NCBI RefSeq assembly: GCF_003581645.1
Contig: NZ_QXFK01000008.1
Span: 1-64,000 of the forward strand
Length of the DNA stretch: 64,000 nt
Reading direction: 5' to 3'
Origin: Pelagerythrobacter aerophilus
GTDB taxonomy: Bacteria > Pseudomonadota > Alphaproteobacteria > Sphingomonadales > Sphingomonadaceae
In this document: in pieces, positions 1 to 64,000 of the stretch
Position numbering within the stretch: the stretch's first letter is position 1
How the letters are laid out: the number at the start of each line of letters is the position of its first letter
Program-made: the position numbers and the translations under genes
The notes under the pieces: generated by a model
What the model was told of the DNA's origin: nothing
Seen by the model: the letters and a program-made list of their open reading frames with translations, nothing else
Databases searched by the model: none

Positions 1-117
1 TCCAAGACCATCATCGCCATCAACAAGGATGAGGACGCGCCGATCTTCCAGGTCGCGGACATTGGCCTGGTCGCCGACCTCTTCAAGGTGGTGCCGGAGC
101 TGACCGAGAAACTGTAG
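1..117 (+). CDS. etfA: Electron transfer flavoprotein subunit alpha, C-terminal end (partial)
   Basis: The first 38 codons, open at the left edge, encode the C-terminus of an ETF alpha subunit, ending in the family's characteristic tail ([19 protein letters not shown], then DLFKVVPEL). ETF alpha with ETF beta carries FAD and passes electrons from acyl-CoA and other flavin dehydrogenases to ETF-ubiquinone oxidoreductase. The tail belongs to the FAD-binding domain. The start and most of the gene lie outside the window, so completeness cannot be judged. The next gene starts two bases after the stop codon on the same strand, so they could share a transcript. Confidence 0.85.
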
Positions 118-119
118 AT

Positions 120-1475
120 ATGCGCAAGCTGGCGCGTCTCACACTCGCGGTACTGGCAACCCTGACTGCCAGCGCCGTGACGGCCGAACCCGCGCCAGCC
201 ACCGCTTTCACGCATGCCAATGTGGTCCCGATGGATAGCGAGCGCGTGCTCGCTGACCAGACGATCGTGGTTCGCGACGGCGTGATCGCGCAAATCGGCA
301 AGGATGTCTCCGTTCCGGCCGACGCCACCGTCATCGACGCACGGGGCAAGTGGCTCTCGCCCGGCCTCGCCGACATGCACGTCCATTCGGAGGCGCCTGA
401 CGAGCTGGCGATCTATCTGGTCAATGGCGTCACCACCGTACTCAACATGGGCGGCGCGCGGCAGAATCTGGCTGGCCGGACCGCAGCCCGCGCCAATAGC
501 GGGAAAATCGCAGCGCCGCACGTATACACGAGCTGGCTGGTTGATGGCACGGCCGACTACAACGGCCTGGTATTAGACACGCCCGAGCAAGCAAGCGCCT
601 TTCCCGCGCTGGCGAAGGCGCAAGGCTATGATTTCATAAAGGTCTATGTCGGCCTGACACCCCCCGTCTATGCCGCACTGGCCCAGGCAGCCGAGCGCGC
701 CGAGATGCCCATTATCGGTCACGGCGTGTACGCGGTTCGGATCGACAGCCAATTCGCCCAGGGCCAAGCGATGATCGCGCATCTGGAGGAATTCTTCTAT
801 TCCTACCTGTTTCCGCCCGGGCAGGGCGGAGGCGAGGATGTGCCGCCCGAGTCGCGGATCGCCGATGCGGTTGCACTCGCGAAACAGTACGATGCCACGG
901 TCACCGCTGATCCGCTGACATATCGCACCATCGCCCTGCTCGCCAGCCATCCGGAACGCGGCCCGACCATCTTCCGCAGGCCCGAGTTCGACCTGTTGCC
1001 GCAGCGTCGTCAATTGCAATGGCTGTCGAGCGACTATTTCGCCAAGACCGCCAAATTGCTCCCACGCGCCGATTTCGAGCGACGGCTGGTCAAGGCGTTT
1101 GCCGATGGCGGTGTACGGCTGATCCTGGGGACCGACGCGCCGACCATCCCCGGCCTATTTCCCGGGGTTTCGGCGCATGACCAGCTCGATGAGCTGCTGG
1201 CCGCGGGCCTAACGCCCTATCAGGCACTGATGACCGCAACCGGAGCCGCGGGCGATTTCATCGCCAAGACCAAGGGCGGGACACCGTTCGGCCGCGTCTT
1301 GGCCGGTCAGCGAGCGGACCTCATCCTCTCCAACGCCAATCCGCTGGAAAATCCCGCGACGCTGCGTGAGCCGGCAGGTGTCATGGCAGCCGGCAAATGG
1401 TATGACGCAGACGATCTGGCGAAACTGCAGGGCACGGTCGCGAAGCACTACGGTTCGGCGCGCGAAACCCGCTGA
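120..1475 (+). CDS. Exported metal-dependent amidohydrolase family protein
   Basis: The 451-residue protein starts with a Sec-type signal peptide (basic MRKLAR, hydrophobic stretch, likely cleavage near residue 22). The mature part is an amidohydrolase of the imidazolonepropionase-like group: an N-terminal beta-sandwich part, then the metal-binding HxH (H87 and H89 in DMHVHSE), a candidate metal-bridging lysine in FIKVYVG, histidines in IIGHG and MIAHLEE, and the late aspartate in LGTDAPT. Such enzymes hydrolyse amide or cyclic amide bonds, and many periplasmic members act on small peptides. The substrate is unknown. It follows etfA by two bases and converges with the DUF445 gene downstream. 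Confidence 0.85.
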   Translation: MRKLARLTLAVLATLTASAVTAEPAPATAFTHANVVPMDSERVLADQTIVVRDGVIAQIGKDVSVPADATVIDARGKWLSPGLADMHVHSEAPDELAIYLVNGVTTVLNMGGARQNLAGRTAARANSGKIAAPHVYTSWLVDGTADYNGLVLDTPEQASAFPALAKAQGYDFIKVYVGLTPPVYAALAQAAERAEMPIIGHGVYAVRIDSQFAQGQAMIAHLEEFFYSYLFPPGQGGGEDVPPESRIADAVALAKQYDATVTADPLTYRTIALLASHPERGPTIFRRPEFDLLPQRRQLQWLSSDYFAKTAKLLPRADFERRLVKAFADGGVRLILGTDAPTIPGLFPGVSAHDQLDELLAAGLTPYQALMTATGAAGDFIAKTKGGTPFGRVLAGQRADLILSNANPLENPATLREPAGVMAAGKWYDADDLAKLQGTVAKHYGSARETR

Positions 1476-1496
1476 CACAGCGTCGAGCGCCCCGCT

Positions 1497-2744
1497 CTAA
1501 AGCAACGCGCTCACCCCATGGATCGTCACGCCCACCAGCCCGCCAACCAACGTGCCGTTGATGCGGATGAACTGCAGGTCGCGGCCGACGGCGTTTTCGA
1601 GGCGATCGGTGATCGTGCGCGCGTCCCAGCGGCGGACGGTTTCAGAAACGAGCTGGACGATCTGCCCGCCGTAACGGGTCGCGATGCCGACGGCGGTGCG
1701 GCGGGCGAAGCGGTTGACCTGCGGCTGCAGGCGCGGATCGTCGCGTAAGGCTGCACCGAGTTCCGCCAAGGTACCGCCCAGCCATCCATCCATTGTCGAG
1801 TCAGGATCGCGGGCCATGGCGATCAGGCCGGTGCGCATCCGTTCCCACACGCCCTGCCACCAGTTCGCGACCGCCGGATTGTCGAGCAGCTCGCGCTTCA
1901 TCCGCTCGACCTTGGCACGAGTTTCGGGATCGTGGACCAGGTCGTGCGCGACTTTCTCCAGCCCCTCCTCGATCTTGCCGCGGAGTGGATGCTCCGGATC
2001 GACCAGCACTTCGGCGAGCAGGCGGTAAAGTCCGTCGAGAACCGAGTTCGCCAGACGTTCGTCTAGGCCGGTCCAGCGCAGCAGCGCATTAGCGCGCTCG
2101 TGGATCATCGCGCGGACCATTTCCTCGTTGTCTTCCAGCGTCAGACCCGCCCAGCGGATGATGCTGTCGATCAGCGGCAAGTGCCGCTTGTCGGCGATTG
2201 CCGCGCTAAGCATCTGTCCGAGCAGCGGGGCGGCTTCCAGCTTGTCGAGCTGGCGCTTGAGGCCGCTGCGCACCTGACCGCCGAGCCGTTCCTGATCGAG
2301 CGACTCAAGCGCGCCGGCGAACAGTTCGGCGGCACCTGCGCCAATCCGCGACTGCGCGCCGCCACCCGGCTTGACGAGAAAGTCGCCGACCGCCCGCGCG
2401 AGGTTCATCGCCTGCATCCGGCGCGCAACAACGGCGGGCGTGAGGAAGTTGTCGCGCAGGAACTGCGCCATCGTATCGGCGATACGATCCTTGTTTTCGG
2501 GAATGATCGCGGTGTGCGGGATCGGCAGGCCGAGCGGATGGCGGAACAGCGCCGTCACCGCGAACCAGTCCGCCAGCCCGCCGACCATCGCGGCCTCGGC
2601 GAACGCGTGCACGTAACCCCAGGCAGGATGCACGCCAAGATATTGGTGCGAGAACAGGAACACCCCCGCCATCGCCACGAGCATGGCCGTGGCGGTCATG
2701 CGCATGCGGCGCGCACGGTCGGGCGGGAGCGGAGCGCGCCTCAT
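1497..2744 (-). CDS. DUF445 family membrane protein
   Basis: A 415-residue protein of the DUF445 family. After the chosen start (MRRAPLPPD) comes one transmembrane segment (about residues 16-32), the conserved block GGLADWFAVTALFRHPLG and a long amphipathic, helical remainder, ending in a second hydrophobic segment (LVGGLVGVTIHG) at the C-terminus. The family is anchored in the inner membrane; its function is not established. The reading frame is open further upstream, but that part overlaps the RND gene and looks like a shadow, so the start at 2744 was preferred. It is the last gene of the efflux operon, 38 bases after the RND stop. Confidence 0.85.
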   Translation of the reverse strand: MRRAPLPPDRARRMRMTATAMLVAMAGVFLFSHQYLGVHPAWGYVHAFAEAAMVGGLADWFAVTALFRHPLGLPIPHTAIIPENKDRIADTMAQFLRDNFLTPAVVARRMQAMNLARAVGDFLVKPGGGAQSRIGAGAAELFAGALESLDQERLGGQVRSGLKRQLDKLEAAPLLGQMLSAAIADKRHLPLIDSIIRWAGLTLEDNEEMVRAMIHERANALLRWTGLDERLANSVLDGLYRLLAEVLVDPEHPLRGKIEEGLEKVAHDLVHDPETRAKVERMKRELLDNPAVANWWQGVWERMRTGLIAMARDPDSTMDGWLGGTLAELGAALRDDPRLQPQVNRFARRTAVGIATRYGGQIVQLVSETVRRWDARTITDRLENAVGRDLQFIRINGTLVGGLVGVTIHGVSALL

Positions 2745-2782
2745 GGAGAGGAAACGCGCGGGTCGCGGCGGAGTTTCGCCGC

Positions 2783-5700
2783 TCACTCCGCGGGGTAGGG
2801 CCCCGGGGGCGGGCGCCGCGTTGCGGGGACCGGCTCCCCGTCCGGTCCGGGCTCCGGCGGCGGAGCGGGAGCGCGGCTCTCGTCGCCCGGACGGTAAGTG
2901 AGCAAGCGGCCACGCAGCCAGGGACCAAGTCGCTTTTCCAGGCCATCGGCGAGGCTGAACCCAGCCGGCACGATCAACAGCGTGAGGAGGGTGGACATGA
3001 TGAGGCCGCCGATGACCACGGTGCCCATCGGTGCCCGCCAAGCGCCGTCGCCCGAGAGCGACAGCGAGACCGGGACCATTCCCGCCGTCATCGCGACCGT
3101 GGTCATCACGATCGGCTGCGCACGCTTGTGCCCCGCATCCATGATGGCGTCGAGCTTGCGCACGCCCTTGTCCATCTCCTCGATCGCGAAGTCGATCAGC
3201 AGGATCGAGTTCTTCGAGACGATGCCGAGCAGCAGCAGAATGCCGATATAGACCGGCATCGACTGCGGCTGACCGACCAGCCAGACTAGGAAAATGCCGC
3301 CCAGCGGTGCGAGTGCGAGCGAGGTCATGTTGACCAGCGGGCTCATCACCCGCTTGTAGAGCAGAACGAGCACCGCGAAGACCAGCAGGATGCCGGACAT
3401 GATCGCGATCAGGAGGCTCGTCATCATTTCCTGCTGCCACTCGTCCTCGCCCACGAGGTCGCGGATCACGCCCTGCGGCAGGTCCTTCAGGATCGGCAGT
3501 TCGTTGATCTGTGCGTCGGCCTCGCCCTTCACCACCCCTTGCGCGAGGTCCGCGCCGATCAGCACGCGGCGGTTCTGGTTGTAGCGCTGGATCGTGGTCG
3601 GGCCGGAGCCGAAGCTGATATCGGCGACCCGGGACAGCGGCACCGTTCCGCCAGTGCGGGTGGGTACAGGCAGGTTCTCGATCGTCGTCAGGTTCTCGCG
3701 CGATTGCTCGGGCAGCTTGACCCGGATCGGGATCTGCCGGTCCGACAGGGAGAACTTGGCGGCGTTCTGTTCGATTTCGCCGAGGGTCGCGATCCGGATC
3801 GCCTGGCTCATCGCGGCGGTCGTCACGCCTAGCTCGGCGGCGAGATCGGCGCGCGGCTCGATGATGATCTCCGGCCGGTTGATATCGGCGCTGATGCGCG
3901 GCGCAACGAGTGTGTCGAGCGCTTTCATCTGTTCGACGAGCGTGGCGGCGGTCTCCTCCAGCAACTCCGGATCGGAACCTGCGAGCATCACAGTCACATC
4001 GCGCCCGCTGCCGAAACCGCCGGATTGCGACTGGAAACGCACCCGCGCATCAGGAATCTGCGCCAGCCGGGGCGCGAGCGCGCGTTCGAATTCAACCGAT
4101 GTCCGCTCGCGATCGGGCTTGAGTGTGATGTAGATCGACGCATTGCCCACGCGCACGCGCTCGAGCGCGCGCAGCACCTCGGGCTCCTGATAGAGAATTT
4201 CCGCGACGTCATCCGCAACCCGCTCGGTGGTCTCTAGCGTGGTGCCGGGCACCATCTCGATCTCGACCTGACTGTTGTCGCTGTTGATGTTCGGCTGAAA
4301 CTGGGGCGGAACGTTCATGAACAGCAGAATAGTGAGGATCAGCGCGAAATAGCCGGTCATCATCATCCACACACGGTGGTCGTAGAAGCGGGCCTCCAGC
4401 CAGCGCCAGGTGTCGTGGATGCCGCCGCCGATCATCCGCCAGGGAAGGCCTATCAGCTTGAGCAAGCCCCACCCGGCGCCGAACCCGATCGCCACGACCA
4501 GCAAGAGCTCGAGGGTCTCGATCAGCTTGAGGACGAGGAAATGGAAGATCCCTTCCCCACTAGCGAACAGGGCGCCTGCAACCGTTTCGGGTATGCTGAT
4601 CGCCTGCAGCGCGTTGTACGCCCCGAAAACGACGGCGAACGGCACTACGATGAGCAACAGGACCGTTGCCAAGAACCCCAGTCCATAGAGGAAACGATTG
4701 CGCGGCCCCGCGAGCCCTTCGCGGCGCGCATGCATCTTTCCGCGATTGAGCGACCACGCGAGGACGCCCATGTAGCGGTCCATCATCGGCCCTTCGCCGT
4801 GTGCGGCATGCCCCTTGGCCTTGAGGAAGTAGGCCGCGAGCATCGGCGTGATCATGCGCGCGACGGCCAGCGACATCAGCACCGCGATCACCACGGTGAT
4901 GCCGAAGTTCTTGAAGAACTGACCGGAAATACCGGGCATGAGCCCGACCGGCAGGAACACGGCGACAATGCAGAAGCTGGTCGCGACCACCGGCAGGCCG
5001 ATCTCATCCGCGGCGTCGATCGATGCCTGATAGGCCGATTTGCCCATGCGCATGTGGCGCACGATGTTCTCGATCTCGACGATCGCGTCGTCGACCAGCA
5101 CGCCTGCCACAAGTCCCAGCGCGAGCAACGAGAGCGAGTTCAGGTTGAACCCGAGCAGGTCCATGAACCAGAACGTCGGGATAGCCGAAAGCGGGATCGC
5201 GATCGCCGAGATCACCGTGGCCCGCCAGTCGCGCAGGAAGAAGAAGACGACGACGACCGCAAGAATGGCGCCTTCGATCATCGCCGCCATCGAGCTTTCG
5301 TACTGCTCTTCGGTATACTGGACGGTGTTGAACAACGGGATGAAGCGCACGCCGGGATTCTCGGCCTCGATCTTCTCGATCTCCTCCTTCGCCGCTTCGA
5401 AGACGGTGACGTCGGATGCGCCCTTGGCGCGCGACATCGCGAAGTTCACCACTTCCTTGTCGCGCACCTTGCTGATCGAGGTCCGCTCGCTATAGCCGTC
5501 GCGCACCGTGGCGACATCGGCCAGCTTGACGGTCCTTCCGTCGCCGAGCTGAATCTGCCGCTGCGACAGTTCGTAGGCGGTCTCGGTGCTGCCGAGGACG
5601 CGGACCGACTGGCGCGTACCGCCGACTTCGGTGTTGCCGCCCGCCGCGTCGAGATTGGTCTGCCGCAGCACATTGTTGATCTGGCTGGCGGTGACGCCGA

Positions 5701-6295
5701 ACGCCTGCATCCGCTCGAGATCGATGATGACCTCTATCTCGCGGTCGACACCCGCGAAACGGTTTACCTCGGCCATGCCTTCGATCGAGAGCAGCCTTTT
5801 CGCCACCGTATCGTCAATGAACCAGCTCAGCTGCTCGATCGTCATATCGTCGGCTTCGACGGCGAAGATGCCGAGGAAGCCGCCCGAGATCTCCTCTTTG
5901 GTTATGCGCGGCTCGATGATCCCGTCGGGAAGACTGCCGCGGATCTGGTCGACCGCGTTCTTGACTTCGGCGACTGCATCGTTCGGATCGGTCCCGATCT
6001 CGAACTCGATGAAAGTGCTCGAACTGCCTTCGCTGGCAGTCGAGTTGATAGACTTCACCCCATTGATCGATCGGACCGCCGATTCCACGCGTTGCGTGAT
6101 CTGGTTCTCGATCTCTGTCGGCGCGGCACCGGGCTGGGATATCGAAACGTTGACCGCCGGGAACTCGATCTCCGGGTTGTTGACCACATCCATCCGCGCG
6201 AACGACATCAGCCCGGCCAGCAGCAGCGCCGTGAAGAAGACGAGCGGAATGACCGGGTTGCGGATCGACCAGGCGGAGATGTTGCGGAAATTCAT
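2783..6295 (-). CDS. RND-family efflux transporter permease subunit (HAE1/AcrB type)
   Basis: A 1170-residue inner-membrane proton/drug antiporter subunit. It has the RND layout: TM1 at about 13-32, a periplasmic porter domain, TM2-6 at about 340-490, a second porter domain and TM8-12. The proton-relay aspartates appear in GVLVDDAIVEIEN (D402, D403). The protein is longer than AcrB (1049 residues): residues about 520-640 form an insertion with two extra strongly hydrophobic stretches before the normal TM7 (see findings), and the C-terminus is a proline-rich tail. It lies 4 bases downstream of its membrane fusion protein. No outer-membrane channel gene is adjacent, so the pump would use an unlinked one. 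The substrate cannot be predicted. Confidence 0.93.
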   Translation of the reverse strand: MNFRNISAWSIRNPVIPLVFFTALLLAGLMSFARMDVVNNPEIEFPAVNVSISQPGAAPTEIENQITQRVESAVRSINGVKSINSTASEGSSSTFIEFEIGTDPNDAVAEVKNAVDQIRGSLPDGIIEPRITKEEISGGFLGIFAVEADDMTIEQLSWFIDDTVAKRLLSIEGMAEVNRFAGVDREIEVIIDLERMQAFGVTASQINNVLRQTNLDAAGGNTEVGGTRQSVRVLGSTETAYELSQRQIQLGDGRTVKLADVATVRDGYSERTSISKVRDKEVVNFAMSRAKGASDVTVFEAAKEEIEKIEAENPGVRFIPLFNTVQYTEEQYESSMAAMIEGAILAVVVVFFFLRDWRATVISAIAIPLSAIPTFWFMDLLGFNLNSLSLLALGLVAGVLVDDAIVEIENIVRHMRMGKSAYQASIDAADEIGLPVVATSFCIVAVFLPVGLMPGISGQFFKNFGITVVIAVLMSLAVARMITPMLAAYFLKAKGHAAHGEGPMMDRYMGVLAWSLNRGKMHARREGLAGPRNRFLYGLGFLATVLLLIVVPFAVVFGAYNALQAISIPETVAGALFASGEGIFHFLVLKLIETLELLLVVAIGFGAGWGLLKLIGLPWRMIGGGIHDTWRWLEARFYDHRVWMMMTGYFALILTILLFMNVPPQFQPNINSDNSQVEIEMVPGTTLETTERVADDVAEILYQEPEVLRALERVRVGNASIYITLKPDRERTSVEFERALAPRLAQIPDARVRFQSQSGGFGSGRDVTVMLAGSDPELLEETAATLVEQMKALDTLVAPRISADINRPEIIIEPRADLAAELGVTTAAMSQAIRIATLGEIEQNAAKFSLSDRQIPIRVKLPEQSRENLTTIENLPVPTRTGGTVPLSRVADISFGSGPTTIQRYNQNRRVLIGADLAQGVVKGEADAQINELPILKDLPQGVIRDLVGEDEWQQEMMTSLLIAIMSGILLVFAVLVLLYKRVMSPLVNMTSLALAPLGGIFLVWLVGQPQSMPVYIGILLLLGIVSKNSILLIDFAIEEMDKGVRKLDAIMDAGHKRAQPIVMTTVAMTAGMVPVSLSLSGDGAWRAPMGTVVIGGLIMSTLLTLLIVPAGFSLADGLEKRLGPWLRGRLLTYRPGDESRAPAPPPEPGPDGEPVPATRRPPPGPYPAE

Positions 6296-6299
6296 GCGC

Positions 6300-7499
6300 T
6301 CAATTCCCGTCCGCGGTTACCTTGCGAGGCGAAACGGTTTCGCCCGCGGTCAGGAACCCGCCGGCGCGCAGGACGACCTGCTCGGCGCCCGTAAGGCCCT
6401 CGGCGATCGCAATGCCCCGGCTGGTCACCAGGCCGATGCGGACGCCGCGCCGCTGCGCCTTGTTCTCATCGTCGATAACGAAGACATAGCTGCCCTCGTC
6501 GTCCGACAGGACTGCCGATTCGGGCAGCAACGGCGCTACGACGTTCCCGCCGCCAATGGTCGCGCTGGCGAAGCCACCCGGACGCAGCTCACGCGCGTAA
6601 GGCAGGGCGATGCGCGCGGTGCCCTGGCGGTTCGTCTCGTCTATGGTCGGCGAGAGCTGCCAGACCTGGCCGGTAAAGCGCTTGTCGGTTCCCACCGGTG
6701 TGACGGTGGCCGGGACGCCGACCGTCAGCTTGGCGAGATCGGATTCGCTTACTTTCGCAAGCATCTCCATCTCGCCGCCCTTGGCGATGGTGAACAGCGG
6801 TTCGCCGCCGCCCGCAACGGTCTGCCCAGGCTCGACGTTGCGGTCCAGCACCAGGCCGGAGGCCGGCGCATAGATGTTGAGCCGCGCGGTGCGTTCCTGA
6901 AGCTCGCGGAGCTGTGCGCGGGCGACCTGAACCCGGGCGCGGGCCGCGTCGCGGGTGGCGGTCAGCCGATCGACGTCGGCCTGCGAAATGAACCCGCGGT
7001 CGACCAGTTGGAGCGCACGGTCGAGATCGGCCTGCGCGAGATCGGCGTCGGCCTCGGCCACGGCAATATTGGCGCGCGCGGATGCGATCTGCTGCGTTTG
7101 CACGGAACTGTCGATGACCACGAGAACCTGGCCCTGGTTGACCCAGTCGCCGGCATCGACCGGCACGGAGACGACACGGCCACCCTCGCCCACGGAGCCC
7201 ACCGGCAGAGGCCTGCGCGCGGCGAGCGTCCCGCTCGCCTCGATCTGGCCTTCGATCGTGGTCGTGCCCGGCGTAATCACCGATATGACCGGCAACTGCG
7301 ACTGGTCTTCGCCGGCGGCGACGTTCGCACCGTTGCCCCCGCGGGTGACGAAGAACGCAATCCCGGCCAGCACGATCAGCGCGATCACGCCGATTATGAT
7401 CAGCCGGCGCCGCCGCGTGGCACGTACGTTCATTTCCCCATCGAGATCGGCGGGATAGCCTTCGGCTCTGTCGGCCGTGACGGTCGTTTCGTAGTTCAT
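6300..7499 (-). CDS. RND efflux periplasmic adaptor (membrane fusion protein)
   Basis: A 399-residue membrane fusion protein linking the RND permease to an outer-membrane channel. A cytoplasmic basic stretch (RATRRRRL) precedes a single transmembrane anchor at about 32-51. Then come the split lipoyl halves, an alpha-helical hairpin (about 130-205, alanine- and glutamine-rich, with repeated RA and QLRELQER segments), and beta-barrel and membrane-proximal parts. The N-terminal anchor rather than a lipobox shows it is not a lipoprotein. It is first in an apparent three-gene operon (adaptor, permease, DUF445). Confidence 0.92.
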   Translation of the reverse strand: MNYETTVTADRAEGYPADLDGEMNVRATRRRRLIIIGVIALIVLAGIAFFVTRGGNGANVAAGEDQSQLPVISVITPGTTTIEGQIEASGTLAARRPLPVGSVGEGGRVVSVPVDAGDWVNQGQVLVVIDSSVQTQQIASARANIAVAEADADLAQADLDRALQLVDRGFISQADVDRLTATRDAARARVQVARAQLRELQERTARLNIYAPASGLVLDRNVEPGQTVAGGGEPLFTIAKGGEMEMLAKVSESDLAKLTVGVPATVTPVGTDKRFTGQVWQLSPTIDETNRQGTARIALPYARELRPGGFASATIGGGNVVAPLLPESAVLSDDEGSYVFVIDDENKAQRRGVRIGLVTSRGIAIAEGLTGAEQVVLRAGGFLTAGETVSPRKVTADGN

Positions 7500-7649
7500 C
7501 GCGTTCTCAGCCTTCCGGAACCGGGCAGTGTATTACCCCTATAACTCACTGCTGGCAATAGCCGGTCGCCATTAAACCGCTGCGCGAAGCGCGACAATCC
7601 GCAGTTCGACGGGGGGCGTATGCGCCCGACGAATGACCACGAAATGCGA

Positions 7650-7683
7650 AAGGGCGGGGACGGCTTTCGCCGCACCCGCCCTT
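7650..7683 (-). terminator. Hairpin, probable terminator of the GlsB-family gene
   Basis: AAGGGCGGG (7650-7658) pairs with CCCGCCCTT (7675-7683), and an inner CGGC/GCCG stem closes a four-base loop. It sits just beyond the stop codon of the small membrane protein gene on the minus strand and is followed there by a modestly T-rich stretch. It could also insulate the efflux operon promoter region. Confidence 0.6.
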
Positions 7684-7708
7684 GCATGTGTTCAGGAGAT
7701 CGCGGCGC

Positions 7709-7975
7709 TTAGCGAACGCGGCCGCGCTGAACCAGGTTCACGATAGCTAGCAGCACGATGGCACCGACGAGGGCGATGATGAGGCCGGTCAGCGAAAACT
7801 CCTGCACGCTTCCCTCGACACCAAACAGGGGTCCTGCGAGCGCATTGCCGATCAGCGAGCCGATACAGCCAACCACTACGTTCCAGAAGATGCCCATCGA
7901 CGCGTCGCGGTTCATCACCAGGCTCGCCAGCCAGCCGGCAACGCCGCCGACGATGATTGCGATAATCCATCCCAT
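7709..7975 (-). CDS. GlsB/YeaQ/YmgE family stress-response membrane protein
   Basis: An 88-residue, very hydrophobic protein with three transmembrane helices and the glycine-rich pattern of the transglycosylase-associated (GlsB/YeaQ) family: GWIIAIIVGGVAGWLASLV at the start, then GCIGSLIGNALAG and the last helix LIIALVGAIVLLAIV. Family members are induced by envelope or general stress; their biochemical role is not known. The start at 7975 was chosen over an upstream ATG because a perfect AGGAGG lies seven bases before it. It is monocistronic, with a hairpin after the stop. Confidence 0.88.
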   Translation of the reverse strand: MGWIIAIIVGGVAGWLASLVMNRDASMGIFWNVVVGCIGSLIGNALAGPLFGVEGSVQEFSLTGLIIALVGAIVLLAIVNLVQRGRVR

Positions 7976-8128
7976 TCGGAAATCCTCCTGTTTATGCAGT
8001 GCCCGGCTCAAACGAAGCGCAAGGCATTGCGGTTCCCGGCATTTTCCATACCGCGGCAGGAGGATACGACAAATGTGGGTCGAGAGCTAGGCCGGGCGCA
8101 TACCTCGCGCTGGAGCGGAGCGGGCGGA

Positions 8129-8428
8129 TCAGTACTTCAACTGCCGCTCGTAGAGGTCGCGGTAGTGCTGAATCCGGGTGACGCGCAGGCCCTGCATGCC
8201 CGACCGGTCGACCGCCCGCTGCCAGGATGCGAACTCCTCCAGCGTCAGGGAATAGCGATCGAGCACTTCATCGATGGTCAGCAGGCCGCCATTGACCGCG
8301 GCAACGACTTCCGCCTTGCGGCGAACGACCCAGCGCTTCGTATTGCGCGGCGGCAGATCCTCGAGCGTGAGCGGCTCTCCGAGCGGGCCGATCACCTGGG
8401 CGGGGCGGAATTTCTGGTTCTCGATCAT
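8129..8428 (-). CDS. sciP: DUF1153 protein, SciP-type CtrA inhibitor
   Basis: A 99-residue protein matching the DUF1153 family, whose studied member is Caulobacter SciP. SciP binds DNA and the response regulator CtrA and shuts off CtrA-activated promoters after cell division. Visible hallmarks are the N-terminal VIGPLGEPLTLEDLPP and a helix-turn-helix region (RWVVRRKAEVVAAVNGGLL, then EVLDRYSLTLEEF). The start was set at MIENQKF because it overlaps the stop of the upstream small gene as ATGA; the length then fits the family (about 93-100). Regulation by CtrA is known in Caulobacter; here it is only assumed. Confidence 0.88.
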   Translation of the reverse strand: MIENQKFRPAQVIGPLGEPLTLEDLPPRNTKRWVVRRKAEVVAAVNGGLLTIDEVLDRYSLTLEEFASWQRAVDRSGMQGLRVTRIQHYRDLYERQLKY

Positions 8429-8730
8429 CGTATCTCTCGGTCGCCGGCCCACCGCGCTCTCTGCGGCGGCAAGATCTTGCCGCCCGGATCTTTGCCATGG
8501 GTTAAATTATTAAGGTTAACGAGGCGTTGCTTTTGGCGCCCCGCATCTCCTGCACGCTCGCCGAATCGCTCGAAGTTGCCCACCGGATGATCGCCTGCGG
8601 CCGTCATTGCGTGGCGCACTTCGTCCGCGGCGGCCAGCCGCATGACGATTTCCTCCCAGCAGGGTACGCGCAATGCGCTGCCTTCGGCCGGCCGGCCGGC
8701 CACAGCGGGTATGATGGTGCCTTCGAACAT
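8425..8730 (-). CDS. Small hypothetical protein translationally coupled to sciP
   Basis: A 101-residue reading frame with an ATG start whose stop codon overlaps the sciP start as ATGA, the arrangement of a genuine coupled gene pair. It begins MFEGTIIPAV and contains a segment rich in alanine and arginine (MRLAAADEVRHAMTAA) and a late VNLNNLTHGKDP block that looks protein-like. No domain is recognised and no signal peptide or membrane segment is visible. It fills most of the otherwise unexplained 420-base interval between sciP and mnmA. Less certain than its neighbours; the alternative is a chance open frame in GC-rich DNA. Confidence 0.5.
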   Translation of the reverse strand: MFEGTIIPAVAGRPAEGSALRVPCWEEIVMRLAAADEVRHAMTAAGDHPVGNFERFGERAGDAGRQKQRLVNLNNLTHGKDPGGKILPPQRARWAGDREIR

Positions 8731-8850
8731 GGACTCGCCTTACGCCCGAGATCGTCAACGTGAGGTAAAGCCGACCATCATTTGTCGCCGAGAATTCATC
8801 CGCGCGGCTGCGGCTTTATGGATTGGCCGCGGACGTGTATGGGCCCGCGC

Positions 8851-10008
8851 ATGAACGCACCCGCCACCTTTGCGCGTGAAATGGATCGTGCCGCGCTGTT
8901 CGACTTGCCGCGCCCCGCGCAGGAAAGCCGGATCGTCGTGGCTATGTCCGGCGGGGTCGACTCTTCGGTCGTCGCCGCCCTTGCATCGGCGAGCGGCGCG
9001 GAAACCATCGGCGTCACGCTCCAGCTCTACGATTATGGTGCCGCCACCGGTCGCAAGGGCGCGTGCTGCGCGGGCGACGACATCGCCGACGCGCGCGCCG
9101 TGGCCGACCGGCTCGGTATCGCGCACTACGTGTTCGATCACGAGAGCGCGTTCCGCGAAGAGGTGGTCGAGACGTTCGCCGACGATTACCTCGCCGGGCG
9201 CACGCCGGTTCCATGCATCCGCTGCAATATGGGGCCGAAGTTCACCGATCTCTTCCGCATGGCGCGCGAGCTCGGAGCGGACTGTCTGGCCACCGGGCAC
9301 TACGTGCGGCGGATCGCCGGCGCCGAGAGCCCCGAACTCCACCGCGCGCTCGATCCGGCCCGCGACCAGTCGTATTTTCTCTATGCGACGACCGAGGAAC
9401 AGCTCGACTTCCTGCGCTTCCCGCTGGGCGGCCTGCCGAAAAGCGAGGTGCGCCGCCTCGCCGAAGCCGCCGGCTTGCGCAACGCGGCCAAGCCCGACAG
9501 CCAGGACATCTGCTTCGTGCCCGACGGCGACTATGCCAGGATCGTCAAGACGCTGCGTCCCGAAGGCGGCGAGCCCGGTCCGATCGTCCATACTGCCACC
9601 GGCGAGACGCTTGGCACGCACAGGGGCATCGTTCACTACACCGTCGGGCAGCGCAAAGGCCTCGAGATCGGCGGTCAGGCAGAACCGCTCTACGTCGTTG
9701 GAATCGATGCGGAAAGCCGCACCGTCAGGGTCGGTCCCCGGCACATGCTGGCAGTCACCGCCGCCCGACTGATCGAAACCAACCGCATCGGCCCGCTGCC
9801 GCAGACACCGCTAACGGCCAAGGTCCGCTCGCTCGCCAAGCCCGTCCCGATCACGATCGACGGACCACTCGGGGGCGGCGCATCCTGCACGATCCGCTTC
9901 GCCAACCCAGAATACGGCGTCGCCCCGGGCCAAGCCGCCGTGATCTACGCCAGCGAACGCGTCGTGGGCGGCGGATGGATCGATTCCACTGAAGGCGCTG
10001 TTCCCTAG
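8851..10008 (+). CDS. mnmA: tRNA 2-thiouridine(34) synthase MnmA
   Basis: A 385-residue cytoplasmic enzyme that thiolates U34 in the wobble position of Lys, Glu and Gln tRNAs, using sulfur relayed from a cysteine desulfurase. It shows the ATP pyrophosphatase P-loop AMSGGVDSS, the first catalytic cysteine in [13 protein letters not shown], the second in [12 protein letters not shown], and the C-terminal barrel with [10 protein letters not shown]. The frame is open further upstream to 8782, but the ATG at 8851 ([11 protein letters not shown]) gives a family-like length. It stands alone and is followed by the toxin-antitoxin region. Confidence 0.95.
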
Positions 10009-10095
10009 CGCTGATTGGCTGAGGTCAAGAATCTCGAGTTGTTTAATCTCGGGAATTTTCGATCCACTAGCACAAACGCTTATGGCAACTTGCAA

Positions 10096-10124
10096 GACTA
10101 TGCTGCGCTGCAGGACTATGCTGC
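10096..10124 (+). repeat. Short tandem direct repeat
   Basis: GACTATGCTGC occurs twice (10096-10106 and 10114-10124) with an 18-base period in the non-coding stretch between mnmA and the toxin gene. The purpose is unknown; it may be a slippage product or part of a regulatory region. Confidence 0.5.
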
Positions 10125-10222
10125 AGATCGTACGCGCGCCTCGATCGTGTATTCGCCAGCGACGGTCACAAGTCAGATTCTGCGCAGCCGGCGCGACACG
10201 AGACGCACAGCCCGATTGACGA

Positions 10223-10239
10223 TGTAGCCATTGACTACA
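10223..10239 (+). promoter_or_regulatory. Candidate operator of the toxin-antitoxin pair
   Basis: TGTAG-N7-CTACA, a 17-base inverted repeat, lies 21 bases before the toxin start and overlaps a TACAAT (10236-10241) that would serve as a -10 box. A further CTACAT half-site lies at 10253-10258. HTH antitoxins usually repress their own operon by binding such palindromes. This is an inference from position and symmetry. Confidence 0.45.
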
Positions 10240-10259
10240 ATGTCGCCGTAAGCTACATA

Positions 10260-10517
10260 ATGAAAGTGAGACAGATCACTTACACGCGCGCGGCCCTCAA
10301 GATCCTTCGGAAGATGCCCGCCAACACCGCTAGGCTGATCGTATCCAAAGTGGAGCAATATGCTGCCGATCCCGCGTCACTCGCGAACAATGTGACCGAA
10401 CTTAAGGGCCGAACGGGCCTTCGTTTGCGAGTTAATAGCTGGCGCGTGATCATGAATGACGATGGGACCGTTCTTGCGGTTCTCGAGATTGGCCCGCGCG
10501 GAAGCGTATACGGATAG
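10260..10517 (+). CDS. RelE/ParE-family toxin of a type II toxin-antitoxin system
   Basis: An 85-residue basic protein of the RelE/ParE fold: an N-terminal helical hairpin (TRAALKILRKMPANTARLIVSKV), the central LKGRTGLRLRVNSWRVIM strands carrying several basic residues, and a final strand (VLAVLEIGPRGSVYG). RelE-type members cleave mRNA on the ribosome, whereas ParE-type members poison gyrase; the sequence alone does not decide, although the R-x-R and C-terminal R/Y pattern favours RelE-like. The antitoxin follows 7 bases later, so the order is toxin first, as in higBA. Confidence 0.85.
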   Translation: MKVRQITYTRAALKILRKMPANTARLIVSKVEQYAADPASLANNVTELKGRTGLRLRVNSWRVIMNDDGTVLAVLEIGPRGSVYG

Positions 10518-10524
10518 GAGCTAG

Positions 10525-10866
10525 ATGATGGATACCGTGACCATTGACCGCGCCGAATACGACCGCCTGACGGAGGCAGTGAACGAACTTGAGGATCTGC
10601 GCGCTTATGACCGGGCCATGGCGCGTCTGGAGGCCGGCGAGGATGAGTTGATCCCTGCCGAAGCGGCCGCGCGCCTCCTTTCTGGCGAAAGCCCAGTGCG
10701 TGTGTACCGCGAGCTGCGCGGCCTCACGCAGCAGCAACTTTCCGATGCGTCGAACGTAAACCGCGTGCAGATTGCTGATATCGAGGTGGGCCGGAAGCAG
10801 GGATCCATCAGTACCGTGAAGCGGCTTGCCGAAGCGCTTAACGTTGCAGTGGACGATCTCGTTTAG
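10525..10866 (+). CDS. XRE-family HTH antitoxin
   Basis: A 113-residue protein with two parts. The N-terminal half (residues 1-60, acidic, EYDRLTEAVNELEDL) is probably the toxin-binding segment. Residues about 60-110 form a Cro/C1-type helix-turn-helix (YRELRGLTQQQLSDASNV, then IADIEVGRKQGSISTVKRLAEAL). It would neutralise the preceding RelE-like toxin and repress the operon, probably at the palindrome before the toxin gene. Two adjacent ATG codons are possible starts, with a GGAG just upstream. Such pairs are commonly acquired horizontally; no mobile element is visible beside it. Confidence 0.87.
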   Translation: MMDTVTIDRAEYDRLTEAVNELEDLRAYDRAMARLEAGEDELIPAEAAARLLSGESPVRVYRELRGLTQQQLSDASNVNRVQIADIEVGRKQGSISTVKRLAEALNVAVDDLV

Positions 10867-11026
10867 GCATTTTCATGCAGTTGTACGTGCGACGACGAGA
10901 GTTCGGGTCGGCGGCCATGATCTCCGCAAACCCTGCCCGCTGAGATTACCGTCTCTACTTGACCGGCCCCTAGGCCGCGCACGCGCGAGTTCGCGCAACA
11001 AACACCATGCTTTCCGGTGTGCGGTC

Positions 11027-11377
11027 TCAACCCTCCCACGGCTCCAACACACAGCCGTAGCCGTCGCGCAAGGTGGCGGTTTCGTTGGCGAGGAGGGGGA
11101 AGCGGGCGGTGACGCTCTTTGTCTCGGCATCCTCGCTCAGGATGACGAGTTCCATCCCGGCGAGCTTGTCCTTCCCGCAGTCTTCGAGGCTGCGCCCGCC
11201 GAGGTAGCGGCACGAGCATGCGACGCGTGCGGAATAGGCTGCCGCGGTCTGCGAGTATCCGGTGATCGGCGCGCGGAAGTACCACGCGAAACCCGCTGCG
11301 ATCAGCACCACGATCCCCAGCACCAGCGGCCAGCGCCGGCGGCGCAGTTGGCCTTTGCGGGAGGAGGATTTTGCCAT
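11027..11377 (-). CDS. Small hypothetical protein with one membrane segment
   Basis: A 116-residue protein with a strongly basic N-terminus (SSSRKGQLRRRR), one transmembrane helix (about residues 18-34) and an exported C-terminal domain with three cysteines (ACSCRYLGG, then DCGKDKL) and a fourth near the end (GCVLEP), possibly disulfide-bonded. No domain is recognised. The gene is divergent from the serine hydrolase, with only about 35 bases between starts, so a shared promoter region is likely. An alternative ATG 15 bases upstream (11392) is possible, but a GGAGGA-like site cannot separate the two. Confidence 0.65.
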   Translation of the reverse strand: MAKSSSRKGQLRRRRWPLVLGIVVLIAAGFAWYFRAPITGYSQTAAAYSARVACSCRYLGGRSLEDCGKDKLAGMELVILSEDAETKSVTARFPLLANETATLRDGYGCVLEPWEG

Positions 11378-11412
11378 TGCCAAGCCTGCCATGCTGCGCG
11401 AGGGAACGCCGC

Positions 11413-12549
11413 ATGCGCCTGCGGCCCGCCCCCCTTATCGTCTGCCTCGCTTCGCTGCCAGCCCTGCTCTCGTGCAGCGACGCTGCGCCCGTGCCGGAGC
11501 CGCTGACCGAGAAAGCGTTGGCGGCGGTGAGCGAGAATCCGGGCGCCCCGACCGAGCAGCTTGCGCGCCGGGTGGACGACCTGTTCGCAAAGGAAGGGCT
11601 TGGCGAGACCCGCGCGCTGATCGTGATGCACGGCGGCGAGATCGCGGCCGAGCGTTACGCGCCGGGCTATGACAAGGATACGCGCTTCGTCAGCTGGTCG
11701 ATGGCCAAGACGGTGACGGCGGTGATGATCGGCATGCTGGTGGCCGACGGGCGGCTGGCGCTCGACGACTCGCCGCCGGTACCCCGCTGGCAGCGCCCGG
11801 GCGACCCGCGCGGAGAGATCACCCTGCGCCAGCTTCTCCAGATGCGCAGCGGGCTGCGCCATACCGAAGGGGGCGATCCGCCATACGAATCATCCGAAGT
11901 GCGGATGCTGTTCCTCGACGGGCGTGACGACATGGCCGACTGGGCCGAGAGTCAGCCGCTCGAAGCCGAGCCGGGGCGGGAGTTCGAGTACTCCTCCGCC
12001 ACCAGCGTGATCCTGGCCGACATCGCCGCGCGCGTGCTTTCCCGCAGTGACGATCCGGAGGCACGGCGGCGCGCCGTCGCGGACTATCTCGAGACGCGGC
12101 TGTTCGTCCCTCTGGCGATGGATTCGATGGTGCCGGAGTTCGATGCCAGCGGCACGTTGATCGGCGGCAGCCTGATCCACGGCAATGCGCGCGACTGGGC
12201 GCGGTTCGGCGATTTCCTGCGCAACAAGGGCTCCTACCGCGGCATCCAGCTCGTCCCGCGCAAGTGGATCGAGCTGATGACCACGCCAAGCCCGCGCAGC
12301 CCACACTACGGCATGCAGACCTGGCTCAACCGACCGCTGGACGACGAGAGCGGGAGCAAGAGCCACCCGCTGTTCCCCGACCGCGCGCCTGCGACGATGT
12401 TCGCGGCGATCGGCCACATGGGCCAGTACATCCTCGTTTCGCCCGAGCAGAAGCTGACCGTGGTCCGCCTCGGTCATTCGGATGCCGAGGAGCGCAAGGC
12501 GATGCTGCAGGAGCTCGCCGATATTGTGGAGCTCTATCCGGCGACTTGA
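11413..12549 (+). CDS. Lipoprotein serine hydrolase, beta-lactamase/EstB family
   Basis: A 378-residue protein with a lipoprotein signal (hydrophobic stretch ending in LLSC, cysteine near residue 21), so it is probably anchored to an envelope membrane. The rest is a class C beta-lactamase-like fold: nucleophile motif SWSMAK (SxxK), tyrosine motif FEYSSAT, and the late GHMGQYI that replaces KTG in EstB-type esterases and D-aminopeptidases. It is therefore more likely an esterase or peptidase than a beta-lactamase. The substrate is unknown. The start was chosen at MRLRPAPL, giving a normal signal peptide; the frame stays open upstream through a TTG. Confidence 0.85.
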   Translation: MRLRPAPLIVCLASLPALLSCSDAAPVPEPLTEKALAAVSENPGAPTEQLARRVDDLFAKEGLGETRALIVMHGGEIAAERYAPGYDKDTRFVSWSMAKTVTAVMIGMLVADGRLALDDSPPVPRWQRPGDPRGEITLRQLLQMRSGLRHTEGGDPPYESSEVRMLFLDGRDDMADWAESQPLEAEPGREFEYSSATSVILADIAARVLSRSDDPEARRRAVADYLETRLFVPLAMDSMVPEFDASGTLIGGSLIHGNARDWARFGDFLRNKGSYRGIQLVPRKWIELMTTPSPRSPHYGMQTWLNRPLDDESGSKSHPLFPDRAPATMFAAIGHMGQYILVSPEQKLTVVRLGHSDAEERKAMLQELADIVELYPAT

Positions 12550-12562
12550 GCCCGCGCGACTC

Positions 12563-13357
12563 TCACTCGGGCAGGTAAAACGTCCCCTCCACCACCGTCA
12601 CGCACGGGCCGCCGAGCCAGGCGCGATCGCCTTCGAAGCGGCAAGTGAGGTCGCCGCCGCGGCGGGAAGCCTGGTGGGCGGTGAAGCTTTCCCGCCCCAG
12701 CCGGGCCGCCCAGAACGGCGTGAGTGCCGCGTGGGCGGAGCCGGTGACGCTGTCCTCGTCGACCCCGCCGCCGGGCACGAAGACGCGGCTCACCACATCG
12801 ACGTCGCGGCCCGGCGCGGTGCAGATGAACTGGTCATCGCCGAGCGCGCCGAGGCCGCGGAGGTCGGGCGCCAGCGCGCGAACCTCGTCCTCGCTGCCAA
12901 ACAGATAGATCCCGTAACGGTCAGGATTACGCCAGATCTCGAGCGGCTGCGCGCCGAGCAGCGTGACGGCCTCGGGCCGGTCGGAGCGCTCGGTGGGGAT
13001 CGCGGGCAGCGCAAGCTCGTAGCCCGCTTCGCTTCGCCGCACTTCCAGCACGCCCGCCTTCCGGGTGCGGAACGTCACTCGCTCCCCGCCGTCGCGGCCG
13101 AGCAGCACGTGGCCGCTGGCGAGCGTCGCATGGCCGCAGAGGCGGATTTCGCAGGCCGGGGTGAACCAGCGCAGCTCCCAATCCGCCGCGCCGGTTTCAT
13201 CGGGCACGACGAAGGCCGTCTCGGCGAAGTTGTTCTCCTCCCCGATCGCCTGCAACACATCGTCGGGCAGCCATTCGCCCAGCGGCATGACCGCGGCCTG
13301 GTTGCCGGCGAAAGGCCGGTCGGCAAAGGCATCGACATGCCAGTAGGGCAGCTTCAT
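12563..13357 (-). CDS. PhzF family isomerase-like protein
   Basis: A 264-residue protein of the PhzF (diaminopimelate epimerase-like) fold, with two similar halves. Family marks are the N-terminal VDAFADRPFAGNQAAV, the catalytic glutamate in NNFAETAFV, and GSAHAALTPFW in the second half. PhzF itself isomerises a phenazine precursor; most family members, this one included, lie outside phenazine clusters and have unknown substrates. No other phenazine gene is nearby. Its start overlaps the stop of the transporter gene as ATGA, so it is the last gene of a pdxH-transporter-phzF operon. Confidence 0.88.
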   Translation of the reverse strand: MKLPYWHVDAFADRPFAGNQAAVMPLGEWLPDDVLQAIGEENNFAETAFVVPDETGAADWELRWFTPACEIRLCGHATLASGHVLLGRDGGERVTFRTRKAGVLEVRRSEAGYELALPAIPTERSDRPEAVTLLGAQPLEIWRNPDRYGIYLFGSEDEVRALAPDLRGLGALGDDQFICTAPGRDVDVVSRVFVPGGGVDEDSVTGSAHAALTPFWAARLGRESFTAHQASRRGGDLTCRFEGDRAWLGGPCVTVVEGTFYLPE

Positions 13358-14307
13358 GGCGCGTCCTTCTCCAGCTTCTCGAACTCGTCGGTCTCCGCGA
13401 GCGGGTTGTCCGGTTCGTCGACATGGCCCTGCGGGTCGATGTGGATCAGTAGCTCCATCTCGGGAAAATGACTGCAGAGATCGGCTTCGACCCGTTCAAT
13501 GATTTCGTGCGCCTGGGCGACGGTCATGGTGCCGGGGAGGTCGACGTGAAATTGAACAAAGTCGCGCGTGCCGCTCGTGCGCGTGCGAAGATCGTGGAGG
13601 TTGGTCAGCTCCGGGTGGCGGGCGGCGCGTTCGACGAAGCGCTGGCGCTTATCCTCCGGCCATTCGCGGTCCATGATCTGGTCGATCGCCTCGCTCGCCG
13701 CGCGCCAGGCGCCCCACAGCAGCCAGGCCGCGATCGCGAGGCCGAACAGCGGGTCCGCGCGCGAGAAGCCGAGATACTGGTCGAGCACGAGCGCGGCGAT
13801 GACCGCGAGGTTGAGCAGCAGGTCGGACTGGTAGTGGACGTTGTCGGTCCGGACCGCGAGGCTGCCCGTGCGGCGGATCACGTGGCGCTGCCAGGCGAGC
13901 AGGGCGAAGGTCGCGAGGATCGCCAGCAGCGAGACCGCGATCCCCTCCTCCGCCGCAGTGGTCTCGCCGCCTTCGATCAGGTGCGAGATCGCCCGGAACG
14001 CGATGCCCGAGGCGGAGAGCGCGATCAGCATGACCTGGAACACCGCCGCCAGCGCCTCGGCCTTGCCGTGGCCGAAGCGGTGCTCCTCGTCCGCCGGCTG
14101 CGCCGCGATCCACACGCCGGCGAGCGTGGCGAGGCTGGCGACGAGGTCGAGCGCGGTGTCCGCGAGGCTGCCGAGCATCGCGCTCGATCCGGTGCGCCAG
14201 GTCGCCCAGCCCTTGAGCACGGCCAGGAACAGCGCCGTCGCGATCGAGGCATAGGCGGCGCTGCGGGTCAGCGCGGCGCGATCGGCGGGGGCGGCCTGCG
14301 CGGTCAC
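13354..14307 (-). CDS. Cation diffusion facilitator family metal transporter
   Basis: A 317-residue inner-membrane protein exporting divalent metals (Zn, Fe, Co or Cd) by proton exchange. It has six predicted transmembrane segments. The metal-site aspartates are in [14 protein letters not shown] (TM2), the family loop is [16 protein letters not shown], and the second metal pair lies in [16 protein letters not shown] (TM5). The cytoplasmic C-terminal domain carries [13 protein letters not shown]. This is closest in pattern to the FieF group. The start is a GTG overlapping the pdxH stop (GTGA); the longer open frame upstream is a shadow of pdxH. Confidence 0.9.
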
Positions 14308-14978
14308 GGGTAGAGCAGCGTGCTCGACCAGCCCTCGCCCTCGCGGGTGAAGAGGCGCCGGTCGTGAAGGCGATTGGGGCGGTCGAGCCAGAACTCGATC
14401 CGCTGCGGCCGCAGGGTGAACCCCGTCCAGTGCGGCGGCCGCGGCACTTCGCCCGAAGCCTTGCACGCGTCCTCCAGCGCCTCGACCCGGGCTACGTAAG
14501 TCGCGCGGCTGTCGAGCGGGCGCGACTGGTCGCTCGCGGCCGAGCCGAGCTGGCTGACGAACGGACGCGAACGGAAATAGGCGTCGGCCTCGGCCGCACT
14601 GACCTCCATCAGGGGACCCTCGATGCGGATCTGGCGCCGCAGGCTCTTCCAGTGGAACAGCAGCGCAGCCTGGGCATTGGCGCGGATTTCCTGGCCCTTG
14701 CGGCTCCGGGCGTTGGTGAAGAAGGTGAAGCCGCCCGCCCCGTGCCCCTTGAGCAGGACCATGCGGACCGAGGGCGCGCCGTCCGGCGTGGCGGTGGCGA
14801 GCGCCATGGCATTGGCATCGTTCGGCTCCGTCTCCCGCGCCTCGGCCAGCCATGCGTCGAACAGGGCCAGCGGATCGCTGTCGGGGAGGGCAGTTTGTTC
14901 AGCTTCCACCGGGCATTCCTGACTAAGTGTTGACACATGCGACACGCTTCGCCGCCTCCCGGCGGGAAAGTCGCACAT
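14304..14978 (-). CDS. pdxH: Pyridoxamine 5'-phosphate oxidase
   Basis: An FMN enzyme that oxidises pyridoxine or pyridoxamine 5'-phosphate to pyridoxal 5'-phosphate, the last step of vitamin B6 synthesis and salvage. Recognisable blocks are [59 protein letters not shown] and the C-terminal [12 protein letters not shown]. Conserved sequence begins only about residue 30, so a GTG start at 14909 (preceded by AGGA) or 14945 (preceded by GGGAGG) may be the real one; the ATG at 14978 gives the longest form. It is first in a coupled operon with the metal transporter and phzF genes. Confidence 0.92.
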
Positions 14979-15120
14979 GGCCGTGACCTTACAACCAAGC
15001 GGCCGGACCGCAGCCCCGCCGGATATTGCTCAGCCCTATCGCGCGGGATGCGTGGAGGAAAGCCTCTGCCCACCGCCACGCCGCTTGCGCGGCGAGACTG
15101 TTGCACCTAGCTAACACGCC

Positions 15121-16086
15121 ATGGCCGATCCCTACACAACGCTCGGTGTTTCGCGCAGTGCGACCGAGAAGGACATCAAGAGCGCCTACCGCAAGCTCGC
15201 CAAGGAGCTGCATCCGGATCGCAACAAGGACAATCCGAAGGCCGCCGAACGCTTCTCGCAAGTGACGCAGGCCTACGATCTGCTCAGCGACAAGGACAAG
15301 CGCGCCCGTTTCGACCGCGGCGAGATCGATGCGGACGGCAACCCGGCCAATCCCTTCGCCGGCATGGGCGGTGGCGGATTCGCCGGTGGTGCGGGCCGCG
15401 GCCAGCGCGGTTTCCGCGCGGAGGATTTCCAGGGGTTTGCCGACGAGGGCGTCGACCTGGGCGACATCTTCGAAGGGCTGTTCGGCGGCGGCATGGGCGG
15501 CGCGCGGCGCACGGCCGGCGGCATGGGCGGCGGTTTCGGCCAGCAGCGCCGCCCGCCCCCGCCCCGCAAGGGCGGTGACATCGCCTATCGCCTGCGCGTG
15601 CCTTTCGTCGACGCCGCGGTCCGCAAGGATCAGCGCATCACCCTGGCCGACGGCAAGACGATCGACCTCAAGCTGCCCGCCGGGGTCGAGGACGGCACGC
15701 AGATGCGCCTCAAGGGCAAGGGCGACCAGGGCCCCGGCGGCGCCGGCGATGGGATCGTCACGATTTCGATCGATCGCCACAAGTTCTTCCGCCGCGACGG
15801 CGACGACGTGCGCATGGACCTGCCGATCACGCTCGACGAAGCGGTGAACGGCGCCAAGGTCCGCTGCCCCACGGTCGACGGCCCGGTCATGCTGACGATC
15901 AAGCCCGGCACCAGCGGCGGGACCACGATGCGCCTCAAGGGCAAGGGTTTTTCGGCCAAGTCCGGCCAGCGGGGCGATCAGCTGGTGCAGCTCGAGATCG
16001 CGCTGCCGGCGGACGTTTCGGAACTGGCCAAACGGCTGGAAGGCTGGCAGGACGGCGGCAACCCGCGCGCCGACCTGGGAACCTGA
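15121..16086 (+). CDS. J-domain co-chaperone without zinc finger (CbpA/DnaJ type)
   Basis: A 321-residue type II J-protein. The J domain (1-70) has the HPD motif in ELHPDRNKDNPKA that stimulates DnaK ATP hydrolysis. A glycine/phenylalanine-rich linker follows (about 80-145, unusually rich in GGGF and GGMGG), then the two C-terminal substrate-binding beta domains with LPAGVEDGTQMRLKGKG and TMRLKGKGFSAKSG. No CxxCxGxG zinc repeats are present, which separates it from canonical DnaJ. It is divergent from pdxH and followed 28 bases later by the YihY-family gene. Confidence 0.9.
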   Translation: MADPYTTLGVSRSATEKDIKSAYRKLAKELHPDRNKDNPKAAERFSQVTQAYDLLSDKDKRARFDRGEIDADGNPANPFAGMGGGGFAGGAGRGQRGFRAEDFQGFADEGVDLGDIFEGLFGGGMGGARRTAGGMGGGFGQQRRPPPPRKGGDIAYRLRVPFVDAAVRKDQRITLADGKTIDLKLPAGVEDGTQMRLKGKGDQGPGGAGDGIVTISIDRHKFFRRDGDDVRMDLPITLDEAVNGAKVRCPTVDGPVMLTIKPGTSGGTTMRLKGKGFSAKSGQRGDQLVQLEIALPADVSELAKRLEGWQDGGNPRADLGT

Positions 16087-16114
16087 CCCGGGCCCCCGCC
16101 AACCGAACGGGCCG

Positions 16115-17176
16115 ATGAGCGAGAAAGACCTTCCCCAGCCTGAGGAACGCGTGGTCCACACGCTCTCGCCCGAGGAACGGCGCAAGGAAGCGATAGAGGC
16201 CAGTCTCGGCCTGCGCGAGCGCGTGGCCCAGCACGTCGGCCCCGGTACGCGAGCGTTCGAGGTCGCCAAGCGCGTGCTCGTCGGCACCTACAACGACGGT
16301 TTCATCCACGCCGGCAACCTCGCCTACATGGCGATGCTGGCGATCTTCCCCTTCTTCATCCTCGGCGCGGCGATCTTCTCGTTCGTCGGCGAGGAAAGCG
16401 AACGCGCGGCGACGATCGAGGCGGTGCTCTATGCCCTGCCGCCGATCGTCGGCAACGTGATCGAGCCGGTCGCGCGCAACGTCGTCGAGGCGCGCAGCGG
16501 CTTACTGCTGTGGGCCGGCGGGCTGGTCGCGCTGTGGACCGTATCGAGCCTGATCGAGACGATCCGCGATATCCTGCGCCGGGCCTACGGCACGGCGGCG
16601 ACCGAGGCGTTCTGGAAATACCGCCTGCTCTCCGCCGGGGTGATCGTGGCCGCGGTGGTCCTGCTGATGCTCTCGCTGATCGCGCAAGTGGTGATCGGCG
16701 CGGCGCAGGAAGTGATCGACGCCTATCTCCCGTGGCTTTCGCACGTGATCTCGCAGTTGCAGCTCTCGCGCCTTATCCCCGCTTTCGGCTTGTTCGGATC
16801 GCTCTATCTGCTGTTCCTGACACTCGCTCCCAGTGCCTACCGAGATCGGCGCTATCCCAAGTGGCCGGGCGCGCTCGCGACGACGATCTGGTGGGTGGCG
16901 GTAACGGTGGCGCTACCGCCGGCGATCCGCAGCTTCTTCAGCTACGATCTGACCTACGGCAGTCTGGCCGGCATCATGATCGCGCTTTTCTTTTTCTATC
17001 TCGTCGGCCTAGGGATGGTTATCGGCGCCGAACTCAACGCCGCCATGGCCGAGACTCCCGAGGAAGAGGAGAACCGGATCGGCCAGGCCGACAATCGTAG
17101 ACGGGCGGCGGCGCGCCGCGCGGCGGTGGAGAAAGCACGCGCCTTGGCAGAAGAGCAGAAAGAGGAAACGAGATGA
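16115..17176 (+). CDS. YihY/BrkB family inner-membrane protein
   Basis: A 353-residue protein of the YihY/UPF0761 family with about six transmembrane helices between residues 65 and 300, between a hydrophilic N-terminus and a highly charged, coiled-coil-like C-terminus (RRRAAARRAAVEKARALAEEQ). Conserved pieces include AGNLAYMAMLAIFPFFILGA and LTYGSLAGIMIALFFFYL. The family's role is uncertain; the name virulence factor BrkB is historical and not evidence of virulence here. Its stop codon overlaps the fabI start as ATGA, so the two genes are probably co-translated. Confidence 0.87.
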   Translation: MSEKDLPQPEERVVHTLSPEERRKEAIEASLGLRERVAQHVGPGTRAFEVAKRVLVGTYNDGFIHAGNLAYMAMLAIFPFFILGAAIFSFVGEESERAATIEAVLYALPPIVGNVIEPVARNVVEARSGLLLWAGGLVALWTVSSLIETIRDILRRAYGTAATEAFWKYRLLSAGVIVAAVVLLMLSLIAQVVIGAAQEVIDAYLPWLSHVISQLQLSRLIPAFGLFGSLYLLFLTLAPSAYRDRRYPKWPGALATTIWWVAVTVALPPAIRSFFSYDLTYGSLAGIMIALFFFYLVGLGMVIGAELNAAMAETPEEEENRIGQADNRRRAAARRAAVEKARALAEEQKEETR

Positions 17177-17979
17177 GCGGGTTGATGGCTGGCAAGCGCG
17201 GGCTGATCATGGGTCTCGCCAACGACAAGTCGCTGGCCTGGGGCATCGCGCAGAAGCTGCGCGAACACGGCGCGGAACTGGCGTTCACGTATCAGGGCGA
17301 GGCGCTGGCGAAGCGCGTGAAGCCGCTCGCCGAGCAGCTTGGGTCGGATTTCACCTTCGAATGCGACGTGTCGGAGATGGACGCGCTCGACGCGGCGTTC
17401 GAGACGCTGAAGAGCCGCTGGGAAACGATCGACTTCGTGGTCCACGCGATCGGCTTTTCCGACAAGAACGAACTGCGCGGGAAATATGTCGACACCAGTC
17501 TCGACAACTTCCTGATGACGATGAACATTTCCGCCTACAGCCTGGTCGCGGTGGCCAAGCGGGCCGCGCAGATGATGCCGAATGGCGGCAGCATCCTGAC
17601 GCTGACCTATTACGGCGCGGAGAAGGTCATCCCGCACTACAACGTCATGGGCGTCGCCAAGGCCGCGCTCGAGACCAGCGTGCAGTACCTCGCCAACGAC
17701 CTCGGCCCCGACAATATCCGCGTGAACGCGATCAGTGCCGGCCCGATCAAGACCCTCGCCGCAAGCGGGATCGGCGACTTCCGCTACATCCTGAAGTGGA
17801 ACGAGCTCAATTCGCCCCTCCGCCGCAACGTCACGATCGAGGACGTCGGTGGATCGGGACTCTATTTCCTGTCCGACCTCTCCTCAGGCGTCACCGGCGA
17901 GACGCACCACGTCGACGCGGGCTACCACGTGGTCGGCATGAAACAGGAAGACGCGCCGGATATCGCGCTGGACCGGTAG
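17173..17979 (+). CDS. fabI: Enoyl-[acyl-carrier-protein] reductase (NADH)
   Basis: A 268-residue short-chain dehydrogenase that reduces the trans-2-enoyl-ACP double bond, the last step of each fatty-acid elongation cycle, and is the target of triclosan. The nucleotide-binding loop is GLANDKSLAWGIAQ. Catalytic Y146, Y156 and K163 fall exactly at the E. coli FabI positions (YYGAEKVIPHY and VAKAALE). The C-terminal GVTGETHHVDAGYHVVGM is typical. It begins inside the end of the YihY-family gene and converges with the membrane-protein gene downstream. Confidence 0.95.
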   Translation: MSGLMAGKRGLIMGLANDKSLAWGIAQKLREHGAELAFTYQGEALAKRVKPLAEQLGSDFTFECDVSEMDALDAAFETLKSRWETIDFVVHAIGFSDKNELRGKYVDTSLDNFLMTMNISAYSLVAVAKRAAQMMPNGGSILTLTYYGAEKVIPHYNVMGVAKAALETSVQYLANDLGPDNIRVNAISAGPIKTLAASGIGDFRYILKWNELNSPLRRNVTIEDVGGSGLYFLSDLSSGVTGETHHVDAGYHVVGMKQEDAPDIALDR

Positions 17980-17983
17980 GGCT

Positions 17984-18478
17984 TCAGTCGCTCTCGCAAG
18001 CCTCGGCGACCGGCACGGTCCGCTCGCCGAGGCCGAGCCGCGGAAAGCTGCGCGCGAGGATGAGCAGGACGGTCGGCAGCACCATGGTGAACAGGATATC
18101 CGAGATCGTCTCGTACACCAATCCTTCGCGCGCCGTTCCATAGGTCAGCGCCCGCGACCAATCGAGCAGCTCGTTGCCGATCTCGAGGGCGAACACGAAC
18201 AGCCAGGGCCAGGCACTCGCCAGCCCCCGGCGCATGAACGCCGCCGCGAGGACCTGCAGCAGCAGCCCGAAATAGGCATGCAGAATCGAGTGGCTGATGC
18301 CGGTCCAGTCCGAGAGCCAGAACTTCCACCCGATCCACTCGGCCGCAATGCGAACGATCCACGGATCGGCCTGCGCTGCCAACGCCATGAAGAACGAGCC
18401 GATTTCCATCGGCGGCGACATAGGGTGCAGCTGGTGGGGTGGCAATGGCGGTACGACAATGCGGGGTATTTCGTCCAT
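17984..18478 (-). CDS. Hypothetical membrane protein
   Basis: A 164-residue protein with a proline-rich N-terminus (PRIVVPPLPPHQLHP) and about three to four hydrophobic segments, including WTGISHSILHAYFGLLLQVLAA and ETISDILFTMVLPTVLLIL. The pattern resembles small VanZ-like or uncharacterised sphingomonad membrane proteins; no function can be assigned. The start at MDEIPR (18478) was chosen because upstream sequence in this frame overlaps the aminotransferase gene and looks like a shadow. It ends 4 bases from the fabI stop on the other strand. It lies beside the polysaccharide locus but has no obvious link to it. Confidence 0.6.
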   Translation of the reverse strand: MDEIPRIVVPPLPPHQLHPMSPPMEIGSFFMALAAQADPWIVRIAAEWIGWKFWLSDWTGISHSILHAYFGLLLQVLAAAFMRRGLASAWPWLFVFALEIGNELLDWSRALTYGTAREGLVYETISDILFTMVLPTVLLILARSFPRLGLGERTVPVAEACESD

Positions 18479-18513
18479 GTACCGCCGCTGTCGCAGGCGG
18501 CGGTGCGCGGCCG

Positions 18514-19728
18514 CTATGCGTGTCGGGTGGCGCGCTCTAGGACCGCAGCGCTGACCTCGGCCGTCTTGCGGATCTCGTCTTCCGTCAAGGTCGGATGGAC
18601 CAGCCACATGATGCTCGTCTCTCCCAGCTCGCGAGCGACCGGGAGCCGCTCGGGTGGCCGCAGATCGGTGCCTTCGAAGGCTTTCTCAAGATAGACTTCG
18701 GAGCAGCTGCCCTGGAAGCACGGCACGCCGCCCGCCACGATCTCCGCAACGATCCGGTCCCTGTCCCAGCCAGGCGCGAGCCGCTCCGGCTGGACATAGG
18801 CATAGAACTTGTATTGCGCGTGGACGGTATCGCGGTCGCCGATCACCGGGGTGCGGACAATGCCCTCCGGGCCGGAATGAGGCCCAAGCGCCTGATGCAG
18901 GATATTGGCGTTCCGCGTTCTGGCGGCCGTCCAGTCGGCCATTCTCCGGAGCTGAATACGGCCGATCGCCCCCTGAACCTCGATCATCCGCCAGTTCGTG
19001 CCGAAGCTCTCGTGCACCCAGCGAAAACCTGGCGGGTGCGAACGTTCGTATACCGCTTCCCAGCTCTTCCCGTGGTCCTTGAACGACCACATGCGGGACC
19101 AGAGATCGCGATCATTGGTCGTGACCATGCCGCCCTCGCCCCCTGTCGTCATGATCTTGTCCTGACAGAAGGACCACGCGCCGACGTGGCCAATCGATCC
19201 GACGCTGCGCCCCTTGTAACGTGCGCCGTGCGCTTGCGCGCAGTCCTCGATCACCTTGATGCCCCGCGTTTCGGCAAGCGCCATGATCGGATCCATATCT
19301 GCCGGCCAGCCGGCGAGATGGACGACGATGATCGCACGGGTGCGGTCGGTCAGATGAGGTGCGATCGTCGCCGCGGAGATATTCCCGCTGTCGCGCTCGA
19401 CGTCGGCAAACACCGGAACGGCGCCTGCGTTGACGACGCAACTGACGGAAGCGAGGAAAGTCCGCGGGGTAACGATGACCTCATCGGTGGGCGAACCGCC
19501 GTTCGCTGCGCCGATGCCCAATCCGTGCAGCGCGAGGTCGAGCGCGACCGTCCCGTTAGCCAGCGCGATGGCATGCGTGCATTCCGACCATTCGGCGAAC
19601 TCGCGTTCGAACTGACGGCATTCCTCACCCGTCCAATAGTTGACGCGGTTGGAGCGCAAGACCGCGGAGACCGCGTTCACTTCCTCCTCGGTAAAACTGG
19701 GCCAAGGGGCGAAAGCGGTGTTCAGCAT
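18514..19728 (-). CDS. DegT/DnrJ/EryC1 family sugar aminotransferase (PglE-like)
   Basis: A 404-residue PLP-dependent aminotransferase acting on nucleotide-activated 4-keto sugars. The PLP-binding lysine is K191 in WSFCQDKIMTTGEGGM-like sequence. Earlier blocks are ANGTVALDLALHGLGIG and VIEDCAQAHGARYKG. With the neighbouring acetyltransferase, phosphoglycosyl transferase and the 4,6-dehydratase at 31.5-33.5 kb it completes the gene set for UDP-N,N'-diacetylbacillosamine, in which PglE aminates UDP-4-keto-6-deoxy-GlcNAc. This role is inferred from context; other 4-amino sugars would use the same family. Last gene of the long minus-strand operon. Confidence 0.87.
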   Translation of the reverse strand: MLNTAFAPWPSFTEEEVNAVSAVLRSNRVNYWTGEECRQFEREFAEWSECTHAIALANGTVALDLALHGLGIGAANGGSPTDEVIVTPRTFLASVSCVVNAGAVPVFADVERDSGNISAATIAPHLTDRTRAIIVVHLAGWPADMDPIMALAETRGIKVIEDCAQAHGARYKGRSVGSIGHVGAWSFCQDKIMTTGGEGGMVTTNDRDLWSRMWSFKDHGKSWEAVYERSHPPGFRWVHESFGTNWRMIEVQGAIGRIQLRRMADWTAARTRNANILHQALGPHSGPEGIVRTPVIGDRDTVHAQYKFYAYVQPERLAPGWDRDRIVAEIVAGGVPCFQGSCSEVYLEKAFEGTDLRPPERLPVARELGETSIMWLVHPTLTEDEIRKTAEVSAAVLERATRHA

Positions 19729-20363
19729 TTCATCTCTTTATCCATGATCCGGGCAGGATTGCCGACGACGGTGACACCGGGAGGTACATCCTTCGTCACC
19801 ACGGCGCCCATTCCGACGGTCGCGCCGGCGCCGATCGAGATACCTTGGCGGATGATCGCGCCCGATCCGATATAAGCATGGCTACCGATCGTCACGTTGC
19901 CGTTGCAGCGCACTCCCGGGGCGAACGTGACGTAGTCTCCGATCACGCAGTCGTGTTCGACATAGGAGTACAGATTTCCGTGAAAGCACCGCCCGATCCG
20001 AATGTTCGAGGTCAGGGTGACAAAGGGCGAGAGCAAAGCGCCGGGGCCGATCTCGACGTCGTCCATGATGATGACGTTGGCGGCGAAGACCCCGATGACA
20101 TCGATTCCCGCGGTGCGGCAGCGATGGTCGAGCACCTCACGAACACCGGCATTTGCAACGGCCAATGCTGCCAGCCGCTGAGACGCGGGCTCGCTGACGA
20201 AGCGATCAAAGGTCCAGATGGAATGGCCATTGGCAACGTCCGTCGTGGGAGCGTCATCGATAAACACGAGCTGGGCATCCGTTGTTGCAAGCTGCTGTCG
20301 AAGCAAGGGCATGATGCCCCTCCCGCAGCCGCTCGCGCCGTAGACGCCATACAGTGGCTTCAC
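19722..20363 (-). CDS. NeuD/PglD-type sugar acetyltransferase
   Basis: A 213-residue protein. The N-terminal Rossmann-like part (VYGASGCGRGIMPLL) is followed from about residue 95 by a left-handed beta-helix of hexapeptide repeats (DDVEIGPGALLSPFVTLTS to GNPARIMD) that builds the acetyl-CoA trimer interface. PglD acetylates the 4-amino group of UDP-4-amino-GlcNAc analogues, and the order PglC-PglD-PglE-like here matches that pathway. The start is a GTG overlapping the sugar transferase stop (GTGA); the upstream extension in frame is a shadow. It overlaps the aminotransferase start by 7 bases. Confidence 0.87.
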   Translation of the reverse strand: MKPLYGVYGASGCGRGIMPLLRQQLATTDAQLVFIDDAPTTDVANGHSIWTFDRFVSEPASQRLAALAVANAGVREVLDHRCRTAGIDVIGVFAANVIIMDDVEIGPGALLSPFVTLTSNIRIGRCFHGNLYSYVEHDCVIGDYVTFAPGVRCNGNVTIGSHAYIGSGAIIRQGISIGAGATVGMGAVVTKDVPPGVTVVGNPARIMDKEMKC

Positions 20364-20956
20364 GATTTGGGCGTGCCCTGGAATTTGGGCATGGTTGCCT
20401 CCCCGTCCGCGCTGATGCCATCGCGTTGCAGGACCTTCAGCACGGTCAGCCACAGTATCTGCATGTCGAGCTTCATACTCCGATTGTCGACATACCACAC
20501 GTCGAGGGCGAACTTCTCATCCCAGCTGAGCGCGTTCCGTCCGTTGATTTGCGCCCAGCCGGTGAGGCCCGGACGCACCTCGTGCCGCCTGGCCTGCTCG
20601 GCACTGTAGCGCGGCAGGTACTCCATCAAGAGCGGGCGTGGTCCGACCAGACTCATGTCGCCCTTCAGCACGTTCCAAAGACTTGGCAGCTCGTCGAGGC
20701 TAGTAGAACGGAGAAAACAGCCAAACGGCGTGAGCCGGCTCGCGTCAGGTAATAGCACGCCATCGGCGTCAACAGCATCACGCATTGTCCGGAACTTGAT
20801 CATGCGGAACGGCTTACCCATGCGACCCGGCCGCTGTTGCGCGAAGAGCACCGGCGATCCCATACACCGGCGCACAGCGAGCGCCGCCACCGCAATCACC
20901 GGCGCCAGAAGGATCAACGCTGCCAACGCGGCGATGATGTCAATCAAGCGCTTCAT
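20360..20956 (-). CDS. Undecaprenyl-phosphate phosphoglycosyl transferase (PglC-like)
   Basis: A 198-residue monotopic phosphoglycosyl transferase that moves a sugar-1-phosphate from its UDP form to undecaprenyl phosphate and so starts a glycan chain. A hydrophobic re-entrant segment (residues 5-28, ALILLAPVIAVAALAV) precedes FAQQRPGRMGKPFRMIKFRTM, the catalytic Asp-Glu dyad D88-E89 in STSLDELPSLWNVLKGDMSL, and VGPRPLLMEYLPRY. The short form without the large N-terminal membrane domain of WbaP is that of PglC, whose substrate is UDP-diacetylbacillosamine; the neighbours support this. Confidence 0.92.
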   Translation of the reverse strand: MKRLIDIIAALAALILLAPVIAVAALAVRRCMGSPVLFAQQRPGRMGKPFRMIKFRTMRDAVDADGVLLPDASRLTPFGCFLRSTSLDELPSLWNVLKGDMSLVGPRPLLMEYLPRYSAEQARRHEVRPGLTGWAQINGRNALSWDEKFALDVWYVDNRSMKLDMQILWLTVLKVLQRDGISADGEATMPKFQGTPKS

Positions 20957-22104
20957 GCCCTGCGGTCCGTTATGCCCATCGCGCTAAACATGACGACCGT
21001 GACCTTCTCTGCGGAATATTTCTCCCGCGCCCGCTCAAGCGCCTTTGCCCCCATGCCGTCAATCGCCCTCGGCGCGGCGAGGATACGAAACATCGCATCT
21101 GTCAGTTGCTCGACCGATTGCGGTGCCACCAGAAAGCCACTGATGCCGTCCTCAATCGTTTCGCGGCATCCTGGCGCGTCAGTGGTGATGACCGGACGAC
21201 CAGTTGCCAGCGCCTCCAGCACCGTGCGGGGTGTGCCTTCACGATAGCTCGGTAGCACGAACACGTGGGCTTCGGCCAAAAAAGGCCGCACGTCGGCCTG
21301 CTCGCCATGCCAGACGATATGTCCCTCCTCCGCCCAGCGCGTCACTTCCGCTTCGCTGATCGCATTAGGATTGGGGTCGATCCCGCCGACAAGGTGAAAG
21401 CTTGCGTCGGGATAGGTCTGGCGTACGCACTCGGCCGCGGCCACATATTCTCGCACCCCTTTGTCTCCTAGCAGCCGCGCGATCATCAGAAAGCGCAACG
21501 GTCCCTTGGGCATGGGTCGCGGGGGATAATGTACGAGGTCAACCCCTGATCCGTTGACGATGGTCACCGGCGTCAGGGGTAAGAGGAGACCGAAATCACG
21601 GAACATCGCCAAATCATCAGGATTTTGAAAGAAAACACCGTGAGCGCGCGCCAGTGCGATGCGGTACAACGTGCGCGAAATCCGTTGCACTATTCGGCGT
21701 TTGCCCTTCGCCTCACCGGTGAAGGCATAGCCAAGGCCGGTAATCATTGCATACCGCTGCGGCACCCCAGCGAGCCATCCGGCGAGTGTGCCCCATACGA
21801 CGGGTTTGATCGTATAACTAAGAATCAGCGTCGGTTTGATCCGGCGCATCAGCTGCACCAGCGCGATTAGGGCCCTCAGGTCAGCGGCCGGGTTGAGCCC
21901 TGCCCGTGCGATCGGTACCGAATGGGCCGTGACCCCCATCTCGCGCAGCGCGTTGGCGGTCGCGGGGTCGGCTTCGATTGCAGCTGCCGCAACATGAACC
22001 TCGCACCCAGCATCGCGGAGCGCGCGCAACAAGGGCGCGCGAAAATTGACGAGCGACAGCGGCAGCGCTCCGATCAACAGAAAACGAGGGGGGGCAAGCG
22101 CCAT
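20953..22104 (-). CDS. Glycosyltransferase family 4 (PglA/WbpU-like)
   Basis: A 383-residue GT-B retaining glycosyltransferase. N-terminal LIGALPLSLVNFRAPLLRAL binds the acceptor side; the C-terminal half has RFLMIARLLGDKGVREYV and the conserved donor-site block VFVLPSYREGTPRTVLEALATGRPVITTD (E-x7-E type). Similar enzymes (PglA, WbpU) add an N-acetylhexosamine to the first lipid-linked sugar. It lies directly before the PglC-like gene (4-base overlap), so it may add the second sugar. The start is the ATG at 22104, touching the flippase stop (TGATG); the long upstream frame is a shadow. Confidence 0.88.
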   Translation of the reverse strand: MALAPPRFLLIGALPLSLVNFRAPLLRALRDAGCEVHVAAAAIEADPATANALREMGVTAHSVPIARAGLNPAADLRALIALVQLMRRIKPTLILSYTIKPVVWGTLAGWLAGVPQRYAMITGLGYAFTGEAKGKRRIVQRISRTLYRIALARAHGVFFQNPDDLAMFRDFGLLLPLTPVTIVNGSGVDLVHYPPRPMPKGPLRFLMIARLLGDKGVREYVAAAECVRQTYPDASFHLVGGIDPNPNAISEAEVTRWAEEGHIVWHGEQADVRPFLAEAHVFVLPSYREGTPRTVLEALATGRPVITTDAPGCRETIEDGISGFLVAPQSVEQLTDAMFRILAAPRAIDGMGAKALERAREKYSAEKVTVVMFSAMGITDRRA

Positions 22105-23630
22105 CACGGTATCCCATCCGGCGAGATTCTTGGCAAACCTCGCAGGTCGGCGTGGACTGCCGATGGCTTGACCCCGAACAGCGCCAACAGGGCGAGCAGC
22201 AGCGGGACGTAAACCCCACCGACGATCAACCCGGCGGCAACGAAGCGCGCCACCAATGGCAAGGCGACGAAAGCGCCGGAAGCCGAGACCGCCGCCAGGA
22301 AAGCGGCCGCGCCCGCCACCACGGCCGCCATGAAGTAGACCGCCAGGCGGCTCGTCAGTAGCGCGGGCTTCCACATCGCCATGATCGCGAACTGCCCTAT
22401 GCAAAAGATCAGCGCAGAGATCGAAGCGCCCGCCGCGACGCCCCATATCCCGTACAGATCCGACAAGATCAGGCTACTCGCGAGATTCACCGCCGCCGCG
22501 ACGATCCCGATCAACAGCGGCGCCATCGTCTTCTGATAGGAAAAATAGACGCGATTGAGCAGTTCGCGCAACGCGACGAACATTACGCCGAGGCCGAGGA
22601 TGCCGAACAGCGTAGCGGTTGTCTGGACATCGTCCGGCTGGAAGGCGCCGCGCTGATAAATCAGCGCGACGACTTCTGTCCGTAGCGCGAGGGCCCCCGC
22701 CGCGGCCGGCGCGGTGCTAACCAGGATCAGTCCGAGAGCGCGGGTGAGGACGTCGGCGTTTCTGGCGTCGTCCCCTTGCGCAGCGTGAGTCGCGAGCGCT
22801 GGAAAAAAGAGGTAGGAAACCAGCCACGAAAATACACCCGAAATAAACAAGGCTAGGCGGCTAGCATAGTTGAAGTGTGAAATCGCACCCGCACCAAACC
22901 CGGAGGCGATGGCGGTGCCAATGAAGATGTTGAGCTGATCGAGAATCACCGCAAAGATCATCGGCGCCGACAACAATGACAAGCGGCGCCACGTTTCAGG
23001 GCGAATCCTCCACCCCCATTTCGTGGCATAGAAGCGACGCGTCTGTGTGCGCTGAATTACCGCTTGTACCAGATATGCGGCGACGGCGCCGACCACCGCG
23101 ACGGTCACGTCATCCATCAGATAGGCGACGACGATCGCCGCCGTCGCGATCAGATTGTTTATGACGGGAACTGCCAACGGTGGCACGAAATGACGGTTTG
23201 CCTGCTGCAGTGCACTCTGCACGCCGACGTAGCCGGTGAACACGAATCCTAGCACCATGATGCTGGTCAGTTTGACCGCTAGATCATGAGTGAAACCATC
23301 GATCAACGGCGCGAAAATCGACACCATCGGCTCCGCCAAAATAAGGCAAAGAGCGGTCAATGAGATCGCGGCATAGGCGTAGTAGCGGATCGCTTCGTTT
23401 ACTAGTCGCTCGGCCGCCGCCGGATTAGCCATCGTGCGCACATACATTGGCGCGAAGACCGATGCGATCGTCCCATAAATGGCAAGCCAGATCACGCCCG
23501 GCAACTGATTCGCGATGAAGTAAGCATCCGTTTCAGGACTGGCCCCGAAGAAGTATGCAAAGACAATATCCTTCACCATCGCCGCAAGTTTCCCGGCGAT
23601 GGTCAGCAGAACCAGAGCGGCCACTATCAT
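22104..23630 (-). CDS. MurJ/MviN-family lipid-linked oligosaccharide flippase
   Basis: A 508-residue integral membrane protein with about 14 hydrophobic segments and the MurJ/MviN pattern rather than the usual Wzx pattern: early GKLAAMVKDIVFAYFFGASPETDAYFIA, then ALRTEVVALIYQRGAF and ALRELLNRVYFSYQKTMAP. MurJ flips lipid II; a copy embedded among glycosyltransferase and polymerase genes more likely flips the undecaprenyl-linked repeat of this polysaccharide. The start at 23630 (MIVAALVLL) overlaps the stop of the preceding gene as ATGA; a longer in-frame start at 23675 is less likely. Confidence 0.85.
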   Translation of the reverse strand: MIVAALVLLTIAGKLAAMVKDIVFAYFFGASPETDAYFIANQLPGVIWLAIYGTIASVFAPMYVRTMANPAAAERLVNEAIRYYAYAAISLTALCLILAEPMVSIFAPLIDGFTHDLAVKLTSIMVLGFVFTGYVGVQSALQQANRHFVPPLAVPVINNLIATAAIVVAYLMDDVTVAVVGAVAAYLVQAVIQRTQTRRFYATKWGWRIRPETWRRLSLLSAPMIFAVILDQLNIFIGTAIASGFGAGAISHFNYASRLALFISGVFSWLVSYLFFPALATHAAQGDDARNADVLTRALGLILVSTAPAAAGALALRTEVVALIYQRGAFQPDDVQTTATLFGILGLGVMFVALRELLNRVYFSYQKTMAPLLIGIVAAAVNLASSLILSDLYGIWGVAAGASISALIFCIGQFAIMAMWKPALLTSRLAVYFMAAVVAGAAAFLAAVSASGAFVALPLVARFVAAGLIVGGVYVPLLLALLALFGVKPSAVHADLRGLPRISPDGIP

Positions 23631-24997
23631 AGCACCTGCGGCACCAGCTTCCCTCGTCGATGCGACCTGCGCCAAAGCGCCGCTGGCCTATCGTAGCGCT
23701 TACCCTTCCACAGATATAGAATCGACACGACCACGACGGTGAACAGACCGCCCGGAGAATGGAACAATTGATTGTTCGCAGGCATGAAAAACATCCCCAC
23801 TGTCATCAGAGAGAACATTAAAACGGAAAACGGATTTTCATAACTAATTGCAGAGATCCAAGTCCGTGCATAAATATAGGCGAACCAGCCAAACAGAACA
23901 ACCGTGCCAGGGAATGTGAAATCTGACGCAAAATGCGCAAAGACGGTGTGCCATTTGGACTCATCCCACCCCGTCGTAATAGAAACCTGAGAAACAAGAT
24001 TGTTAGGCCATACCCACTCTATTCCAAGAATACGATTAGCTAAAACCGAGATCGAATAGGACGAACCCAGAAAGTACGTCCACTGCCAATCGGCCTCCAA
24101 AGCCAGCCCTAAACCGTAATACCCTTGGGACAGATAGCTGAGGAACATTGCGATGCTCAGGCCGTAATCCAGCCCAAATATTGAGAATACCGGGTGATCA
24201 AATTTGAAAAATATCCTGCTATTCACAACTCTATTTATGTTATCGGCATCCACACCTATGCTAGAATAACGCTGCCCTAAAATAGCAGCAAAAATGAACA
24301 GAGAAGTTATTGAAATAACACCTATAATAGCCACCCATTTTACCTTGATCGCCTTACGAGAGGCCCCATATTTAAGGGCTATAACCGCGAACAAGTATAT
24401 TAATATATCTCCAAGTTGCTTTTGCTTTCCTGACCCAAGAACGTAGAAAAGAAGCGTCCCGACGGCAAGCGCGGCAACGAGCTTGCGTCGCAGGGGCGGC
24501 ATCGACTTGAAATAATAGAACCCCAAAACGATCGCTATAAAATTAAAAGGAAGCGATATAGAATATAGAATGAATATAAGTGAATATTGCCCTGTATTTC
24601 TTTGATAGTCTTCGTATCCACTCAGATAGACATCGCCAATATTTGAAATATCTGTATTGAGTTGTCCAGAAGTGCTAGCACTAATGACTGCCACAATCAG
24701 TGCCAGCCACGCAATGATCAATGAGAAATCGAGAAGCCGGCGGGTAAATGAGGAGTCCTCCGAAGCGCCCCGGCAAGGCCTAACACCTACCTCTATACCC
24801 CAAGTATAGCCGATCGTAATAGCAACGATGATGGCGCACATGTAAGTGACGGTCTTACCCAGAGGGAACATGTAGTATTCTATCGGCCCCCAAACCGCTA
24901 TGGAAAGTGTGAAAGCAAGGTAGGCAATCACAAATTTCAGGGGCGCGAAAGCCGCGAAGGGCTTCGACCTGTTATTGAGCGGCAACACCATCTTCAT
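23627..24997 (-). CDS. Wzy-like oligosaccharide repeat polymerase (putative)
   Basis: A 456-residue membrane protein with about 10-12 transmembrane segments and long, polar periplasmic loops, the general look of Wzy polymerases, which are very divergent in sequence. No strict motif can be cited; the call rests on topology and on its place between the flippase and an acyltransferase in a polysaccharide operon. Its DNA is visibly AT-rich (many lines near 40-45% G+C by eye, against over 60% around it), suggesting a recently acquired serotype-type gene. It overlaps both neighbours as ATGA. Confidence 0.7.
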   Translation of the reverse strand: MKMVLPLNNRSKPFAAFAPLKFVIAYLAFTLSIAVWGPIEYYMFPLGKTVTYMCAIIVAITIGYTWGIEVGVRPCRGASEDSSFTRRLLDFSLIIAWLALIVAVISASTSGQLNTDISNIGDVYLSGYEDYQRNTGQYSLIFILYSISLPFNFIAIVLGFYYFKSMPPLRRKLVAALAVGTLLFYVLGSGKQKQLGDILIYLFAVIALKYGASRKAIKVKWVAIIGVISITSLFIFAAILGQRYSSIGVDADNINRVVNSRIFFKFDHPVFSIFGLDYGLSIAMFLSYLSQGYYGLGLALEADWQWTYFLGSSYSISVLANRILGIEWVWPNNLVSQVSITTGWDESKWHTVFAHFASDFTFPGTVVLFGWFAYIYARTWISAISYENPFSVLMFSLMTVGMFFMPANNQLFHSPGGLFTVVVVSILYLWKGKRYDRPAALWRRSHRRGKLVPQVL

Positions 24998-25536
24998 CGC
25001 GCGCCTATATTAAAAATCCGTTTGTACTCGATAGCCTTTTCCTCGCCATAAAGGTGCCCTATATTTAGAGATCTTTCGCGAGCCCCCTCAAGATAGGCTT
25101 GCGTCGATTTGATCACCTTGGCTGGATTGCCGCCGACAACTGATCCGTCGGGGACGTCCTTAGTCACGACGGCGTGGGCGGCGACGACGCAATTCTCCCC
25201 AATGGTTACGCCTCGCATGATCGAGGCTCCGGCGCCGATGAAGCAATTGGATTTCACTACGATCGGCCCAGCGAGATCGAGGCGAGGAAACTCGCTGCGG
25301 AAAGGCAGCACACCGCCGTCGTGGCAAATGAACTGCGCATCGACGCTGATGAACACATTGTCGTGTAGGGTGACGAGATACGGTTCCGAGCTGAACATCT
25401 TGTAGCTGCTGCCATAGATCGTCACCCGGCCTTTGATCGTAACGCCGATCATCCTAGCATAGGCAACCGGCTGTAGCCGCGCGTAAAGGGCTCGAAATGG
25501 CCAACGCAAAGCGTTCTTCAGGCGGTAGAGCGACAT
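24994..25536 (-). CDS. Hexapeptide-repeat acyltransferase (WcaF/WbbJ type)
   Basis: A 180-residue left-handed beta-helix acyltransferase. Hexapeptide repeats run from about residue 33 (GVTIKGRVTIYG) to 145 (GENCVVAAHAVVTKDVPDG and GGNPAKVIKS), with the catalytic-type histidine in CHDGG. Family members O-acetylate sugars of surface polysaccharides using acetyl-CoA. It probably decorates the repeat unit before export. Its first 19 bases overlap the end of the glycosyltransferase gene and its stop overlaps the polymerase start. Confidence 0.8.
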   Translation of the reverse strand: MSLYRLKNALRWPFRALYARLQPVAYARMIGVTIKGRVTIYGSSYKMFSSEPYLVTLHDNVFISVDAQFICHDGGVLPFRSEFPRLDLAGPIVVKSNCFIGAGASIMRGVTIGENCVVAAHAVVTKDVPDGSVVGGNPAKVIKSTQAYLEGARERSLNIGHLYGEEKAIEYKRIFNIGAR

Positions 25537-26741
25537 GAGCTTTCCTTTGTCACGGCCGATAGGAAGGTGTCGACAAGCGGCGCAAAGGCCTCCGCGGTAA
25601 AGACTCTGCTCTCCCGACAGTACTGCTTCATCGCCATAACCGCCTGGGCGTCCATCGCAAGGATGTCCGACAGGCGGCGCGCTGCGCCTTCCCGGCTGCT
25701 CAGGTCCAGCGCGAAGCCCGTGCGCCCTTCGACGTGATAGGCGCTGACACTAGGCACGGCGTTGATGATGCACGGTGTGCCAAAGCTGATGGCTTCCGAA
25801 TACTTCGATGGAAATCCCGCGAGCGTCACTCGGCTTTCGTGGCGCAACACAAAGGCAAAGGCGGACTCCTGCAACAGGCGGAGCACCTCGTTGCGCGGCA
25901 GGCGACCGAGCAACTCGACGCGTTCCCCCAGCCGGTCGAGCAGAATGCGGTGCCTAGGAAACACAGACAGATAGCGGCTGCGGTCGACCCCGGCGACCTG
26001 CAAACGAAAGTCAGCACCCAGCGCCGCCGCACCGTCCAGCAGTTCGAGTATCCAATCGATGCGGTCGTGAATCGATTCCGCCCGCGCGCCCTCTGCAAAG
26101 CCAGACGCGACCGCGAAGAGCGGCATCGGGCGGCCCAGGCTCTCCGTCACGCCCTCGCCCTCGGGCCCTTCCATCAGGGTCGGGATTTCTACCATCGGTA
26201 ATCCGGTTGGCCGGTAAAAGGCGGTGATGAAGGGCGCGGTGGTGATCAGCCCGTCCATGCGTCGATTGACGCAATGCATCCGCAACGGCACATCAAGATT
26301 CTTAATGATGTTCGCGGGACTCGTCCACGGCCGCCGCGCATACCATTCGGTACAGTCGGCGAGCGCCGCCGCACCCCATCGGCGCGCCAGCCGCGCGATA
26401 CGCATCTGCGCCACCGCGGGATAGTTATAGCAAATCACCGCGGACACCTCGCTGGCGGTCACAATCCCCTGCTTTGTTAATGCGCGAAGGAGCCAATCGC
26501 TGCGGATATGATCGAACCAGTGGCTCCGCTGGTGGGGGTAGCCGATCTCCCACGCCTCGACATCGTCGCCGCCGTTATCGGCCGGATGAAGCGTTCGATC
26601 ATAGGCGCGAGCGCGGCTGACCCCGACCAGCACGACCCGATAGCCAAGAGAGCGGAAAACGCGCGCGTTGTTGCGTATCCGCTGCGCCGCGGCGTTCCGG
26701 TCGGGCAGTTCGAAGCCGCCGACATAGATGATCGTCTTCAC
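25518..26741 (-). CDS. Glycosyltransferase (GT4-like)
   Basis: A 407-residue protein with a GT-B pattern: N-terminal VGGFELPDRNAAAQRIRNNARVF, as in group 1 transferases that bind a flexible acceptor, and a C-terminal donor domain with VELLGRLPRNEVLRLLQES and RVTLAGFPSKYSEAISFGTPCI, where the expected glutamate is in the SKYSEA position. It would add one sugar of the repeat. The sugar cannot be told. It sits 15 bases after the epimerase gene in the same operon. Confidence 0.8.
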   Translation of the reverse strand: MKTIIYVGGFELPDRNAAAQRIRNNARVFRSLGYRVVLVGVSRARAYDRTLHPADNGGDDVEAWEIGYPHQRSHWFDHIRSDWLLRALTKQGIVTASEVSAVICYNYPAVAQMRIARLARRWGAAALADCTEWYARRPWTSPANIIKNLDVPLRMHCVNRRMDGLITTAPFITAFYRPTGLPMVEIPTLMEGPEGEGVTESLGRPMPLFAVASGFAEGARAESIHDRIDWILELLDGAAALGADFRLQVAGVDRSRYLSVFPRHRILLDRLGERVELLGRLPRNEVLRLLQESAFAFVLRHESRVTLAGFPSKYSEAISFGTPCIINAVPSVSAYHVEGRTGFALDLSSREGAARRLSDILAMDAQAVMAMKQYCRESRVFTAEAFAPLVDTFLSAVTKESSCRSTA

Positions 26742-26756
26742 ACGCAGCGTCCTGGC

Positions 26757-27884
26757 TCAGCCCTTCTTCCACACGGTACGATTAACGTAGCCGGTGTAGC
26801 TCATCACGACGCGCAGTATCTTTCGCGACACGTTGGGCACATTGTAATCGGCGACAATCTCGAACTGCCGCCTCTCAGCATCGTGCTGTGAGGTAACGAC
26901 TCGGATTGATGCTAGAATATCGTCGCGCTTCAGCCCGGTCATGATCAGTGTGCCCACATCCATCCCTTCGGGCCGCTCGTGCGCGTTTCGCAGCGTAATC
27001 GCTGGTAGGTTGAGCAGACTCGCTTCCTCGGAGATAGTGCCACTGTCTGACAACACGCAAAAGGCCGATTTCTGCAGCTTCACGTAGTCGAAGAAGCCCA
27101 TGGGAGCCTGGTAGCGAACGCGCGCGTCGACCCCCGCATTGGGTAAGTCAGCGATGCGTTTCTGTGTGCGTGGATGCGTTGATACGATCACCGGCATGTC
27201 GAACTCAGCCGCCGCGGCCGAGAGCCCCTGCATCAGTTGCTCAAGGTTGCGCGGATCGTCGACGTTCTCCTCCCGGTGAACGCTAGCGATAAAATACTTC
27301 CCGGCCTCCACCCCTTCACGTGCCAACACGTCCGATGCGTCGATCTCTGAGGCGAAATGATCGAGCACTTCGCGCATATGGCTACCGGACTTGATGATCG
27401 TCTCAGGTCGAATGCCCTCCGCAATCAGATAGCGCCGACCATGTTCGGTCAGCACGAAATTGATGTCGCTAAGATGGTCCAGCACCTTCCGGTTGAGCTC
27501 TTCGGGAACGCGCTGGTCAAAGCAACGATTGCCCGCTTCCATGTGAAAGACCGGTATCTGGCGGCGCTTCGCTGGGATCACCGCGAGACAGCTGTTGGTG
27601 TCACCATAGAGCAATACCGCGTCGGGCCTTTCGAGTTCGAGCACGTCGTCAACTTTCGCGATCACCTCTGCGATCGTTTTCGCGGCGTTAGCGCCCGCCG
27701 CATTCAGAAAATGGTCGGGCTTGCGGATGCCCAGATTGTCGAAAAAGACCTGATTGAGCTCATAGTCGTAGTTCTGCCCTGTGTGGACCAGGACATGATT
27801 CACATATGCCTCAAACTCGGCGATCACTCGGCACATCTTAATAATCTCAGGACGCGTGCCGACGATAGTCATCACCTTCATCAT
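26757..27884 (-). CDS. UDP-N-acetylglucosamine 2-epimerase of the CapG/FnlC/WbvD group
   Basis: A 375-residue non-hydrolysing 2-epimerase. Blocks are IVGTRPEIIKMCRVI, LYGDTNSCLAVIPAKRR, MEAGNRCFDQRVPEELNRKVLDH and VLSDSGTISEEASLLNLPAI. The EAGNRCFD-x2-VPEE signature separates the CapG/FnlC type, which inverts C2 of a 6-deoxy-L-hexosamine, from ordinary WecB (compare EAGLRSGN in the gene at 41991-43112). It follows the RmlD-like and CapE genes, as in L-FucNAc and L-QuiNAc pathways, with one base between stop and start. Confidence 0.85.
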   Translation of the reverse strand: MMKVMTIVGTRPEIIKMCRVIAEFEAYVNHVLVHTGQNYDYELNQVFFDNLGIRKPDHFLNAAGANAAKTIAEVIAKVDDVLELERPDAVLLYGDTNSCLAVIPAKRRQIPVFHMEAGNRCFDQRVPEELNRKVLDHLSDINFVLTEHGRRYLIAEGIRPETIIKSGSHMREVLDHFASEIDASDVLAREGVEAGKYFIASVHREENVDDPRNLEQLMQGLSAAAAEFDMPVIVSTHPRTQKRIADLPNAGVDARVRYQAPMGFFDYVKLQKSAFCVLSDSGTISEEASLLNLPAITLRNAHERPEGMDVGTLIMTGLKRDDILASIRVVTSQHDAERRQFEIVADYNVPNVSRKILRVVMSYTGYVNRTVWKKG

Positions 27885-27885
27885 A

Positions 27886-28761
27886 TTATCGGCTTTCGAT
27901 CCTGCTGGCTTTCATGAACTCGACGAGGTCTGGCCATGAGGGTGGAGTGTATCCGGTGGCCATGCGGAAGCGATCTGAGTTGAGTGATCGATCGATGACC
28001 AAGGACGCGTCAGGCTCGATCGCGATATTATGATCGTAGGCTTCGCCCACTAGCCGCAGCAGATCATATTTGGTGATCGGATCGACCGAAACATGATAAA
28101 GGCCGGTGAGCTCAGTGCGCGGCAGCACGAAATCACGCACAACGCGAGCCAACTCGGCCGTCGGCAGTCCTGAAAAGATTGCCTTGGTAAAGCCCCTGAT
28201 CGCATGCTTCTGCGCCAGAAACCATTCGACCAGCCCATTCGCCGACGCGAGTTCGTGACCGATGATGGACGTGCGCAGCGTCACCGCGTTCGGCCCCGTA
28301 ACCTCACCTAGATATTTGCTGAGCCCATACACGTCGTTCGCGTCGGCCTTATCCGTTTCCAGATAATTACCCCTCGCGCCTGAAAAGACGCAGTCGGTGC
28401 TGACATGGACCAAGCGCGCGCCCGCGATCTCGGCGAGCGTCTGCAGCCTGTGTGGCAGCAGCGTGTTGACTGGCACCGCCGACGTGACCGCGTTGCCACC
28501 CGCGAGTTGCTTGATCAACCCGACCGCATTGATCACAATATCGGGTCGCGCTGCGGCGAAAACTCCCGCCAAGCTGTCGCTGCTCCCGGCATCGAGACCG
28601 GTGATGAAGCTCGCGTCGCCGGCGATTTTCTCCAGCCGCGGGCTGAGTGAACGTACCGCGCCGATCGCTGCATAGCCCTTAGACTGCGCAAAGGTGCGCA
28701 GCATCGCTGTACCCAGCATCCCGCTGGCGCCCAGCACCAGCACTCGGATTGGTTCGGCCAA
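27886..28761 (-). CDS. RmlD-like NAD(P)-dependent sugar reductase (WbvR-like)
   Basis: A 291-residue short-chain reductase: nucleotide-binding VLVLGASGMLGTAML, VSTDCVFSGARGNY, and the active-site YGLSKYLGE (YxxxK). It resembles dTDP-4-dehydrorhamnose reductase but lies between CapE- and CapG-like genes. CapF/FnlB, the reductase of the L-FucNAc route, carries an extra C-terminal cupin domain (about 370 residues), absent here; an RmlD-like reductase is what the UDP-L-QuiNAc (WbvB-WbvR-WbvD) route uses. The start is a TTG, supported by AAGGAGG six bases upstream. Confidence 0.82.
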   Translation of the reverse strand: MAEPIRVLVLGASGMLGTAMLRTFAQSKGYAAIGAVRSLSPRLEKIAGDASFITGLDAGSSDSLAGVFAAARPDIVINAVGLIKQLAGGNAVTSAVPVNTLLPHRLQTLAEIAGARLVHVSTDCVFSGARGNYLETDKADANDVYGLSKYLGEVTGPNAVTLRTSIIGHELASANGLVEWFLAQKHAIRGFTKAIFSGLPTAELARVVRDFVLPRTELTGLYHVSVDPITKYDLLRLVGEAYDHNIAIEPDASLVIDRSLNSDRFRMATGYTPPSWPDLVEFMKASRIESR

Positions 28762-28808
28762 GAACCGCCTCCTTCAATTCGTTCGCCCCGGACTACCCGG
28801 ATCGAAAT

Positions 28809-29843
28809 TCAACCGCGCGTCCAGCCCTCGAGCTCCGCTTGCACTTCGGGAAGGCTGAGCAGAAGCTGCCTCACCCCCTCCACGTCGAGCCTCTCGGTGT
28901 TGTGCGAGTGATAATCATCCATCGTTGCGGTCGTCGTTTCCCCCTCGCTGAAATAGGCGGCATAGTTAAGATCGCGGTCATCGAGCCGCAGCCGCCAATA
29001 GTCGCCCATATCTTCTGCGGTACCGAGTTCCTGCGCGCTGGCCAGCGTCTCATAAAGCTTCTCGGCATGGCGCCAGCCGATCGCCTTCACAGGATGGTTG
29101 GGCGATCCGAACAGTTCCGCGAGCGCGGTGGCGAGGTCGGCGATCGTTGACGCCGCAGCCTTCTTGATGAACAAATCGCCCTGCCGCGCGTGCTCGAAAG
29201 CGAAGCGCACCAATGCGACGCTGTCGCGCAATGGCATCAAAAAGCGTGTCATGTTGGGCTCGGTCACCGTGATCGGCTGTCCGTTCTTGATCTGACGAAT
29301 GAACAATGGGATCACCGATCCGCGCGAGCACATAACGTTGCCGTAGCGTACGCAACTGATCGTCGTGGCGGCTTCCGGGCCGATCTCCCGGGACGCGGCC
29401 TGTACCATCTTCTCCATCATTGCCTTCGATATGCCCATCGCGTTGATCGGCTGCACTGCTTTGTCGGTGGATAGGCAGACCAGGCTGCCGACCCCATGTT
29501 CAATCGAAGCACGGATGACATTTTCCGACCCGAGGACATTCGTCCGAACCGCCTCCATCGGAAAGAATTCGCAACTCGGAACTTGCTTTAGAGCAGCCGC
29601 ATGAAACACGGCTTCAACACCCTTGACGGCACGCGACACGCTCTCACGATCACGTATGTCGCCAATGAAAAAGCGTGCCCGCGCATCCCCCAACCTGTTA
29701 CGCAAAGCGTCCTGCTTCTCCTCATCTCGGCTGAGGATGCGCACCTCTTCAATGTCGCCCCTGAGGAGCTCATGAACCATCGTTTTGCCGAACGAGCCGG
29801 TTCCTCCAGTAACCAGCACCCTCCGAACTTTACCTGTGCCCAT
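28809..29843 (-). CDS. CapE/FnlA-type UDP-GlcNAc 4,6-dehydratase / 5-epimerase
   Basis: A 344-residue extended short-chain dehydrogenase with RRVLVTGGTGSFGKTMVHE, FHAAALKQVPSCEFFPMEAV, LSTDKAVQPINAMGISKAMM and RYGNVMCSRGSVIPLF. In this family methionine replaces the usual catalytic tyrosine (M-x3-K), as seen here. CapE/FnlA removes water from UDP-GlcNAc and epimerises C5 (and C3), the entry step to UDP-L-FucNAc and UDP-L-QuiNAc. It is soluble and lacks the membrane domain of PglF/WbpM, present in the second dehydratase at 31550-33535. Confidence 0.88.
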   Translation of the reverse strand: MGTGKVRRVLVTGGTGSFGKTMVHELLRGDIEEVRILSRDEEKQDALRNRLGDARARFFIGDIRDRESVSRAVKGVEAVFHAAALKQVPSCEFFPMEAVRTNVLGSENVIRASIEHGVGSLVCLSTDKAVQPINAMGISKAMMEKMVQAASREIGPEAATTISCVRYGNVMCSRGSVIPLFIRQIKNGQPITVTEPNMTRFLMPLRDSVALVRFAFEHARQGDLFIKKAAASTIADLATALAELFGSPNHPVKAIGWRHAEKLYETLASAQELGTAEDMGDYWRLRLDDRDLNYAAYFSEGETTTATMDDYHSHNTERLDVEGVRQLLLSLPEVQAELEGWTRG

Positions 29844-29943
29844 CGTTACGTGGCCTTCTCATACATATCCAGAGCTTCATCACATCGCCCGATCGAGCTG
29901 TTCCCAACGGGGCCGCGGACGCCTTTATGCTGAGGGACGCAGT

Positions 29944-31236
29944 CTACAGGCGCAGGGCGCCAGCCTCCCGCGGCAATATGCCTTTCAGGTCATATACGAC
30001 ATGAACGGGCTTAACACATGCATCAAAGAGCGACATGCCTCGATCGCGAAACATGTCGTGCGCAACCGCAACCATCACGCCGTCGTAAGTATGAGCAGGC
30101 ACCACGTCGATCAGTTCCAACCCATACTCTCGTCGTGCATCCTGAGCGTCCACCCAAGGATCATAAACATCGACATCGATTCCATATGCTTCGAGTTCGG
30201 CAATTACATCGACAACCCGCGTGTTGCGGAGGTCGGGGCAATTCTCTTTGAAGGTCAACCCCATTACAAGAACTCGAGCGCCATTAACTTGAATACGCCC
30301 CTTCAACATTGCCTTAACAAGTTGCTCCGCCACATAGGCGCCCATACCATCGTTGAGGCGACGCCCCGCCAAGATGACCTCCGGGCGGTAACCTATCGCC
30401 TCGGCCTTATGTGTTAGATAATAGGGATCAACACCAATGCAGTGACCGCCGACCAACCCAGGGCGGAACGGTAAGAAGTTCCACTTCGTGCCTGCCGCCT
30501 CCAGGACAGCTTCCGTATCGATGCCCATACGATTGAAAATTATGGCAAGTTCATTGATAAGCGCAATGTTGAGGTCCCGCTGAGTATTCTCGATCACCTT
30601 GGCCGCCTCAGCAACACGAATAGACTCTGCCCTATAGGTTCCCGCGGTGATAATGGAAGCATATAGACTATCCACAAGCGCCGCCACCTCCGGTGTAGAC
30701 CCGGACGTCACCTTGCAGATTGAGGTCAAGCGATGCTTTTTGTCACCTGGATTGATCCGCTCCGGGCTATAGCCGCAAAAGAAGTCGTGGTTGTAAGCCA
30801 AGCCCGATTTGCGTTCTAACACGGGTACGCAAATTTCTTCGGTCGCCCCCGGATAGACAGTCGATTCAAAAACTATTATGTCACCGGGCTTCAGCACCGC
30901 CCCCACGGCTTCTGACGCTCGAATCAAGGGGCTGAGATCAGGACGACGATGCACGTCAATCGGTGTGGGCACCGTCACTATAAACAGATTGCAAGAGGCA
31001 AGATCGGCAGGATCGGAGGAGAAACATAGCTGCGCGGCCGCCGACAGCTCCTCTGTCGTCGTCTCCAACGTCGCATCGACGCCATGACGAAGTGCAGCGA
31101 TCCGCTGCTGGTCAATATCGAACCCGACCACGGAACGAATGCGACCGAATTCAACGGCAAGCGGCAGACCGACATAGCCGAGGCCGATTATGGCAATCTT
31201 TAGTTCATCCAAGGATGGCGGTGGGGTGATTGTCAT
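29944..31236 (-). CDS. UDP-sugar 6-dehydrogenase, TviB/WbpO type
   Basis: A 430-residue nucleotide-sugar dehydrogenase: [53 protein letters not shown], catalytic cysteine in [18 protein letters not shown], and [18 protein letters not shown]. The C-terminal blocks are those of the TviB/WbpO branch, which oxidises UDP-N-acetylhexosamines such as UDP-GalNAc to the uronic acid. This differs from the WecC-like enzyme at 40588-41889, so the locus probably makes two uronic acids. It is the first gene of the minus-strand biosynthesis operon. Confidence 0.87.
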
Positions 31237-31549
31237 TACTAGGAGTCATTCCTCATACTTTTGAGACAGAGCGAGCTAACCAGCCACTCCGCTTTACGCG
31301 CACTCGAGAGCAGCCATTCCAAAGGTCAACTCCGCAGCGGTACAATTCGCGAATTGCACGAACCATGGCGGCCCCCGCGATGAAAAGATAGGTCTGCCTA
31401 CCGCTAAAGGATCTTTTCCATCCGCGGCGATTACACTTACATGGAAATTAAGAAGTATTATAGTTAGATCTGTTTGAACTTGCGGATGAAACGTCGAGCA
31501 CGCAATTTACAGATGATCCGAATCATTGATGCGCAGTGATTTTAGTGCT
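31237..31549 (-). promoter_or_regulatory. Intergenic region with candidate -10 box before the biosynthesis operon
   Basis: This 313-base interval between two minus-strand genes holds no credible gene. On the minus strand it contains TATAAT (plus coordinates 31457-31462), about 220 bases before the dehydrogenase start, inside an AT-rich stretch. No good -35 box stands at the right distance, so the promoter is only a candidate; the transcript would have a long leader. No terminator hairpin was recognised for the gene upstream. Confidence 0.35.
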
Positions 31550-33535
31550 TCAGCTCGCTCTCTCCATTATGCCATTAACGCTTTCCCCGACAGGGGATTG
31601 ATATTCAGGGACCAGCTCACCGAGTAGCGCCGTGGCCATCATGCTATCGCCTGCGCCGAGAAGCGCACTCATCTTATCCAGTGTCGCCTGCAACGATTTC
31701 CACGGAATCAGCGCCTCGTTTGCTCTTCGGATTCGCTCATGGACGGTCGGCTCGGGATTGTCGCCGATAAGAAGCTCTTCGTAGAGCTTTTCGCCCGGGC
31801 GAAGGCCGATCTCGCGAATCTCGATGTCGCCTTCGGGATTCATCTCGTCACGAACCGTCCTGCCCGAGAGATGGATCATGCTTCGAGCAAGATCCAGGAT
31901 GCGCACCGGCTCACCCATGTCGAGGACAAAGACCTCTCCGCCTTTCGCCATCGCACCCGCCTGAATGACGAGCTGCGCAGCTTCCGGTATCGTCATGAAA
32001 TATCGAGTGACGTCCCTGTCAGTGAGCGTGACGGGGCCGCCCTCCTTGATCTGACGCTGAAAGCGCGGCACGACGGAGCCGCTGGATCCCAGCACGTTAC
32101 CGAACCGCACCATCGTGAAGATCGTCCGATCGCGCGCCGACCCGTGCAACTGAGCACGCGCCTGCAGGATTAATTCGCACACGCGCTTGGACGCCCCCAT
32201 CACGTTCGTCGGTCGGACGGCCTTGTCCGTGCTGATCAAGACGAAGTTCCGCACGCCGCATTCCTCGGCAACAAGGCAGGCATTCAACGTGCCAAATATA
32301 TTGTTGCGCAGGCCCGCGATAGGGTTACTTTCAACCAAAGGCACATGCTTGTAGGCAGCCGCGTGAAATAGTGTTTCAGGCTGACACTTCTCGAAAACTC
32401 GCCGCATAGCATCGCGATCCCCGACATCCCCAAGGACCGGCATGATGGGAACGCCCACGTGAAGAGACTCCGCGAGCGCTTCCAGTTCGGCCCCGATCGC
32501 GTAAAGAGCGTATTCCGAGCGCTCAAGCAGGATCAGCTCGGAAGGACGAGACCGCAATATTTGGCGGCAAAGTTCGCTGCCGATCGATCCGCCGGCCCCC
32601 GTCACCATAACCCGCTTTGCCGTCACGGTCTTCCCGATGAGCAATTCGTTCGGACGGACCGGATCACGTCCGAGGAGGTCGTCTACTGAAACGTCCCGCA
32701 AATCGCTGACCGAGACTTTTCCATCGATGAGATTGCCGACGCTCGGAAGCGAGCGGACCGCCACGGGGTGCTTCTGCAATGCTTCAATAATTGCCTTGCG
32801 ACGCGACCGACTCGCACTCGGAAGCGCGAGCAGAACTTCATCAATATCGTTGCTACCCAGAAGCGCGTCGAGCTTTGTCGACGGATGCACTGTTACTCCG
32901 TCAAGCTGCTGACCGGCCAGACGCACGTCATCATCGATGAACGCCGCGACCCGCACGCGCGGCTCGTGCCGCAAAGAGAGCGCGAGCTGCTGACCGGCAC
33001 TACCGGCGCCATAGATGGCCACCACCCGACGAGTGGAGTCCGCTTGGCGCCCATTGACAATATCGATCAGCACGAACCGGATCGTCAGGCGGCTAATAGC
33101 CATCAGTGTTAGAAATACAATTGGCTGAATCAAAGCGATCGTACGGGGAATCCCGTCGAACCCGTTGGCCAAAAACAGGATGATCATCGGTATCGTGAAG
33201 ATGACGACAGCCGTTCCCAGGCCGAACATGGCACGGGCGCCCGAGAAGCGGATGATTGAGCGATAAACGCCACGCCAGCTAGCGATAGGATACCATAGAA
33301 CTAGCGCCGCAGCCGTAACCAGTACAACGTTTGCCTCCACGCGGTAGAATTCACCCAGACGCAATGAGAAGGCCGTCCAAACCGCGATCGTGCATAACAC
33401 GCCGTCGATCGCGGCTACGATGAGCTGCCGCGTTCGCCGTGGTAGCGCTCCGAGCCATCCGAATGATGACGCGATCGCGCTGCCGAGAACTTGCTGCAGC
33501 ATCGATGTTCTCTCTGAAAACAGGTCCAGTTTCAT
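31550..33535 (-). CDS. Membrane-bound UDP-GlcNAc 4,6-dehydratase (PglF/WbpM family)
   Basis: A 661-residue protein. About four N-terminal transmembrane helices (residues 35-165) precede a first Rossmann-like domain (VVAIYGAGSAGQQLALSLR). The C-terminal catalytic dehydratase domain shows VMVTGAGGSIGSELCRQIL, HAAAYKHVPLVESNP, STDKAVRPTNVMGASKRVCE (Met-x3-Lys) and RFGNVLGSSGSVVPRF. The product, UDP-4-keto-6-deoxy-GlcNAc, feeds bacillosamine or QuiNAc. With the PglC/D/E-like genes bacillosamine is likeliest. The start at 33535 (MKLDLF) gives the WbpM-like length (665); the open frame further upstream is not conserved-looking. Confidence 0.9.
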   Translation of the reverse strand: MKLDLFSERTSMLQQVLGSAIASSFGWLGALPRRTRQLIVAAIDGVLCTIAVWTAFSLRLGEFYRVEANVVLVTAAALVLWYPIASWRGVYRSIIRFSGARAMFGLGTAVVIFTIPMIILFLANGFDGIPRTIALIQPIVFLTLMAISRLTIRFVLIDIVNGRQADSTRRVVAIYGAGSAGQQLALSLRHEPRVRVAAFIDDDVRLAGQQLDGVTVHPSTKLDALLGSNDIDEVLLALPSASRSRRKAIIEALQKHPVAVRSLPSVGNLIDGKVSVSDLRDVSVDDLLGRDPVRPNELLIGKTVTAKRVMVTGAGGSIGSELCRQILRSRPSELILLERSEYALYAIGAELEALAESLHVGVPIMPVLGDVGDRDAMRRVFEKCQPETLFHAAAYKHVPLVESNPIAGLRNNIFGTLNACLVAEECGVRNFVLISTDKAVRPTNVMGASKRVCELILQARAQLHGSARDRTIFTMVRFGNVLGSSGSVVPRFQRQIKEGGPVTLTDRDVTRYFMTIPEAAQLVIQAGAMAKGGEVFVLDMGEPVRILDLARSMIHLSGRTVRDEMNPEGDIEIREIGLRPGEKLYEELLIGDNPEPTVHERIRRANEALIPWKSLQATLDKMSALLGAGDSMMATALLGELVPEYQSPVGESVNGIMERAS

Positions 33536-33867
33536 TCCGGAGCCGACCTCTTTCGTCTCTAGACACCTGCCGGGGTAGACTGCACCCCCAAAAACTTCGA
33601 GGAGGGCAGCTATTCCACAATGACCGAGGCGCAATAGGTGAGTTGGAGATTCTGGCAAACCCCCATCCCCACCGGAACGATGGCGCGTGTCGCGCACGCG
33701 CCCAGTGGAAGACAGCGTCAAGTCCGGAAGCGCACGGCCCAGGTGCGTCTTGACCTCGATAAGTGCGACTGCGAGAGAACGGCAATGTTCGCGACGATAT
33801 TGCGCCGCTGCCCGCCCCGTCGCCAATTGGGCGTCCACGGGCGTGCCCAGCCTCAGCATGAGGTTGG
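33536..33867. other. Divergent intergenic region of the polysaccharide locus
   Basis: A 332-base region between the PglF-like gene (minus) and the ligase gene (plus). No convincing gene was found. It should hold the promoters for both directions; no clean -35/-10 pair was recognised. It contains one perfect inverted repeat, listed separately. Confidence 0.5.
33682..33702. repeat. Perfect 8-base inverted repeat
   Basis: GGCGCGTG (33682-33689) and CACGCGCC (33695-33702) flank a five-base spacer TCGCG. It lies near the middle of the divergent region, where a regulator controlling both directions could bind; it could also be a chance hairpin in GC-rich DNA. Confidence 0.4.
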
Positions 33868-35370
33868 ATGATGGAGGCACCGCCTGTTGCTTTGAACCGA
33901 ACGAAGCGCTCGCGGCGTCGCGGGCGCATTCTGGAGAGTGTCCTGTCGTCACGGGCGCGACTAAGCGTCCTTTGCGGGCTCCTGGTCGTCATTTTTCTGA
34001 CCGGCGGCAGTTCGCGGGCCGACATGCAATCGCTGGTCCTGCTCCGCCCCATCTCATTGCTCGCTTTGGGGTACGGACTACTCACAATCTCCCAGGAGCA
34101 TATCCGACGTTACTGGCCCCTCGTTACGATAGCAGCGGCTACCGTGGTCCTTTTCGCGTTTCACCTCATCCCCCTGCCGCCCGGGCTTTGGCACTCTTTG
34201 CCGGGACGAGAGACCATCGCGGAGTTGGATGCCTTGCTCGGACTCAATGATCAATGGCGGCCGCTGACTCTGGACCCCCAGACAACTCGCAATGCTCTGT
34301 TGGCGCTGGCCACGCCTTGTGCCGTTCTCGTTTTGGGCATCCAGCTTGGTACCGGGCAGCACGAGAAGTTATTGACCTTCATCCTAGGACTCGGTGTCTT
34401 GACGGCTATCTGGGGGCTACTGCAACTCATGGGCAGTCCCCGGGGACCGCTCTACCTCTACAGCCTGACGAGTTATGGCTCGCCAGTGGGGCTGTTCGCC
34501 AATCGAAACCATCAGGCCGTGTTCCTCGCCAGTCTGATTCCAGTGATGTATTGCTGGGCGCAACTCGCGCAAGGGTCGTGGAAAGACATAGGAACCACCA
34601 AGGGCAAGCGCAGCGCGATGGCTGCCGGTGGCATGCTTCTGCTCATTCCGTTGCTTCTGATTACGGGATCACGCGCCGGGCTGCTGACGCTCATTCTTTC
34701 AGTATGTGTTACTGCCGCGCTGATCGCCGTGATTGCGCCTGCGGGCGCTAGGCGTACGCACCGATCCTCCGCGCTTGCCCGCATTGCTCCTGCAGCGGTT
34801 GCCGCAGCGGTTGTGGGAGGGCTCGGGCTCGTCACGATTGGTCTGGGGCGCGATCGAGCCTTTGAGCGGCTCATCGGCTCGGATCCGATCGCGGACACCC
34901 GGGCCGATCTTTTGCCCGCGACCTGGCGGATCGCGGTTGATGCATTTCCATGGGGGACGGGGGCTGGCTCGTTCGACGATGTTTATCGGATGCGCGAATC
35001 CGACACGCTTCTGAGGCCGGAGTATGTGAATCACGCACATAACGATTTCCTGGAAGTTCTGATGACCGGTGGTCTACCGGGACTTCTGATCCTGATCTTT
35101 GGCATTGTGCTTTTCGCTGCTCGAGGCTGGGGAATATGGCGCGCCGGCCGCGCCAAAATTCGCGGCAATATCTGGCCCGCTGCGGCGCTGATCGCATTAG
35201 CGATCCTATTCATCGCATCACTCATCGACTATCCTCTGCGTGTCCCGGCAATGGCGAGCTATGCGGTTCTGCTCGCGATTTGGGCTAGCAGGGGATCATA
35301 CGTCGCGGATCCAGCGGAATATGGTCCACGTCGTACACGGATGGGTCGGCACTCTAAAAAGAGCTCCTAA
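33868..35370 (+). CDS. O-antigen ligase/polymerase family membrane protein
   Basis: A 500-residue protein with about 12 transmembrane helices and the Wzy_C/WaaL domain: GSRAGLLTLILSVCVTAAL, then a large periplasmic loop with the hallmark HAHNDFLEVLMTGGLPGLL. Members either ligate polymer to lipid A core or polymerise repeats. As a separate Wzy-like gene exists at 23.6-25.0 kb, this one may be the ligase or a second polymerase. It starts the plus-strand export operon; ATGATG gives two possible start codons, with a weak GAGGTTGG before them. Confidence 0.85.
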   Translation: MMEAPPVALNRTKRSRRRGRILESVLSSRARLSVLCGLLVVIFLTGGSSRADMQSLVLLRPISLLALGYGLLTISQEHIRRYWPLVTIAAATVVLFAFHLIPLPPGLWHSLPGRETIAELDALLGLNDQWRPLTLDPQTTRNALLALATPCAVLVLGIQLGTGQHEKLLTFILGLGVLTAIWGLLQLMGSPRGPLYLYSLTSYGSPVGLFANRNHQAVFLASLIPVMYCWAQLAQGSWKDIGTTKGKRSAMAAGGMLLLIPLLLITGSRAGLLTLILSVCVTAALIAVIAPAGARRTHRSSALARIAPAAVAAAVVGGLGLVTIGLGRDRAFERLIGSDPIADTRADLLPATWRIAVDAFPWGTGAGSFDDVYRMRESDTLLRPEYVNHAHNDFLEVLMTGGLPGLLILIFGIVLFAARGWGIWRAGRAKIRGNIWPAAALIALAILFIASLIDYPLRVPAMASYAVLLAIWASRGSYVADPAEYGPRRTRMGRHSKKSS

Positions 35371-35446
35371 TTTCCGAAGGCCTGGGCTTGCTTATCAAAG
35401 GCGCTCCGGTAAGTGCGCAATACAAATGCGAAATTGGACGAAGCGA

Positions 35447-36157
35447 ATGTCAACAATCAGGTATTTCCTCGTCTGCCTCACGGCGGCCAGCCTGCTCGCC
35501 GGATGCGCTGGCAAGGATCGCTCCGTGGCTATGGCGCCTGGTATCGAGTTAACTGATCTCGATAGCCTGCCGCCGCCCGATGGCGGCTACGTCACTCGGG
35601 TGCAGCCAGGTGACCAGCTGGAAATCACCGTCCTCAACTCTGAACCGTTAAGCGGTACGTATATTGTGGACGACCGTGGGAATCTCGATTTTCCGCTGAT
35701 TGGCCCGATTAATGTCGAGGGGGAATCTGCGACGGGTGTGGGCAAGATAATCGCTCAGCACCTTGAAGGCCGATTTCTTCGCGACCCCAATGTCAGCGTG
35801 ATCCCCGCAGAGTTGTCTCAGCCCACCGTGTCCGTCGGCGGAGAGGTTGAGAAGCCTGGCGCATATCCGGCCCGCCTTTCCCGAACGCTCGCACGGGCGA
35901 TCAACAATGCCGGTGGTCTCGCGGACTACGCCAAGACGGACGATGTCGTGGTCATGCGAACCGTCGGCGACACGACATACATCGGCGTCTACAACATCGA
36001 GGCTATTCAGCGCGGGAACTATCCGGATCCACGGATCTACGCCGACGATATCGTCACGGTGGGCGACTCTCCAGCACGCCGCCGCCTCGAAACCATTCTG
36101 CAGTTCGTGCCCCTGCTGACATCGAGCGCGATCCTGATCGATCGCATTGGCAACTAA
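35447..36157 (+). CDS. Wza/GumB-type polysaccharide export lipoprotein
   Basis: A 236-residue outer-membrane export protein. The signal peptide ends in the lipobox LLAGC (cysteine near residue 19). Then comes the poly-export domain (VQPGDQLEITVLNSEPLSG, VDDRGNLDFPLIGPINVEG, LRDPNVSVI) and one SLBB-type domain (VSVGGEVEKPGAYPARLSRTLARAI). It would form the ring or pore with the Wzc-like partner. It is smaller than E. coli Wza (379 residues), as usual for GumB/ExoF-like forms. The frame extends upstream, but only the ATG at 35447 gives a proper lipoprotein signal. Confidence 0.92.
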   Translation: MSTIRYFLVCLTAASLLAGCAGKDRSVAMAPGIELTDLDSLPPPDGGYVTRVQPGDQLEITVLNSEPLSGTYIVDDRGNLDFPLIGPINVEGESATGVGKIIAQHLEGRFLRDPNVSVIPAELSQPTVSVGGEVEKPGAYPARLSRTLARAINNAGGLADYAKTDDVVVMRTVGDTTYIGVYNIEAIQRGNYPDPRIYADDIVTVGDSPARRRLETILQFVPLLTSSAILIDRIGN

Positions 36158-36175
36158 TCCGTCGAGAAGAAACCA

Positions 36176-38326
36176 ATGGCAGACGCAGTAATATATTCCG
36201 CGCAGCCGGACATGGCCGAGAACGCGGACGAAAATTCGGGGATTCTGGCGTTCGAGCGATACTGGCGCCAGGCCGTCAACTCTCGGCTTCTGATCGCTGG
36301 TATTCTCGCAGGCGGGCTCGTGCTTGGCTTGCTCATCACGTTGCTCTCCACGCCGCAGTATCGGAGCACGGCCGTGATCGAGATCAGCCGCGCGACAGCA
36401 AACGTAACGAATATCGATCAAACAGAGATCGAAGAACTGCAGGCGGACGAACAGTATTTTCAGACACAATATGAGCTGCTCGGCTCACGTTTTCTCGCCG
36501 AAGCGGTAGTCGATGCGGCGAATCTCACTGCGTCGGAATCGTTTCGCGACGCATTTGCTGACGATCCAGAGGCTCCGCTAGAACGACGAGACGCTGTCGA
36601 GATTCTTCTGGAACACATCAGCATCGAACCTGTGCGATTGTCGAATCTCGTAAATGTGCATTTCTCCAGCCCCAACCGGAGCCTTTCCGCCGAGATTGCC
36701 AATATCTGGGCTGAGCAGTTCCTGGCCGCGAACTACGAAAAGCGCTTCGGTGCGAATATCGATGCTCGGCGGTATTTGCGCGATCAGATCGCGGAACTCC
36801 GCGAGCGGCTCGCCCAGTCCGAGGAGGAACTGGTTGATTACGCGAATGCCAATCAGATCGTGATCGTCGATACGGGCGTAAACGATGACGACAGCAGCAG
36901 CGCCGCACGATCGCTGATTGGGGATACGCTTACGACACTCAATCAGGCGCTGGCACAAGCAACTGCAGAACGAATCGCTGCGGAAAGTGCCTTAAGAGCG
37001 AAAGCTACCACGGCCGAAACGCGCGCAGCATCTAGTCAGCTCCGGAGCATGCTGGCAACAGCCGAGGCCAAGCTTGCAAGCCTATCTGCAAATTTCGGCC
37101 CGGCATATCCTGAAGTTCAGGCGGCTCGATCCGAGGTGGAAGCCATCCGCGAATCCATCGCCTCTTCGGAGGGCCGCGATATTTCGGGTCTGCAGGCGGC
37201 GTATCGCCAGGCGCGTAGCGAAGAGGCGGAACTGCAGGCGCGCGTAAAAGAGGTCCAAGACCGGTTCCTTTCGCAGCAAGGCGGCGGGATTCAGTATGGA
37301 ATTCTGAAGCGTGAAGTGGACACCAATCGGCAGCTCTACGACGCGCTCCTGCAGCGTTCCAAGGAACTGGAGGCGGCGGGCGCTGGCAAGAACAACATGA
37401 CCCTAGTTCAACCTGCTCTACCAGCGGACGAGCCCTACAAGCCCTCGCTGGTCTTGAACCTGGCGCTGGCATTGCTCGCCGCCACAGCTGTTGCCGCAGC
37501 CGTTGTCTTCCTCCGTGAGACTATGGATCGGACGATCCGGGATCCCAACGACGTCCAACGTCTGTTCGGCCTGCCGACACTCGGCCTCATCCCACGGGTG
37601 GAGCAGGACGATTTGCTCGACGAGCTCCGTCGACGCAGTTCGGAGCTTTCAGAGGCCTACGTGGCGGCGCGTTCGAATATCTCGTTCCTGACACCGCAAG
37701 GTGCACCGAAGTCACTGATGCTTACCAGCACCCGGCCGAACGAAGGCAAATCGCTGACCTCCGTCGCGATCTGCCGCAGCTTCGCCCAGTTGGGCAAGCG
37801 GACGCTGCTGATCGATGCCGACCTTCGCAACACGGCCCTCGTCGATTTCCTCGGCAAGCAGGCATCGAAGGACGCCGGCTTGAGCAGCTTGCTGGTCGGT
37901 GGAAGCGAACCTCAGGCGGTCACCATACCGATCGAGGAACATGGATTTGACCTGATCCCAAGCGGGATGATGCCGCCGAATCCCGCCGATCTTCTCGCGA
38001 CCGACGGGCTTGCCCAGTTGATCGCGAAGCTCGAGCAGAGCTACGACTTTATCCTCGTGGACGGCCCGCCGGTGCTCGGCCTTGCCGATGCGCTGGAAAT
38101 CTCCACCGCGGTCCAAGGCGTGGTCTACGTCATCGAATCCAATGACGTGAAGATCCGCGCCATCGACAACGCGCTACGCCGTTTGCGTGCCGCCAACGCG
38201 AAGGTCTATGGTGCAATCGTGACCAAGCTCGACGATCGCAACTCGGCGTACGGCTACGGCTATGGGTATGGCTATGGGTACGGCTATGGCGAACCCATAG
38301 ATGATGCGAATGCCGGACGCAGCTGA
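36176..38326 (+). CDS. Wzc-type polysaccharide co-polymerase and tyrosine autokinase
   Basis: A 716-residue inner-membrane protein. A Wzz-type domain with TM1 at about 38-58, long periplasmic coiled coils (about 195-400) and TM2 at about 422-445 precede a cytoplasmic BY-kinase domain: Walker A TSTRPNEGKSLTSV (from about 516), Walker A' LLIDADLRN (about 544), Walker B FILVDGPPVLG (about 625). The C-terminal tyrosine cluster is an uninterrupted run of seven Tyr-Gly pairs (692-705). Cycles of autophosphorylation in this tail control polymer length and export with the Wza-like partner. Its end overlaps the next gene by 26 bases. Confidence 0.94.
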   Translation: MADAVIYSAQPDMAENADENSGILAFERYWRQAVNSRLLIAGILAGGLVLGLLITLLSTPQYRSTAVIEISRATANVTNIDQTEIEELQADEQYFQTQYELLGSRFLAEAVVDAANLTASESFRDAFADDPEAPLERRDAVEILLEHISIEPVRLSNLVNVHFSSPNRSLSAEIANIWAEQFLAANYEKRFGANIDARRYLRDQIAELRERLAQSEEELVDYANANQIVIVDTGVNDDDSSSAARSLIGDTLTTLNQALAQATAERIAAESALRAKATTAETRAASSQLRSMLATAEAKLASLSANFGPAYPEVQAARSEVEAIRESIASSEGRDISGLQAAYRQARSEEAELQARVKEVQDRFLSQQGGGIQYGILKREVDTNRQLYDALLQRSKELEAAGAGKNNMTLVQPALPADEPYKPSLVLNLALALLAATAVAAAVVFLRETMDRTIRDPNDVQRLFGLPTLGLIPRVEQDDLLDELRRRSSELSEAYVAARSNISFLTPQGAPKSLMLTSTRPNEGKSLTSVAICRSFAQLGKRTLLIDADLRNTALVDFLGKQASKDAGLSSLLVGGSEPQAVTIPIEEHGFDLIPSGMMPPNPADLLATDGLAQLIAKLEQSYDFILVDGPPVLGLADALEISTAVQGVVYVIESNDVKIRAIDNALRRLRAANAKVYGAIVTKLDDRNSAYGYGYGYGYGYGYGEPIDDANAGRS
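38249..38290 (+). repeat. Coding repeat: seven Tyr-Gly codon pairs
   Basis: Seven consecutive six-base units (TAC or TAT followed by GGC or GGG) encode the tyrosine-rich tail of the Wzc-like kinase. Synonymous variation between units shows it is not a very recent expansion, but such an array can change length by slippage. Confidence 0.85.
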
Positions 38327-39491
38327 GACACGGCCAAGCCGTCTGCGCCTTGCGTCGGTGGTGCTGATATTTCCCGTTCTCGCGGTCCTTTCCGCGGCGC
38401 AGACGCTGGCCATCGTGGGCGAGAACAGTCAGCCGGACAAGGCAGCGACAATCGCGCCTTGGGATGGTTCGGCACAGGCCCATTTCGCGAAAGCCGCTTA
38501 TCAAGGCCAACTCGCGCAGAACCCTGCGACAGCCGAACCGCCGGCGGATTGGATGGCCGACCTCGCGCTGGAGGCCTATCGGAGCCAACCGCTGGTGCCC
38601 GGCGCGCTCGCGGTGATTGGTGCCGCACAGCCTGGCGATGGAAACGCCCCATTCTGGAACGCGGCGGCGAAGATCAGCCGCCGCGACACGCTTCTCCAGG
38701 GCATGCTTCTTAACTCCCACCTGCAAGCCGATAATCTCGACGGCGCCATCCGCGTTCTCAATCAGATTCTGCAAGTGCGCGTCGAGCAGCGGCCGGCCGC
38801 CTACATCGCGCTGACGCAGGCGCTGCGCGATCCGCGCTCGGTGGACACGTTCGTGGATATTCTCGGAACCGGGCCGGACTGGGCCGATGGTTTCCTCGTC
38901 GCCGCCTCACGCGACAAAGAAGCGCTCGGGAATCTCGGTCTCATTCGTCAACGGCTGTCCGACGACATTGTAGACCCGAAGACCGACCGCAGGCTGGTGC
39001 ATGCTTTTGCCAGCGCGGGCGAGTTTCAACTCGCATACGATCTCTATGCGCGCCTGTCTGCGGAGCGTCCCGAGGAGGTCGACGGTTGGAGTTCTGAGAT
39101 CCCGCCGTTCGACTGGACCTTGGTCGATCAAGCCGGTTTCCGCGCCCAAGTCCTCGGCGGGGAAGAGGAACTTCAGCTGGAGATCGCACGCGGCAAAGGT
39201 GGTGTTTTTGCCAGCCGCATCCTGCCGGCGCGCTCACGAGCGCTCAGCATCAGCGGCCGACATGACCTGAAGCCGCAGCAGCAGGCAGACAAGCTGGAGA
39301 TCGCAGTCTCATGCGTCGACGGCGACGCCCCGATTGCCCAAGGAAATCTCACCGGCGGGACAATCGCGCTCGATGCCACGCTGCCGGCCGACTGCGGCTT
39401 CGTGAAGATTTCGCTGTCAGGCCGAGCCTGGTCGTACGGTCAACGAATAACCGGCAGCATCTCTACACTTTCTATTTCCTTCGGCGAATGA
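38301..39491 (+). CDS. Hypothetical exported protein in the polysaccharide export operon
   Basis: A 396-residue protein with a signal sequence or N-terminal membrane anchor (LASVVLIFPVLAVLSAAQTLA, residues about 16-37) followed by a helical, alanine-rich region that looks like degenerate TPR-type repeats (AHFAKAAYQGQLAQNP, DNLDGAIRVLNQILQVR, AGEFQLAYDLYARL). The end is a beta-rich domain (LEIARGKGGVFASRILPA to SISTLSISF). No known family is recognised. It starts 26 bases inside the Wzc-like gene, so it is translationally linked to it and probably serves in polymer export or modification in the periplasm. Confidence 0.75.
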   Translation: MMRMPDAAETRPSRLRLASVVLIFPVLAVLSAAQTLAIVGENSQPDKAATIAPWDGSAQAHFAKAAYQGQLAQNPATAEPPADWMADLALEAYRSQPLVPGALAVIGAAQPGDGNAPFWNAAAKISRRDTLLQGMLLNSHLQADNLDGAIRVLNQILQVRVEQRPAAYIALTQALRDPRSVDTFVDILGTGPDWADGFLVAASRDKEALGNLGLIRQRLSDDIVDPKTDRRLVHAFASAGEFQLAYDLYARLSAERPEEVDGWSSEIPPFDWTLVDQAGFRAQVLGGEEELQLEIARGKGGVFASRILPARSRALSISGRHDLKPQQQADKLEIAVSCVDGDAPIAQGNLTGGTIALDATLPADCGFVKISLSGRAWSYGQRITGSISTLSISFGE

Positions 39492-39567
39492 TGGCCATCC
39501 GTCGGTCTGCTATGGCCCATCCTGTCGGGCCATCTGCGGGACTCCAAGGGACACAGAGGAACAATTA

Positions 39568-40581
39568 ATGCGCAAAGTGCTCGTCACCGGCAGCGCCGGC
39601 TTCATCGGCTTCCACTTGTCCAAGCTGCTGCTCGAGGAAGGTTTTGCCGTCGTCGGCTACGACGGCATGACCGACTACTACGACGTCAGGATCAAGGAGC
39701 GGCGGCACCAGATGCTGCTGCAGCATGAGCATTTCAGCGCGCACGTCGGCATGCTGGAGAACTTTGACCAGCTCCACGCGCTGGCCATGGCGGAGCGGCC
39801 GGACGTGATCGTCCATCTCGCCGCGCAGGCCGGCGTGCGATATTCGCTCGAGAACCCGCGCGCCTATATCGACGCGAATATCGTCGGTACGTTCAACGTG
39901 ATGGAATGCGCGCGTGAGCTCGGCGTCGAGCATCTGCTGATGGCCAGTACCAGTTCGGTCTATGGCGCGAACGAGGAGATGCCGTTCGATGAGCGCGAGA
40001 AATGCGACACACAGCTCACGCTCTACGCCGCGACCAAGAAGGCGAACGAGTCGATGGCGCACAGCTACGCGCATCTGTGGAATCTGCCGACAACCATGTT
40101 CCGCTTCTTCACGGTCTACGGCCCATGGGGCCGCCCGGACATGGCGCTGTTCAAGTTTACCAAGGGCATTCTCGATGGCACGCCAATCGACATCTACAAC
40201 CACGGCGAGATGTACCGCGACTTCACCTACGTGACCGACCTGGTGCGCGGTATCCGCCTGCTGATCGACGCTGTGCCGGAGCGCCCGGAGAGCGCCGACG
40301 ACATCCCGGAGCATGACAGCCTCTCACCCGCGGCGCCGTTCCGCGTCGTCAATATCGGCAACAGCGACAAGGTCCGCCTGATGGACTTCGTCGAGGCGAT
40401 CGAAGCCGAATGCGGGCGCGAAGCGGTGAAGAACTTCATGGACATGCAGAAAGGCGACGTGCCGGCCACCTGGGCCGATGCAACACTGCTGCAGGAACTC
40501 ACCGGCTATCGCCCGCAGACCGACGCGAAGGAAGGTATCCGGCAGTTCGTTGGCTGGTATCGTGACTACTACGGCGTCTGA
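39568..40581 (+). CDS. UDP-glucuronate 4-epimerase-like NAD-dependent epimerase
   Basis: A 337-residue extended short-chain dehydrogenase: KVLVTGSAGFIGFHLSKLLL, HLAAQAGVRYSLENPRAYIDAN, STSSVYGANEEMPF, active-site YAATKKANE (YxxxK) and RFFTVYGPWGRPDMALFKF. These blocks match bacterial UDP-glucuronate 4-epimerases (LpsL, Cap1J), which make UDP-galacturonate. No UDP-glucose dehydrogenase gene is in the window, so UDP-glucuronate would come from elsewhere. It is the last gene of the plus-strand operon and converges with the WecC-like gene 7 bases on. Confidence 0.9.
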   Translation: MRKVLVTGSAGFIGFHLSKLLLEEGFAVVGYDGMTDYYDVRIKERRHQMLLQHEHFSAHVGMLENFDQLHALAMAERPDVIVHLAAQAGVRYSLENPRAYIDANIVGTFNVMECARELGVEHLLMASTSSVYGANEEMPFDEREKCDTQLTLYAATKKANESMAHSYAHLWNLPTTMFRFFTVYGPWGRPDMALFKFTKGILDGTPIDIYNHGEMYRDFTYVTDLVRGIRLLIDAVPERPESADDIPEHDSLSPAAPFRVVNIGNSDKVRLMDFVEAIEAECGREAVKNFMDMQKGDVPATWADATLLQELTGYRPQTDAKEGIRQFVGWYRDYYGV

Positions 40582-40587
40582 GGCGTG

Positions 40588-41889
40588 CTAGCTCGCCAGT
40601 CGTAACCCCGGTCGCTCAACGTTAGCCGCGGCGTCCGGCCAGATCCCGCGTGTGTCGTAGATCAGCGCGTGAGAGCGTTCCTCGCTCGGGACCACTCGGA
40701 ATATATCGTGGTCGACGAGGACGATCAGGATGCCGCACGTCTCGAGCGCTGTGTCGAGGTCGATCAGCGCTGCGCCGGTGCCTTCGAACTCGGTCGGCAG
40801 TTCGGCGGCATAGGGTTCGACCACGTGAACGCGTTCACCGAACCTGCGCGCCAGTCTGCCCGCCACGAAGCGCGCCGGACTTTCGCGGAAGTCATCAATG
40901 TTGGCCTTGAATGCGAGCCCCAGGCAGGCGACCGGCACGCCGGGGTTGTCAGCGATCAGCTTCTCCGCTTGCGCGACGACGTGATGCATCTTCGCATCGT
41001 TGGTGTCGCGCGCGGCACGGACCATCTTCGCCTGTTCCGGCGCGCCATGGACGATGAACCATGGATCGACCGCAATGCAGTGGCCGCCGACGCCCGGGCC
41101 GGGCTGGAGGACATTTACGCGGGGGTGGCGGTTGGCGAGGCGGATAACTTCCCACACATCGAGGCCCATGTGATCGGCGATCATCGACAGCTCGTTGGCA
41201 AAGGCGATGTTGACGTCGCGGAAGGCGTTCTCGACCAGTTTGCACATCTCGGCGCTGCGCGCGTCGGTGGTGACGCAGGTGCCGCGCACGAAGCGCTTGT
41301 AGAAGGCGAGCGCCTTTCGTGCGCAACGCGGGGTGATGCCACCGATCGAGCGGTCGTTGTTGGTGAGCTCTTCGAGGATGCGCCCGGGAAGGACACGTTC
41401 GGGGCAATAGGCGATCGCCACATCGGGCGTCTCGTTCGTCAGCCCCGGAAGCTTGAGATCCGGGCGCAATCCGGCGAACAGATCGCGCATCGCGTCGGTG
41501 GTGCCGACCGGTGAGGTCGATTCGAGAATCACGGTATCGCCCTTCTTGAGCACGCCCGCGATCTCCGTAGCCGCGGCCATGACATAGGAGATATCGGGCG
41601 TGTGCTGCCCGTCCTTCTCGAACGGCGTAGGCACCGCGATAACGAACACGTCAGCTGGCTGCACCTGCGTCGACGCCTTGAGCAGGCCGCGCTGGACGAC
41701 CCCCCGCACGAGACCGTCGAGATCAATTTCCTCGATATGGATCTCACCTCGGTTGATCGTCTCGACCACCGCTTCGGAAACGTCGATACCGGTTACCGGG
41801 CAGTTGGCCCGCGCGATGATCGCCGCCGTCGGCAGGCCGATATACCCAAGGCCGATGACACAGACTTCCGGTTTTTCCTCGCCGCGCAT
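40588..41889 (-). CDS. wecC: UDP-N-acetyl-D-mannosaminuronate dehydrogenase (WecC-like)
   Basis: A 433-residue nucleotide-sugar dehydrogenase that oxidises UDP-ManNAc to UDP-ManNAcA: CVIGLGYIGLPTAAIIARANC, VIAVPTPFEKDGQHTPDISYV, ESTSPVGTTDAMRDLFA, catalytic cysteine in GPGVGGHCIAVDPWFIV, and CLGLAFKANIDDFRESPA. The FEKD-x-HTPD pattern is typical of WecC. The WecB-like epimerase upstream on the same strand, about 100 bases away, would supply its substrate. Confidence 0.9.
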   Translation of the reverse strand: MRGEEKPEVCVIGLGYIGLPTAAIIARANCPVTGIDVSEAVVETINRGEIHIEEIDLDGLVRGVVQRGLLKASTQVQPADVFVIAVPTPFEKDGQHTPDISYVMAAATEIAGVLKKGDTVILESTSPVGTTDAMRDLFAGLRPDLKLPGLTNETPDVAIAYCPERVLPGRILEELTNNDRSIGGITPRCARKALAFYKRFVRGTCVTTDARSAEMCKLVENAFRDVNIAFANELSMIADHMGLDVWEVIRLANRHPRVNVLQPGPGVGGHCIAVDPWFIVHGAPEQAKMVRAARDTNDAKMHHVVAQAEKLIADNPGVPVACLGLAFKANIDDFRESPARFVAGRLARRFGERVHVVEPYAAELPTEFEGTGAALIDLDTALETCGILIVLVDHDIFRVVPSEERSHALIYDTRGIWPDAAANVERPGLRLAS

Positions 41890-41990
41890 GGCCGCTCCGC
41901 TTGATATTCGCCTTCGCGCGACGCCTAACGGCGAGGGGTAAAGATACCGGTAACGATGGCGTGCGATTCCGGTAGCGAGCGGATGGAGCG

Positions 41991-43112
41991 TCAGACCGCG
42001 AGAAGCTCGAGGATCCGCTGCGTGGCCCGCCCGTCGCCGAACGGGTTGTGAGCCCGTGCCATGGCGTCGTAGGCGGCGGAATCGTCGAGCAGGCGCTCGG
42101 TTTCCGCAACGATACGGTCGGCGTCGGTTCCGACGAGCCTGGCGGTACCGGCCGCGACACCCTCGGGCCGTTCGGTCGTTTCGCGCATGACGAGGACCGG
42201 CTTGCCCAATGCAGGCGCTTCTTCCTGCACGCCGCCGCTGTCGGTCAGCATGAGATGCGCAACATCGAGCAGGCGGGCGAAATGCGGATAGTCCAGCGGT
42301 TCGATCAGCGCGACGTTGTCGAGCCCCGCGAGCCGGTCGTTCATCACGGCGCGGACGTTCGGGTTTAGGTGCACAGGGAAGATCACCGCCACGTCGCGGC
42401 GCGCCGCGAGGCGGGACACGGCATTCGCGATCGACTCCATCCCCTGCCCGAAGTTCTCGCGCCGGTGCGTCGTCATGCCGATGATCCGGCGCCCGGCGAA
42501 ACGCCTTTCCAGCGGCATCAGGTTCGCTGCAAGCAACGGCTCACGGGCGATCTTGCCCGTTATCCAGTGCAGCGCGTCGATAACCGTATTGCCGGTGACG
42601 TGGACCGCCGCGGACTCGACGTTCTCCCGCCGCAGCGCCTCGGCCGCAGTTTCGGTCGGCGCGAGGTGAAGCGCGGCGAAGCTGCCGATGACCTTGCGAT
42701 TGACCTCCTCCGGCCAGGGATGATGGATATTGCCGCTCCGCAGACCCGCTTCCACATGCGCCACGGGAATCTTGCGGTAGTATGCTGCCAACGCGCCTGC
42801 CATCGCGGTCGCGGTATCGCCCTGAACCACGACGACGTCCGGCCGTTCGATATCCAGCACGTGGCCGATACCCATGAGCAGCCGCGCGGTCAGGGCATCG
42901 AGCGTCTGGTCCGGTTGCATCAGGTCGAGATCGTGATCGGGCGAAATGCCCGCGATCTCCAGCACCTGGTCCAGCATTCCGCGATGCTGCCCTGAAACAC
43001 AGACGCGGGAAACGAAGCGCTCGTCACTCTCGAGCGCGTGGATCAGGGGGAACAGTTTGATCGCTTCGGGCCGGGTGCCGAAGACGGTGAGAATGGTGCG
43101 CGGCGCGGTCAT
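41991..43112 (-). CDS. wecB: UDP-N-acetylglucosamine 2-epimerase (non-hydrolysing)
   Basis: A 373-residue enzyme interconverting UDP-GlcNAc and UDP-ManNAc: VFGTRPEAIKLFPLIHAL, VVQGDTATAMAGALAAYY, HVEAGLRSGNIHHPWPEEVNRKV, GMTTHRRENFGQGM and LTDSGGVQEEAPALGKPVLVMR with the UDP-binding ERPEG. The second, distinct 2-epimerase at 26757-27884 is of the CapG type. With the WecC-like gene downstream it forms a ManNAcA pair. Right border of the polysaccharide locus. Confidence 0.93.
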   Translation of the reverse strand: MTAPRTILTVFGTRPEAIKLFPLIHALESDERFVSRVCVSGQHRGMLDQVLEIAGISPDHDLDLMQPDQTLDALTARLLMGIGHVLDIERPDVVVVQGDTATAMAGALAAYYRKIPVAHVEAGLRSGNIHHPWPEEVNRKVIGSFAALHLAPTETAAEALRRENVESAAVHVTGNTVIDALHWITGKIAREPLLAANLMPLERRFAGRRIIGMTTHRRENFGQGMESIANAVSRLAARRDVAVIFPVHLNPNVRAVMNDRLAGLDNVALIEPLDYPHFARLLDVAHLMLTDSGGVQEEAPALGKPVLVMRETTERPEGVAAGTARLVGTDADRIVAETERLLDDSAAYDAMARAHNPFGDGRATQRILELLAV

Positions 43113-43147
43113 GCCGCCGGTCTTACCGCAGGAGGGTTAACGCCGCC

Positions 43148-43771
43148 TCAGCTTTCCGGCGTTTCCTGCGGCTCGGACGTTTCGGGCGCGTCCATGATCG
43201 GTTCGGCGTCTTCGCTCGGCAGGATCTCGGGGTTCTGCTCGTCGGGCAGCTCGGCATCGCGCTCGCGTTCGAGGCGTTCCATGTACTCGCGTTCGATCTG
43301 CTCGACGCGTTCCTGCTCGGCGGCGGCCGATTCGTCGATCGTGGACAAACGTTCAGCGCGGGCGGCGGCGATGAGCTCGCTGAAGCGGACGCTCGCACTC
43401 GTCGCCTGTTCGCCATAGGCGCGGCGGATCAGATCCTGGGTGCAGCCGGTGAAGCCGCCCGCGCCCGCGGTGGAACACGAAAGCGTGCCGAAATCGCCGA
43501 TCATCTCCAGCGATTCGACGCGCCGGGTCCAGGCGGTGTTCGCCGGGTCGTCGCTGTAGCGCAGCGTTTCCGGAATGCGGAAGCGTTCGGATTCGGGCAG
43601 GCGGGCGACGACGCAGATCTCGCCTTCCGGGCACGGCGGCGCGGCATCCTCGCCATAGACCACCGACATGCGCACGTCGTCGGGCACCTCCTCCGCCGTC
43701 GCCTGCGCCGCGAGCGGGCTGGCGAGAAGCGTGGCGCCAGAAAGCGCGAATGCTGCGAGAAGCGACTTCAT
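43148..43771 (-). CDS. Hypothetical exported protein with acidic C-terminus
   Basis: A 207-residue protein with a clear signal peptide (MKSLLAAFALSGATLLASPLAAQA, cleavage near residue 24). The mature part contains four cysteines (PPCPEGEICVVARL, LSCSTAG, GCTQDL), a VVARLPESERFRIPETLRY segment seen in uncharacterised sphingomonad exported proteins, a helical charged stretch (AAAEQERVEQIEREYMERLERE), and a proline/glutamate-rich tail. No function can be assigned. It lies between the wecB-like gene and coq7 as a single gene. Confidence 0.75.
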   Translation of the reverse strand: MKSLLAAFALSGATLLASPLAAQATAEEVPDDVRMSVVYGEDAAPPCPEGEICVVARLPESERFRIPETLRYSDDPANTAWTRRVESLEMIGDFGTLSCSTAGAGGFTGCTQDLIRRAYGEQATSASVRFSELIAAARAERLSTIDESAAAEQERVEQIEREYMERLERERDAELPDEQNPEILPSEDAEPIMDAPETSEPQETPES

Positions 43772-43872
43772 GCGATGGCTATCCTAATCTGCGTTGCCCG
43801 CCATTCTCGGGCGCGAGCCGTGAACTCTATATGAAGCGTGCGGAGGGCGAAAGCGGTTCCCGCCCGTGGCCC

Positions 43873-44394
43873 TCAGACCCGTTCGGCGAGCTTGATCGCG
43901 ACGCGGCAGCCGAGGCGTATCGCCCCCGACAGCAGCGGATAGGCCGGCGCCCTTTCCGCCCCTGCGGCGAGAGCGGCATCGCGGTGCGCGCGCTCGTCCT
44001 CGCGAAATTCGTCGATCATCGTGGCGAGTTCGGGGTCGGCGCCGCTTTCGGCAAGCCGGTCGAGTTGCTGCGAATAGTGGCGGTCGATCTCTTCCTCTAC
44101 CGCCGCGGTGCAGGCCATGGCCGCCTCCGGCCCGATCAACGCCGTACCCGCGCCGAGCGCGTAGCCCGCCGCCGACCAGAAGGGCTGCAGCGCGGTCGGG
44201 CGCACGCCGCGCCGCGCCATCAGGGCGTCGAACTTCGCCCGGTGTCCCTTCTCCTGCTCGGCCATTTCGGCGATCTCGGCCGCGTGCGGGCCGCGGTCGC
44301 CGATCACGTCGAGCTGGCCCTGATAGATGCGGGTAGCGCCGAACTCGCCTGCCTGGTCGACCCGGATCATCCGCGCGATATCCTGTTTCGTCAT
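43873..44394 (-). CDS. coq7: Demethoxyubiquinone hydroxylase (COQ7 family)
   Basis: A 173-residue di-iron monooxygenase that hydroxylates 2-polyprenyl-3-methyl-6-methoxy-1,4-benzoquinol, the penultimate step of ubiquinone synthesis. Iron-ligand motifs are visible in order: DQAGEFGATRIYQGQ, EQEKGHRAKFD, EEEIDRHY and EDERAHRDAAL. The length matches alphaproteobacterial COQ7. The start overlaps the dsbB stop as ATGA; the long upstream frame is a shadow of dsbB. Last gene of the nadD to coq7 run. Confidence 0.92.
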   Translation of the reverse strand: MTKQDIARMIRVDQAGEFGATRIYQGQLDVIGDRGPHAAEIAEMAEQEKGHRAKFDALMARRGVRPTALQPFWSAAGYALGAGTALIGPEAAMACTAAVEEEIDRHYSQQLDRLAESGADPELATMIDEFREDERAHRDAALAAGAERAPAYPLLSGAIRLGCRVAIKLAERV

Positions 44395-44876
44395 GAGGTA
44401 CGCCGCTCCTTCGCCAGCAACCAGAGGATCGCCAGGCCGCCTGCTGCCGAGAACAGGAAGTTCCACCCCGCCAGCGAAATGCCGACCAGCGTCCAGGGCG
44501 CCTGATCGCAGCGGACCATCGGCGCGTTCATGATCGCTTCCAATGGGTCGCCGGTGCCGGCCTGCGACGTGACCGCGCACGCCGTCACGCCTTCCCACCA
44601 GCCGTATTCGACACCGGCATGAAACGCCCCGATTGCACCCGACACGAGGATGGCGAGCGCGGCCAGCGCAATCCACAGCCGCCGGGGCACCGCGACGGTG
44701 GAAAGCAACGCAAGCGCAAGCGCCGCGAAATGCGGCCAGCGCTGCCACCAGCACATCTCGCATGGATAGAGGCCGAAGCCGTACTGCGAGACGTAGGCGC
44801 CGGCGAGCAGCAGTGCGGGCACGCCCAGCGCCAGCCGCTGGGCCAGCCGGCCGTGAGGCGTTTCGATCATCCGCAC
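44391..44876 (-). CDS. dsbB: Disulfide bond formation protein B
   Basis: A 161-residue inner-membrane protein with four transmembrane helices that reoxidises DsbA and passes electrons to ubiquinone. The first redox pair is in YPCEMCWWQRWPH and the second in the periplasmic loop between TM3 and TM4 (TACAVTSQ and MVRCDQAPW). It is coupled to coq7, an enzyme of ubiquinone synthesis, which fits its need for quinone. It sits 5 bases after the ctpA stop. Confidence 0.9.
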   Translation of the reverse strand: MRMIETPHGRLAQRLALGVPALLLAGAYVSQYGFGLYPCEMCWWQRWPHFAALALALLSTVAVPRRLWIALAALAILVSGAIGAFHAGVEYGWWEGVTACAVTSQAGTGDPLEAIMNAPMVRCDQAPWTLVGISLAGWNFLFSAAGGLAILWLLAKERRTS

Positions 44877-44881
44877 GCGCT

Positions 44882-46225
44882 CTACTTCCGGTGCACGAGA
44901 GCGGTCGGAGCGGTCCGGCGCAGCGTTTCGAGCGCGTAGTGGAGCTGGTAATCCTTGATCCCCTGCTCCTTCAGCTCGTCGGCCGTCATCGTGAAGCGCG
45001 GATCCTCGCGCAGATCGCGCTCGAGCTCCTCATCCTTCAGGGCAGCTTCGTTGACGAGGTGCCCGCGAAGGTCCGATTCGCGCAGGATGAACTTGGCCCG
45101 CTTGGCCAGATCCGGATCGGAAAGCTGCGGCACGGCGATGTCGGGCTCGATCCCGCCTTCCTGCACCGAATGCCCCCCCGGCGTGTAATAGCGCGCGGTG
45201 GTGAGCTTGAGCGCGGCGTCGGGACCGAGCGGCAGCAGCGTCTGCACGCTGCCCTTGCCGAAGCTGCGCTGGCCCATGACCACGGCGCGGCGGTGATCCT
45301 GCAGCGCACCGGCAACGATCTCGCTGGCGGAGGCCGAACCGGCATCGATCAGAACGATCATCGGCACGCCCTTGGCGATCTCGCCGCGATAGACCGTCTC
45401 GGCGTTGTAGACGTAGGTCTCTCCCGCCGCGCGGCCGCGCTGCGAGACGATACGGCCTTTCTCGAGGAACAGGTCGCTCAGCGCCACTGCTTCATCGAGC
45501 GAGCCCCCGGGGTTGGCCCGCAAGTCCAGCACGAGACCCTTGAGGCCCCCCGGGGCTTCCTTCGAGAGCGCTTCCCACGCGGAGAACACGTCGGCCCCCA
45601 CGTCGCGCGAGAACTCGTTGACCATGATCACGCCGATATTGCCGGACTGGAGTTCGTGCGTGACCGGTTCGAGTTCGATCAGCCCGCGCGTGACCGTGAC
45701 ATCGAAGGGTTCGTCGCGCCCGGGGCGGAAGATGGTCAGGCGGATCGAGGTGCCGGCCGCCCCGCGCATGCGGGAGACCGCCTCGTCGAGGTCGCCCCCA
45801 TAGATCAGCTCGCCATCGAGGTGCGTGATGTAGTCGCCGGCCTTGAGCCCGGCCTCCATCGCAGGACTGCCGCGGAACGGCGAGATGATCTTCACCGCGC
45901 CGTCGTCCATCTGCACGGACAGGCCGAGACCGGTGTAATTGCCGTCGATCATCGTTTCGAGGCGCTGCAGGTCCGACCCGTCGAGATAGGCGGAATGCGG
46001 ATCGAGGCTGGCGAGCATGCCGTCGATCGCGCCGCGGATCAGCTTCTCGTCGTCGACCGGCTCGACGTAACTGGCCTTAATCCGCTCGTACGTCGCGAAC
46101 AGGCGCGCGAATTCGGAGCCGGCGCGGCCATCGACCTGCGCGATGCCCGCAGTGGTCGCCGGAATGAGCGCCACCGCAGTGACGAGCGCGGCCGACCGGG
46201 CGAGATCGGCGAATTTGATGGCCAT
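44882..46225 (-). CDS. ctpA: S41 family C-terminal processing protease
   Basis: A 447-residue periplasmic serine protease. Signal peptide (about 1-28), a PDZ domain (about 90-165, NYTGLGLSVQMDDGAVKII), and the S41 catalytic domain with DLRANPGGSLDEAV, catalytic serine in DAGSASASEIVAG and catalytic lysine in RSFGKGSVQTLLPLG. CtpA-type proteases trim exported proteins at the C-terminus and control peptidoglycan hydrolases. It follows the EnvC-like gene, a pairing common in alphaproteobacteria and functionally sensible. Confidence 0.94.
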   Translation of the reverse strand: MAIKFADLARSAALVTAVALIPATTAGIAQVDGRAGSEFARLFATYERIKASYVEPVDDEKLIRGAIDGMLASLDPHSAYLDGSDLQRLETMIDGNYTGLGLSVQMDDGAVKIISPFRGSPAMEAGLKAGDYITHLDGELIYGGDLDEAVSRMRGAAGTSIRLTIFRPGRDEPFDVTVTRGLIELEPVTHELQSGNIGVIMVNEFSRDVGADVFSAWEALSKEAPGGLKGLVLDLRANPGGSLDEAVALSDLFLEKGRIVSQRGRAAGETYVYNAETVYRGEIAKGVPMIVLIDAGSASASEIVAGALQDHRRAVVMGQRSFGKGSVQTLLPLGPDAALKLTTARYYTPGGHSVQEGGIEPDIAVPQLSDPDLAKRAKFILRESDLRGHLVNEAALKDEELERDLREDPRFTMTADELKEQGIKDYQLHYALETLRRTAPTALVHRK

Positions 46226-46305
46226 AAAGCCTCCTTTACGAGAACGCTTTTATCGCGCGCGCAGGCTTAATGCCAGATGAGGATGCGGTCCGCGCCGCAG
46301 CCCTC

Positions 46306-47529
46306 CTACCCGAGATAGTCGAGCGGGTTCACCGGTGTGCCGTCGCGCCTGAGTTCGAGTGTCACGACCGGCGCGTCGACCGCCGCGACGCCGAGCGGGG
46401 CGCCGGAAACGAGCGCCTCCCCGACATCGACATCGACACGCGAAAGGCCTGTGACGAGGCTGGTCCACCCGCCCTCGTGTTCGATGATGACGATCCGGTC
46501 GTAGCCGCGATAGGGGCCGGCGAAAGCGACTCGGCCGCTGCCCGGGGCGACGACCTGCGCGGCCGGGCGCGGGGCCAGCGAGAGACCATTGCTGCGCACG
46601 CCTGCGGAGGACACCGAGCCGAAGCCCGCCACGGTCTGCCCGACGACGGGAAGCTGGAAATCGTCGGGCGGCGCGGTCGCGGAAGGCGTTGGCGTCGGGC
46701 CGGTGGCGGCAGAAACCCGAGCCGATTCGGGGCTTGCCGGCCGGATCATGGGGCCGGGAAGCGCGGCGAGGTCACGGCGCAGCGCGCTGGCGTCGTCGAG
46801 CCTTGCGATCAGCCCGTCGAGATCGCGCGCCTCCTCCGCCAGCGCGAGCGCCCGCTCGGCCTCGCGGGCAGCGACGCCCGTGGCGCGGCGCGACGCGAGC
46901 CTCTGCCGACTTTCCAGCCCGACCAGTCTTTGGCGCCGCGCGCCGAGCTGCGCCTCGCTCTGGCGCAAGGCCGCGAGAGCCTGCAGCGCTTCGGTTTCGA
47001 GCCGTGCCCCGCGCGCAATCTCCGCGCGGAGGGCGGCGGTGCGCTGGCGCACTTCGGGAACGGTCGTCTCCAGCAGGGCACGCAGATAGACCGTCTCGCG
47101 GAGCGATCCGGGGCGCAAGGCCGACAGCGCGAGCGGCCGGCGGGCGAACTTCTGCAAGGCCGCAGTGAGGCGCAGCAGCGGCTCGCGCCGCTCGGCGAGG
47201 CGCATGTCGAGCTGCTGCCGCTGGCCGTCGATCAGCGCGATTCGCGCCTCCGCGGCGGCGATGTCGGCTTCCGCCTGCTGGATACGCGCGGCGAGCGCGG
47301 CTGCCTCTCGCGCGGTCTTCTCCGCCGCCTCGGTCGCAGCGCGCGCTTCGGCTTCGAGCCGCGCCCCGCGCGCTTGCGCGGCCCGCGCTTCCTCCCGCGC
47401 CTCGCGGAGCGCGGCACGTGCGTCACCGGGATCGAACACGCCGTCGGCCCGCTGCGCGGCAGCAATACCGCCGATCACCCCGGCGGTAGCAGTCATGGTG
47501 AGGACGAGGATCGTCGCGCGACGCGGCAT
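46306..47529 (-). CDS. EnvC-like murein hydrolase activator with degenerate LytM domain
   Basis: A 407-residue exported protein: signal peptide (about 1-25), a long coiled coil rich in alanine, arginine and glutamate (30-250), a proline/threonine linker, and a C-terminal LytM/M23 fold (about 300-407). The zinc ligands are missing: the HxGxD position reads SNGLSLA and the HLHFE position reads VVTLEL. As in EnvC, this indicates an activator of amidases rather than an active peptidase, so it should act in cell separation. Start at MPRRATI; upstream frame overlaps rlmH and is a shadow. Confidence 0.87.
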   Translation of the reverse strand: MPRRATILVLTMTATAGVIGGIAAAQRADGVFDPGDARAALREAREEARAAQARGARLEAEARAATEAAEKTAREAAALAARIQQAEADIAAAEARIALIDGQRQQLDMRLAERREPLLRLTAALQKFARRPLALSALRPGSLRETVYLRALLETTVPEVRQRTAALRAEIARGARLETEALQALAALRQSEAQLGARRQRLVGLESRQRLASRRATGVAAREAERALALAEEARDLDGLIARLDDASALRRDLAALPGPMIRPASPESARVSAATGPTPTPSATAPPDDFQLPVVGQTVAGFGSVSSAGVRSNGLSLAPRPAAQVVAPGSGRVAFAGPYRGYDRIVIIEHEGGWTSLVTGLSRVDVDVGEALVSGAPLGVAAVDAPVVTLELRRDGTPVNPLDYLG

Positions 47530-47533
47530 TGCG

Positions 47534-47956
47534 CTACCCTGCCCGATGGTAGGGGTGTCCGGCAAGAATCGTAGTGGCGCGGTAGAGCTGTTCCAGCAGC
47601 ATGGCGCGCGCGAGCAGGTGCGGCCAGGTCGCATTGCCGAACGCGAGCAGAAGGTCCGCCTCCGCGCGTTCCTCCGCCGAATGGCCATCGGCGGCGCCAA
47701 GCACGAAGCGCGCCTCGCGCACGCCCTCGTCGCGCCAGCGGCCGAGCAGCGCGGCAAAATCTTCGGAGGAGAGCTGCTTGCCGCGCTCGTCGAGAAGCAC
47801 GGTGCGCGCCGGCGCCTGCGGATCGGGCACTTTGCCCCCGGTCTCAGGCAGTTCGGTGGACTTGAATGGCCAGGTCAGCCGCTTCTCGTAACGCGCGACC
47901 AGTTCGGCCTCGGGCGAGCGCCCGATCTTGCCGCGCGCAACGACATGCAGAAGCAT
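47534..47956 (-). CDS. rlmH: 23S rRNA (pseudouridine(1915)-N3)-methyltransferase RlmH
   Basis: A 140-residue SPOUT methyltransferase that methylates pseudouridine 1915 in helix 69 of 23S rRNA. Family blocks: VARYEKRLTWPFKSTELPE, LLDERGKQLSSEDFAALLG, FVLGAADGHSAEERAEADLLLAFG and the C-terminal knot LEQLYRATTILAGHPYHRAG. It follows rsfS by about a dozen bases, the usual order in many bacteria. Confidence 0.95.
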   Translation of the reverse strand: MLLHVVARGKIGRSPEAELVARYEKRLTWPFKSTELPETGGKVPDPQAPARTVLLDERGKQLSSEDFAALLGRWRDEGVREARFVLGAADGHSAEERAEADLLLAFGNATWPHLLARAMLLEQLYRATTILAGHPYHRAG

Positions 47957-47968
47957 GTTTTGTCGGCC

Positions 47969-48382
47969 TCAGGCGGTTCCGGCGGCCACGGGTGGAGCGT
48001 CGCCGAAGGCCCACATGCGTTCCAGGTTGTAGAAGCTGCGGACTTCCGGGCGGAACAGGTGGACGACGACGTCGCCGGCGTCGATCAGCACCCAGTCGGC
48101 CTGGGGCAAGCCTTCGAGCCGCACCGGCCCATGGCCTTCCTGCTTGACCCTTTCGGCGAGCTTCTGCGCGATCGCGGCCACCTGACGGGTCGAACGGCCC
48201 GAGGCGATGACCATGTGATCGGCAATGCTCGACTTGCCCGCGAGCGGGATCGACACGACGTCCTGCGCCTGGTCGTCCTCCAGTTGCGCGAGGACGAGCG
48301 CGTGAAGCGAGCCCGGCTCGGCTTCAATCGCCGGCGGGTGCTGCGAATCGTGCTCGGGCATGGATGTTTGCGCCTGGTTCAT
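47969..48382 (-). CDS. rsfS: Ribosomal silencing factor RsfS
   Basis: A 137-residue protein that binds ribosomal protein uL14 and blocks subunit joining in slow growth. Core pattern: DDQAQDVVSIPLAGKSSIADHMVIASGRSTRQV and ADWVLIDAGDVVVHLFRPEVRSFYNLERMW shortened here to its recognisable parts IADHMVIASG and GDVVVHLFRPEVR. The N-terminal 25 residues are extra and unconserved-looking, so a downstream start is possible. It sits between nadD and rlmH. Confidence 0.93.
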   Translation of the reverse strand: MNQAQTSMPEHDSQHPPAIEAEPGSLHALVLAQLEDDQAQDVVSIPLAGKSSIADHMVIASGRSTRQVAAIAQKLAERVKQEGHGPVRLEGLPQADWVLIDAGDVVVHLFRPEVRSFYNLERMWAFGDAPPVAAGTA

Positions 48383-48439
48383 AGGCGGTTGTTGCGCTCC
48401 TGACGGTTGCGAGAGAAAATGCGAGGGCGGCGATGCGCA

Positions 48440-49108
48440 TCATGGCGCCTGCACGCGCTCCCCCCGGGATATGGGGACTATTCGGCGGAATGTAAGCTGA
48501 TCGCGCGGCGGAACCTGCGAGTAGCGCCCGGCCCACTCGGGGTCGGCACGGCGGATGGCCGTGGCCGATCGGGGATCCGGATCGAAACGCAATGTCACCA
48601 GGCTCGGCGCACTCCAGTCGCCCCTGTTCCTGAACTCGGCAGCTTCGACCCGATGTCGGCGCAGCCATGCCATCGCGGGGCTTGCGAAGGCCGCGCCATC
48701 ATAGCCGGGCCGCGCGATCACCGCAATCGGCATCGCACGCGCTATGCCGCGCCAATCCTTCCACTGGTGGAACTGCGCGAGATTGTCCGCCCCCATGAGC
48801 CACACGAACTCGCGGTCCGGATAGCGCCGGATCAGCGCCCGCAGCGTATCCACCGTGTACCGGGTGCCGAGTTCGCGCTCGATTGCGGTGACGCGGATCG
48901 GCGCGCGGCGCGCCTGGCGGATCGCCGACTTCACTCGCGCAGCGAGCGGAGCCATGCCGGCCCTCGGCTTGAGCGGATTGCCCGGCGAGACGAGCCACCA
49001 GACTTCGTCCAGCCCGAGCGTCTCGGCGGCGAAGAGCGATATCCGGCGGTGCCCGCCATGCGCGGGATTGAAGCTGCCGCCAAGCAGACCGATCCGGCGT
49101 GCACGCAT
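48440..49108 (-). CDS. nadD: Nicotinate-nucleotide adenylyltransferase
   Basis: A 222-residue enzyme that makes deamido-NAD from nicotinate mononucleotide and ATP. The nucleotidyltransferase motif is GLLGGSFNPAHGGHRRISLF (GxFNPxHxGH), then VWWLVSPGNPLKP, FVWLMGADNLAQFHQW, and a late RSATAIRR that stands for the ISSTxIR motif. First gene of the nadD-rsfS-rlmH-envC-ctpA-dsbB-coq7 series on the minus strand, which shares a divergent region with the M23 peptidase gene. Confidence 0.93.
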   Translation of the reverse strand: MRARRIGLLGGSFNPAHGGHRRISLFAAETLGLDEVWWLVSPGNPLKPRAGMAPLAARVKSAIRQARRAPIRVTAIERELGTRYTVDTLRALIRRYPDREFVWLMGADNLAQFHQWKDWRGIARAMPIAVIARPGYDGAAFASPAMAWLRRHRVEAAEFRNRGDWSAPSLVTLRFDPDPRSATAIRRADPEWAGRYSQVPPRDQLTFRRIVPISRGERVQAP

Positions 49109-49234
49109 CAGGGGGAGATCGGCCTCAGGCGGCCGCGTGTGATCAAGCCCATTGCCGCGGCCTAGCAGTGGTGGCCAGGTCTGTCAGGCGCGGATTCGCT
49201 CCACGACCGGGTGAAGCCATTTGCGAAGAACTTG

Positions 49235-49250
49235 GGTTAATTTCGTAACC
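49235..49250. promoter_or_regulatory. Inverted repeat in the nadD / M23 divergent region
   Basis: GGTTA-N6-TAACC, a 16-base symmetrical site, lies about 127 bases before nadD and 124 before the peptidase gene. It resembles an operator in shape, but no specific regulator is implied. Confidence 0.3.
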
Positions 49251-49373
49251 TGGAAACGATTCAGCGTGTGAGTCGTTCGATTCGCCCTTTTACTTTATTT
49301 CACGATTCGACCCGAGGCCCCTCCCATGCTAGCGGCCCCGCCAGAATAAAAGGACGGCATAGGGGTCGTAATT

Positions 49374-50534
49374 TTGGTGACTAGCTCAACCGTAGGCGGA
49401 TGGGTGGACCGCCTTCGGGCTTGGTTCCCGGATCGTGAATTCTTCATGCGATCCCAGGGACAGGTCCGTTTCATTCGGATTTCATCGCGCGTGCAGATGA
49501 CCGCCGCAGGGATCGCCTCGGCGGCGCTCGTCGCGTGGATGGTCAGCCTCGCGATCATGGGCTGGAGCCAGTTCCGCGCTGAAGCCGACCGCATGTCGCT
49601 GCTCGAACGCGAAGCGCGAGTCGCGACATCGGAAGAGCGGCTCGACGCCTATGGCGACGATCTTACCTCCGTCGCGAAGGATCTCGAACAACGCCAGACG
49701 GTGCTCGAGGAAATGGCCGAGATGCTGCCCGACGACATCAAGGGGCAGGCACCGGTCAGCGATTCCACCGGCGAAGCGGCGGAAACCGTCGCCAAGGTCA
49801 GCGCGGTCTTCCCCGAAGCGCGGTCGCTGGCCGAGATCGAGGCGCGCCAGCTCGCGCTGGTCGAGAAAATGACCCGCTTTGCCGACCACCGCGCCGAACG
49901 CGCGGCAACGGCAATGCGCACGCTTGGTCTCGATCCGTCCACGATCCTGCGCTCGGCCCAGCAGGACGCAATGGGTGGTCCGCTCGAACTGCTCGCGACC
50001 GGCGCCGACGGCAAAGTCGATCCGCGTTTCGAGCGCCTCGGCCTCAGCCTCGCGCAGATGGCCGCGCTCGAGCAGGGTCTCGACGGCATTCCGCAGTTCG
50101 AGCCTGCCAATCTCAAGTACATTTCGTCCGGCTTCGGCTATCGCCGCGACCCGTTCACGGGCCACGGCGCGATGCACAAGGGCCTCGATTTCCGCGGTCC
50201 GGTCGGCGCGCCGATCTTCGCCGCGGCGGAAGGCCGCGTCAGCTTCGTCGGTCGCAAGTCGGGCTACGGCAACGTGGTCGAGATCACTCACGGCAACGGC
50301 CTGACCACCCGCTACGCCCATATGTCGAAGTTTTCCGCCAAAGTGGGCCAGCAGGTCGACGCTGGACACGTGATCGGCGCGATCGGCAGCACCGGCCGCT
50401 CGACCGGCCCGCACCTCCACTTCGAAGTCCGCATCAACGGCCGCGCGGTCAATCCGCGGCCCTTCCTGGAGACAGCGCCCGATGTTCTCAAAGAAGCCAG
50501 AGCCCGAGTCGGCGGGAGCGATTCCAATGGCTAG
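49374..50534 (+). CDS. M23 family peptidoglycan endopeptidase
   Basis: A 386-residue protein with a cytoplasmic N-terminus (about 45 residues), one transmembrane anchor (ASAALVAWMVSLAIMGW), periplasmic coiled coils and a C-terminal LytM domain with all zinc ligands: GHGAMHKGLDFRGPVG (HxxxD) and TGPHLHFEVRING (HxH). It should cleave cross-linking peptides of peptidoglycan. The start is a TTG (49374) or the next codon GTG (49377), with AGGGG upstream. The bactofilin gene begins inside its end; this pairing is widespread and ties the hydrolase to cell-shape control. Confidence 0.9.
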   Translation: MVTSSTVGGWVDRLRAWFPDREFFMRSQGQVRFIRISSRVQMTAAGIASAALVAWMVSLAIMGWSQFRAEADRMSLLEREARVATSEERLDAYGDDLTSVAKDLEQRQTVLEEMAEMLPDDIKGQAPVSDSTGEAAETVAKVSAVFPEARSLAEIEARQLALVEKMTRFADHRAERAATAMRTLGLDPSTILRSAQQDAMGGPLELLATGADGKVDPRFERLGLSLAQMAALEQGLDGIPQFEPANLKYISSGFGYRRDPFTGHGAMHKGLDFRGPVGAPIFAAAEGRVSFVGRKSGYGNVVEITHGNGLTTRYAHMSKFSAKVGQQVDAGHVIGAIGSTGRSTGPHLHFEVRINGRAVNPRPFLETAPDVLKEARARVGGSDSNG

Positions 50535-50943
50535 GCCCCCCGCACCTTCCAGTTCGACGTTCTCCGTGATCGGAGCCGACGTCACCATCAAGGGCGACGT
50601 GTCCGCCTCCACCGAGCTTCACGTCGACGGCCGCATCGAGGGCGACATCGCTTGCGATTCGCTCGTCCAGGGCGAAACGAGCGTGATCGAAGGCGCGATC
50701 AGTGCCGAGACGGCGCGCCTCGCCGGCCGGATCTCCGGCTCGATCACCGCGCGTCACCTCGTCGTATTGAAGTCGGCTCGGGTCGAAGGCGACGTGAACT
50801 ACGACGCTCTGACCATCGAGCAGGGCGCCCAGGTCGAAGGCCGCTTCGCCCACCGTGCGCCCAACCAGCGCGGGGCCGACAAGCCGGCCGCGCCGGTCCC
50901 AGCGAGTGATGACGGCGAACCGAAGCTGACGCTGGCGACCTGA
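50482..50943 (+). CDS. Bactofilin family cytoskeletal protein
   Basis: A 153-residue protein with a short flexible N-terminus (MFSKKPEPES), a central right-handed beta-helix (about 28-120, VIGADVTIKGDVSASTELHVDG through ALTIEQGAQVEGRF) and a proline-rich tail. Bactofilins polymerise without nucleotide on the inner membrane and position peptidoglycan enzymes. The start MFSKK is typical of the family and lies 53 bases inside the M23 gene; a second ATG at 50527 would shorten it. The overlap strongly suggests coupled expression. Confidence 0.9.
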   Translation: MFSKKPEPESAGAIPMARPPAPSSSTFSVIGADVTIKGDVSASTELHVDGRIEGDIACDSLVQGETSVIEGAISAETARLAGRISGSITARHLVVLKSARVEGDVNYDALTIEQGAQVEGRFAHRAPNQRGADKPAAPVPASDDGEPKLTLAT

Positions 50944-50968
50944 GCCTCGGGCTAAGCCCGAAGCGCCG

Positions 50969-52639
50969 CTACGCGTCCACCAGCACCTCGGCGCGCAAGG
51001 CCTTGCGGTCGAGCTTGCCGATCATCGTCTTGGGCAGTTCCTCGCGGATGACGACGCCGGAGACGCGCTCGTGCTTCCCCACGCGGGCATTGAGCCAGGT
51101 CTGGAGCTCGGCCGCGGTCGCTTCGGCGCCCTCGGCCAGGGTCACGTAAGCCTGCGGCATCTCTCCGCGATAGGCGTCGGGCACCCCGATCACGAGCGCT
51201 TCCTTGACCGCCGCATGCTCGAGCAGCACGGCTTCGACCTGGCTTGGGAAGACCTTGAACCCGCCGACGGCGATCATGTCCTTGATCCGGTCGACGATGG
51301 TGATGAAGCCGTCCTCGTCGATCTCGGCAACGTCGCCGGTGCGCAGCCAGCGCGTGCCGCCCAGATCGGCAAAGGCGTTCGTCGCGGCATCGGGGCGGTT
51401 CCAGTAGCCCTGCATGATCTGCGGCCCGGCGATGACCAGCTCCCCGGGTTCCCCGTCCGGTGCGGGCCTGGTGGGATCTTCCTTGTCGAGCAGCATCACG
51501 CGGGTCTGCGGGATGACCTGCCCGATCGTGCCCGGCTTGCGCAGCCCGGTGTAGGGATTGGTCGAGACCACGCCCGCGCTCTCGGTCAGTCCGTAGCCTT
51601 CCACCAGCCGCGCGCCGCTCGCCGCCTCGAATTTTTCGCGCACCGGCGCAGGCAGCGGCGCCCCGCCCGAGATAGACACCTTGAGCGAGGAGAAATCGGT
51701 CCGGCCGATCCGCGGATGGTCGAGCAGCGCCTGGAACATCGTCGGCACGCCGGGAAAGGCGGTGACGCGGGTGCGCTCGATCGTCTGCAGCACCTGCTTC
51801 GCATCGAACCGCGGTACCATGGCGATGCAAGCGCCTTTCGCGACCGTGCGGTTGAGCACGCAGGTGTTGGCGAAGACGTGGAACAGCGGCAGCGCGCCCA
51901 TGATCACGTCCGGCTCGTCGCGGTCGAACGGATCGATCGCGTCGACCTGCATCGCATTGACCGCCAGATTAGCATGGGTGAGCATGGCGCCCTTGGGCCG
52001 GCCCGTCGTGCCGCCGGTGTACTGCAGCAGCGCCAAATCGGCGGGCGAGAGCGCGACGGGCGCAGGCTCGCCCTTGGGCAGCATGCCGCTCCACTCGCGG
52101 ACATCCGTCCGCGCCGGGATGGCCGCGATGCTCTTGCGGCCCAGCAGCTTGAGCGCGATCCGCTTCAGCGGCGTCAGCATCGCCCCCAGGCGGCCGACGA
52201 CCAGCGTTTCGAGCGGAGAGCGATCGAGCACTTCCAGCGCCGTCGGCAGCAGGCTTGCGGCGTCGATCGTGACGAGGATTCGGGCGCCCGAATCCTCGAC
52301 CTGCTGGTTGAGCTCTTCGACGGTGTAGAGCGGCGAGAAGTTCACCACCACCGCCCCAGCCATCATCGCGCCGTAATAGGCGGAGACGTAAATGGGCACG
52401 TTGGGCAGGAACAGCCCTACCCGGTCGCCACGGGCAATGCCCAATTCCTGCAGGCCAGCCGCAAAGCGCCGCGCTTCCCCATAAAGCGCCCGGTAGGAAT
52501 AGATCCGCCCGAGGAAGTCGACCAGCGGTGCATCGGGCCGCCGCTCTGCCGCGCGCGCGAAGAGATCGGGGAGCGTTACCGGCTCGAACGGCGTGTCCCA
52601 CGGGGCGGCATGCTGATAAGGCGCCTTACTGACATCCAT
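50969..52639 (-). CDS. Long-chain fatty acid-CoA ligase
   Basis: A 556-residue AMP-forming ligase: LLQYTGGTTGRPKGAMLTH (P-loop motif), VKVSISGGAPLPAP-like region, LVEGYGLTESAGVVSTNPY, WLRTGDVAEIDEDGFITIVDR and the C-terminal lysine in LPKTMIGKLDRKALR. It activates fatty acids to acyl-CoA at the membrane for beta-oxidation or lipid synthesis. The chain length is not readable, but similarity to FadD is clear. The start at MDVSKAPYQ was chosen; 12 residues more are possible upstream. Monocistronic. Confidence 0.9.
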   Translation of the reverse strand: MDVSKAPYQHAAPWDTPFEPVTLPDLFARAAERRPDAPLVDFLGRIYSYRALYGEARRFAAGLQELGIARGDRVGLFLPNVPIYVSAYYGAMMAGAVVVNFSPLYTVEELNQQVEDSGARILVTIDAASLLPTALEVLDRSPLETLVVGRLGAMLTPLKRIALKLLGRKSIAAIPARTDVREWSGMLPKGEPAPVALSPADLALLQYTGGTTGRPKGAMLTHANLAVNAMQVDAIDPFDRDEPDVIMGALPLFHVFANTCVLNRTVAKGACIAMVPRFDAKQVLQTIERTRVTAFPGVPTMFQALLDHPRIGRTDFSSLKVSISGGAPLPAPVREKFEAASGARLVEGYGLTESAGVVSTNPYTGLRKPGTIGQVIPQTRVMLLDKEDPTRPAPDGEPGELVIAGPQIMQGYWNRPDAATNAFADLGGTRWLRTGDVAEIDEDGFITIVDRIKDMIAVGGFKVFPSQVEAVLLEHAAVKEALVIGVPDAYRGEMPQAYVTLAEGAEATAAELQTWLNARVGKHERVSGVVIREELPKTMIGKLDRKALRAEVLVDA

Positions 52640-52799
52640 GTCAACATGGATGCGCGAGACCGTGCGCGAGGGCAAGGACTTTCTGACACCGGTCCAGCCG
52701 GCAGGGACGGTGCGGACACACGCACGCCGTCATCCCGGCGAAAGCCGGGATCGCGAGAGGAGAGGAAGAGCGCTCCCCGCGTCAGCGAGGCCGGCGGCT

Positions 52800-53510
52800 T
52801 CAGAGCTGTTCGTCGCCCTCGTTCTCCGCGGCGCGGCGGGCTTCGAGCCAGGCAGCGGCTTCGGCTTCCTGGGCGGCTTCGGCAGCGGCCTTCTCGTTCG
52901 CCTCGCGCTCGGCACGCAGTTCGGCGATCAGCTTCTCGCGATCCGTGCCCGAGTCGGCCGCTGGTACTGGCGCTTCACCGTCGGCGCCGGCCTTCTTCGC
53001 CGCCTTGGCAACAACCGCGTCGAGCTCGCGCTGCGAGCACAGGCCGAGCGTCACCGGATCCTTCGCCTGGATGTTCTGGATGTTCCAGTGGCTGCGCTCG
53101 CGAATCGCCGCGATCGTGTTGCGCGTGGTGCCGATCAGCTTGGAAATCTGCGCATCCGAAATCTCCGGATGGTTGCGCAGGATCCAGGCGATACCGTCGG
53201 GCTTGTCCTGCCGCTTGGACACCGGGGTGTAGCGCGGGCCCTTGGTCCGCGTCACTTCGACCGGCGCGCGCTGCATCTTGAGCGCATAGCTCGGATCGGC
53301 CTGACCGCGCTCGATTTCCTCCTGCGTCAGCTCGCCCGAGTGGATCGGATCACGCCCGGTGTACTTGCTGCCCGCGAGGTCGTCGGCCATCGCCTGGACT
53401 TCGAGGATATGCAGGCCGCAGAAGTCGGCGATCTGCGTGAAGCTGAGCGAAGTGTTGTCGACGAGCCAGGTGGCGGTCGCATGCGGCATCAGCGGGGTGG
53501 GTTGCGCCAT
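52800..53510 (-). CDS. trcR: TrcR/DUF1013 family cell-cycle transcriptional regulator
   Basis: A 236-residue protein of the DUF1013 family, named TrcR after a cell-cycle regulator found in alphaproteobacteria. N-terminal conserved core: LMPHATATWLVDNTSLSFTQIADFCGLH, EVQAMADD, DPIHSGELTQEEI, and a helix-turn-helix-like PEISDAQISKLIGTTRNTI followed by IRERSHWNIQNI and DPVTLGLCSQRELDAVV. The last 60 residues are an alanine/glutamate-rich coil. With SciP it is the second cell-cycle-type regulator in the window. Confidence 0.88.
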   Translation of the reverse strand: MAQPTPLMPHATATWLVDNTSLSFTQIADFCGLHILEVQAMADDLAGSKYTGRDPIHSGELTQEEIERGQADPSYALKMQRAPVEVTRTKGPRYTPVSKRQDKPDGIAWILRNHPEISDAQISKLIGTTRNTIAAIRERSHWNIQNIQAKDPVTLGLCSQRELDAVVAKAAKKAGADGEAPVPAADSGTDREKLIAELRAEREANEKAAAEAAQEAEAAAWLEARRAAENEGDEQL

Positions 53511-53525
53511 GATCGAAACTGTCCT

Positions 53526-53558
53526 GAAAATATAAGGGCCGCCCCTCGCGGAGCGGCC
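53526..53558 (-). terminator. Rho-independent terminator of the glycolipid operon
   Basis: GGCCGC (53537-53542) pairs with GCGGCC (53553-53558) around a GC-rich loop. On the minus strand the hairpin is followed by CTTATATTTTC. It lies between the end of the glycosyltransferase gene and the trcR start, so it ends the operon coming from 55.6 kb. Confidence 0.7.
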
Positions 53559-53625
53559 GTTGCACAGGCGATTTAGGCGATGCGTCATGCAAGGGCAAGC
53601 TTTTCGGCCTCCCCCATCGGGAAGC

Positions 53626-54702
53626 TCAAGCGGCGAGCGGCTCCGCGTCGAGGGCCGCGAGCCCGGCGAGGAACTGATCGGTCGCCGCATCCCACGAATA
53701 GCGTGCGCCCAGCTCGGCACAGTCTGCGCGGTCGCTGAACACGGCGCCGGCAATCGCCCGGTCGAGATCTTCGGACAGCGCACCGACTCGATCGGTCACG
53801 ATGTCGCGCGGCCCCGGCACGGGAAACGCAGCGACCGGCGTCCCGCAAGCGAGCGCCTCGATCATGACCAGTCCGAAGGTATCGGTCCGGCTGGGAAAGA
53901 CGAAGACATCGGCATGGGCGTAGCATCCCGCCAATGCACGGCCGCTGCGGCGCCCGAGGAAATGGGCATCGGGAAACTTTGCACTGAGCTCGGCGAAGGC
54001 GGGGCCATCACCAACGACGACCTTGCTGCCCGGATAGCTGCCGCCCAGAAACGCCTCGAGATTCTTCTCCACCGCGACGCGGCCGACATAGAGCTGGATC
54101 GGTCGCGGGAGGTCGTCGAACTCGGGCGGTGCCGGCGCGTCCCGATTGAAGCAGGTCAGATCGACCCCGCGACTCCAGGGATGGAGGCGGCGCAGGCCGT
54201 GCGCGCGCAGTTCCTCGCGAATGCTCTCTGTCGCGACCAGCACTTGGCGCGAAGGCGCGTGAAACCAGCGAATGTAGCGCCAGAACAGCGCGGGCGAGAG
54301 GCCGGTGCGCCGGGCGACGTATTCGGGAAACTGCGTGTGGTAGGCGGTCGTGAAGGGAATACCGCGCACCGTACAGAACCGCCGTGCGGCGAGGCCCAGC
54401 GGCCCTTCGGTGGCGACGTGGATCGCGTCGGGCGCCAGGGCCGTAAGGCGCCGCCCGATCGCGCCGGGCAGCGGCATCGCCAGGCGAATGTCGGGATACG
54501 TCGGGCATGGCAGCGAGCGGAAGCCTTCGGGCGAGATTACCTCCACCTCGTGCCCGCGCCTGCGGAGGACATCGCATGTTGCCGCGAGGGTGCGGACCAC
54601 GCCGTTCATCTGCGGCGCCCAGGCGTCGGTGACGATGGCGATCCGATGCGGATAGGGCCGCACGGCGTCCGCTTCGGGCACGACTACCTCCATCCGGCTC
54701 AT
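53626..54702 (-). CDS. Glycosyltransferase, probable diacylglycerol glycosyltransferase (Agt-like)
   Basis: A 358-residue GT-B glycosyltransferase (GT4): RIAIVTDAWAPQMNGVVRTLAAT at the N-terminus, TAYHTQFPEYVARR in the acceptor domain, LYVGRVAVEKNLEAFL, and the donor-site block DVFVFPSRTDTFGLVMIEALACGTPVAAFPV. This pattern is that of plant-type SqdX and related lipid glycosyltransferases. Its start overlaps the stop of the metallophosphoesterase gene as ATGA. In marine and soil alphaproteobacteria a coupled phosphoesterase (PlcP) and transferase (Agt) replace phospholipids by glycolipids in phosphate starvation; this pair fits. Confidence 0.82.
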   Translation of the reverse strand: MSRMEVVVPEADAVRPYPHRIAIVTDAWAPQMNGVVRTLAATCDVLRRRGHEVEVISPEGFRSLPCPTYPDIRLAMPLPGAIGRRLTALAPDAIHVATEGPLGLAARRFCTVRGIPFTTAYHTQFPEYVARRTGLSPALFWRYIRWFHAPSRQVLVATESIREELRAHGLRRLHPWSRGVDLTCFNRDAPAPPEFDDLPRPIQLYVGRVAVEKNLEAFLGGSYPGSKVVVGDGPAFAELSAKFPDAHFLGRRSGRALAGCYAHADVFVFPSRTDTFGLVMIEALACGTPVAAFPVPGPRDIVTDRVGALSEDLDRAIAGAVFSDRADCAELGARYSWDAATDQFLAGLAALDAEPLAA

Positions 54703-55607
54703 GCAGCCGCCTTGCGCGTAGGTGAGGCCGCGACGTCATATTGCGCGCGCCGCGCCATTTCCTCGGGCCAGTGGAGCAGCTCCATGCGCCCGTCGAAATG
54801 CTCGACCAGCGCGGTGCAGCCTTCCACCCAGTCGCCGTCGTTGTAGTATTCAATGCCGTCGAAGGCGCGGATTTCGGCAGTATGGATATGGCCGCACACG
54901 ACGCCGTCCACACCCCGCTCGGCCGCGGCACGGGCGACAATCTCCTCATAGCGGCTGATGAACTCGACCGCGTTCTTGACCTTGTGCTTGGCCACTTTCG
55001 ACAGCGACCAGTACGGCAGTCCGAACGCCTTGCGCACGAGGTTGACCCATCGGTTGAGCCCCATGAGCAGGTGGTAGAGGACATCGCCCACCACCGCGAG
55101 CCAGCGGTGCGCAAGCATGATCGCATCGAACTCGTCGCCGTGGAGCACCATCAGCCGGCGCCCGTCGGCCGTATCGTGAAAGGCCGCGCGCCGGATCTCG
55201 ACCCCGCCGAAGTTCATGCCCGAGAACGGGCGGAGCATCTCGTCGTGATTGCCGGGGATGTAGACGATCCGCGTCCCGCGCTTGGCGCGCTTGAGAATGC
55301 GCCAGACCACATCGTTGTGCTCCGCCGGCCAGTAGACCTTCTTCTTCAGCCGCCAGCCGTCAATGATGTCGCCGACGAGGTACATGGTCTCGCTGTCGGT
55401 GCTGTCGAGAAAGTCGATCAGCATCGCGGCGTTGCAGCCCTTGGTACCGAGATGGATGTCGCTGATCCAGATTGTGCGGAACTTTCGCCGCTTGCCGTCG
55501 ACCGGCTCCGGAATCGCGCTCCTTACCGGCGGCAGGCTCGCTATCGTCGCCAGTTCGGCCAGTCCGCCCCGAAGCCCATTGATCCGTTCTTCGCCCACCG
55601 CCCGCAC
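54699..55607 (-). CDS. PlcP-like metallophosphoesterase (phospholipase C type)
   Basis: A 302-residue protein with the metallophosphoesterase ligands DIHLG (D50, H52), GDIIDGW (D80, D83), GNHDE (N120, H121), HGDEFD (H156) and GHIHTAEI (about 245). Automatic annotation would call it UDP-2,3-diacylglucosamine diphosphatase (LpxH). The SDIHLGTKGC opening, YLVGDIIDGWRLK and YWSLSKVAKHKVKNAV blocks are instead those of PlcP, the Sinorhizobium phospholipase C induced by phosphate limitation. Context (glycosyltransferase partner, Pho-box-like sites) supports PlcP. No ATG opens the frame; the GTG at 55607 or 55598 is the likely start. Confidence 0.82.
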   Translation of the reverse strand: MRAVGEERINGLRGGLAELATIASLPPVRSAIPEPVDGKRRKFRTIWISDIHLGTKGCNAAMLIDFLDSTDSETMYLVGDIIDGWRLKKKVYWPAEHNDVVWRILKRAKRGTRIVYIPGNHDEMLRPFSGMNFGGVEIRRAAFHDTADGRRLMVLHGDEFDAIMLAHRWLAVVGDVLYHLLMGLNRWVNLVRKAFGLPYWSLSKVAKHKVKNAVEFISRYEEIVARAAAERGVDGVVCGHIHTAEIRAFDGIEYYNDGDWVEGCTALVEHFDGRMELLHWPEEMARRAQYDVAASPTRKAAA

Positions 55608-55627
55608 TCCGCTAGCGAATGCATTTC

Positions 55628-55645
55628 ACGTCAGGCACATGACAG
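55628..55645 (-). promoter_or_regulatory. Candidate Pho box (proximal)
   Basis: Read on the minus strand: CTGTCAT, four bases, CTGACGT. The first repeat is a perfect Pho-box half-site and the second matches five of seven; the spacing (11 bases start to start) is exact. It lies 21-38 bases before the phosphoesterase start. PhoB binding is inferred, not shown. Confidence 0.5.
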
Positions 55646-55692
55646 GCAATTGTTACAGGCGATTCACGGTTTGATGACCGTTCGTGGTCAAC

Positions 55693-55710
55693 GTGACAAT
55701 GTAACGACAG
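55693..55710 (-). promoter_or_regulatory. Candidate Pho box (distal)
   Basis: Read on the minus strand: CTGTCGT, four bases, TTGTCAC; each half matches the consensus CTGTCAT/C at six of seven positions, with exact 11-base spacing. It lies about 86-103 bases before the phosphoesterase start. Two matches in 80 bases make chance less likely. Confidence 0.55.
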
Positions 55711-55938
55711 ATGATCACGGTGTTTCAGGACATCAAGTACGTGCGATTACACCCTTGGAGCACTGGGTCGGGCGCTAACTTTACCAGGCGACGCGCCTCG
55801 CCTGCTGGCAAGGGGATCGTGGGAGCCTTTCTGCCGCACGGCCGACGGAGCAAGGAAGCGCGTCCGGAAAAAACGATCCATTCGGACACCTCCCGAGCGC
55901 TAAGGTCGGCCGTGCAGCCACTTGACTGCCCTCGGGCA
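55711..55938. other. Stretch without recognisable gene
   Basis: Together with the Pho-box region this is a 331-base gap between the phosphoesterase start and the AlpA-like gene's stop. Beyond the two boxes no gene, tRNA or terminator was recognised. An open frame (55711-56139, plus) runs opposite the AlpA-like gene and has no protein-like features. Confidence 0.45.
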
Positions 55939-56280
55939 TCAGATCGGGTGTGCTGGCCCATCGTTATGAGTCCCGACTTGCAGCGCGATGGGCAGGACTA
56001 CCGGGAGCAGAAGGATTGCCGCCCCCGGCATAACCGCATCTACGCCAATCTCCTCCTCTTCGTCCCAACTCGGCTCTGGGTCGGGCTCTTCGGAGCGATA
56101 CCCCATGGGGTCAGCGAACCAGCGATCAAGATCGGCTAGGTACCATCCGGCACTGCGCGCACCGATTTTTACTTGGGACGGGAACGTCCCCTCGGCGATC
56201 TTGCGATAGAGCGTCGAGCGCGAGAGTCCGGTGCGATCCAGGACTTCTCTGAGGCGAAGTATCTTGTCAGGCGACGACAT
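55939..56280 (-). CDS. AlpA-family HTH regulator with C-terminal hydrophobic tail
   Basis: A 113-residue protein. Residues 1-60 are a typical AlpA/MerR-like winged helix-turn-helix (ILRLREVLDRTGLSRSTLYRKI, then EGTFPSQVKIGARSAGW and DLDRWFADP). AlpA proteins activate excision genes of prophages and integrative elements. Unusually, an acidic linker (EEPDPEPSWDEEEE) is followed by a hydrophobic stretch (AAILLLPVVLPIALQ), making it longer than common AlpA (about 70). The start MSSPDKI was chosen because AAGGA lies eight bases before it. No integrase is adjacent, so it may be a remnant. Confidence 0.8.
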   Translation of the reverse strand: MSSPDKILRLREVLDRTGLSRSTLYRKIAEGTFPSQVKIGARSAGWYLADLDRWFADPMGYRSEEPDPEPSWDEEEEIGVDAVMPGAAILLLPVVLPIALQVGTHNDGPAHPI

Positions 56281-56612
56281 ATGAGTTTCCTTTCTCAGCA
56301 AGCGTGACGACCCGCACGCAGCTTCGGTCCCACGGTAAGTTCTCTCAAGAGGATGCGACGGCGCTCGGCAGCGGGCTGCGGCGAACTGCGCCGGAAAGTA
56401 ACCGAGGTGCGTTAGAATGGCGGAGTCTCACTACCGCTCGCCGACAAGCGAGGGGCTTCCGGTTGCCAAGTGCCCGCGTCTCTTGATGCCAACTGGCGCT
56501 TTTCGAGACTCGTGATTCGCGCCGCGCGAATTTCTGGCCATTAGCTTACACAGAGAGGCATGTTTCGGCCGCGCTTGCCATTGATCGGATATTGCTCGAA
56601 GATTCATCGGAC
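56281..56612. other. Intergenic region between AlpA-like and MNT-HEPN genes
   Basis: 332 bases between divergent starts. No gene recognised. It should hold promoters in both directions; GCTTGCC (56573-56579), a short match to the direct repeat further right, lies 34-40 bases before the nucleotidyltransferase gene. No clear -10 box follows it. Confidence 0.4.
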
Positions 56613-57533
56613 ATGCGCACCGATCTCGATCATCTTCCCGCAAACAAGCAGCGCGAGCTTGAGCGCATCGTCGAGATCATTTTCGACGAGTTCGGTGCCG
56701 CGACCGAGAACGCGACCGGCCCGCGCAAGGGCGCGCGCATTCTCAAGATCATACTGTTCGGCAGCCATGCACGCGGCGACTGGGTCGATGCGCCGATGTC
56801 GGCCAACCAGTACAAGAGCGATTACGACATCCTGGTCATCGTCAGCCAGAAGGAGATGACCGACCGCGCGGCGTACTGGGCGAAGGCCGAGGAACGGCTG
56901 ATCCGGGCCTATACGATCGAGAAGACGCTGCGCACGCCGGTCAACTTCATCGTGCATTGCCTGCATGAGGTGAACGATGGCCTCGCACACGGCCGCGTGT
57001 TCTTCATGGAGGTCGCAAAGGATGGCATCGCGCTCTACGAAGCCGACGACCGCGAACTCGCCACGCCCAAGCCAAAGACGCCGGAGCAGGCGCTGGAAGC
57101 GGCACGGGAGTATTTCGACGAGTACCTGCCTTCTGCACTTCAATTTCTGATACAAGGAAAGGAAGCTAGCGAACGGGGTTGGCAGAAGAAGGCGGCCTTC
57201 GAACTACATCAAGCCACCGAACGCCTCTACCAAGGGCTCCTTCTCACCCTGACCTTCTACACGCCCTACAACCACAACATCGCCTTCCTGCGCTCACTCG
57301 CGGAAGGTCTCGATCGGCGGCTCCACGGCATTTGGCTGGAGGAAAGCCGCCGCGAGCGCGCGATGTTCCAGAAGCTGAAGGAAGCCTACACCAAGGCTCG
57401 CTACTCCAAGCACTACAAGATCAGCGAGGAAGAGCTGACCTGGCTCGGCGAGCGGGTCGAGGAACTCGGCCGCGTGGTCCACGAGGTCTGCTCCGAACGG
57501 ATCGCCGCCCTGGAAGCCGCAGCGCGCAAGTAG
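56613..57533 (+). CDS. Nucleotidyltransferase and HEPN domain protein
   Basis: A 306-residue fusion. The N-terminal half is a minimal nucleotidyltransferase with KIILFGSHARGDWVDAP and the metal-binding SDYDILVIVS (G-S and D-x-D intact). The second half (from about 165) is a HEPN domain (AAFELHQATERLYQGLLLTLTFY, then YNHNIAFLRSLAEGL). In MNT-HEPN toxin-antitoxin systems the two are separate proteins, HEPN being an RNase toxin silenced by adenylylation or AMPylation from MNT; here they are fused and no clear R-x4-6-H RNase motif is seen. The start ATG at 56613 was preferred to an upstream TTG. Confidence 0.87.
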   Translation: MRTDLDHLPANKQRELERIVEIIFDEFGAATENATGPRKGARILKIILFGSHARGDWVDAPMSANQYKSDYDILVIVSQKEMTDRAAYWAKAEERLIRAYTIEKTLRTPVNFIVHCLHEVNDGLAHGRVFFMEVAKDGIALYEADDRELATPKPKTPEQALEAAREYFDEYLPSALQFLIQGKEASERGWQKKAAFELHQATERLYQGLLLTLTFYTPYNHNIAFLRSLAEGLDRRLHGIWLEESRRERAMFQKLKEAYTKARYSKHYKISEEELTWLGERVEELGRVVHEVCSERIAALEAAARK

Positions 57534-57558
57534 TGCCGGTGGCACAGCCGCAGTCTCG

Positions 57559-57575
57559 CAGCTTGCCGGGATTCA
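57559..57575 (+). repeat. 17-base direct repeat, copy 1
   Basis: CAGCTTGCCGGGATTCA occurs here and again at 58189-58205. This copy lies 84 bases before the small exported-protein gene. Unlike copy 2 it has no -10 box at the matching distance. Confidence 0.7.
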
Positions 57576-57658
57576 GGGGGCTGGCGTCAGCAATCGTTCA
57601 TTGAGGTTGGCAGAGCTTTCCGCACGGGGTCGGATATCCCTTCACGATGGAGGATGGT

Positions 57659-58030
57659 ATGAAAGCGATCGTAGTTACGGCGGCACTTTTGATCGTGCCA
57701 TTCGCTGCCCAAGCCCAGATTGCCCCTCGAACACCGCCGGATAGCGGGCGCTTGTCCGGAATAGCCGATCCTTCAACAAACCCGGCGATCGGGCGCGAGC
57801 TTCGTGAGACACGCGAACGCATCGATCGGGGACGGGAAAGCGGGGACTTGTCCAAACGCGAGGCACGCGCACTACGCCGCGAAAACAGACAGATCGGTGT
57901 GCTTGCAGATCGCTATGGTCGCGACGGCATTTCCGATGCCGAGTATCGTGAGCTGGAAATGCGCGCGCGCGTTTTGCAAAGCCAGGTTGAGGCGCAGCGC
58001 ATTCGGCCGACCACCGACGATCCCGACTAA
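57659..58030 (+). CDS. Small exported hypothetical protein
   Basis: A 123-residue protein with a signal peptide (MKAIVVTAALLIVPFAAQA, cleavage near residue 19). The mature part is charged and mostly helical (GRELRETRERIDRGRESGDL, SKREARALRREN, ISDAEYRELEMRARVL), similar in style to small periplasmic proteins of sphingomonads, without a known function. GGAGG lies just before the start codon. The charge pattern could fit binding of metal, nucleic acid or an envelope partner; none is shown. Confidence 0.75.
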   Translation: MKAIVVTAALLIVPFAAQAQIAPRTPPDSGRLSGIADPSTNPAIGRELRETRERIDRGRESGDLSKREARALRRENRQIGVLADRYGRDGISDAEYRELEMRARVLQSQVEAQRIRPTTDDPD

Positions 58031-58188
58031 TCCGCCTTAGACTTTCTGCCGGTCTGGTGCTGAAGTTCTTCGGGCTTGTTCTGCCAGTGTCGGCGCCACT
58101 GGATCAACGTACGAGCGCCCTGACCTAAGCGTAACCGTATCGAAACCGCCGTGCGCGAATAGCGCGGCCCGGACCAGCAAGCACCGGC

Positions 58189-58205
58189 CAGCTTGCCGGG
58201 ATTCA
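58189..58205 (+). repeat. 17-base direct repeat, copy 2
   Basis: Second copy of CAGCTTGCCGGGATTCA, 630 bases after the first. It contains the -35 box of the promoter listed next. Confidence 0.7.
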
Positions 58206-58221
58206 CCGATTCTGGCATAAT
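58193..58221 (+). promoter_or_regulatory. Predicted sigma-70 promoter of the nucleotidyltransferase-sigma operon
   Basis: TTGCCG (58193-58198), a 17-base spacer and CATAAT (58216-58221) form a good vegetative promoter reading towards the nucleotidyltransferase gene. The leader would be about 165 bases. Strength and activity are not tested. Confidence 0.55.
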
Positions 58222-58394
58222 CCTCACCACGAGATGGAACACTGGCGGCCATCTCGAGGATAGTCCTTGCCAGGCATCAAGTAGGTCCGGCCGCTACGGT
58301 CGGACGGTTGCTGTAAGGCCGCACCGCGGCACACAGCGGACACCGCTTGCACATCCGCGCATCCATGCGCGGACCGCCTGTGTGCGAGCTTTCC

Positions 58395-58886
58395 ATGCTT
58401 ATTCCCACTCCAAGCGACGTCTACGCGCGCGAGGTCGTGATGGCGCGCGTTGCCCATCTCGTCCGCCGCAAGCAGCAGGAGATCGAGCGGATCACCCGCA
58501 TCCTGCGCGCCTGCTTCGAGCCGGCGCAGGTGCAGGCGCCTGAGCCAGGCGAGATCCAGCAGATCATCCTGATCGGCCCCTATGCGCGGCGATCCTGGTT
58601 TGAAGACCAGCAAACAATCCACTTCTCCGACTACGAGCTGTGGATCGTCGTCAACCATCCGCTGCTTACCGACGAGCGCTGCTGGCAGCGCGCGCAGACC
58701 ATCATCGAGCGCGAGCTGGGCAACCGCTGTGCAGTCGGCCTCGCAATCTACTCTGAAGCCGACATCCGCATCGCCGAGGCCGAGCGCGACACCTTCGTTC
58801 TCGACCGGATCGAAGCCGGGATCACCCTCTACCACGCTTCGCGTGATGCTCCGCTCAACGTGCGCGAGCGGAGGGCACGGCCATGA
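58395..58886 (+). CDS. Degenerate nucleotidyltransferase-like protein
   Basis: A 163-residue protein that aligns by eye with the N-terminal half of the MNT-HEPN protein at 56.6 kb: a helical start (MARVAHLVRRKQQEIERI), then IILIGPYARRSWFEDQ where active enzymes have FGS-ARG, and SDYELWIVV where they have D-x-D (the second acid is glutamate). The nucleotidyltransferase active site therefore looks altered and may be inactive. No HEPN domain follows. Its stop overlaps the sigma factor start as ATGA. The region 58031-58394 before it holds the predicted promoter and no other convincing gene. An in-frame ATG at 58347 is a less likely start. Confidence 0.7.
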   Translation: MLIPTPSDVYAREVVMARVAHLVRRKQQEIERITRILRACFEPAQVQAPEPGEIQQIILIGPYARRSWFEDQQTIHFSDYELWIVVNHPLLTDERCWQRAQTIIERELGNRCAVGLAIYSEADIRIAEAERDTFVLDRIEAGITLYHASRDAPLNVRERRARP

Positions 58887-59389
58887 CCGCGCCCAACTCC
58901 AGCGCCGCGTTCGACGCATTCTATCGTGCCGAGCATAAGCGGATGCTTCGCTACTTCCGAAAGAGAGCTGGCCCAGATGCTGCGCCCGATCTGGCGCAGG
59001 AGGCTTTCACGCGGGTGCTTCGCAGCGGCGCATTCGAGCGGGTTGAATTTCCTGGGGCCTATCTGACCCGAACTGCGCGCAATCTCTTGATCGAGCGGAC
59101 GCGCCGCAAGATGCGGCGACCGGCAATAATCCATCCGTTCGATGAGGAACGCGATGCCTCAGTCCGGCCCGAACAGGCATGGCGGATCGAGGCCGCGGAT
59201 GTACGGCGTGCCTATTGGCGAGCACTACGCGCCATGCCGCGCAGGACCCGGCACATATTCCTGCTCCATCGGTTGCGACATCTAACCTACAAGCAAATCG
59301 CGCAGCACCTCGGCGTCAGCAACAAGACGGTGAAATATCACATGGAGCGTGCCTTGGCGCGGTGCCGTCAGGCGCTAGCACCCAGCTAA
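58883..59389 (+). CDS. ECF RNA polymerase sigma factor (FecI-like)
   Basis: A 168-residue sigma-70 family factor with only regions 2 and 4. Region 2: FDAFYRAEHKRMLRYFRKR, DLAQEAFTRVLR and YLTRTARNLLIERTRRK. Region 4: LRAMPRRTRHIFLLHRLRHLTYKQIAQHLGVS and KTVKYHMERALARCR. The RHLTYKQIA and pattern of region 4 are FecI-like, yet no FecR anti-sigma or TonB receptor gene is adjacent. Translational coupling to a degenerate nucleotidyltransferase suggests that protein could regulate it. Confidence 0.9.
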   Translation: MTAPNSSAAFDAFYRAEHKRMLRYFRKRAGPDAAPDLAQEAFTRVLRSGAFERVEFPGAYLTRTARNLLIERTRRKMRRPAIIHPFDEERDASVRPEQAWRIEAADVRRAYWRALRAMPRRTRHIFLLHRLRHLTYKQIAQHLGVSNKTVKYHMERALARCRQALAPS

Positions 59390-59511
59390 CGGCAGCGATC
59401 GATCTCCGTCCGAACGTCCACACCGTATAGAGCGGCTTCCGCCAGTCAGGTGGTCGCGCACCTGCTCATGAGTGAGCGGCGACGCCGACCGCCCCTGATC
59501 TGCGACAAGCT

Positions 59512-60522
59512 TCAGCCGTCAACAACTTCCAGCACGATCTTGCCGATGTGGTCGCCTGCTTCCATCCGGGCGTGGGCGGCGGCGGCTTCGGCGAGAGGAA
59601 AGGCGCGGTCCATCACGGGGCGCAGCTTGCCCTCCTCGAACAGCGGCCAGGCGTTCTTCTCGATCTCGCCCGCGAGCAGCGTTTTGAACACGTCCGACCG
59701 CGGGCGCAGCGTCGAGCCGGTGAGCGTGAGGCGGCGGCTCATAACCACGGCCATGTTCAGTTCAGCCTTGGGACCGCCGAGCACTGCGATGGTCACGTGC
59801 CGGCCGTCTTCCGCCAGGCATTTGAGATTGCGCGGCACGTAGTCGCCCGACACCATGTCGAGCACCAGTTCGACGCCCTTGCCGCCGGTGAAGGCTTTCA
59901 CTTCCTCGACGAAGTCCTGCTCGCGGTAGTTGATCGCGAGGTCCGCTCCCAACTCCCGCGCGGCGGTACACTTGGCCTCGTCGCCGCAGGTCACGATCAC
60001 GGTCAGCCCGAATGCCTTGCCGAGCATCGTCGCCATCGTGCCGATCCCGCTGGTGCCGCCGTGGACGAGCAGCGTCTCCCCCTCGCGCGCCCAGCCCCGC
60101 TCGAACACGTTGTGCCAGACGGTGAACAGCGTCTCCGGGATCGCCGCGGCTTCGGCCAGCGGCATGCTCTCCGGCACCGGCAGGCAATGGCCGATATGCG
60201 CGAGGCAATACTCGGCATAGCCCCCGCCCGAAACGAGCGCGCAGACCGTGTCGCCGATGTAGTCTTCCGGCACGCCCGGGCCGACTGCGGCGATCGTGCC
60301 GGAAATCTCGAGGCCCGGTATCGGCGAGGCGCCGGGCGGGGGCGGATAGTGGCCCTGGCGCTGGATCACGTCGGGCCGGTTGACCCCGGCATAGGCGACG
60401 CGAATCAGCACCTCGCCCTCTCCCGGCTCCGGCACCGGGACCGTCTCCGGCCGCAGCACCTCGGGCCCACCGGGCGCGTCGTATCCGATCGCGGTCATCT
60501 CGCGTGGCAGGTGCGCCGTCAT
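59512..60522 (-). CDS. NAD(P)H quinone oxidoreductase, zinc-independent MDR family
   Basis: A 336-residue medium-chain reductase: MTAIGYDAPGGPEVLRPETV, AGVNRPDVIQRQGHYPPPPG, PGLEISGTIAAVGPGV, the NADPH loop LLVHGGTSGIGTMATML, and the end HARMEAGDHIGKIVLEVVDG. The zinc ligands of alcohol dehydrogenases are absent. The pattern is that of the TP53I3/PIG3-type quinone reductases. Start at MTAHLPREM; GGGGGGAAGG lies before it. It stands divergent from the DUF1192 gene. Confidence 0.9.
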   Translation of the reverse strand: MTAHLPREMTAIGYDAPGGPEVLRPETVPVPEPGEGEVLIRVAYAGVNRPDVIQRQGHYPPPPGASPIPGLEISGTIAAVGPGVPEDYIGDTVCALVSGGGYAEYCLAHIGHCLPVPESMPLAEAAAIPETLFTVWHNVFERGWAREGETLLVHGGTSGIGTMATMLGKAFGLTVIVTCGDEAKCTAARELGADLAINYREQDFVEEVKAFTGGKGVELVLDMVSGDYVPRNLKCLAEDGRHVTIAVLGGPKAELNMAVVMSRRLTLTGSTLRPRSDVFKTLLAGEIEKNAWPLFEEGKLRPVMDRAFPLAEAAAAHARMEAGDHIGKIVLEVVDG

Positions 60523-60615
60523 TCGCCTTCCCCCCTGTGGCAGTGCCATCACGCATGCGCACCTAACGCGCTGCCCCATTGACAGCAAGCGCGCCGCCTT
60601 GCGACACTGCAGGCG

Positions 60616-60819
60616 ATGGATGAGGACGATCGTCCGCGCCCTCGGGGTGACGCCGCGAGCAAGCTCGCCGCCGAAGACCTTTCGCCCTATTCCCAGGACG
60701 AGCTGGCCGAACGAATCGCCTTGCTCGAAACCGAGATCGCGCGGGTCGAGAAGCACCGGCTCAGTGCCGCGGCGCATCGTCATGCGGCCGACGCACTGTT
60801 CCGAAAGCAGGGTTCGTGA
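60616..60819 (+). CDS. DUF1192 family small protein
   Basis: A 67-residue protein matching DUF1192: an acidic, proline-containing N-terminus (MDEDDRPRPRGDAASKLAAE), the conserved DLSPYSQDELAERIALLETEIARVE-type helix and a basic C-terminal helix (KHRLSAAAHRHAADALFRK). The family is confined mainly to alphaproteobacteria and has no known function; the coil suggests a protein-protein contact. It is divergent from the quinone reductase gene and lies 110 bases before clpA. Confidence 0.85.
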   Translation: MDEDDRPRPRGDAASKLAAEDLSPYSQDELAERIALLETEIARVEKHRLSAAAHRHAADALFRKQGS

Positions 60820-60929
60820 GCCACGCGGTTCTCAATCTAGGGCACCGCACCCATATAGGCCTGGTTAACAACACCCGGTTACATTCCCACCGTAGGGAAA
60901 TCCCGCTTTTCGCCACGAAAGTCCGTTAG

Positions 60930-63293
60930 ATGCCTAGTTTCGCCCAGAACCTCGAGAAGACCCTCCACGCCGCGCTCGCCAGCGCGAGCGAGCGGCGGCA
61001 CGAATACGCCACGCTCGAGCACTTGCTGCTCGCGCTGGTCGAGGACGAGGACGCGGCACAAGTGATGAACGCGTGCGGCGTCGACCTCGACGAACTGGGC
61101 GAGGCGGTGCGCCAGTATCTCGATCAGGAATACCAGTCGCTCAAGACCGAGGATGACGGCGATCCCCAGCCGACCGCCGGCTTCCAGCGGGTCATCCAGC
61201 GCGCGATCCTGCACGTGCAGTCGAGCGGTAAGGACACCGTGACCGGCGCCAACGTGCTCGTCGCCCTGTTCTCCGAACGCGACAGCTACGCGGTCTACTT
61301 CCTGCAGCAGCAGGACATGAGCCGGCTCGATGCGGTAAGCTTCATCAGCCACGGCATCGGCAAGGGCGGCAAGCAGCTCGAAAGCCGCGCGCCGCAAGGC
61401 GCCGACGAGACCGGCAAGGCGGAAGAGAAGGCCGACAACAAGAAGGAAACGGCGCTCGATCAGTTCACCGTCAACCTCAACGCCAAGGCAGAGGCGGGCA
61501 AGGTCGATCCCCTGATCGGCCGCGGGCCCGAGGTCGACCGGACGATCCAGATCCTCTGCCGTCGGAGCAAGAACAACCCGCTCTACGTGGGCGATCCGGG
61601 CGTCGGCAAGACGGCGATCGCCGAAGGCCTCGCGCGCAAGATCGTCGAAGGCGAAGTGCCCGAAGTGCTCAAGGACGCGGTGATCTATTCGCTCGACATG
61701 GGCGCGCTGCTGGCCGGCACGCGTTATCGCGGCGACTTCGAGGAACGGCTGAAGCAGGTCGTGAGCGAGCTTGAAGGCATGCCCGACGCGGTTCTGTTCA
61801 TCGACGAGATCCACACCGTGATCGGCGCCGGCGCGACCAGCGGCGGGGCGATGGACGCCTCGAATCTCCTGAAGCCCGCGCTGTCGAGCGGTGCGATCCG
61901 CTGCATTGGTTCGACCACCTACAAGGAATTCCGCAATCACTTCGAGAAGGACCGCGCACTGCTGCGCCGGTTCCAGAAGATCGACGTCAACGAACCGACG
62001 ATCGAGGATACGGTAAAGATCCTGCGCGGCCTCAGGACCGCGTTCGAGGATCATCACAACGTCAAGTACACGCCCGACGCGCTCAAGACTGCGGTCGAGC
62101 TTTCGGCGCGGTACATCAACGACCGCAAGCTGCCCGACAAGGCGATCGACGTGATCGACGAGGTCGGCGCGATGCAGATGCTCGTGCCGCCGAGCCGCCG
62201 GAAGAAGAAGATCACCGCGCGCGAGATCGAGGCGGTGATCGCGACGATGGCGCGCATCCCGCCCAAGACCGTGTCGAGCGACGACAAGAAGGCGCTCGAG
62301 AACCTCGAACGCGATCTGAAGCATGTCGTTTTCGGGCAGGATCAGGCGATCCAGCGCCTTTCGACCGCGATGAAGCTCAGCCGCGCAGGGCTGCGCGACC
62401 CGGACAAGCCGATCGGCAGCTTCCTGTTCACGGGCCCGACCGGCGTCGGCAAGACCGAGGTCGCGCGCCAGCTCGCCAGCATCATGGGCATCGAGCTCAA
62501 GCGCTTCGACATGTCCGAATACATGGAGCGCCATTCGGTCAGCCGCCTGATCGGCGCCCCTCCGGGCTATGTCGGCTACGATCAGGGCGGCCTGCTGACC
62601 GATGCGGTCGACCAGAACCCGCACTGCGTGCTGCTGCTGGACGAGATCGAGAAGGCGCACCCCGACCTGTTCAACATCCTGCTGCAGGTGATGGATAATG
62701 GCCGCCTGACCGACCACCACGGCAAGACGGTCGACTTCCGTAACGTCGTCCTGATCATGACGACCAACGCCGGTGCGGCGGACATGGCAAGCCAGGGGAT
62801 CGGCTTCGGCAACGTCAGCAAGGAAGATGCAGGCGAAGAAGCGGTGAAGCGCATGTTCACGCCGGAATTCCGCAACCGCCTCGATGCGATCGTGCCCTTT
62901 GCCTACCTCGGCAAGGCGACCGTCGCACGCGTGGTCGACAAGTTCATCCTGCAGCTCGAGCTCCAGCTCGCCGAGCAGAATGTGCACATCCAGTTCGACA
63001 AGGATGCGCGCGGCTGGCTGGCCGACAAGGGCTACGACAGACTCTACGGCGCCCGGCCGATGGGCCGCCTGATCCAGGAAAGGATCAAGCAGCCGCTGGC
63101 CGAGGAACTGCTGTTCGGCAAGCTCGCCGACGGCGGCGAGGTCCATGTGAGCGTGAAGGACGGCAAGCCCGCCTTCGAACTCACGCCTGCTCCGCCCAAG
63201 GCCAAGCCGAAGCGCAAGGCGAAGAAGGCGGCCGCGAAAAAAGCCGAGCCCGAAGCCGACGCCAGCGAAGGCGTGGACAGCGGCGAAGAGTAG
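60930..63293 (+). CDS. clpA: ATP-dependent Clp protease ATP-binding subunit ClpA
   Basis: A 787-residue AAA+ unfoldase that feeds proteins to ClpP. N domain with two Clp-N repeats (1-145), then a first AAA domain (Walker A GDPGVGKTAIAEG near 221; LAGTRYRGDFEERLK), and a second (Walker A GPTGVGKTEVARQ near 502; LLLDEIEKAHPDLFN). The IGL-type loop for ClpP contact and the missing middle domain of ClpB confirm ClpA. The tail is a lysine/alanine-rich extension (KAKPKRKAKKAAAKKAEPE) unlike E. coli ClpA. No clpS gene is adjacent. Confidence 0.95.
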   Translation: MPSFAQNLEKTLHAALASASERRHEYATLEHLLLALVEDEDAAQVMNACGVDLDELGEAVRQYLDQEYQSLKTEDDGDPQPTAGFQRVIQRAILHVQSSGKDTVTGANVLVALFSERDSYAVYFLQQQDMSRLDAVSFISHGIGKGGKQLESRAPQGADETGKAEEKADNKKETALDQFTVNLNAKAEAGKVDPLIGRGPEVDRTIQILCRRSKNNPLYVGDPGVGKTAIAEGLARKIVEGEVPEVLKDAVIYSLDMGALLAGTRYRGDFEERLKQVVSELEGMPDAVLFIDEIHTVIGAGATSGGAMDASNLLKPALSSGAIRCIGSTTYKEFRNHFEKDRALLRRFQKIDVNEPTIEDTVKILRGLRTAFEDHHNVKYTPDALKTAVELSARYINDRKLPDKAIDVIDEVGAMQMLVPPSRRKKKITAREIEAVIATMARIPPKTVSSDDKKALENLERDLKHVVFGQDQAIQRLSTAMKLSRAGLRDPDKPIGSFLFTGPTGVGKTEVARQLASIMGIELKRFDMSEYMERHSVSRLIGAPPGYVGYDQGGLLTDAVDQNPHCVLLLDEIEKAHPDLFNILLQVMDNGRLTDHHGKTVDFRNVVLIMTTNAGAADMASQGIGFGNVSKEDAGEEAVKRMFTPEFRNRLDAIVPFAYLGKATVARVVDKFILQLELQLAEQNVHIQFDKDARGWLADKGYDRLYGARPMGRLIQERIKQPLAEELLFGKLADGGEVHVSVKDGKPAFELTPAPPKAKPKRKAKKAAAKKAEPEADASEGVDSGEE

Positions 63294-63322
63294 CCCTGCC
63301 GAGTAGCGAAGACTCTTCGCCG
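63281..63322 (+). terminator. Long hairpin at the clpA stop codon
   Basis: CGGCGAAGAGT (63281-63291) is a perfect inverted repeat of ACTCTTCGCCG (63312-63322), an 11-base stem with a 20-base loop. It overlaps the last codons and the first base of the clpA stop codon. No T-run follows, so it may protect the mRNA end or act in a factor-dependent way rather than as a simple terminator. Confidence 0.5.
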
Positions 63323-63438
63323 CTCGCTGATTCCCGCGCTTCGTCGGTGGCGGGTCAAGGTGACCGGCGGAGCCTCCCCGCGCCTTCGCCCGAACCATCC
63401 TCTGGAACCGCCTGGCGTTACGCGTCATTCTGACGGGC

Positions 63439-64000
63439 ATGGCGCACGACTTCGCATGGATCCGGCCCGAGCCGCATGGCATCCATGTCGTTCCCGCCGA
63501 TTGCTGGATCGATCCCTCCGAGCCGGCGGATCATGCGCTGGTGACGCACGGGCATGCGGATCATGCGCGCGGTGGGCATGGGCGGACGGTCGCCACGCCC
63601 GAGACGCTCGCGATCATGAAGTTGCGCTACGCGACTTCCGATGGCGCCGTGCCGGTGGGCTATGGCGAGACGATCCGCTTGCCGGGCGGCGTGGGCGCGA
63701 CGTTCCTTCCGGCCGGGCATGTGCTCGGAAGCGCGCAGATCCTGCTCGAGCATGCGGGCGAGCGCGTGATCGTAACCGGCGACTACAAGCGCTGCCCCGA
63801 TCCGACCTGTCCGCCGTTCGAAGTGACGCCGTGCGACGTCTTCATCACCGAGGCGACCTTCGGCCTGCCGGTGTTCTGCCATCCCCCTATCGAGACCGAG
63901 ATCGGCAAGCTGCTCGATCGCCTCGCCGCGCATCCGGAGCGCTGCGTGCTGGTCGGCGCCTATGCGCTGGGCAAGGCGCAGCGGGTGATCGCGGAGCTGC
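63439..64000 (+). CDS. Ligase-associated DNA exonuclease, metallo-beta-lactamase fold (partial)
   Basis: An open frame running off the right edge (187 codons present). It shows the metallo-beta-lactamase metal motif VTHGHADHARGG, an AGHVLGSAQILLE block and VTGDYKRCPDPTCPPFE, the pattern of the YSH1/CPSF-like exonucleases encoded next to ATP-dependent DNA ligases in many alphaproteobacteria. It probably works in DNA end processing; the expected ligase gene would lie to the right, outside the window. Start ATG at 63439 with ACGGGC upstream. 3' end not seen. Confidence 0.82.
   Translation, partial: MAHDFAWIRPEPHGIHVVPADCWIDPSEPADHALVTHGHADHARGGHGRTVATPETLAIMKLRYATSDGAVPVGYGETIRLPGGVGATFLPAGHVLGSAQILLEHAGERVIVTGDYKRCPDPTCPPFEVTPCDVFITEATFGLPVFCHPPIETEIGKLLDRLAAHPERCVLVGAYALGKAQRVIAEL

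Follow-up and report, generated by a model that had tools for sequence, protein, structure and literature searches.

Organization of the locus

The gene at 54,699-55,598 on the reverse strand of the window, which is the whole 64,000-nucleotide stretch of DNA analysed here, encodes a metallophosphoesterase of the type that is usually labelled LpxH, and is followed by a gene for a GT4 glycosyltransferase. The locus raises the question of whether the phosphoesterase serves lipid A synthesis or, as a first-pass annotation made from the sequence alone had proposed, the two genes form a PlcP-Agt pair that exchanges membrane phospholipids for glycolipids under phosphate starvation. The analysis strongly favoured the second reading, and the locus is very probably a PhoB-controlled plcP-agt lipid-remodelling operon, in a bacterium whose closest named PlcP loci place it near the Erythrobacteraceae. 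Its enzymes were assigned by homology, and from the sequence we infer both the control by PhoB and the sparing of phosphate. The elements of the operon and its downstream flank were the following:

54699..55598, (-) strand: plcP, PlcP-type phospholipase C (metallophosphoesterase) of 299 aa by homology, GTG start, Pfam Metallophos
53626..54702, (-) strand: agt, predicted GT4 diacylglycerol glycosyltransferase of 358 aa, Pfam GT4 domains, ATGA overlap with plcP
53537..53558, (-) strand: stem-loop terminator, separating agt from the trcR-family gene
52800..53510, (-) strand: trcR-family gene (PF06242, TrcR), downstream of agt and outside the operon

In the proposed mechanism, phosphorylated PhoB would bind under low phosphate to the half-sites upstream of plcP and both genes would be switched on. 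By homology, PlcP would then remove the phosphate head group of membrane glycerophospholipids, leaving diacylglycerol, and Agt would transfer glucose and/or glucuronic acid to it from the UDP-sugar, giving MGDG and GADG, respectively. Both glycolipids would replace phospholipids in the membrane, and the phosphate would be reused.

The coupling of the two genes by an ATGA overlap, claimed in the first-pass annotation, was found at 54699/54702. The full plcP ORF extends from 54699 to 55607 (-), and its first possible start is an alternative GTG at 55607. However, the codon at 55598, the second GTG in this sequence, is an ATG in all six other members of the genus having the locus (L003-L008), as well as in 12 of 29 relatives overall, and for this reason 55598 is the likelier start of plcP. 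At the other end of the operon, the terminator previously placed at 53.53 kb was identified as a stem of nine pairs, eight of them G-C, followed by a T-rich tail (CTTATATTTT). The scan by itself was not significant, as 3 kb contained two terminator-like matches and shuffled sequence had 1.7 on average. The support for this terminator is its position and not the number of matches: the trcR-family gene, whose start was read by eye in the frame of the ORF at 52800-53783, begins directly past it. A sigma-70 promoter-like site was also looked for and none was found.

Identity of the phosphoesterase

In pairwise comparisons the window phosphoesterase was 49% identical to PlcP of S. meliloti and 51% identical to that of P. 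aeruginosa, versus 25% to LpxH of E. coli. With the LpxH equivalog model TIGR01854 it scored 31.2 bits, far under the cut-off of 190.35, while the references E. coli LpxH and S. meliloti PlcP gave 388.9 and 38.9 bits, respectively. In a tree of 26 rows, the four rows of LpxH, together with an LpxH-like row from Bacteroides, were separated with support of 100/99 from 21 PlcP-like rows, the window protein among the latter; several branches of this tree are long, and it does not settle the inner order of the distant, long-branched PlcP rows. The protein also contains DIHLG (47), GDIIDGWR (76), GNHDE (116), HGDEFD (153) and CGHIHTAE (235), corresponding to the series D-H, GD, GNHD/E, H and GH-H, which we take to be the metallophosphoesterase motif set.

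Both PlcP reference rows are orthologues by inference, the S. meliloti one coming from the record of strain Ak57 and the P. aeruginosa one from a copy on a plasmid record. The Ak57 gene was equated with the studied S. meliloti plcP through a LuxR-type neighbour, which we assume to be characteristic of that gene, and the plasmid copy was equated with PA3219-PA3218 by gene order. These two reference proteins are 46.6% identical to each other. The available text of PMC8528852 gives 46% identity between PA3219 and S. meliloti PlcP, and both identifications thus fit. Identity values, TIGR01854 score and tree agree with what had been proposed from the sequence despite the usual LpxH label: by homology the phosphoesterase is a PlcP, which would yield diacylglycerol from phospholipid, and the candidate identity as LpxH was rejected.

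The glycosyltransferase and its predicted products

The GT4 enzyme carries the motifs NGVVRT (33), GRVAVEKN (207) and FPSRTDTFG (269), together with His122 and Asp274. In the SAR11 enzyme GTcp, the conserved motifs are GRVAXEKN and FPSXTDTFG and the catalytic dyad is His104-Asp256, whose change to alanine led to loss of activity, according to the available part of PMC8231724. The distance between His and Asp, 152 residues, is the same in both proteins. The presence of the published signature and of the catalytic dyad supports the assignment of this GT4 enzyme as an Agt.

When the genome was searched with Agt as query, the search returned Agt itself in its two contig copies, followed by three matches of lower score (90.9, 31.6 and 27.1 bits). 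The possibility of a second Agt was considered and rejected, as FPSxTDTFG and GRVxxEKN were absent from the loci of the three weaker matches. In addition, three distinct UDP-sugar-dehydrogenase-type loci were over the family cut-off, two of them being also present on the duplicate contig. Because the search yielded a single Agt bearing the signature, and UDP-sugar-dehydrogenase-type genes are present, we would expect both MGDG and GADG from one Agt, by analogy with Erythrobacter sp. NAP1.

The main alternative is a glucose-only enzyme. Agt would make only the glucosyl lipid (MGDG), as Agt1 of P. aeruginosa does, and the glucuronosyl lipid would come from another enzyme or be absent. This is a real, if doubtful, possibility. 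The window Agt is 52% identical in a pairwise comparison to the P. aeruginosa Agt1-type protein, the closest of the enzymes compared, and Agt1 accepts UDP-glucose only (PMC8528852, available text). However, other enzymes with the same signature are multifunctional, since Agrobacterium Agt gives both glucosyl and glucuronosyl lipids and GTcp uses glucose, galactose and glucuronate, as described in the portion of PMC8231724 at hand. Moreover, NAP1 makes both lipids (PMC4796936, in the text available), and the next-best GT4 match in the genome is only 33% identical and has NPSITETFG in place of FPSxTDTFG. The production of both glycolipids by the single Agt is thus still the expected outcome.

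The control region

Upstream of plcP, the following sites were annotated:

55628..55645, (-) strand: proximal Pho box, CTGTCAT GTGC CTGACGT, placed first among 127,966 positions by the E. coli matrix
55652..55691, (-) strand: four half-sites, TTGACCA, CGGTCAT, CCGTGAA and CTGTAAC, at exact 11-bp spacing
55693..55710, (-) strand: distal Pho box, CTGTCGT TACA TTGTCAC, placed second among 127,966 positions by the E. coli matrix

The two boxes had been proposed in the first-pass annotation. The halves of the proximal one match 7/7 and 5/7, as was stated there, and the 6/7 given for each half of the distal one holds only when C and T both count as matches at position 7, being otherwise 6/7 and 5/7. 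A weight matrix was built with eight boxes from the phoA, phoB, pstS and phoH promoters, which we take to be members of the E. coli Pho regulon. As these boxes were chosen by their fit to the consensus, the matrix is not independent of the consensus, but it is independent of the window. Among the 127,966 positions of both strands of the window, the proximal box scored 20.4 bits and the distal one 17.3, whereas the third place had 14.0. With a second matrix, made from three boxes of the same genome that were chosen for lying before phosphate-selective porin, PstS-type and PstC-type genes, the distal box ranked first and the proximal one seventh. The genome also encodes PhoB (343.8 bits, cut-off 296.2).

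Genome-wide, the consensus was found within two mismatches at 37 places, four of which are these two sites in the two contig copies. Four sites had zero or one mismatch, and the one preceding the porin was alone in being at a recognised phosphate gene; the others lie before a transglycosylase gene (L034), a response-regulator gene (L035) and an unscanned ORF (L036). At up to three mismatches, the genome contained 181+192 matches against 179+172 for the reversed control, i.e., there was almost no excess, and therefore a single weak box match means little. Two good ones inside 83 bp mean more.

The region was also compared among the seven members of the genus. The proximal box was present at up to three mismatches in four of the seven and missing in the other three, and a site with up to four mismatches was found at the distal position in all seven. 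Nevertheless, the invariant columns amounted to 6/18 and 7/18 in the boxes versus 55/143 in the whole upstream region. Within the genus, neither box thus stands out in conservation from the sequence around it.

The description of the region as two Pho boxes was thus correct in that both are present but incomplete, as a better conserved array of half-sites with 11-bp spacing lies between them and had been missed. Its half-sites at 55685, 55674, 55663 and 55652 have 4, 1, 3 and 1 mismatches, respectively. In the seven genus members, 23 of the 40 columns of the array are invariant (18/29 for the last three half-sites), and the array holds 16 of the 27 columns invariant in all ten aligned sequences, that is, the seven genus members and three others. 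Up to eight half-sites can be counted upstream of plcP here over 83 bp, the middle three or four being the better conserved ones.

The spacing was studied in the upstream regions of 110 loci, ten of which were dropped for sharing 40-mers; the remaining 100 are related and do not constitute independent tests. The best run of three half-sites had a mean of 6.9 bits at spacing 11 and of −0.06 or less at every other spacing between 8 and 15. Runs of four gave 4.6 bits at spacing 11 versus −6.9 or less at the others, and the contrast was weaker for pairs (8.5 bits at spacing 11 and 7.6 at 13). Spacing 11 was the best one in 70/100 regions on the coding strand, and it was also the commonest on the other strand (37/100). 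It must be mentioned that this test was not blind, as it was devised after the alignment had suggested the array, and that the best-scoring triple of the window itself is the proximal one and not the core array. These data suggest that the region upstream of plcP is a phased PhoB array.

The two-half box was also searched for in 30 upstream regions. At up to three mismatches it was found in 21/30 on the sense strand and 4/30 on the antisense strand, and the reversed pattern in 7/30 and 3/30, respectively. A Markov simulation of the box count yielded a mean of 0.54 of 30 loci (400 runs), and since this is below the reversed control, the latter was preferred as reference. In the best 80 of 576 named loci, scored with a two-half matrix, there were 48 sense and 17 antisense matches at 8 bits.

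A possible objection is that, with the enzymes as proposed, PhoB does not control the operon, and that the sites are due to chance or decayed. Besides the near equality of consensus and reversed control in the genome and the absence of the proximal box in three of seven genus members, this would be in agreement with the lack of sense bias at strict thresholds in the same best 80 of 576 named loci, with 10 sense and 10 antisense matches at 12 bits and 6 and 7, respectively, at 14 bits. Since the conservation of the boxes does not exceed that of the flanking sequence, this alternative gained slightly in weight and the PhoB-controlled operon lost slightly. However, both sites occupy the first two ranks in 64 kb, the 11-bp array recurs in many relatives and PhoB is encoded in the genome, and we regard an operon free of PhoB as unlikely. 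Control of plcP-agt by PhoB is retained as the preferred reading, and the candidate phosphate-control footprint (55628-55710) is directly testable.

Lipid A synthesis and other phosphorus-free lipids

The searches for lipid A genes covered LpxC, LpxB, LpxI and LpxH in a genome rated as 99.97% complete. No match to LpxC, LpxB or LpxI was obtained in it, while control matches appeared in known genomes, those of E. coli or Caulobacter among them. The LpxH profile gave only a 12.6-bit scrap; the window protein itself was not listed in this search, which was thus not exhaustive. Judging by these searches, the genome seems to lack a lipid A pathway that an LpxH could serve. The first-pass annotation had held that the lack of any other LpxH or LpxI in the genome would speak against PlcP. 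Neither was found, but this is no objection to PlcP because LpxC and LpxB gave no match either.

As regards other lipids, no match was found in the genome for BtaA (PF11899), whose control matches were obtained in only one of 14 genomes, nor for PF13444, presumably the OlsB-type family, with control matches in only two of 14. Consequently, betaine and ornithine lipids made by those routes are not expected. Tentatively, and with chances that we consider slightly short of even, a wider proposal can be made: that in the relatives a long, phased series of degenerate PhoB half-sites, instead of a single box, governs plcP-agt, and that glycosyl-diacylglycerols are the sole recognised phosphorus-free substitute for phospholipids. 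The latter would follow in a bacterium in which neither a lipid A pathway nor a BtaA or OlsB-type match was detected.

The absence of matches to the three lipid A genes searched would also suit an explanation in which PlcP keeps its proposed role and ceramide is the main acceptor of the GT4 enzyme, which would provide glycosphingolipid to an outer membrane without LPS. Caulobacter produces glycosphingolipid on phosphate starvation through Sgt1 and Sgt2 (PMC6445935, available text). However, the same text describes Sgt1/2 as ceramide-specific, with the diacylglycerol glycolipids untouched, and the window enzyme has the Agt signature, relatives that use diacylglycerol and an operon shared with an enzyme predicted to produce diacylglycerol, all of which makes a ceramide glycosyltransferase very improbable here.

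Finally, that the phosphoesterase is an LpxH serving lipid A synthesis next to an unrelated glycosyltransferase hardly deserves consideration, since the label UDP-2,3-diacylglucosamine diphosphatase, common on such proteins (carried by 24 of the 32 matching plasmid records) and misleading here, and the absence of another LpxH or LpxI match are outweighed by a score far under the LpxH cut-off, the position apart from LpxH in the tree and the failure to find LpxC and LpxB.

Comparison with known systems and distribution of the pair

Earlier publications describe the plcP-agt arrangement, the presence of Pho boxes in gene clusters with plcP, and the two glycolipids (PMC4796936, PMC9239053 and PMC8528852, in their available parts), and what is new here is a sharper picture of the control region of the operon. 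The nearest case is Erythrobacter sp. NAP1, a relative for which the biology of the operon has been reported. As in the window, its agt lies downstream of plcP, and MGDG and GADG appear on phosphate starvation; putative Pho boxes were also reported in plcP gene clusters (PMC4796936, available text). The likeness is taken from that published description, according to which NAP1 differs in making also the betaine lipid DGTS, whereas the window genome has no BtaA-family match. PMC4796936, known here through part of its text, was the sole work found on Erythrobacter lipid remodelling, and a literature search for Agt glycolipids of Erythrobacter under phosphate limitation found no work.

The PA3219-PA3218 pair of P. 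aeruginosa (PlcP-Agt1) is also similar to that of the window, with 51% and 52% identity, respectively, a 4-base overlap and, as stated in the available text of PMC8528852, a Pho box upstream. Pseudomonas differs in having another Agt, Agt2, for the glucuronosyl lipid (PMC8528852, same text), whereas the search of the window genome revealed only one protein bearing the signature. GTcp of Pelagibacter HTCC7211 and Agt of Agrobacterium share the signature motifs and the equally spaced dyad, a likeness drawn from the motifs published in PMC8231724, as far as its text was available. In S. meliloti, by contrast, no agt is beside plcP in the compared record, although the PlcP proteins are 49% identical. 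E. coli LpxH belongs to the same metallophosphoesterase family but differs in its 25% identity, in its clade and in the lipid A pathway, which was not found here.

A PlcP match was present in 67 of the 118 related genomes searched and absent from 51. In the best 30 of those 67, the window's own locus included, FPSxTDTFG was found downstream of plcP in 29 loci, 24 of the 30 having GRVxxEK(N/G) as well. Similarly, among the best 80 of 576 named loci, which belong mostly to Erythrobacteraceae and Sphingomonadaceae, 77 had FPSxTDTFG after plcP and 71 had both motifs. This recurrence concurs with the tree, the identities, the Agt signature and the Pho-box scores in favour of the PlcP-Agt pair proposed in the first-pass annotation.

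Some loci departed from this arrangement. In L003, an opposite-strand ORF of 390 aa, IS110-like by eye, is inserted between plcP and the start of agt; L078 has the variant motif FPSRSDTFG, and in L080 and L110 the contig ends 162 and 118 bases past the match, respectively. Beyond Sphingomonadales, the pair was found in Roseomonas gilardii and on the P. aeruginosa plasmid, whereas plcP of Mitsuaria, like that of the S. meliloti record, has other neighbours.

Probable redundancy of the operon-bearing contig

The plcP-agt operon is present twice in the assembly of this genome, because contig C14 (135 kb) is a reverse-orientation repeat of contig C6 and the operon stretch of the window is included in it. 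The C6 and C14 copies of this stretch are identical, the two contigs remain identical over the 60,000 bases past the window, and their identity ends only about 1.1 kb short of the C14 end. C14 is probably redundant and not a sign of genuine duplication, and it may contribute to the contamination rating of the assembly, which stands at 4.71%. In the related genome G012 (rated 86% complete, with 7% contamination), plcP was found at two places of contig C1, approximately 28751–29517 and 2837692–2838460, and at each of them the match is split into separate pieces.

Genomic surroundings of the operon

Upstream of the operon, the window contains the following features:

55939–56301, operon's strand, AlpA-type prophage regulator gene, immediately upstream of the operon
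56592–57533, protein with HEPN and nucleotidyltransferase domain matches
58347–59389, ORF adjoining an ECF sigma factor gene

The AlpA-type gene is possibly an island edge. The protein at 56592–57533 is weakly MntA-like, and a near copy of it lies directly upstream of plcP, in divergent orientation, in the locus L003 of the genus member G003. The Pfam scan of the ORF beside the ECF sigma factor gene gave no match.

The same G003 locus has an insertion between plcP and agt:

L003 317–1489, opposite strand, ORF of 390 aa

This ORF was judged by eye to be IS110-like, and its insertion is a natural break of the operon, by which plcP is set apart from agt.

Elsewhere on C6, two overlapping Pho-box-like sites were located:

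C6 620750–620778, start of a TonB-dependent receptor ORF

This receptor ORF is a possible further member of the Pho regulon.

plcP matches in plasmid records

A plcP match was also detected on three Pseudomonas aeruginosa plasmid records; on one of these plasmids, pHPA0698-2, the match and an Agt-type gene share 4 bases. Another matching record, CP090106.1, is titled plasmid pSymB and has a chromosome-like size of 3.7 Mb; its plasmid label is possibly wrong.
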